Shown here piece by piece: positions 1 to 20,610 of a stretch of DNA of 20,610 bases (positions are counted from its first letter, which is position 1; each line of letters opens with the position of its first letter). The DNA lies in the IMG/VR virus record IMGVR_UViG_3300042731_008249, positions 1-20,610 of that record. One strand, 5' to 3'. The notes under the pieces are model-generated. The model did not search any database. It was not told the DNA's origin and worked only from the letters and a program-made list of their open reading frames with translations. The position numbers and the translations under genes are program-made. This stretch comes from a virus.

Positions 1-186
1 TGGAGAGGCCTTTTTTGTTCCTTTTTTCTCAAAGAAATTGGAAATCAAATGAAAGTCCTTTTTATCCACCTCTGATATTTTGTCAAAGTCAAACGTTTTT
101 TGACCGGTTACAATTCGTTTGACTTTTTTCTGGGTTGTCTTATTACCGACCTTATGGGTCAGTTCTTTTTGTTTTATTGATATCAT
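1..186 (-). CDS. partial phage late protein, function unknown
   Basis: This frame starts at an ATG (186-184) and stays open to the window edge, giving 62 residues with no stop, so the C-terminus is missing. A good AGGAGG lies just upstream. The visible part is strongly basic (many Lys) and hydrophilic, without a signal peptide or membrane segment. It follows two tail-completion-like genes, the place where many tailed phages encode a sheath, tube or tube chaperone. The position is the only clue to its role. No family is recognised. Confidence 0.6.
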   Translation of the reverse strand, partial: MISIKQKELTHKVGNKTTQKKVKRIVTGQKTFDFDKISEVDKKDFHLISNFFEKKGTKKASP

Positions 187-198
187 AAATCCTCCTTT

Positions 199-666
199 TT
201 AAAACTCAATTGGTGAGAGCCTAACCGTATAGGGCAGGATTATTTCGTGAAAAAAATCCTCCCTTTCTCCGAACCGGTGATATGAAAAATCAACCGGTTC
301 GTCCATTTCGTCATACAGAACAGTGAGGGAATCCGTGTTGTTTTCCTGGAATGCTGATATTGAATCTTCGATATCTTCGATAGCTTTGAGGTATCCGATT
401 TCACCGGGATTTTCCCCAATTATAGAGAGTAGATCATCGAAATTCCGTACAACGATCACAAATTCGAGTGATACGGTGATTTGTTGCAGTCGATTAGCTA
501 TAAGTTGTTTTTTTCGTGACTTTGGGGAAATAATCAAGGCGTAATCTTCAAATTCCGGCAGGGAACCCCTGGTATACTTCCGTATTGGGATTTTTTCAAG
601 ATATGACAGATTCACATCCGCTTCAAAATGTGTTTTGAATCCTGTAATTAATTCTTTGATATTCAC
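199..666 (-). CDS. putative tail-completion / neck protein
   Basis: A 155-residue protein starting at GTG, which overlaps the stop of the preceding gene (GTGA) and is preceded by GGAGGG four bases away. It is a soluble mixed alpha/beta protein without Cys, acidic in its second half, with no membrane segment. It sits directly after the HK97 gp10-like gene and another tail-completion-like gene. In siphophage and myophage late operons that slot usually holds the tail terminator or a neck protein. No diagnostic motif was recognised, so the role is inferred from gene order and size. Confidence 0.6.
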   Translation of the reverse strand: MNIKELITGFKTHFEADVNLSYLEKIPIRKYTRGSLPEFEDYALIISPKSRKKQLIANRLQQITVSLEFVIVVRNFDDLLSIIGENPGEIGYLKAIEDIEDSISAFQENNTDSLTVLYDEMDEPVDFSYHRFGEREDFFHEIILPYTVRLSPIEF

Positions 667-1082
667 GAAACCCTCCTGGAATACTTCCCTTCCATTGATA
701 TCACCTGGAGTTTTACTTTTGAGCCTGCGAAATCTTCCCCGGGTTCGTTTTCGAGGATTCGACCTGTTGTCAGGAAGCCGGAAAGGGTGATATTTTTTGC
801 CAGGGCATTAAAGATTTTGTGGCTTGTGGCTTCACATTCTTTCCGGGCGGTTTCCGGGGAGTCTTTGCCAACGATCCGAATAACAGTAATGTAAGCAACC
901 TGTTTAATGCATTGATAAACACATTGCCCGGCCTCGATGTGCTCTTCTTTATCCACGGCAATCATAACGCTGAAAATGTGGGAATCGCTATAGTCAAAGC
1001 CGGTATCGATATAGGTCACTTCCGGGAAATTCGAGTTTTCAGTTTCCAATACTGTCTGGATTGCTTCGTCAAATGTGCTCAT
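663..1082 (-). CDS. putative tail terminator-like protein
   Basis: 139 residues. The ATG overlaps the stop of the gp10-like gene by four bases (ATGA) and follows GGAAGGT. The N-terminus resembles tail-terminator or minor tail proteins, with a short helix followed by alternating beta strands. The centre carries a beta-rich stretch (ITVIRIVG) and then a helix. No membrane or signal segment is seen. Placement straight after an HK97 gp10-like gene fits a terminator of the tail tube, but no family motif was confirmed. A duplicate role with the next gene (155 residues) is possible, since the two have similar size and predicted fold type. Confidence 0.55.
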   Translation of the reverse strand: MSTFDEAIQTVLETENSNFPEVTYIDTGFDYSDSHIFSVMIAVDKEEHIEAGQCVYQCIKQVAYITVIRIVGKDSPETARKECEATSHKIFNALAKNITLSGFLTTGRILENEPGEDFAGSKVKLQVISMEGKYSRRVS

Positions 1083-1633
1083 GATACCTTCCTGTTCAGG
1101 GTGTCCATTTCAGCGGCAAAAATCTCTTGTGCACGTTTTGAAGCTTCTTGCAAACCTTTGGCAAGAAAGGGGTTCGGTTTTTGCCCCTTGGTGAATTTAG
1201 CATATACAAGTAGTTTCCGGATACGGTATTCTTTCCACATTTGCGGGGTTCGTGGACGGGGCAGGCCTGCGATTTTCACCCATACCAGCACTTTTGCTTT
1301 TTTGGGCCTGATTAATCGCTTTTTCGGCCCGTGCAGTCCCGTCCCTTCGTGGACAAATATCGCATAGTCAATCCCGGTTTCCGGGTCTCTGGCCGTTGCC
1401 AACAACCGACCTTCGATTACTTCCCCTTTCTGAATGACCTGGAACCAGATTTGCCCCATGCCGCCTTTTTTTCCTTTGAGGCGGCCGAGGCGTTCCGGGG
1501 CAATTTCGCGGGCTTTTTGCCGGGCAAGCTCCATTATTTTGCCGGTGCCTCTGTAGGCTGCGATGTAGACGTCTTGAGGGGCATCTTTGATGCCAAGTTC
1601 ATCAGCTTTCCAGGCTACAATTTCATCTCTCAT
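1079..1633 (-). CDS. HK97 gp10-like head-tail/tail component
   Basis: 184 residues, highly basic. The region around residues 85-105 (Asp-Tyr-Ala-Ile-Phe-Val-His-Glu-Gly-Thr-Gly) matches the YAxFVHxGTG signature of the HK97 gp10 family. The later segment GQKPNPFL near residue 155 matches the family's 'xPNPFL' motif, followed by the usual C-terminal helix. The family forms part of the neck or proximal tail in HK97-like phages. The ATG overlaps the previous stop by ATGA. Only a weak ribosome-binding site is visible, so translational coupling is likely. This is one of the firmer structural assignments here. Confidence 0.8.
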   Translation of the reverse strand: MRDEIVAWKADELGIKDAPQDVYIAAYRGTGKIMELARQKAREIAPERLGRLKGKKGGMGQIWFQVIQKGEVIEGRLLATARDPETGIDYAIFVHEGTGLHGPKKRLIRPKKAKVLVWVKIAGLPRPRTPQMWKEYRIRKLLVYAKFTKGQKPNPFLAKGLQEASKRAQEIFAAEMDTLNRKVS

Positions 1634-1887
1634 TCATCTAGATCCTTTTCAATATCTTCAATATTTGTTTTCACGTAATTTGAGAGCTTTTCAAATTGTT
1701 CCGTTTCAATTTTTTCAGTAAATCCTCTGAACTTGCAGCGAACCGGAGATGCGTTTACAATTTCTCCGGTTTCATTAACTTCAATTGCAATCGCATAGCC
1801 AAAAAGGTGAAGCTGTCTATTGACCCACCACAAAAGCCCATTATCCCTGAATTCTTTCCAGGTCTTTTTTTCAGTCATATCAGCCAT
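1630..1887 (-). CDS. small phage protein of unknown function (85 aa)
   Basis: An 85-residue protein with AGGAG upstream of ATG 1887. The first half carries a Trp-Lys-Glu-Phe-Arg...Leu-Leu-Trp-Trp-Val-Asn-Arg pattern followed by His-Leu-Phe-Gly-Tyr-Ala. The middle has Val-Arg-Cys-Lys-Phe-Arg-Gly-Phe and the C-terminus is an acidic helix. Short proteins of this kind (LLWxxNRxLHxFGYAI...KFRGF) recur in phage genomes, often as unknowns near structural genes. It overlaps the gp10-like gene by four bases. No biochemical role can be assigned. Confidence 0.7.
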   Translation of the reverse strand: MADMTEKKTWKEFRDNGLLWWVNRQLHLFGYAIAIEVNETGEIVNASPVRCKFRGFTEKIETEQFEKLSNYVKTNIEDIEKDLDE

Positions 1888-1897
1888 CTTTCAACTC

Positions 1898-2344
1898 CTA
1901 TTGAGGGACAACCGGCAAAACACCGGATTTCTTTGTCTTGAATTTTGAAACCAGCTTCCAGGCATCATTCCAGCAGGCTTTTTTCATTGCTGCGATTTCT
2001 TTTGGTGTGGCTGCTCTGAAAGTGGCTGCCTCGACGTTTTGAGGGGCTGCTGCAAGTATAATCCCTTGATCGGAAACTTTGATATTGAGGGTGGGTAATC
2101 CGAAGTACAGAACCAACCGACTTTCAGCCTGCCGGTAGATTTTTGCTTTGCGCAGGTCTGCCGGGTCCGGGGCAGGGTCCGTCTGTTCCAGGGTTGCAAC
2201 TGCCGCGTCATATTCTGAATCTGTGATCCAGGCGCGCAGTTCGATTTCAGCTTCAAGTTGCCGGTTTTCAAGAAACTTGTCCGACGGCAGCCGGGTGGAA
2301 AACTCCAGGTCTTCACGAAGGAAAGTTTTGTCTGTCAGGCTCAT
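1898..2344 (-). CDS. putative head-tail connector-region protein
   Basis: 148 residues, mostly helical and charged, with a proline-rich acidic stretch near residues 55-62 and a Lys-rich C-terminus. The ATG overlaps the stop of the small 47-residue gene by ATGA. It lies two genes downstream of the major capsid gene, where head-completion or connector proteins of tailed phages are usually encoded, and ahead of the gp10-like gene. No Cys-based or catalytic motif is seen. The call rests on order, size and the helical character only. Confidence 0.55.
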   Translation of the reverse strand: MSLTDKTFLREDLEFSTRLPSDKFLENRQLEAEIELRAWITDSEYDAAVATLEQTDPAPDPADLRKAKIYRQAESRLVLYFGLPTLNIKVSDQGIILAAAPQNVEAATFRAATPKEIAAMKKACWNDAWKLVSKFKTKKSGVLPVVPQ

Positions 2345-2484
2345 TTTGTACCTTTTAGCAGCGGTTGACCGTAGAATAGAGCACCTGGCTCTATTGCTCT
2401 CATGGGCGGGGCTTGCTCTTTCTCCTTTGGGGAATCAGGCAAAACCCCGCCCAATACGGTTACCATCGCTGTTTTTTCTTCCAT
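2341..2484 (-). CDS. small ORF between capsid and connector genes (47 aa)
   Basis: A 47-residue frame from ATG 2484 to a TGA that overlaps the next gene's ATG (ATGA). It has AAGGAAG at good distance. The sequence is Pro-rich with a charged centre and no membrane segment. It fills what would otherwise be the only sizeable gap in the late operon. Its upstream region holds a direct repeat: the end of the capsid gene and the leader of this gene both carry TAAGGAAGTACT, which puts a ribosome-binding-site-like AAGGAAG at both places. The function is unknown. Confidence 0.6.
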   Translation of the reverse strand: MEEKTAMVTVLGGVLPDSPKEKEQAPPMRAIEPGALFYGQPLLKGTK

Positions 2485-2499
2485 CAGTACTTCCTTAAG

Positions 2500-3615
2500 T
2501 TAGTACTTCCTTACGTCAAAGCTGGGGGGGAGGGGATTGCCGGAATAAGCTTTTGTGTGATCGATAACGATTCGAGAGTCAGAAAAAACAATCATGTAGG
2601 AGATTCTTTCAGAGACCACAACTTCGATAAGCTGCCGGGTAATGTTCCTGTCATCTTCGATCATGACAGACTGGCGGATGTATTCAGCAACGGCAAACTT
2701 CGGGGAAACAAGAAGTGTTTTCGATGTTCCCACGGAATCGGCGATATATGCGGAGTCAGGAGTGCTAACATCTCCTTTCAACTGTAATTTTGAATAGGGT
2801 GTGCCTTGCTGTCTGTCTTTGTATTCAGGCAGCATCATTGTATCGATTGTTTCGGTTTCACCTGCAACCATGGCACTTACCGGGCGACCGAGGCGATTCA
2901 TACGAATGCTGGGTAAGAGGATATCTTTGAAAGTCAATCCTGCATTGGTATCCTGTACGCCGATTACGACGGCGGGGTCTTCGATCACCGTGTTTTCCTT
3001 ATCAACTGCCCCGTCACCGTTCATCAGAATGTCGATTATGTATTCTTTCTTATCCCAATTGACGACAGCCGCATACCCCATGAGGTACTCTGAAAGGGTT
3101 TTCAAGGTACAATCCGCGATTACTTCGTATGGAATATTTAAGGTTCTACCGAATTTTTTGAAATTCGTGCTTTTGTCCGAAAGGGTAATGGTATCCTCTT
3201 CAAACTTACCCCCTTTCGGGACTTCTTTGCCCTTTTTGATGATAGGACGCATATTTGTCAAATCGATGTAGGGTTGTGTGACTCTGCCGGTTTGCGGCCT
3301 GGCCGTAAAAGCAATAAGGTTCCGGTATGTCGTGTCAAGTTGAATCGCCTTATGCAATGCTGAGTTGATTGTCTCTTTGATTAACCAATTTCGGACATTT
3401 TCGTCCGATATGTTGAACATGGCTTGCAGGGTATCGGCTTCCAGGTCAATCCCATATTCAGAATAATAGTTTTCAACCTGGTATTCTGAGTCATTTGCAC
3501 AGAACTGCGGGAACTTCCTGGTCAGGTAATCAGCAAAGCAGATTGCAATACCGATTTGACGCAGGGCTTTTAATTCCGGAGCGATAAGCTCTATTCGCAT
3601 ATTTTTTGGGACCAT
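2500..3615 (-). CDS. major capsid protein (HK97-fold type, putative)
   Basis: 371 residues, with AAGGAGGT before ATG 3615. The length, single copy and position (after protease/scaffold and decoration genes, before connector genes) fit an HK97-fold major capsid protein. The features resemble that family: an N-terminal helical arm region, a beta-rich central E-loop/P-domain zone around residues 100-165 with a Phe-Lys-Lys-Phe-Gly-Arg segment, a long helix around 170-200, and a C-terminal Val-Val-Val-Ser-Glu-Arg-Ile...Ile-Val segment typical of the A-domain end. No long scaffold-like delta domain is present, which agrees with a separate scaffold encoded upstream. Confidence 0.75.
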   Translation of the reverse strand: MVPKNMRIELIAPELKALRQIGIAICFADYLTRKFPQFCANDSEYQVENYYSEYGIDLEADTLQAMFNISDENVRNWLIKETINSALHKAIQLDTTYRNLIAFTARPQTGRVTQPYIDLTNMRPIIKKGKEVPKGGKFEEDTITLSDKSTNFKKFGRTLNIPYEVIADCTLKTLSEYLMGYAAVVNWDKKEYIIDILMNGDGAVDKENTVIEDPAVVIGVQDTNAGLTFKDILLPSIRMNRLGRPVSAMVAGETETIDTMMLPEYKDRQQGTPYSKLQLKGDVSTPDSAYIADSVGTSKTLLVSPKFAVAEYIRQSVMIEDDRNITRQLIEVVVSERISYMIVFSDSRIVIDHTKAYSGNPLPPSFDVRKY

Positions 3616-3627
3616 TTTTATACCTCC

Positions 3628-4014
3628 TTAAAATCTCAATATTTCACCGGTACTGTCTGCTGTACCGTCTTCAAGGGTAATTCCCCTTTCCAATCCCGCT
3701 TCGTCGGTGCCCGGGGTGAATTTCACATAGCGTTGATTTCCACCTGTTCCCGGGGTACCCAGTTTAAGCCGGTCACCGGCTGTGACCGTACCTCCAAAAG
3801 TGACGATACCGTGTTCATTGTATTTCACACGTACGGCACCGTTCCCGGGAAAGGAATCCGGTTTTGATTCCAGGACACCGATTGAAAAATCACCACTGCC
3901 TGCGGCGGCAATTGTTTTTGCAGCGGAGATTTTCACTTCGTTTCCCACCGTGATATCCGCCGCCATGCTGAGATTCACGATAGATGAGTTTTTGTTCAAA
4001 ATCAAAGTTTCCAT
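3628..4014 (-). CDS. putative capsid decoration / stabilisation protein
   Basis: 128 residues, Gly/Thr/Ala-rich and almost wholly predicted beta, without Cys or membrane segments. GGAGG lies upstream of ATG 4014. Small beta-rich proteins placed directly before the major capsid gene are commonly decoration (cement) proteins. The pattern of Ile-Thr-Val-Gly-Asn-Glu-Val-Lys...Gly-Val-Leu-Glu...Val-Arg-Val resembles the DUF2190-type small capsid proteins, where a short beta barrel carries an 'IGVxxxxA' motif. The gene is 12 bases from the capsid gene and therefore almost certainly co-translated with it. Confidence 0.65.
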   Translation of the reverse strand: METLILNKNSSIVNLSMAADITVGNEVKISAAKTIAAAGSGDFSIGVLESKPDSFPGNGAVRVKYNEHGIVTFGGTVTAGDRLKLGTPGTGGNQRYVKFTPGTDEAGLERGITLEDGTADSTGEILRF

Positions 4015-4026
4015 GGTTTAATCCTC

Positions 4027-4512
4027 CTATTTGGATTTTGTCCAGTGCCAGGGTTTAATGGAATTTTCTGTGTTTTGCGGTTCATCACCCGGCAACTCTT
4101 CATCCACACTGGATCGGATTTCCGTTACTTTTGCCCCGCAGGCCTGGCAGGTAGGCGGGAACATGGCTGTTTTTTTCGATTCATAGTCCTTTTTCATCTT
4201 TACCAGGGCGTCATAATCGGCATTATCCAGGGCGGTTTTGTTCATTTCCGGGAGTACTTTTTGCCCCTCCTGGTCAATTCCGTCTACCAGTTTCATCAGG
4301 GTTTCAACATTAGATTTCAATCCGTCGATTACCCCGGTTTTCCATTCCTGGAGGGAGTCTACCTTGCCTTTTAAGGTTGTATTATCCGTTTCCAGTGATT
4401 TTACCTTTTCATTCAGGGCATCCAGGGCAGCCTGAATCCCTGCATCTGTCGATAGTGTTGAAATCTCCTTTCCTGACAGTTGAGAAAGGAGCCTTTTTGT
4501 TTCTTCATCCAT
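4027..4512 (-). CDS. possible nested scaffold protein from an internal start
   Basis: Inside the protease/scaffold gene, codon 236 is an ATG (4512) preceded by a perfect AAGGAGG eleven bases away. Translation from it would give a separate 161-residue scaffold with the coiled-coil-like region and the CxxC tail but no protease domain. This mirrors lambda, where Nu3 scaffold is made from an internal start in gene C. The spacing is slightly long. The proposal is inferred from the ribosome-binding site and domain layout only. Confidence 0.45.
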   Translation of the reverse strand: MDEETKRLLSQLSGKEISTLSTDAGIQAALDALNEKVKSLETDNTTLKGKVDSLQEWKTGVIDGLKSNVETLMKLVDGIDQEGQKVLPEMNKTALDNADYDALVKMKKDYESKKTAMFPPTCQACGAKVTEIRSSVDEELPGDEPQNTENSIKPWHWTKSK

Positions 4513-5217
4513 AGCGGTTTTAACCTCCTTATCCTGTTGTTGAACAGGATTTTTTATGTTTTGATTTGTTTGCGTTTCAGAGAGTGCCCGCGCGGTCCGA
4601 TCGGCACCGAGCCAGACCACGGACACTTCCGGGATTTCGAGTATTTTTGTCACAATCAGCCGTACAAGATGGCCGGAATGGGTTTGACCTAATTTTTGGA
4701 AAAACTCTTTGTCACTCATTTTTTCATGTGATTTTTTCCACCTGTACCGCACCGTCACAGAGCAGCATTTGAGATATCCTTCTTGAACCCGTATAGCTGT
4801 TTTTTCATCCAGGCGGTTGTCAATCCAGAAATTGGAATTAATCCCGGATGGTTTAGTGGATTCATCAAATTTTGATGAGTGAATCGTGCCTATGTTATAG
4901 TCCGTGAGGTAAATGTGGTCTTTGAAAAGGGGTTGTCCTTCAACCAGGGGGGCGGCAGCTTTCAGGACTTCCGCATCAGAAAAATCAATAGGGATAGGGC
5001 CATGCCACAATACAGCGGCAGACAACGTCCTATACTCTTTAGCAATAATGTGTTCCGGTACATTTTCCTTTTTTCCGGGTTCTTTTTCCTTTAATGATTC
5101 AGCCTGGATGGGTGGAATTTCTTCCAGGTAAGAATCACGAAAAAGAAAGCTGCATTTAGCCTTGTTATCAGTCAAAAATTGAAACTCACCAATTTTGTCA
5201 TAATTTTTAGTCTTCAA
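4027..5217 (-). CDS. prohead protease with C-terminal scaffold-like region
   Basis: 396 residues. The start is a TTG (5217), supported by GGAGGG six bases upstream, and it overlaps the end of the portal gene. Residues 1-215 look like a capsid maturation protease: a 'PLFKDH' turn (His101), a second His at 113, a 'PGINSNFWID' strand and then 'CCSVTV' (Ser153) in the place of the catalytic Ser of Mu I-like/U35-type proteases. Residues 236-345 are helical with heptad-like leucines, as in scaffold proteins. The C-terminus has a CxxC pair (357, 360). Fusion of protease and scaffold is common in tailed phages and is often accompanied by an internal start. Confidence 0.65.
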   Translation of the reverse strand: MKTKNYDKIGEFQFLTDNKAKCSFLFRDSYLEEIPPIQAESLKEKEPGKKENVPEHIIAKEYRTLSAAVLWHGPIPIDFSDAEVLKAAAPLVEGQPLFKDHIYLTDYNIGTIHSSKFDESTKPSGINSNFWIDNRLDEKTAIRVQEGYLKCCSVTVRYRWKKSHEKMSDKEFFQKLGQTHSGHLVRLIVTKILEIPEVSVVWLGADRTARALSETQTNQNIKNPVQQQDKEVKTAMDEETKRLLSQLSGKEISTLSTDAGIQAALDALNEKVKSLETDNTTLKGKVDSLQEWKTGVIDGLKSNVETLMKLVDGIDQEGQKVLPEMNKTALDNADYDALVKMKKDYESKKTAMFPPTCQACGAKVTEIRSSVDEELPGDEPQNTENSIKPWHWTKSK

Positions 5218-7672
5218 AGTGTCCCTCCACGAAGCATTTGCAGTTCGGGTGATAGGGCGGCAGCCCTTTACCGGCTTTTACAAGTGCTTTGATGTCTTTG
5301 GCTTCATCTATACTGACATTTTGCTTTTTGATAATTTCCAGGGCAGCTTCCGGGGTTTCGGCGGATTCAAGAGCCGTGACCTGTTTCATCAGAGCAGATA
5401 CTTCGATTAATTTTGTATGAAGCGGCTTGCAAATTTTACAATCCGTTTCCAAATAGCCGTTTATTCTCCCTTTTTTGAACCCGGCCTGGTCGAGTTGAAT
5501 CACGTGTGACCGGTTTTTGATGTTTGCCATCCCGGTATTGACTATTCTTTCAACCTGAAACCGGAAATCCCCTTGTATTGCATCCGCAAAAAGCCTGTTG
5601 AATTCTTTTTCAATGGCATCAGTCCATCCGCCATACAGGGCCTCTCCCCGTTCAAGAAAGCCATTGACAAAACCGTCAATTTTGGATCCAAATCCTTTAT
5701 TGTCAATAAAGCTGCTGAAAAAGAACGTATGCAGGCGGGAATAGAATTTCATCGCGTTTCTATCGCCTTCACCGAAAACGAACTTGACATCCGGCTTTTT
5801 TCCCCCAAAGATTGTATCATCCTTTTCAAGCCAGTCTTTTCCTGCTTTAATGGTTATGGCTTCACTTGTTTTCCTTAGCCAGGAATCCGGGTTTTTGATC
5901 TTTTTATAATCCGGGTGTTCCCGGATATACTCAATGACTGCTTTTTTCAATACTTCTGAATTTTCGGAAATCTCTTCGATATGTTCCTGGCAGTATCCAG
6001 CGGCGTAATCGGTTACGTCCTGGCCTAGTTCGTCGAAATAGGGTAATACTTTCTTAAGGTACTGTTCTATAGATTGATTTAGCTTTTCCCGTACTTTTTC
6101 AGCCCGTTCTTTTTCGGTATCTTCTTTCTTGAAACTCTTTATTTCTTCGTGTTCATTCGTTTTTTGGCTGCGGTCGCCGACCGCCTTTGTGGCTAATTCT
6201 TTACTCTCTGTGATCTCTGTGTCCTCTGTGGCTTTATAGTTTTGAATCTCGAAAGGGTTTTCAACAGGCATGTATTTTTGTCTATTGGCAATCCAGGAAA
6301 ACTTTTTTACTTTCAGGCCCGCTTCCGTAATGGATTTATAGAAAAGATCTTCATCATAGAACTCTTTTTCATTGAGAAGGTTTGCGGCCCGTGGTGGGGA
6401 AATCACCCCGTTTTTGAGTAAATTCAAAACAGTTCCTGAATGTGTTCTTTCAGCCAGGCGGTCTACGTAGGGTTTGAGTGCTGAATCCTTATTGAAGGAA
6501 AGGGAGATACTTTCAATAGGAATATCTGCAAGTAGTAAGTCGAATAAGTAGGTTCTCTCGACCCTTCTTTTAACAATATTCCTGATATTTAGAGCAAAAT
6601 GTAGAAATATCTTGTATATGACCAGGAGAAAGGTTTCGGTGCGGCTAACATGGTCATTATGCAATCCGGCATCGCTTTTGATTCCGGTGTAAAGATACCG
6701 ATTGATCATATTGCCGATATCCGCCATTCCCTTCATGTTAGGGTTGATAGGGAAATTTTCAAATTCGATCTCCAAAGGTACGCCCATAAAGCCATGTTTG
6801 TATGAATCGGTGCCTAAAATATCAACAAATTCCTGGATATGAGCCTGGTATTTTTGCCGGGATGTATCGGGGTCCTCATCCGCCTCAAATTCTGGGGGGG
6901 GTGGAATTTTGGCGATATTCAATCCCAGGAGTCTCATATTTTTCATGATTGAGTCGAGATTGGGAAATACCTTTGATTGAATACCCAGCGGCATTAAGGC
7001 ACTTAATAGGGCAGAAATCCCATAAGGTGTCTTTTCAGTTTTGAAAAGTGCGTAATAACGGTACGTTTCAAGGTTAAGCTCGACTAATCCCAATTCGTTT
7101 GTTTTTTGATGAATAAAAGTAGAAGTCTGCTGATAAGGGACTATTTCTCCGTCTTTTCGTTTGAACCTGATTTGTCTGACAGGAACGGTCACAACACGCT
7201 CAACACCGGCAAAGTCAGGTTGAATGACATCTTCAGAGGAGAGGGCACCAAAACAAAATAGCTGCCGGATATACTGATTGATTAAGCCGTCTACCCCGGC
7301 AGAATAGGGGTATATGTTAGCGGCCTTTGAACTGATTCGAGCCATTGCATTCATGATTTCGTTATCCGATTTTCCGACGGCTTCAATTTCATGTCCTGAA
7401 TTTGCGATAGACACCATATCGGAAACGGCTTTCGAGATATCGGGGTGATATATGGAAAGGTAGTCGATGATATGGAGATATTCAACCGGGAAATCCGGCT
7501 CTACAACTCCGTAGAAACTATCAATCCCGGAAATCAAATTACTAAGAGTATCTTCAACGCTGGATCGGCCCCCGGAGGGAAGTACTCCCCGGTTGTATTT
7601 TAGAGATGATTTTTTCTTCTTTGCGTGTTTTCGCGTGCCTTCGCGGCTAAAAAAATTAGTGAATAGTGACAT
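5207..7672 (-). CDS. portal protein fused to MuF-like head morphogenesis domain
   Basis: 821 residues, much longer than a usual portal (about 450-550). Residues 1-460 look like a portal, with beta-rich and helical segments around 150-260 and a long central helix near 345-375. A charged linker follows (480-560). Residues 640-821 match the MuF-like domain of phage head proteins: 'RIVNTGMANIKNR' near 709-721, then Cys745/Cys748-Lys-Pro-Leu-His, and a terminal 'PPYHPNCKC' (His808, Cys811, Cys813), the usual metal-binding-like pattern. The portal thus carries the minor head protein as a fusion. Both the N-terminus and the linker are partly encoded by dispersed genomic repeats (see 7618-7649 and 6184-6235). 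Confidence 0.75.
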   Translation of the reverse strand: MSLFTNFFSREGTRKHAKKKKSSLKYNRGVLPSGGRSSVEDTLSNLISGIDSFYGVVEPDFPVEYLHIIDYLSIYHPDISKAVSDMVSIANSGHEIEAVGKSDNEIMNAMARISSKAANIYPYSAGVDGLINQYIRQLFCFGALSSEDVIQPDFAGVERVVTVPVRQIRFKRKDGEIVPYQQTSTFIHQKTNELGLVELNLETYRYYALFKTEKTPYGISALLSALMPLGIQSKVFPNLDSIMKNMRLLGLNIAKIPPPPEFEADEDPDTSRQKYQAHIQEFVDILGTDSYKHGFMGVPLEIEFENFPINPNMKGMADIGNMINRYLYTGIKSDAGLHNDHVSRTETFLLVIYKIFLHFALNIRNIVKRRVERTYLFDLLLADIPIESISLSFNKDSALKPYVDRLAERTHSGTVLNLLKNGVISPPRAANLLNEKEFYDEDLFYKSITEAGLKVKKFSWIANRQKYMPVENPFEIQNYKATEDTEITESKELATKAVGDRSQKTNEHEEIKSFKKEDTEKERAEKVREKLNQSIEQYLKKVLPYFDELGQDVTDYAAGYCQEHIEEISENSEVLKKAVIEYIREHPDYKKIKNPDSWLRKTSEAITIKAGKDWLEKDDTIFGGKKPDVKFVFGEGDRNAMKFYSRLHTFFFSSFIDNKGFGSKIDGFVNGFLERGEALYGGWTDAIEKEFNRLFADAIQGDFRFQVERIVNTGMANIKNRSHVIQLDQAGFKKGRINGYLETDCKICKPLHTKLIEVSALMKQVTALESAETPEAALEIIKKQNVSIDEAKDIKALVKAGKGLPPYHPNCKCFVEGHFED
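6184..6235. repeat. dispersed repeat type C inside the portal gene
   Basis: This stretch carries TCTCTGTGTCCTCTGTGGC on the plus strand preceded by related CTCTGTGATCTCTGTG. The same core occurs at 11390-11420 and 17207-17231. Here it lies inside the portal-MuF gene and encodes residues 480-497 of the linker (Thr-Glu-Asp-Thr-Glu-Ile-Thr-Glu in the antisense reading). The reading frame is kept, so the insertion sits in a tolerant spacer. A 15-base palindrome, GCGGTCG-C-CGACCGC, adjoins it at about 6170-6184. Confidence 0.8.
7618..7649. repeat. dispersed repeat type B at the portal N-terminus
   Basis: CTTTGCGTG...TTCGCGTGCCTTCGCGGCTA matches a second copy at 11329-11364 (TTCGCGTTCCTTCGCGGC). 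It encodes residues 9-20 of the portal protein (Ser-Arg-Glu-Gly-Thr-Arg-Lys-His-Ala-Lys-Lys-Lys), a basic N-terminal tail. The gene's start codon lies only 23 bases from the repeat, so the repeat may have supplied part of the present N-terminus. Confidence 0.75.
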
Positions 7673-9290
7673 TTCCTAACCTCCCTGAAACCGGCAGGAC
7701 GCCGGAGCCGTGTGTCATTTTGTTTTGAATGTGATACCAGGCTTGTAACGCATAGTTCCCGGCCATACCGTAGTGATTATCAACTCTGTGTTTGTACCGG
7801 TATACATCTATCCCGGCAGCGTTTTTCACCCGTTCTTTGATTAGTTTTTTATGATGCTTTCTAACTACTACTATGACTTTCCCGGCTGATTTCGGGGGTA
7901 ATACTGCTATTCCCCCTTTGATGCAATCGCTGTACTCATCCAGTGACTCTGTACGGGGCAGGTTGATTTTAGGTAATTTTTGACCTTTTTTTTCTGTTTC
8001 TTTTTCCTGTATTTCTTCTCCTGTGAAATCCACAACAGCAACCCTTTTCTTGAATTTCAGTGCAAACTTTTTTGCTTCGTGGGTATTGGGTTTGTAATCT
8101 ATGTAACACATACGGACATTGTGTATTTTCATCAGGGGATAGAGTTGGTTGAAATCGTCAAGCTCTTCAAACCAGTGATAGAGGAGACGGTATCCCTGGG
8201 GGTGGGCGATGGCAACGTGTAATTTTTCCCCCTGGTCAACCCCCATGACGGAGCGGCCGGCAAAGGCGGGGCGGAGCGGGTGGACTCCGGCCATTTCGTT
8301 GAATATTTTATCTGTGAGGGGCTGGTCGTCCCCTGCATAAGCCAGGCCGATCAATGACCGCCAGAAATACTTCAACAAATCCAGGTTATTGGCATTGACT
8401 ATTGCTTTGTATAACTTTTCTGCAACGCTGCCAAAATGGGCTATTTTGCGGGTCCAATAGGCTTGCGAAATATGATAACTCCTGATGTCTCTACCTGGGT
8501 ATTTTGCCACCCATTCTGCATTTGCCGGGTCAAGGGGTTTCCCGCATTTTTCGCAGGCGAAATAATACAAATCTCCGCTTTTTCGGCCCTTGAATTGAAG
8601 CACTGCCAGAGGCTCTTGATAGATGTTTTCAATGATATTGTTAGCTTTCCCACAATGTGGACAGAAGAAAAATCGATAGTGTTGATCCCCTTCCTCGAAG
8701 GCTTCGTCTATCCCGAACCCGGGAACCGAGGGTTTTGACAATTGCATATACCAGGCCAGGTTTGAGTGTTCAAGCCGGTCCTTTGCTACAAATTTGTTTT
8801 CTTGATCGACTATGTCGGTTTCATCCACGATCAAAAGGTCGATATCAGCACTGGTTACTTTTGATTCGCTTTTCAGGCCGTGTAAGTACAGGGTTGAGAA
8901 TCCGATATCCTTTTGAAAGGGAGTATTTGTTAGACCGAGTCTGCTTTTGATTTCCGGGGATGTTGCAATGATCTTATTTACCCGGTCCTTTGAAAACTCC
9001 CGTATCCAGTCATCCGTGGGCCCACAATACATTGATTTCGACCCCTCAGAGCATGCAAGCCAAAGCATGAGACAGATCGCATAAGTAGATATCCCCACCT
9101 GGACAGACTTCCGGAACACTTTCAGGGGGTGCATATCCCGGTAAATCTGTTCAAGTTCCGGGTGCTCATCAAACGTGAAAGGAAAGGAACGGAGATATAT
9201 ATTTTCCAGGACCCAGTCAACAAGGGGTTGAGTCTGTCCGATTTCTTCTAATCGTTGTTTGAAGTCTTTGAGAACGTTGTAATCAGACAT
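7656..9290 (-). CDS. terminase large subunit, GpA type
   Basis: 544 residues. This is the ATP-driven DNA packaging motor and headful/cos nuclease, acting at the portal vertex. The Walker A-like segment KSVQVGIST (61-69) has the GpA-style layout in which the Lys leads the motif, as in lambda gpA. Walker B is LLIVDE (152-157). Two CxxC pairs (210/213 and 246/249) form the zinc-ribbon-like insertion typical of GpA terminases. The nuclease region includes Asp352 (MGVDQG), Asp398 (CYIDYK) and a final Asp504-Asn-His506 segment. The gene overlaps both the upstream small-terminase-like gene and the downstream portal gene, so translation is probably coupled. Confidence 0.88.
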   Translation of the reverse strand: MSDYNVLKDFKQRLEEIGQTQPLVDWVLENIYLRSFPFTFDEHPELEQIYRDMHPLKVFRKSVQVGISTYAICLMLWLACSEGSKSMYCGPTDDWIREFSKDRVNKIIATSPEIKSRLGLTNTPFQKDIGFSTLYLHGLKSESKVTSADIDLLIVDETDIVDQENKFVAKDRLEHSNLAWYMQLSKPSVPGFGIDEAFEEGDQHYRFFFCPHCGKANNIIENIYQEPLAVLQFKGRKSGDLYYFACEKCGKPLDPANAEWVAKYPGRDIRSYHISQAYWTRKIAHFGSVAEKLYKAIVNANNLDLLKYFWRSLIGLAYAGDDQPLTDKIFNEMAGVHPLRPAFAGRSVMGVDQGEKLHVAIAHPQGYRLLYHWFEELDDFNQLYPLMKIHNVRMCYIDYKPNTHEAKKFALKFKKRVAVVDFTGEEIQEKETEKKGQKLPKINLPRTESLDEYSDCIKGGIAVLPPKSAGKVIVVVRKHHKKLIKERVKNAAGIDVYRYKHRVDNHYGMAGNYALQAWYHIQNKMTHGSGVLPVSGRLGNVTIH

Positions 9291-9789
9291 TTCTCAACTC
9301 CTTTTTGACATCGGCCAGTATTTCGTCAATAAACCTTCTTAAGAGCGGCCCGATAACCCTATGTCTCAAAAGTACTTCAATCAGTTTTTTCGCGTATTTC
9401 TCCGCTTTCTGGCTGTCTTTTTGACGTTCTTTCAATTGTTCTGAGACTTGTTCAATCTGCCGTTGTAAACAGATCACAGCCTGGGTATTGATTTTATTTT
9501 CTTCACCCCCCAGGCCATCTTTTACTTTTTGGAGAAGCAATTTTTTAATGTCTACGATATCCTGGAATAATTCATCTCCGAGGCTGTCAACAAAAATTTC
9601 TTTCTTTTTGCCATGAAACTTTGCCCTTAAATTTTCCCATTCGTCCCTATTGTCTTGACGCCATTTTACCAGGGTATTGTAATTTTTTTTGATGCCTTTT
9701 TTCTGTAATTCTCTCCAAACCTCAGAGAGGTTCCCTAATTTGGCATACAGCTCCATTGCCAGCTCGTAGGTTTGGAAGTCCATGCTCAT
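9283..9789 (-). CDS. putative terminase small subunit
   Basis: 168 residues. The N-terminus (residues 8-48) has a helix-turn-helix-like pattern (LYAKLGNLSEVWRELQKKG) followed by 'NTLVKWRQDN', typical of DNA-recognising small terminases and similar in style to DUF1804/Mu gp27-like proteins. A long charged coiled-coil-like helix follows (about 90-140), then a hydrophobic C-terminal helix. It overlaps the large terminase gene by eight bases, the classic small-before-large order. A second ATG two codons in (9783) could be the true start. Function is inferred from HTH plus position. Confidence 0.65.
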   Translation of the reverse strand: MSMDFQTYELAMELYAKLGNLSEVWRELQKKGIKKNYNTLVKWRQDNRDEWENLRAKFHGKKKEIFVDSLGDELFQDIVDIKKLLLQKVKDGLGGEENKINTQAVICLQRQIEQVSEQLKERQKDSQKAEKYAKKLIEVLLRHRVIGPLLRRFIDEILADVKKELRNV

Positions 9790-9797
9790 CAGGAACC

Positions 9798-9989
9798 CTA
9801 AATCAAAGACAAAAGCTTCAATACACCTGCTTCCTTAAGCAGCACTATTCCTACCAGGATAAGCAATGCAATTAGCATTTTCTCCATTCGCCTTGACCGC
9901 TTTTCCAGGCCATCTACACCGTTCCCAAACAAAACAAGGCTTACTTTCTCTATTTCTGCACATAGGCTTTTGCATTCTTTAGTCATCAT
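9798..9989 (-). CDS. small single-pass membrane protein, holin/XhlA-like
   Basis: 63 residues from ATG 9989, with GGAG five bases upstream. A start at GTG 10130 in the same frame would give 110 residues but places the start codon inside the ribosome-binding site of the gene at 10123, so I prefer 9989. Layout: a charged helix with two Cys (residues 6 and 10), a basic segment (EKRSRRMEK), then one membrane span (LIALLILVGIVLL) and a short hydrophobic tail. This resembles XhlA/holin-associated proteins or a phage accessory membrane protein. The ATG overlaps the stop of the 45-residue gene. Confidence 0.55.
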   Translation of the reverse strand: MMTKECKSLCAEIEKVSLVLFGNGVDGLEKRSRRMEKMLIALLILVGIVLLKEAGVLKLLSLI

Positions 9990-10123
9990 TCTAACTCCAG
10001 GTACTCCGGGTCCGTGTATTTGCACGGGATAATCGCATGAAAAAAGCGGAAAACCGCAGTCCTCACGTGTTGATGGAACATATACCATTGAATTCCCTCG
10101 ACTATCCTCTTTAATACCCTCAT
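9986..10123 (-). CDS. first late-operon ORF, 45 aa, unknown
   Basis: ATG 10123 follows a near-perfect AGGAGGTG at ideal distance, the best ribosome-binding site in this part. The frame runs 45 codons to a TGA that overlaps the next gene's ATG (ATGATG). It is basic and aromatic, with an amphipathic middle (VFRFFHAII) and a single Cys. It has no recognised family. The coupled stop/start suggests that translating it helps load ribosomes on the membrane-protein gene. It may act as a leader peptide or a small lysis-related protein. Confidence 0.55.
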   Translation of the reverse strand: MRVLKRIVEGIQWYMFHQHVRTAVFRFFHAIIPCKYTDPEYLELE

Positions 10124-10143
10124 TTTTCACCTCCTAAAATGCA

Positions 10144-10173
10144 AAAGCCCCCGGCTCTAGAACCGGGGGCTTT
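10144..10173. terminator. strong intrinsic terminator-like hairpin
   Basis: An 11-bp perfect stem (AAAGCCCCCGG / CCGGGGGCTTT) with an 8-base loop. On the minus strand it is followed by TTTTGCATTTT, giving a U-rich tail, and it lies only a few bases before the AGGAGGTG of the first late gene. It could end the repressor transcript (10638-11060). The late operon then needs a promoter between hairpin and gene, where I see none, or antitermination. Confidence 0.8.
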
Positions 10174-10286
10174 CTAAAATTTAGTGCCATTTAAAAGTGT
10201 CTCAATTTAATTATAATCGCCTTATACAATCAATTTGCACCTCCAAAACTTATTATACATACTTTTGAGAAAAAAGCTCAAAAAAC

Positions 10287-10340
10287 CGTTAAGATCGACA
10301 ATTCCGATAATTCCGATAAGATCGATACATCCGACAATTT
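10287..10340. repeat. six tandem 9-bp repeats
   Basis: Six adjacent 9-mers: CGTTAAGAT, CGACAATTC, CGATAATTC, CGATAAGAT, CGATACATC, CGACAATTT. The consensus is about CGAYAATTC. They lie in the non-coding region between late operon and repressor. Short direct repeats in such a place can be protein-binding iterons, or they can be a minisatellite without function. Confidence 0.75.
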
Positions 10341-10380
10341 TGTTCACCTAAAAAACGGCGTTTGGCAAAGAATTTGCTAA

Positions 10381-10413
10381 GGGAAGCCCACGAATTACAC
10401 GAATTACACGAAT
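10381..10413. repeat. dispersed repeat type A, copy 1
   Basis: AAGCCCACGAATTACACGAA followed by TTACACGAAT. An inverted copy lies at 11238-11269 and a third copy at 17454-17482. The inverted pair encloses the left repressor gene and its control region. Confidence 0.85.
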
Positions 10414-10637
10414 GAATAAAAAGTGATCCCAAAAGAAGCCGGGCTGTAACCACCAATAACCTTTATTTGCCAGGATTCACAAGACACAGAAAAGCCACTG
10501 AAAAGCCACTGACAGGCCACAGAAAAGCCAACCGCGAAGGTAAGAGCAGGGGGCAGTGGGCAGGGAGCAGGGGGGTTGCGATTTTTACATTTTACACCGG
10601 GTGGCGCCATGCACCGGCGATGCAGTTTATAAATTTT

Positions 10638-11060
10638 CTAAGAGGTGGGCATTTCTATTTCCCATTTAATGCCCTTTTCTTTGAGATACCTTTCTATCCT
10701 TTCCTTTTGTTCCCACTTAAATATTGAAAAGTACTTCAAGACTTCATACCTGACAAAAGGGACATTTTCCATATAGAACTTAAACTCTCTGAAATCGTCC
10801 AGGGTTTCCCCGGTTTCTACAGGCATCACATTCTCAACAAACATACTTCCATTGCCGGTTAGAAGCCAATTTATATTTAAGTTATACTCTCTGTAAAGTA
10901 CAATAAGAAGTTTTGAAGATGGCGCACTAATGCCGTTTTCAATACTTTTCACTACGTTGTAAGTTTGAGATGTCAAAGCCACGATATCTTTTCTTTTTTT
11001 CTTTATTCTCTTCCTAAACGTCTTAAACCTTATTCCTATTTGATCTTTCTTTAATTCCAT
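10638..11060 (-). CDS. XRE-family (HTH_3) phage repressor-like regulator
   Basis: 140 residues from ATG 11060, which has GAGGTG upstream. A GTG three codons earlier lies within that site and is less likely. Residues 8-65 form an XRE-type helix-turn-helix (RFKTFRKRIKKKRKDIVAL...YNVVKSIENG), although the second helix is less canonical than in the right-hand repressor. A 'NINWLLTGNGSMF' linker (62-74) matches the one in the regulator at 15025-15462, as seen in many CI-like proteins. The C-terminus is helical and basic, not a LexA-type peptidase domain. A sigma70-like promoter and a 25-bp palindrome lie just upstream, which points to autoregulation. Confidence 0.7.
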   Translation of the reverse strand: MELKKDQIGIRFKTFRKRIKKKRKDIVALTSQTYNVVKSIENGISAPSSKLLIVLYREYNLNINWLLTGNGSMFVENVMPVETGETLDDFREFKFYMENVPFVRYEVLKYFSIFKWEQKERIERYLKEKGIKWEIEMPTS

Positions 11061-11077
11061 ACTAATCACCTCGTTTA

Positions 11078-11107
11078 ATTATACACCAGGATAAAACCAA
11101 AATGCAA
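11078..11107 (-). promoter_or_regulatory. promoter of the left repressor gene
   Basis: On the minus strand: TTGCAT, an 18-base spacer, TATAAT (complement of 11078-11083). Transcription would begin about ten bases before the repressor ATG at 11060, so the leader is short. Confidence 0.6.
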
Positions 11108-11117
11108 ATTTTGGCTC

Positions 11118-11142
11118 AAATTGGTCAAAAGTTGACCAATTT
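11118..11142. promoter_or_regulatory. 25-bp palindromic operator-like site
   Basis: AAATTGGTCAA - AAG - TTGACCAATTT is a perfect palindrome just upstream of the repressor promoter. A further half site, TTGGTCAA, lies at 11198-11205. It is a natural candidate for the binding site of the adjacent XRE protein. Confidence 0.65.
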
Positions 11143-11237
11143 TAAAATGGCTATTTTCCCAAAAAGCTTTTATAATGCATATTTCTATTTTTATTTTTTG
11201 GTCAAATTCTTTTTTTCATAGCTAGTTTGGTTTTTTT

Positions 11238-11269
11238 TCGTGTAATTTGTGTAATTCGTGGGCTTTCCC
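11238..11269. repeat. dispersed repeat type A, inverted copy 2
   Basis: TTCGTGTAATTTGTGTAATT then CGTGGGCTTTCC: the reverse complement of the copy at 10381-10413 with one or two differences. The two copies face each other across the repressor gene. Confidence 0.85.
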
Positions 11270-11270
11270 C

Positions 11271-11297
11271 AAAAACGGCTTTTTTTAGACCGTTTTT
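11271..11297. other. hairpin with A/T-rich arms
   Basis: AAAAACGG at 11271-11278 pairs with CCGTTTTT at 11290-11297. A second overlapping weak hairpin (GACCG / CGGTC) lies at about 11288-11307. It is in a gene-free stretch and could act as a weak terminator. No adjacent transcript needing it on either strand is evident. Confidence 0.4.
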
Positions 11298-11328
11298 AAA
11301 ATCGGTCATTTTTTTAAAAACCCTTTAT

Positions 11329-11420
11329 CTTTGCGTTTCTTCGCGTTCCTTCGCGGCAAAAAAAACAGTTAACAATAGCTTTTTTGCTTTTTTCTGTGTC
11401 CTCTGTGTCCTCTGTGGCTA
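11329..11420. repeat. dispersed repeats type B and type C, side by side
   Basis: Type B (TTCGCGTTCCTTCGCGGC at about 11340-11357) and type C (CTGTGTCCTCTGTGTCCTCT at 11395-11414, then GTGGC) lie 40-50 bases apart in the gene-free region left of the PEGA gene. The same two motifs occur in the portal gene (7618-7649 and 6184-6235), and type C also at 17202-17235. Confidence 0.85.
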
Positions 11421-11428
11421 AATTAAAA

Positions 11429-11475
11429 AATAGGTATTTCTACCTATTGAAATTTCTATCTTAACAATTTATAAT
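11429..11475 (+). promoter_or_regulatory. promoter of the PEGA lipoprotein gene with adjoining palindrome
   Basis: TTGAAA (11447-11452), a 17-base spacer and TATAAT (11470-11475) form a near-consensus promoter. A perfect palindrome, AATAGGTA-TTTC-TACCTATT (11429-11448), touches the -35 box and could be an operator. The start would fall about ten bases before the AAGGAGG at 11481. Confidence 0.75.
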
Positions 11476-11492
11476 TCATATAAGGAGGAAAA

Positions 11493-11897
11493 ATGCGCAA
11501 AACCATAGCGATTTTAATGATTGTTTGTTTGTTTCTTGTATTGAGTGGATGTGCCGCAGTCTTCACAGGCGGTAGAGGAAAAATCAAAACCACATCTGAT
11601 CCAGAAGGGGCAGAAGTGTGGGTAAACGGTGAAAAGATGGGACAAACTCCAATTACGCTTCGTTTGAAAACAAAGGGTGAATATACCATTGAAGTCCGAA
11701 AAGATGGATTTAAACCCCAAATATTCAAAGTTACAAACAAAGTTGGAGCGGGATGGATTGTCCTTGATGTTTTATGCGGATTACTTCCTGTAATTGTTGA
11801 TGCGGCTACAGGAAGTTGGTACGTATTTAATGAAAAGAATTTCAATGCTGTTTTAGAAAAACAGCAACCAAAACCATTAATGGTTCCAATTCCATAA
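11493..11897 (+). CDS. PEGA-domain lipoprotein
   Basis: 134 residues with an N-terminal signal and lipobox LSGC (Cys20), so it should be exported and lipid-anchored. Residues 30-78 form a PEGA domain (SDPEGAEVWVNGEKMGQTP ... VRKDGFKPQ), a small beta fold seen on the outside of bacterial cells. A second hydrophobic segment follows at 83-105 (VGAGWIVLDVLCGLLP) and then an Asp-Ala-Ala-Thr-Gly-Ser-Trp motif, a layout common in short PEGA lipoproteins. It has its own strong promoter and AAGGAGG. It is not a typical phage gene and looks like host or cargo DNA. The exact role is unknown. Confidence 0.85.
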   Translation: MRKTIAILMIVCLFLVLSGCAAVFTGGRGKIKTTSDPEGAEVWVNGEKMGQTPITLRLKTKGEYTIEVRKDGFKPQIFKVTNKVGAGWIVLDVLCGLLPVIVDAATGSWYVFNEKNFNAVLEKQQPKPLMVPIP

Positions 11898-11903
11898 TTT
11901 TAT

Positions 11904-11941
11904 AAGTGGGTGGTTCTCCCAAAGAGAAGAGCCACCCACTT
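11904..11941 (+). terminator. hairpin after the PEGA gene
   Basis: AAGTGGGTGG pairs with CCACCCACTT, with an inner TTCTC/GAGAA stem. There is no clear run of T after it, so termination may be weak. It separates the lipoprotein gene from the operator/promoter at 11957-12021. Confidence 0.6.
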
Positions 11942-11956
11942 ACCGCTTTCCCCCAT

Positions 11957-11982
11957 TGACAAAAATACATCGAATTTTGTCA
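11957..11982. promoter_or_regulatory. 26-bp palindromic operator, copy 1
   Basis: TGACAAAAAT, a 6-base centre, AATTTTGTCA. The copy at 16245-16270 has the same TGACAAAAATA...TTTTGTCA shape and the same length. In both places one end continues into TTGAAAA and then a strong promoter. This indicates one regulator controlling the cargo operon and the phage switch. Confidence 0.7.
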
Positions 11983-11993
11983 TTGAAAAAGGC

Positions 11994-12021
11994 TTGACAA
12001 AACCCGTCAAATATGTATAAT
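11994..12021 (+). promoter_or_regulatory. strong promoter of the cargo operon
   Basis: A consensus TTGACA (11994-11999), a 16-base spacer and TATAAT (12016-12021). A short TTGAC...GTCAA inverted repeat overlaps the spacer. The palindromic site 11957-11982 lies immediately upstream. Confidence 0.8.
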
Positions 12022-12071
12022 CTAACTTTAAGGCGATGTAAGATTAATAGTAACTTCCAGAGGAAACAGAA

Positions 12072-12143
12072 ATGAGTGATAGCTCACTTTTTACCCAGGC
12101 CGCCCGGCAAATAAAAAAAATTAAAAGAATTATCGGAGGATAA
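12072..12143 (+). CDS. short leader ORF, 23 aa
   Basis: ATG 12072 follows AGAGGAAACAGAA and opens a 23-codon frame ending one base before the next gene's ATG, with that gene's CGGAGGA ribosome-binding site inside its last codons. The peptide begins with Met-Ser-Asp-Ser-Ser and ends in a basic, amphipathic tail rich in Lys and Ile (KKIKRIIGG). It could be a translated leader that couples to 12145, or a small membrane-active peptide. No family is known to me. Confidence 0.4.
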   Translation: MSDSSLFTQAARQIKKIKRIIGG

Positions 12144-12144
12144 A

Positions 12145-12795
12145 ATGAAAAGAATAATTTTGTTTTTAATATTATCGATTCTATTTGTAATACACCTTTT
12201 TCCTTTAATGGTACATAACGAAACGGATTGCGCATTTGAGGGACAATGTAGCAAAGATGGTGAATTTGCAAGTATTATAGTTCATCCACTTCGATATTTT
12301 ATCATTGAAGGTGCCAGTTATTTTCTTGAATCAAAGGCAGCGATAAATCATTTTTTAAAGGAGATAGAAATTGCGGAGCTGTATGGACTTGATTTCTATA
12401 TTTTGGAAAAACATCTAAACTGTGCTATCTATAATCTTGAGCATGCAAGTAGGATATATGAAAATTTAATTAATACCGCAAAAACCATTCCTTATGATTT
12501 AGGAATAATTGACAAGCTGAAAAACTTCAATTATACAGAATTTCAAAATAATTTCAATCTTAATCCATCCATTTTTATAGATGTTGAAAATCTTCTTAAA
12601 GATGGGAATGTAATAGGAGTATACGAAAAAACGGACATAGACATCAAAGATATTTTAGATAAGTTATATTATGTAAAATCAACGCTGATGGGAAAAAAAT
12701 CACCTGATATATCTACACTCTGGAAGATTAACCAATCATATAATTACATTAATCTTTTTGGGCAATATGTATCGCAAATATTTCTGAACCTATAG
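12145..12795 (+). CDS. signal-bearing protein of unknown function
   Basis: 216 residues. A hydrophobic N-terminal segment (residues 3-23) looks like a signal peptide or an anchor. The mature part has Cys29 and Cys35, possibly a disulphide, then several helices with Tyr/Asn/Ile-rich composition and no recognised fold. GGAGGA lies just before the ATG. It is the first full gene of an operon with the large permease (20 bases downstream) and shares its low-GC codon use, unlike the phage genes. A periplasmic or cell-surface partner of the permease is a reasonable guess, but no motif supports a specific role. Confidence 0.7.
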   Translation: MKRIILFLILSILFVIHLFPLMVHNETDCAFEGQCSKDGEFASIIVHPLRYFIIEGASYFLESKAAINHFLKEIEIAELYGLDFYILEKHLNCAIYNLEHASRIYENLINTAKTIPYDLGIIDKLKNFNYTEFQNNFNLNPSIFIDVENLLKDGNVIGVYEKTDIDIKDILDKLYYVKSTLMGKKSPDISTLWKINQSYNYINLFGQYVSQIFLNL

Positions 12796-12815
12796 TATAT
12801 AGTTAGGGAGGGCTA

Positions 12816-14729
12816 ATGAAAACTTTTTCTTCAATTTTCAAATTTGAAGCGAAAAGGTTAATTTTAAAGCGAAATTTTATAATATTGCTTCTTATATGGA
12901 TAATTCTTTTTGCATTCATACTTGATGGATATATGGCATACAGGGATTCGCAAAAGAACAAAAAAGAATATCAAAATTTCGAAGATGAAAAGGTTAAAAA
13001 TTATGTCACTATTACACAGTATGGCGGTTATGGTATTGGATTATCAGTAATTCCTAATATAACAGTTATACTCTTTTCAAATTCAGGAAAATTTGTTGAC
13101 ATGAATTCAAATATTAACTCAGGCGAAACGTTAGATATATATATGCCTTTCAAGGATAGTATTATTTTCAAAAGTAGATCAAAAAACTATTTGGAATTTG
13201 CAGGCATATTATTTCTTTTAAGTTCTTTTTTAAGTATTATCTACGGCTTCGATATAACCAAAAGAAAAGAATATTTGAAATGCCTTTCCAGTTTATTAGG
13301 TCTTAGACGTACGTTATGTTTTACCATTGCTTCACGTATTCTTATTTCTATCATAATATCTGGCTGTCTTTTATTTTCTATACCGATAGTTTTATTGGCA
13401 TTTGGATTAAATCTTTATAATTGGGTTTTATATATTCTCTTTTTTTTAATTAGTTTGAATATTATTTTTTTCTTTTTGTTAGGAGCTTATATTGGTTCAA
13501 AAAAGAAAAATAAAGTTGCTTTGCTAGGTATTATCTATTTCCTTGCTGTTTTTATACTTCCCTGGGGATTGAATAAATTATCTCAAATAAACGCTGATGT
13601 AATGAAGTCGAATAATAGTATAAGACTTGAAAATTTAAAAATAATGATGGAATGGGAAAGGAATGCAAGGGATCAGGTAGGAACATTTAAAAGTGGAAAT
13701 AGAGTACCAAAAGAGATTAGAGAGCTTATTGCAAATGTCCTAAAAAAAGAATACAGAAAGTTTAATAATCTCGAAAACAGAAGGAAATATGAAATAACGA
13801 CAAAGATAAGATTTAATCACCTCTTATTATCTCTATTCCCACCTTCATTCTTTTTATCATCATTTGATGAATTATCGAGTAGAGGTTTAATGAGCTACAT
13901 TGATTTTTATTCCTTTAATCAGAAAACAAAATATGAGTTTATTGCTTTTTATGTTAATGAGAAATTTGTTAAAGAGACAAAACCGGGGGAAATTAAGCCT
14001 TTTAAAACTGGAGATAAATACATTCTTAACTTAAAAAGCAATATCCCATTTCACTTTATATTAGGAATAATCCTAACGGTTTTCTATGCAACTGTTGTTA
14101 CATATAGAACATATATCAATATTAATGCATCTATTTTCCCAAAAGTAGATAAGAAAGATTTTAATAATTTAAAGAAAAATTTTCTTATTGGGGAACATAA
14201 CCACATAACATACTATAACAAGATTGTGTTGGATTTCTTTTTAAATATCTTCTTCGGTAAATTGGAAAATAGATTGATCACTATTGATGGTAAGATTATT
14301 AGAAATAGAAAACCATTCTTATATATTCCGGAATATACTTTTTTCCCCAAAGACATAAGGTTATTCGATCTTATTACTTTTTTTCAAAAGATTATTGGTT
14401 CAAGCCAAAATATCGATTCCAATATGATAGAAAAGCTTAAAAATGCCTATATTAGTGACAAGACAAATTTGGCTTTTATATTAATCCTAATCGAAATAGC
14501 AAGAGAAAAGATTGATCTTATTATAACCAACAATATTACATCACCAAATGATCTTAAAAATAATGATGAATTGATTAAATTAGGAAACTTAATCAACACT
14601 GTCAAGAATGATAAAGTCTTTATAAATTTCACCTCAACGGATTTTGTTTTCCCTCCGCCAGATTTTCAAGCTATAATATTAAATGAATCCGGAACTTATA
14701 AGATTATTACGACTCCACCTATCAACTAA
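12816..14729 (+). CDS. ABC-2-like permease with degenerate ABC ATPase-like C-terminus
   Basis: 637 residues. Six likely membrane spans (about 20-38, 127-145, 170-197, 203-226, 234-252, 411-430) with large loops at 40-126 and 255-410 suit an ABC-2/DUF3526-type exporter subunit. Residues 445-637 line up with an ABC ATPase, but key residues are gone. FLIGEHNHITYY stands at the Walker A place with Thr465 for the Lys. ITIDGK (488-493) matches a typical strand. FLYIPE has Glu506 for the Q-loop Gln. No LSGGQ is seen. IDLIITNNITSP (566-577) matches PDLLILDEPTSG with Asn572/Asn573 for Asp/Glu. Thr608 replaces the switch His. It is probably unable to hydrolyse ATP. The permease assignment is fairly firm; the fused dead domain is inference. 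Confidence 0.7.
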   Translation: MKTFSSIFKFEAKRLILKRNFIILLLIWIILFAFILDGYMAYRDSQKNKKEYQNFEDEKVKNYVTITQYGGYGIGLSVIPNITVILFSNSGKFVDMNSNINSGETLDIYMPFKDSIIFKSRSKNYLEFAGILFLLSSFLSIIYGFDITKRKEYLKCLSSLLGLRRTLCFTIASRILISIIISGCLLFSIPIVLLAFGLNLYNWVLYILFFLISLNIIFFFLLGAYIGSKKKNKVALLGIIYFLAVFILPWGLNKLSQINADVMKSNNSIRLENLKIMMEWERNARDQVGTFKSGNRVPKEIRELIANVLKKEYRKFNNLENRRKYEITTKIRFNHLLLSLFPPSFFLSSFDELSSRGLMSYIDFYSFNQKTKYEFIAFYVNEKFVKETKPGEIKPFKTGDKYILNLKSNIPFHFILGIILTVFYATVVTYRTYININASIFPKVDKKDFNNLKKNFLIGEHNHITYYNKIVLDFFLNIFFGKLENRLITIDGKIIRNRKPFLYIPEYTFFPKDIRLFDLITFFQKIIGSSQNIDSNMIEKLKNAYISDKTNLAFILILIEIAREKIDLIITNNITSPNDLKNNDELIKLGNLINTVKNDKVFINFTSTDFVFPPPDFQAIILNESGTYKIITTPPIN

Positions 14730-15019
14730 CTAATACCAGCACCTGTATTTTGGAGATAATAAATATACCGTGAAAATGTCTGCAAAAATGTGGCTCTCAA
14801 TACAGGGTTATACTTTACTAATCCAAATAATTTGTCAACTTCGTCTTCCGTTTGATTCTGCTCTAATTGAGATAATTCAGCGCTAAAATACTTTTTGACA
14901 GAATCAATCTCATTTTCAAATATATGCTTTACCTCTGGTATTTGAATAACAAAAGCAATTTCATTTATCAAATCACTACTTTGATTAAAATATTTTGGCA
15001 TATAAATAATGTCGCCCAT
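14726..15019 (-). CDS. small gene downstream of repressor (97 aa)
   Basis: From ATG 15019, with GGAGG nine bases upstream. A GTG at 15028 touches that site and is a poor start. Mostly helical, acidic and with Tyr/Phe-rich C-terminus; no Cys, no membrane span, no known motif. It follows the repressor gene directly, so it is co-transcribed, as repressor-linked accessory genes often are. Its stop overlaps the stop of the convergent permease gene, leaving no room for a terminator between them. Confidence 0.6.
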   Translation of the reverse strand: MGDIIYMPKYFNQSSDLINEIAFVIQIPEVKHIFENEIDSVKKYFSAELSQLEQNQTEDEVDKLFGLVKYNPVLRATFLQTFSRYIYYLQNTGAGIS

Positions 15020-15024
15020 AATTA

Positions 15025-15462
15025 TCACCCTCCTGTCAATAATTTGGTATATTGTTCTTCTTTAAAATATTCAGGAAATTTCTTTGTCGCATATATAACA
15101 GCATTTGCCATTTCATTGCGCATTATTGGATCGTTTACAGCCTCTAAAATTAAAAGCAAATTCTTGTCTATATTCTCAAATAACAGATTTATCAATTCTT
15201 TTTTCGTTTGGGTTGTTGTTTCTTTGTCATCTTTGTTATTAAACATATTCCCAACACCATCAATTAGCCAGTTTAGGTTTATTGCATATGCATTACGCAA
15301 ATATGCCAAAAATTCAAGATTTGGGAATAACTCTCCCCTTTCTATTCTTGCTATAGTTGAGTGTGATATATTTGTCTCATTAGCAAGCTCTTGAAGGGTT
15401 TTTTTGCCTTGTTTTCTAAACTCCCTCAGTCTATTTCCAATGATTTTCTTTTGAGAGTTCAT
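15025..15462 (-). CDS. XRE-family phage repressor (CI-like)
   Basis: 145 residues. Residues 8-65 are a clear XRE helix-turn-helix: RLREFRKQGKKTLQELANET followed by 'ISHSTIARIERGELFPNLEFL'. The linker NLNWLIDGVGNMF (62-74) matches the one in the left repressor. The rest is helical, with no LexA-type peptidase motif, so induction is probably not by RecA-stimulated self-cleavage. GAGG lies seven bases before ATG 15462. Divergent from the early genes beginning at 15549, it occupies the usual place of an immunity repressor. A second, stronger leftward promoter at 16216-16244 could also feed it. Confidence 0.8.
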   Translation of the reverse strand: MNSQKKIIGNRLREFRKQGKKTLQELANETNISHSTIARIERGELFPNLEFLAYLRNAYAINLNWLIDGVGNMFNNKDDKETTTQTKKELINLLFENIDKNLLLILEAVNDPIMRNEMANAVIYATKKFPEYFKEEQYTKLLTGG

Positions 15463-15513
15463 TTCGCGGCCTCAAAAAAAAGAGCAGAATCGCCAAAAAA
15501 GTTAAAATTGTTG

Positions 15514-15542
15514 TTGAAAGTAAAGCAAATATGCGTTATAAT
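15514..15542 (+). promoter_or_regulatory. early rightward promoter (pR-like)
   Basis: TTGAAA (15514-15519), a 17-base spacer, TATAAT (15537-15542). The expected start is about 15549, which is also the ATG of the first early gene. The 16-mer ATGCGTTATAATATTG (15531-15546) recurs in inverted form at 16212-16227 inside the leftward promoter. Confidence 0.8.
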
Positions 15543-15548
15543 ATTGGC

Positions 15549-15827
15549 ATGAAAGTACAAAACCTTGACAGAACGACAGAAAAAAAAGGCAAGGCCAGGA
15601 AGGTAAAGCGCGATCGGGCCTTGCAAAAGCGTATCAACATCAGAAATGCCCGGCTCAAGGCAAACGGTTTGAGCCAAACATTCATAATGAATAAATTCCA
15701 CTGCTCTCTTTCTCTTGTCTGCAAGAGCATAGCGGAAGAAAGGAACAGCAAAAAGGCCGCCAATATCCGGGAGTTCATCGACGGACTCAGACTCCCGGAC
15801 GATTTCTACATCAGTTGCATCAAGTGA
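15549..15827 (+). CDS. small HTH DNA-binding protein, Cro/Ner-like position
   Basis: 92 residues from ATG 15549. An upstream ATG at 15531 lies before the predicted transcription start, so it cannot be used by this promoter. Residues 1-35 are very basic. Residues 38-78 form an HTH: 'GLSQTFIMNKFHCSLSLVCKSIAEERNSKKA' resembles a phage-type 'lSqaxvAxxLxxsxsxVxxVlxGxR' pattern. It is the first early gene facing the repressor, the place of cro in lambda or ner in Mu. A leaderless message is implied, because the start codon falls on the predicted first transcribed base. Confidence 0.65.
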   Translation: MKVQNLDRTTEKKGKARKVKRDRALQKRINIRNARLKANGLSQTFIMNKFHCSLSLVCKSIAEERNSKKAANIREFIDGLRLPDDFYISCIK

Positions 15828-15836
15828 GGTGACAGG

Positions 15837-16160
15837 ATGAGAGATTTTGTCTATCAAAGCAGAATCGATTATCAAGGCTGTTTTATTCACATCTTTAAAG
15901 ATCATAGTGGTAAAATTTGGCTTGATACCGGTGATTTGGCAGCTCCGGCTGGTTTCTTCCAGGAAAGTTTTTTGCTGGATTCCTTTAAAAACCACGAGAT
16001 TGAAACTATAACCGTCACATTCCCGAGTGGGCAAACTCCATTCTATTTGATATCTTTTCAAGAATTCAAAACTTTTTGCTGTGTTGTAGGCAGCAGCGAA
16101 ACCCTGCAATTTTCCCGCTGGCTTGATGCCAATATCAAAGGATACCCTAATGCTGCTTGA
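15837..16160 (+). CDS. BRO-N-like small protein (putative)
   Basis: 107 residues; GAGGTGACAGG precedes the ATG and the gene is nine bases after the HTH gene. Residues 22-45 (SGKIWLDTGDLAAPAGF) resemble the opening of a BRO-N domain (x-WF-x-DlaxxLGy). The C-terminal SRWLDANI (93-100) resembles the F-x-x-W-v-x-x-x end helix. The match is partial, so an unrelated early regulator remains possible. The whole gene lies on the antisense strand of the leftward promoter at 16216-16244. Confidence 0.55.
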   Translation: MRDFVYQSRIDYQGCFIHIFKDHSGKIWLDTGDLAAPAGFFQESFLLDSFKNHEIETITVTFPSGQTPFYLISFQEFKTFCCVVGSSETLQFSRWLDANIKGYPNAA

Positions 16161-16215
16161 TCGCAAAGCCAACAAAGAATCGTTGTATGGATTAGCCATT
16201 TTCCTATCCTTCAAT

Positions 16216-16244
16216 ATTATAACGCATTTCGCACTACTTTTCAA
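16216..16244 (-). promoter_or_regulatory. leftward promoter, pRE-like
   Basis: On the minus strand: TTGAAA (complement of 16239-16244), a 17-base spacer, TATAAT (complement of 16216-16221). It shares an exact 16-mer with the rightward promoter at 15531-15546. The transcript would run antisense through 16160-15549 and into the repressor gene. Confidence 0.7.
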
Positions 16245-16270
16245 TGACAAAAATACGCCTATTTTTGTCA
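16245..16270. promoter_or_regulatory. 26-bp palindromic operator, copy 2
   Basis: TGACAAAAATA - CGCC - TATTTTTGTCA, a perfect palindrome that touches the -35 box of the leftward promoter. It matches the site at 11957-11982, including the adjoining TTGAAAA. It is also just upstream of the rightward gene at 16294, so one bound regulator could act on both directions. Confidence 0.75.
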
Positions 16271-16293
16271 GTCCAAAAACAAAGGAGTAAATC

Positions 16294-16641
16294 ATGGATA
16301 TAAATAAGGTTTTCAGCGAAACACATCAAACAACTGCGGTTGATTTCAATGTCAATAAGGATTTCTTCATGTATTTCCGCCTCGACCAGATCGCCGCCGC
16401 AACCGGCATCGCCCTGGCAGACCTTTATTCCCTTATCGATACCCACAAAATCGACACAGACCTTGACCAGGAAGATAGAATGATCATTCATGAGCGGGAA
16501 TACAACCGCCTGGTTGGCCTGGTTGACGATGACAGATTGAAAGCATTCAACCGGTTCATCCGGGATGTCGATCAAAAATGCACTTCAACACACCTTACCG
16601 CTATTCAACAGTATTTCCAGACGTTAGAGAGTTCAAAATGA
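16294..16641 (+). CDS. early phage protein of unknown function (115 aa)
   Basis: 115 residues with AAAGGAG eight bases before ATG. Residues 30-50 ('RLDQIAAATGIALADLYSLID') look like a helix-turn-helix or a similar helical pair, and the C-terminal half is helical with many charged residues. No membrane segment, no Cys pair. It starts the tightly coupled early operon after the operator at 16245-16270; no separate promoter box was found, so it may also be read from 15514. A regulatory role is plausible but unproven. Confidence 0.65.
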   Translation: MDINKVFSETHQTTAVDFNVNKDFFMYFRLDQIAAATGIALADLYSLIDTHKIDTDLDQEDRMIIHEREYNRLVGLVDDDRLKAFNRFIRDVDQKCTSTHLTAIQQYFQTLESSK

Positions 16642-17009
16642 GCAGCATCACAACAGACCTAAAGCTATCGTTTGCTGAAGCGGTGAAAAATTCCCCGTTA
16701 AGTGTAGCGCAAATATGCGCGAAAATATATGATATGACCGGGGTAGTAATCAGCCCAAATATGATATACAACTATAACTCAACAGAACATCCACACCTCC
16801 CCCGGATAGACATTCTACCGGCAGTCTGCATAATTACTGACAACTATGAGCCTCTAAGGATTGTCCTAAAGGATATCGATATCTCTAAATTGATCGATAT
16901 TCAAAACGAAGCATTGGTGGAAAAACTTCTCACCGCAATCAAAATTACATTGGCAGACTTCAAAGAAAACGGCCATAACGGCCATAACGGAAAAGAGGTG
17001 ATCCAATGA
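16638..17009 (+). CDS. CII/CP76-like phage regulator (putative)
   Basis: 123 residues from ATG 16638, which overlaps the previous stop by ATGA. An earlier ATG at 16578 is less likely. Residues 9-66 (SFAEAVKNSPLSVAQICAKI...ISPNMIYNYNSTEHPHLP) followed by 'IDILPAVCIITDNYEPLRIVLK' resemble the CP76/CII-type regulators, where a short HTH ('...LGMSPxTLxNKLNP...H.LtlxEaxxIxxxTgDxxxLxxL') binds DNA. In lambda CII activates the leftward pRE promoter; the pRE-like promoter here fits such a partner. The last residues include NGHNGHNGK, from a 9-bp duplication at 16968-16990. Confidence 0.55.
   Translation: MSSITTDLKLSFAEAVKNSPLSVAQICAKIYDMTGVVISPNMIYNYNSTEHPHLPRIDILPAVCIITDNYEPLRIVLKDIDISKLIDIQNEALVEKLLTAIKITLADFKENGHNGHNGKEVIQ
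16968..16990. repeat. short tandem 9-bp repeat at gene end
   Basis: ACGGCCATA repeated twice and partly a third time (ACGGCCATAACGGCCATAAC, then GG) encodes the NGHNGHNGK tail of the CII-like gene. Confidence 0.7.
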
Positions 17010-17254
17010 AAATAATAATTAAATGCCGATCGGCAGAAATTGACCCATATTTTGGAGAACCGGACGAATCCCGACAAATGAAAATCACTCTCCACGATGT
17101 ATACACTAGCGAAATCGTTAAGGCTGTTGAGGATTATTTTGATATCCTTAGATGGATTCCTGATGATGTAATCAGGGATTATATAGGAAAAAAGGTGATC
17201 CCCTCCGTGACCTCTGTGTCCTCTGTGGCAAAAAACCAGGAGAATACCCCATGA
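17006..17254 (+). CDS. early phage protein of unknown function (82 aa)
   Basis: 82 residues, overlapping the previous stop by ATGA, with AGAGGTGATCC upstream (one of the best ribosome-binding sites here). Mixed alpha/beta, no recognised motif. The C-terminal 17 residues (from IPSVTSVSSVAKNQENTP) are encoded by a type-C dispersed repeat, so its present stop region was probably supplied by the repeat. Confidence 0.6.
   Translation: MKIIIKCRSAEIDPYFGEPDESRQMKITLHDVYTSEIVKAVEDYFDILRWIPDDVIRDYIGKKVIPSVTSVSSVAKNQENTP
17202..17235. repeat. dispersed repeat type C at the end of a gene
   Basis: CCTCTGTGTCCTCTGTGGCA, the same core as at 6184-6235 and 11390-11420. It encodes the Ser/Val-rich C-terminal tail of the 82-residue protein. 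Confidence 0.8.
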
Positions 17255-17454
17255 AAAACAAAAAGAAACCCCATACTCAAAGAATAATAAGCCCAAAACC
17301 ATATACAATTTATCCGCAGGACTATTACCGGTTCTTCCACCCGGATACAATCACAAAAATTTGGATTCAAACCGGCAGGCCCAAAAGGTCATACCTGCCA
17401 ATCAGACTGTATATAGACACGAAAATCCGGGAACAAAAAGGGATAGATAGATGA
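17251..17454 (+). CDS. small basic early protein (67 aa)
   Basis: 67 residues, strongly basic with many aromatic residues (PYTIYPQDYYRFF) and no recognised motif. ATGA overlap with the previous stop and AGGAGAA upstream. It may be a nucleic-acid-binding or regulatory peptide. Confidence 0.55.
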   Translation: MKNKKKPHTQRIISPKPYTIYPQDYYRFFHPDTITKIWIQTGRPKRSYLPIRLYIDTKIREQKGIDR

Positions 17455-17801
17455 GCCCACGAATTACACGAATTAACACAAATTTAAATCCATGCCCTTC
17501 TGATATCAATTTGATATCGCAAGCCTTTTTAAGGTGTGGTCAATTTGACGACACCTTAAGATATCCTTCCGTAATCATTTTGATGACAGTTCAATTTTCA
17601 GGGTGGAATCAATTTGATATCACCTTAAATTATACATCCGTCGTCAATTTGACGACGGTTCAATTTTCAGGGTGTTATCAATTTGATAACACCTTAATAT
17701 ATCCATCCGTAATCAAATTGATTACGGTTCACATTCCATCCGTAACCAATCTGGTTACGACCAAATATCACGAAATCCAAAAATCAGGAGTATCAATATG
17801 A
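17451..17801 (+). CDS. tandem-repeat ORF carrying the palindrome array (dubious)
   Basis: 116 residues, starting ATGA-coupled to the previous stop and ending ATGA-coupled to the BRO-N gene. The N-terminus (SPRITRINTN) comes from a type-A dispersed repeat. The rest is 23-residue units such as 'QFDNTLIYPSVIKLITV', produced by the palindrome array at 17502-17760. The repeat period of 69 bases keeps the frame. The 'SVxxLxT' parts are read in the same frame as the VTNLVT motif of the next gene. The product has no recognisable fold. Coding could be incidental to a DNA or RNA role. The ribosome-binding site is weak. Confidence 0.4.
   Translation: MSPRITRINTNLNPCPSDINLISQAFLRCGQFDDTLRYPSVIILMTVQFSGWNQFDITLNYTSVVNLTTVQFSGCYQFDNTLIYPSVIKLITVHIPSVTNLVTTKYHEIQKSGVSI
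17454..17482. repeat. dispersed repeat type A, copy 3
   Basis: AGCCCACGAATTACACGAAT then TAACACAAAT, same orientation as the copy at 10381-10413. It provides the first codons of the repeat ORF. Confidence 0.8.
17502..17760. repeat. array of eight regularly spaced, co-varying palindromes
   Basis: Centres: 17510, 17544, 17579, 17613, 17648, 17682, 17717, 17750. Intervals are 34, 35, 34, 35, 34, 35 and 33. Two flank types alternate: AAGGTG...CACCTT (2, 4, 6) and CCGT...ACGG (3, 5, 7, 8). The cores resemble TCAA-T-TTGA. Arm bases differ between units but stay mostly paired: GATATC/GATATC, GTCGTC/GACGAC, GTTATC/GATAAC, GTAATC/GATTAC and GTAACC/GGTTAC. Units 5 and 7 are perfect 21-base palindromes. 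Units 3, 4 and 8 have two or three mismatches. Confidence 0.92.
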
Positions 17802-18448
17802 ATCAATCAAAAACCAAAAAACTTGTCAAGTACTTCGGGAAAAAAGAGGTCACCATTATCGAAAAAGATAATCAATTGTGGATGACCGCCGAAGAAATCG
17901 GTAAAGCACTGGGTTATTCGGAACCCAGGATCGCGGTTCTAAAAATTTTCAAACGGCACAGAGATATTTTAGAAAGTTTTTCAGGGGTAACCAATTTGGT
18001 TACACCCGGTGGAAAGCAAGATGTAACCATATTTAATGAGTCTGGCTGCTACATAATTGCGATGAAATCTAATACCAGACTTGCAAAGGATTTTGTTGTA
18101 TGGGCTGCAAAAATCATCAGTGCCTACCGTCAAGGGTTACTGGTTAAAAAAGAGACAAAACCTAAACTTCCCTCTGCAACTTTCTTGCGTGAGATTCGCG
18201 AATCTACCGGCGAAACATTCGCCGGGATATATCTCCGTGATACGATCGGTATCCCTTTACCCCCTAATGTGATTGTTCAGAATTGCATTAGAACTATCGG
18301 CCTGGCCGATGGGTATGTGGCAAAAATGTTTGAGTATGATTCCGCCGCCCGCATGTACCTTGAAATAAATACCGGCAAGTTTGCCAAAAAAGACGCCCTG
18401 GCTGCCATGTTAGGCTTGACAGTCAATCAAATATGGGGGGAAAGATGA
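17798..18448 (+). CDS. BRO-N-domain antirepressor-like protein
   Basis: 216 residues, CAGGAG before the ATG. Residues 15-112 are a BRO-N domain: 'VTIIEKDNQLWMTAEEIGKALGY' then 'VTNLVTPGGKQDVTIFNESG' (64-83), 'IIAMKSNTRLAKDFVVWA' (86-103). BRO-N proteins are phage or virus DNA-binding proteins, often antirepressors. The C-terminus (125-216) is helical with a Lys/Arg-rich zone and does not match a familiar antirepressor C-terminal domain, although the end (LAAMLGLTVNQIWGER) is HTH-like. The VTNLVT codons form a palindrome of the same family as the upstream array. Confidence 0.8.
   Translation: MNQSKTKKLVKYFGKKEVTIIEKDNQLWMTAEEIGKALGYSEPRIAVLKIFKRHRDILESFSGVTNLVTPGGKQDVTIFNESGCYIIAMKSNTRLAKDFVVWAAKIISAYRQGLLVKKETKPKLPSATFLREIRESTGETFAGIYLRDTIGIPLPPNVIVQNCIRTIGLADGYVAKMFEYDSAARMYLEINTGKFAKKDALAAMLGLTVNQIWGER
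17987..18003. repeat. ninth palindrome of the array family, inside the BRO-N gene
   Basis: GTAACCAATTTGGTTAC, a perfect 17-base palindrome. Its flanks (TTTTCAGGG on the left, ACACC on the right) match array units 4 and 6 with a one-base difference in length. It codes for the VTNLVT part of the conserved BRO-N V-x-x-L-x-TPGG segment. Confidence 0.85.
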
Positions 18449-19245
18449 AACCATTTAAAGCTGACTTTTTCAATGACTTTGATATTCATTTCTATTTAGC
18501 GGACGGAAATATCTTCTTTCCTACCTTCCAACTCACAAAACCGTTGGGCTTTCTTACAGAAGGTCAACTGGGGCTTTCTATTTCAAAAAACAAAATTATT
18601 ACTGTTGATGCTCATATAGGCCAACCCACCTATATATCAAAAACCATGTGTCAGATGATTTCCTTATACCAGGTAGAACGCTTTGCCAACATTATAAAAG
18701 AATTCCCCATAGCAAAAGAATTCGTCTCCTGGGCCAAACAACGCGCACCGATAACCCCCGATACTCAAACCAAAAAAGTAAAAGTATGGGAAAAGCTTTG
18801 CCTTAAACCCGCTTTTTGCCGGATGTACAAAAATATCCCCGTTGCCTTTTTCCGTGATGAAAATACCGGGGTGTTGTATATCACCGACTATAATTTCGCT
18901 CTTATAATTAAGCAGTTTGAACTTGCACTCCATTTTAAAAATAGCGTATTACCAGAGAATTTTGACCGTAAAGAAGGTAAAACACCCCTTGCCGATTTCG
19001 TCGATGACACCCTGTTTTTTTCAGAATATTACGTCTTTATACTGCTTGATTACATCAGCCACATCAAGGTCGCATCTGAATTCACAGAATGGCTATTCCA
19101 CGAACTGGAATACTACCGGAAACTGTACACCTCTCTTGTCGATTTCCCACCAGTAAATGAACACCTTTGCGAATACTTTGAAAAAGGCTCCGGTATAGAC
19201 AAAGACAAAATCTACCATATGAGCAAAAAAAAGGAGGTCTCATGA
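18445..19245 (+). CDS. protein with two degenerate BRO-N-like repeats (putative)
   Basis: 266 residues from ATG 18445 (GGGGGAAAG upstream; ATGA overlap with the BRO-N stop). An ATG four codons earlier is possible but lies before the purine-rich site. Residues 10-98 end in 'PIAKEFVSWAKQ' and residues 130-226 in 'KVASEFTEWLFHELEYYR'. Both resemble the last helix of a BRO-N domain (Akefqx-Wv-x-x-v), and each is preceded by an expected x-F-F or x-V-Y-I-T-D stretch. The arrangement looks like two diverged BRO-N units in tandem. The match is by pattern only, and the conserved TPGG segment is absent. Confidence 0.5.
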   Translation: MKPFKADFFNDFDIHFYLADGNIFFPTFQLTKPLGFLTEGQLGLSISKNKIITVDAHIGQPTYISKTMCQMISLYQVERFANIIKEFPIAKEFVSWAKQRAPITPDTQTKKVKVWEKLCLKPAFCRMYKNIPVAFFRDENTGVLYITDYNFALIIKQFELALHFKNSVLPENFDRKEGKTPLADFVDDTLFFSEYYVFILLDYISHIKVASEFTEWLFHELEYYRKLYTSLVDFPPVNEHLCEYFEKGSGIDKDKIYHMSKKKEVS

Positions 19246-19589
19246 TGCAAAAAATCCAGGTGCTTTTTGCAGGTTTCGAGATTGTTTATATGATAGACTT
19301 AACAAAAATTTATGATCTTATTGAGATGTCTGCGGAACACTTTGACCAGGATGCCTGGGATAAAGCCTTTGATGAGACGGACAATTGGCTTAATACATTT
19401 CTTATATTGATGACAAAGTCTCTCATATTTAATGCTATTGAAATGGAGTATTCCGATTTTAGAATAATCACAACTCTTGAACAGGGGAACTACTTCCCCT
19501 GGTATCCTGTCCACCAGGATGTATTCAAAGTCCATTCCTTTGAATACAAAGGCATAAACGGACAGGATTTCAATATTAAGGAGGTCTAA
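19242..19589 (+). CDS. early phage protein of unknown function (115 aa)
   Basis: 115 residues, coupled by ATGA to the previous gene and preceded by AGGAGGTCTC. Acidic, mostly helical N-terminal half with many hydrophobic residues, then an aromatic-rich end (NYFPWYPVHQDVF). No membrane-spanning run and no recognised family. It lies directly before the DDE-like gene, with its stop two bases before the next ATG, so the two are probably made together. Confidence 0.55.
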   Translation: MMQKIQVLFAGFEIVYMIDLTKIYDLIEMSAEHFDQDAWDKAFDETDNWLNTFLILMTKSLIFNAIEMEYSDFRIITTLEQGNYFPWYPVHQDVFKVHSFEYKGINGQDFNIKEV

Positions 19590-19590
19590 T

Positions 19591-20454
19591 ATGTCCAGTA
19601 AAGGCTTATCAGACCAAACCATGACAATTAATCCTACAGACACCGTCTACCTGGACATTGTCAAAAACCTGGGAACCTTTGTCCTGGCAGCGTACTTTCA
19701 AGGCACACAGCAAGTTACAATCGTTTCAAGTCATGAGATCAACGAAACTATCATACTGAATTTTCTTCAAATGATTTCCGGCTGGTATGGGATACCGAAG
19801 GAAGTAGTCACAGACTTTTCACCTGAGTACGAATCCGATAGCATCAAAAACTACCGGGACAGATACCATATAAGACATTATCAAACCACAAATTTCAAAC
19901 CTGGAATAGGAAATGTCGAACGCGCCCTGCGCGGTGTGCTTCCCGGGAAAGCCAAAAAACGAACCCAAAAAGAAATCTTTACTCCATACAAAATGCTATT
20001 AAAAAGAATGCAGCGAATATTCGCTGCCGATTCAATTGACCTCTTGGAACCCATTTCCGGCATTGCCCATTCGCTTAAACATCGTATCCTTTTAGCACTC
20101 GAAAACATCAAAATAAGGAGTTTGAGAGCAAAGCAATATTTCAAAGAAAGTCAGGGACTCCTTATTCAACTAAAGCAAATGAGGGGACTTGACAATCCCA
20201 CCGAAATTGAAGAATACCTGGATATAAAGATAACCCTTATCACAGAAATACTTTCACTTCTCAGCAATATCAACCTGGCCCGGAAAGATGACCTCATTCT
20301 TTTTGTTGACTCAGATAAGGATGGATGGGGACTCAGGGAAGGGAGATTCAATACTTATGCAGAGAGTACAGATAATGTGCTTCTTAATTGCTCTACTAAA
20401 ACGAAAAATGAATTAAAACAAGTGCCGGTCTGTAAGACCTGCCTTATGGTGTGA
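19591..20454 (+). CDS. compact DDE/rve-like integrase-core protein (putative)
   Basis: 287 residues, AAGGAGG upstream. Residues 18-120 resemble a retroviral-integrase-type (rve) catalytic core: Asp22 ('VYLDIV'), then 'FVLAAYF' and 'NETIILNFLQ', then 'YGIPKEVVTD' with Asp75 and 'FSPEYES', then 'KPGIGNVERALRG' with Glu110. Spacing D22-D75 is 53 and D75-E110 is 35, close to the D-x(~52)-D-x(35)-E layout of HIV integrase and IS481/IS3 relatives. Neither the N-terminal DNA-binding part nor the usual C-terminal part of a Mu A-type transposase is present. The rest is helical, with a final CxxC. It could be an inactive relic or a domesticated nuclease. Confidence 0.55.
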   Translation: MSSKGLSDQTMTINPTDTVYLDIVKNLGTFVLAAYFQGTQQVTIVSSHEINETIILNFLQMISGWYGIPKEVVTDFSPEYESDSIKNYRDRYHIRHYQTTNFKPGIGNVERALRGVLPGKAKKRTQKEIFTPYKMLLKRMQRIFAADSIDLLEPISGIAHSLKHRILLALENIKIRSLRAKQYFKESQGLLIQLKQMRGLDNPTEIEEYLDIKITLITEILSLLSNINLARKDDLILFVDSDKDGWGLREGRFNTYAESTDNVLLNCSTKTKNELKQVPVCKTCLMV

Positions 20455-20455
20455 T

Positions 20456-20596
20456 ATGACAAATAAAGAAAAGGAAATTGAAGAGCTTAAAAAGCAAATT
20501 AACCCGGAAATCTACCGGGTATATTCGGCACAGTTCGGCCCGGACCCCAGGTCCTGGCCGTGGTATGAACATTTTATAAAAAAGGAGGTAAAATAA
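20456..20596 (+). CDS. small early ORF (46 aa)
   Basis: ATG 20456 lies two bases after the previous stop, with a 46-codon frame to TAA 20594-20596. The N-terminus is highly charged (KEKEIEELKKQ), followed by a Trp/Tyr-rich end. No family is recognised. It would be translated by coupling, since no strong ribosome-binding site precedes it. Its own last codons hold the AAGGAGG of the next gene. Confidence 0.5.
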   Translation: MTNKEKEIEELKKQINPEIYRVYSAQFGPDPRSWPWYEHFIKKEVK

Positions 20597-20597
20597 A

Positions 20598-20610
20598 ATG
20601 GCTGATAAAG
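20598..20610 (+). CDS. start of the next gene (cut by window end)
   Basis: Only ATG GCT GAT AAA G is visible, preceded by AAAGGAGG at a good distance. It continues the early operon beyond the window. Confidence 0.6.

Follow-up and report, generated by a model that had tools for sequence, protein, structure and literature searches.

Palindromes upstream of and within a phage Bro-N gene, and their counterparts in related antirepressor-type genes

Eight palindromes stand at regular intervals upstream of a Bro-N domain gene in a phage contig of 20,610 bases, the whole of which was analysed and is called the window below. What these palindromes are, what preserves their symmetry and what might bind them are the questions that this locus raises. 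The leftward block of the window codes for head proteins, the portal and the terminase. The rightward early region consists of small open reading frames, many of them joined by ATGA overlaps, and reaches to the Bro-N gene; the array lies in the last frame before that gene (Table 1). XRE-type repressors are encoded at 15025-15462 and 10638-11069. About 60 bp upstream of the latter gene, which is on the minus strand, lies a 25-bp dyad, AAATTGGTCAAAAGTTGACCAATTT (11118-11142), that looks like an ordinary repressor operator. Another dyad, the even GACAAAAATACGCCTATTTTTGTCA (16246-16270), is found about 36 bp ahead of the open reading frame at 16294 and is possibly an operator as well.

Table 1. 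Coordinates of the array, the intragenic dyad and the surrounding genes in the window
Feature	Position	Strand	Remarks
Upstream ORF	17251..17454	+	Same ATGA-coupled series
116-aa ORF	17451..17801	+	Without a stop across the entire array; overlaps ORF 17251-17454 and the Bro-N gene by ATGA
Dyad unit 1	17497..17523	.	CTTCTGATATCAATTTGATATCGCAAG; centre 17510
Dyad unit 2	17531..17557	.	Type A; AAGGTGTGGTCAATTTGACGACACCTT; centre 17544
Dyad unit 3	17566..17592	.	Type B, most degenerate; centre 17579
Dyad unit 4	17600..17626	.	Type A; centre 17613
Dyad unit 5	17635..17661	.	Type B; centre 17648
Dyad unit 6	17669..17695	.	Type A; centre 17682
Dyad unit 7	17704..17730	.	Type B; centre 17717
Dyad unit 8	17737..17763	.	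Type B; centre 17750; shares 16 of its 17 inner bases with the in-gene dyad
Bro-N domain gene, 216 aa	17798..18448	+	Annotated phage antirepressor type; Pfam PF02498 8.2e-14; phrog_5060 anti-repressor Ant 5e-21
Ninth dyad, in the Bro-N gene	17982..18008	+	CAGGGGTAACCAATTTGGTTACACCCG; roughly codons 62-70, encoding GVTNLVTP; predicted wing, first strand

The array and its counterpart in the Bro-N gene

Eight dyads are found where a preliminary description of this DNA had placed them, and the strict spacing and the 69-base two-unit period that it reported are reproduced. The centres are 34, 35, 34, 35, 34, 35 and 33 bases apart, and a 75-mer occurs in three copies, 77-80% identical, at intervals of 69. 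The flanks are of two types, AAGGTG or AGGGTG..CACCTT (type A) and CCGT..ACGG or near (type B), with unit 1 a poor fit to either. TCAATTTGA gives an in-frame TGA in codon phase 1 only, and units 1 to 8 are in phases 2, 0, 2, 0, 2, 0, 2 and 2, so that the stop-giving phase is avoided. The 34/35/33 spacing results from this avoidance and from duplication of the 69-base two-unit block. A single relative of the array itself was found, and it is near-identical. The array was not taken for CRISPR, because its repeats differ and its linkers repeat in place of identical repeats with unique spacers, nor for intrinsic terminators, since only unit 5 matched, with a weak tail in place of a GC-rich stem followed by a T run.

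A ninth dyad, missed in the first reading, is the kin of the array and lies inside the Bro-N coding sequence. Eleven dyads in the window have at least 10 of 12 pairs, of which five are array units and one (centre 17995) is this intragenic dyad; the array core has no other copy in the 20.6 kb contig and is confined to the array and the Bro-N gene. The comparison shows that the array is composed of extra copies of a dyad also present within the downstream gene. Read in the Bro-N frame, the type A units give GVVNLTTP, GGINLISP and GVINLITP, followed by a stop, and the type B units give SVIILMT, SVVNLTT, SVIKLIT and SVTNLVT. The repeat design, which the preliminary description could match to no repeat class, is thus explained: the flank types are two versions of one wing segment, GVxNLxTP and SVxxLxT, and the units are copies of this segment that no longer encode a wing. 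AlphaFold models the Bro-N part as helix-helix-strand-turn-strand with a pLDDT of about 90, and the dyad codons fall in the first strand, that of the wing, after the second helix. Among PDB structures the match of highest probability (0.95) is the DNA damage response protein DdrC, although its E of 0.05 and TM of 0.31 are weak.

The arms of the array vary together, as had been proposed. Over the eight units and the in-gene copy, 83% of cells are paired compared with 67.5% in shuffles, 19 cells compared with 8.3 are changed on both sides, and the covariation score is 0.442 compared with 0.198; each of the three values was matched by 0 of 500 shuffles, and slid registers are 25-48% paired. Because the units descend from one another, this covariation is only suggestive by itself, and it is the evidence from the wider family that decides whether dyad symmetry is under selection. 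The intragenic dyad, with 8 of 9 inner pairs at hmm position 44, is likewise not significant alone (p 0.20 against shuffles of its own codons), so that the case rests on the family.

Dyads at a fixed position in six domain families

An unselected sample of 299 Pseudomonadota genomes, 62 of them with Bro-N, supplied 77 non-redundant Bro-N domains, and synonymous codon shuffling of the same genes served as the null. A perfect 9/9 interior dyad is present in 29% of these domains (null 0.5%) and a dyad of 24-27 bp with at least 8/9 pairs in 49% (null 6%). In a second, partly overlapping set of 76 domains, which includes loci first found by pattern, the dyads peak at a single position of the model; four intervals of the domain that served as controls give no more than the null. 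The fraction of genes with at least 8/9 pairs is 0.78 for ORF6N (null 0.08), 0.76 for pRha, Phage_pRha (0.06), 0.76 for KilA-N (0.13), 0.70 for AntA (0.11) and 0.55 for P22_AR_N (0.15), compared with 0.15 (0.10) for neighbouring genes. These samples are mostly from Pseudomonadota, and their sequences are related by descent. Dyads of 24-27 bp at a fixed domain position are shown to be a general property of the Bro-N, KilA-N, ORF6N, pRha, AntA and P22_AR_N genes. Most of the related phage and bacterial genes sampled have their palindrome where the same protein region is encoded, which suggests a DNA signal of wide occurrence, possibly the target of the protein itself.

The genes with a dyad include P22 ant, P1 kilA, where it is perfect, ant of Lactobacillus phage A2 and dinD of E. 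coli K-12; dyads also occur in phages of Clostridioides, Streptococcus, Propionibacterium and Salisaeta. Other Bro-N genes with a dyad at the same place and with different arms were picked up by a pattern search, and dyads are present in further relatives too; a scan of genome contigs gave three Zoogloeaceae loci only. The loose pattern TCAAWTTGA..TCAAWTTGA, when sought in viral contigs, matched mostly by chance. A structure model of a P22_AR_N protein, built from two sequences, was unusable (pLDDT 44).

The cores of the dyads are conserved and specific to each family, in most families the centre is AT-rich, and the outer arms use all four pair types; arm sequences differ from gene to gene and obey strict Watson-Crick complementarity. 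Match rates drop sharply past k=12-13 in most families and somewhat later in KilA-N. Covariation was seen in four sets, namely the window array, ORF6N, pRha and the DinD-like genes. Two-sided changes number 52 in ORF6N and 48 in pRha; one-sided G.U changes number 3 and 1, respectively. In 17 DinD-like genes the same residue is written with the same codon at a rate of 0.81 within the dyad and 0.42 elsewhere; His and Lys codons are invariant, three inner pairs change together and the outer arms are conserved in sequence. The paired arms, together with codons that are frozen only over the dinD dyad, indicate that selection acts on DNA symmetry. Locus L156 has two dyads in the loop that are read in a different frame, and therefore it is the DNA and not the peptide that is kept. 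Selection on the dyad, first suggested for the array, is in this way supported far beyond the window by the excess over codon shuffles, the covarying sets and the freezing of dinD codons.

Candidate binders and rival explanations

We propose that the dyad is the putative binding site of a homodimeric DNA-binding domain encoded by the same gene. In Bro-N the site would coincide with the codons for the wing's first strand. By binding within the gene, and in this phage at the eight copies ahead of it in the translated leader, the protein would repress or tune expression of its gene; the array units would be additional sites, placed in a translated, frame-coupled leader ORF, that sense and limit the Bro-N protein. 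A probability of roughly one half is given to such self-control of expression, in which the protein would recognise the dyad of its gene and, in this phage, the ladder as well. More tentatively, the same may hold for the entire superfamily (Bro-N/DinD, KilA-N, ORF6N, pRha, AntA and P22_AR_N): the bases that encode a portion of the DNA-binding domain (in Bro-N, a wing strand) would also be the target of the protein, specificity and site would co-evolve within these bases, and some phages would have multiplied the site into a leader ladder. Since the site is inside the wing codons, the protein and its target are proposed to travel together through phage mosaicism.

Several observations bear on this autoregulatory reading. 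The nine sites of the window share the half-site GTNRYCA, with A at k=2, C at k=3 and G at k=8 in 18 of 18 halves. Half-site similarity is 6.75 of 10 within this set and 3.9 to other Bro-N dyads. Because the sites resemble the array's own Bro-N gene, the earlier idea of decoys for several related proteins is, as such, not borne out. Where antirepressor genes are adjacent in one prophage, those of different families have unrelated dyads and those of the same family often share the core; such gene-specific dyads argue against a single phage repressor and for the encoded protein. In locus L209 an intact Bro-N gene is preceded by a decayed Bro-N remnant whose dyad is still perfect, and therefore the site outlives the coding. 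Against self-binding, the arms differ from site to site, both across the nine in a single genome and across the two in a single gene (L156), while a single sequence-specific dimer is expected to tolerate less. Most of the Bro-N loci checked are without upstream copies, and A.C mismatches in the dyads of all families are in excess (37%, null 17%), which also counts against it. A.C mismatches outnumber G.T by 48 to 26 (equal in the null), with the A in the 5' arm in 35 of the 48.

The dyads could instead be kept for their structure, as extrudable cruciforms or single-strand hairpins recognised by a protein. Complementarity does persist while arm sequence changes, and the AT-rich centre of most families would suit extrusion; but pairing extends to the centre, where hairpin pairs are impossible (62% at k=1 in the odd Bro-N dyads), the half-sites of the window share real sequence, and the outer arms of dinD are conserved in sequence, which makes this unlikely. 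RNA hairpins in the early transcript, one of the options listed in the preliminary description, are strongly doubted: each dyad could fold as RNA, as judged from its sequence, but G.U intermediates are almost lacking in ORF6N and pRha, G.T mismatches show no excess (20%, null 17%), and a search of Rfam returned one match only, far under the gathering score. Antirepressor genes must be silent in lysogens, and XRE-type repressors are encoded in the window, so that operators of a separate CI/XRE-type repressor that keeps the antirepressor gene off are conceivable. This explanation is less likely than that of structure; against it, the dyads of different antirepressor genes in one prophage are unrelated and E. 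coli dinD, an SOS gene with no prophage annotation, has one too. Identity with CI/Cro operators was rejected: the mapped operators of phage A2 differ from the dyad of its ant gene, and the core of the window dyads occurs only in the array and the gene.

The array might also be a store of silent wing cassettes, and gene conversion from them would diversify specificity. Its units do read as wing variants (GVVNLTTP, GVINLITP, SVTNLVT) and unit 8 nearly repeats the dyad of the gene in its inner part, but type A units close with a stop in the wing frame and the sole relative is near-identical, so that no conversion tract is visible; the explanation is improbable. Quasi-palindrome correction is a known process that yields paired changes, and template switching in replication could have perfected palindromes of no function. 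It would leave unexplained the fixed place in six domain families and the frozen synonymous codons, and is very improbable. Equally little weight is given to a replication-origin part, comparable to the lambda O iterons or to P1 oriL inside repL. Intragenic origins exist (PMC9948254), and clusters of GTCAAWTTGAC are found in phage genes that resemble replication initiators; against this, P1 has the dyad in kilA and its oriL is annotated in repL, there are several dyad genes per prophage, and dinD has the dyad too. Of the options raised earlier, the operator ladder survives in part: an operator-like DNA site fits best, and its binder we infer from the sequence.

Some known systems share features with the dyads. 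In the lambda O iterons and P1 oriL, too, a target is part of the gene whose product acts on it, but they are one system each, belong to replication initiators and have no fixed position across unrelated families; the Bro-N gene of the window encodes a regulator and is not a known initiator. Intragenic operators of the lac O2 type are also dyads within coding sequence, but they bind the product of another gene and have no family-wide conservation with variable sequence. The CI/Cro operator clusters of temperate phages similarly consist of several dyads near early regulators, with one sequence per phage, whereas the dyads here are gene-specific and lie inside the gene. REP/BIME elements have alternating palindromes with regular spacing; the present dyads are not dispersed within the 20.6 kb contig, have no linked RAYT transposase noted and are embedded in domain genes. 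The closest proteins are the Bro-N/KilA-N antirepressors, DinD and DdrC, the window protein being Bro-N and the DinD-like genes matching Pfam Bro-N. No description of intragenic dyads in these genes was found in the literature searched, mostly open-access papers. The apparent novelty lies in the intragenic dyads as a class; should they prove to be autoregulatory operators, they would work by a modified form of a mechanism already known.

If the proposal is true, a cis element has gone unnoticed within the coding sequence of thousands of 'antirepressor' genes of unclear function, and of the long-known P22 ant, P1 kilA and E. coli dinD. Such dyads are invisible to comparisons at the protein level. 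They would provide a direct handle on what antirepressor-type proteins bind and would explain the linkage of regulator and site in mosaic phages.

Other dyads and clusters near related genes

The GTCAAWTTGAC clusters (L111, L135, L152, L166, L169, L172, L181 and others) are in initiator-like phage genes, where they encode the peptides VKLT/SQID. Their spacing is often about 21-24 or 33 bp, the pairs comprise short cores only, and they are probably in-gene iterons.

Near pRha genes (within about 1.2 kb) and outside the domain families tested, a dyad CCGGGGAATG..ATTCCCCGG recurs at L378 2440, L382 510 and L383 1161. Two further dyads, CTCCTCAAAATTGAGGAG and TTCCTCAAATTTGAGGAA, are 54 bp apart at L388 2159 and 2213, in apparently noncoding DNA that precedes a pRha gene by about 400 bp. 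At L320 2690-3075, and also in L318, even dyads CAAAT..ATTTG whose arms show paired changes form an intergenic ladder beyond a P22_AR_N gene; they are interleaved with GGGAGGAG..CTCCTCCC dyads and make up a second co-varying array, of another kind. At L202 3716 and L016 4864 an antirepressor-type gene terminates exactly at a dyad, whose TCAATTTGA provides the stop codon. The L202 dyad seems to belong to a Bro-N fragment in inverted orientation, which suggests that breakpoints fall at dyads.
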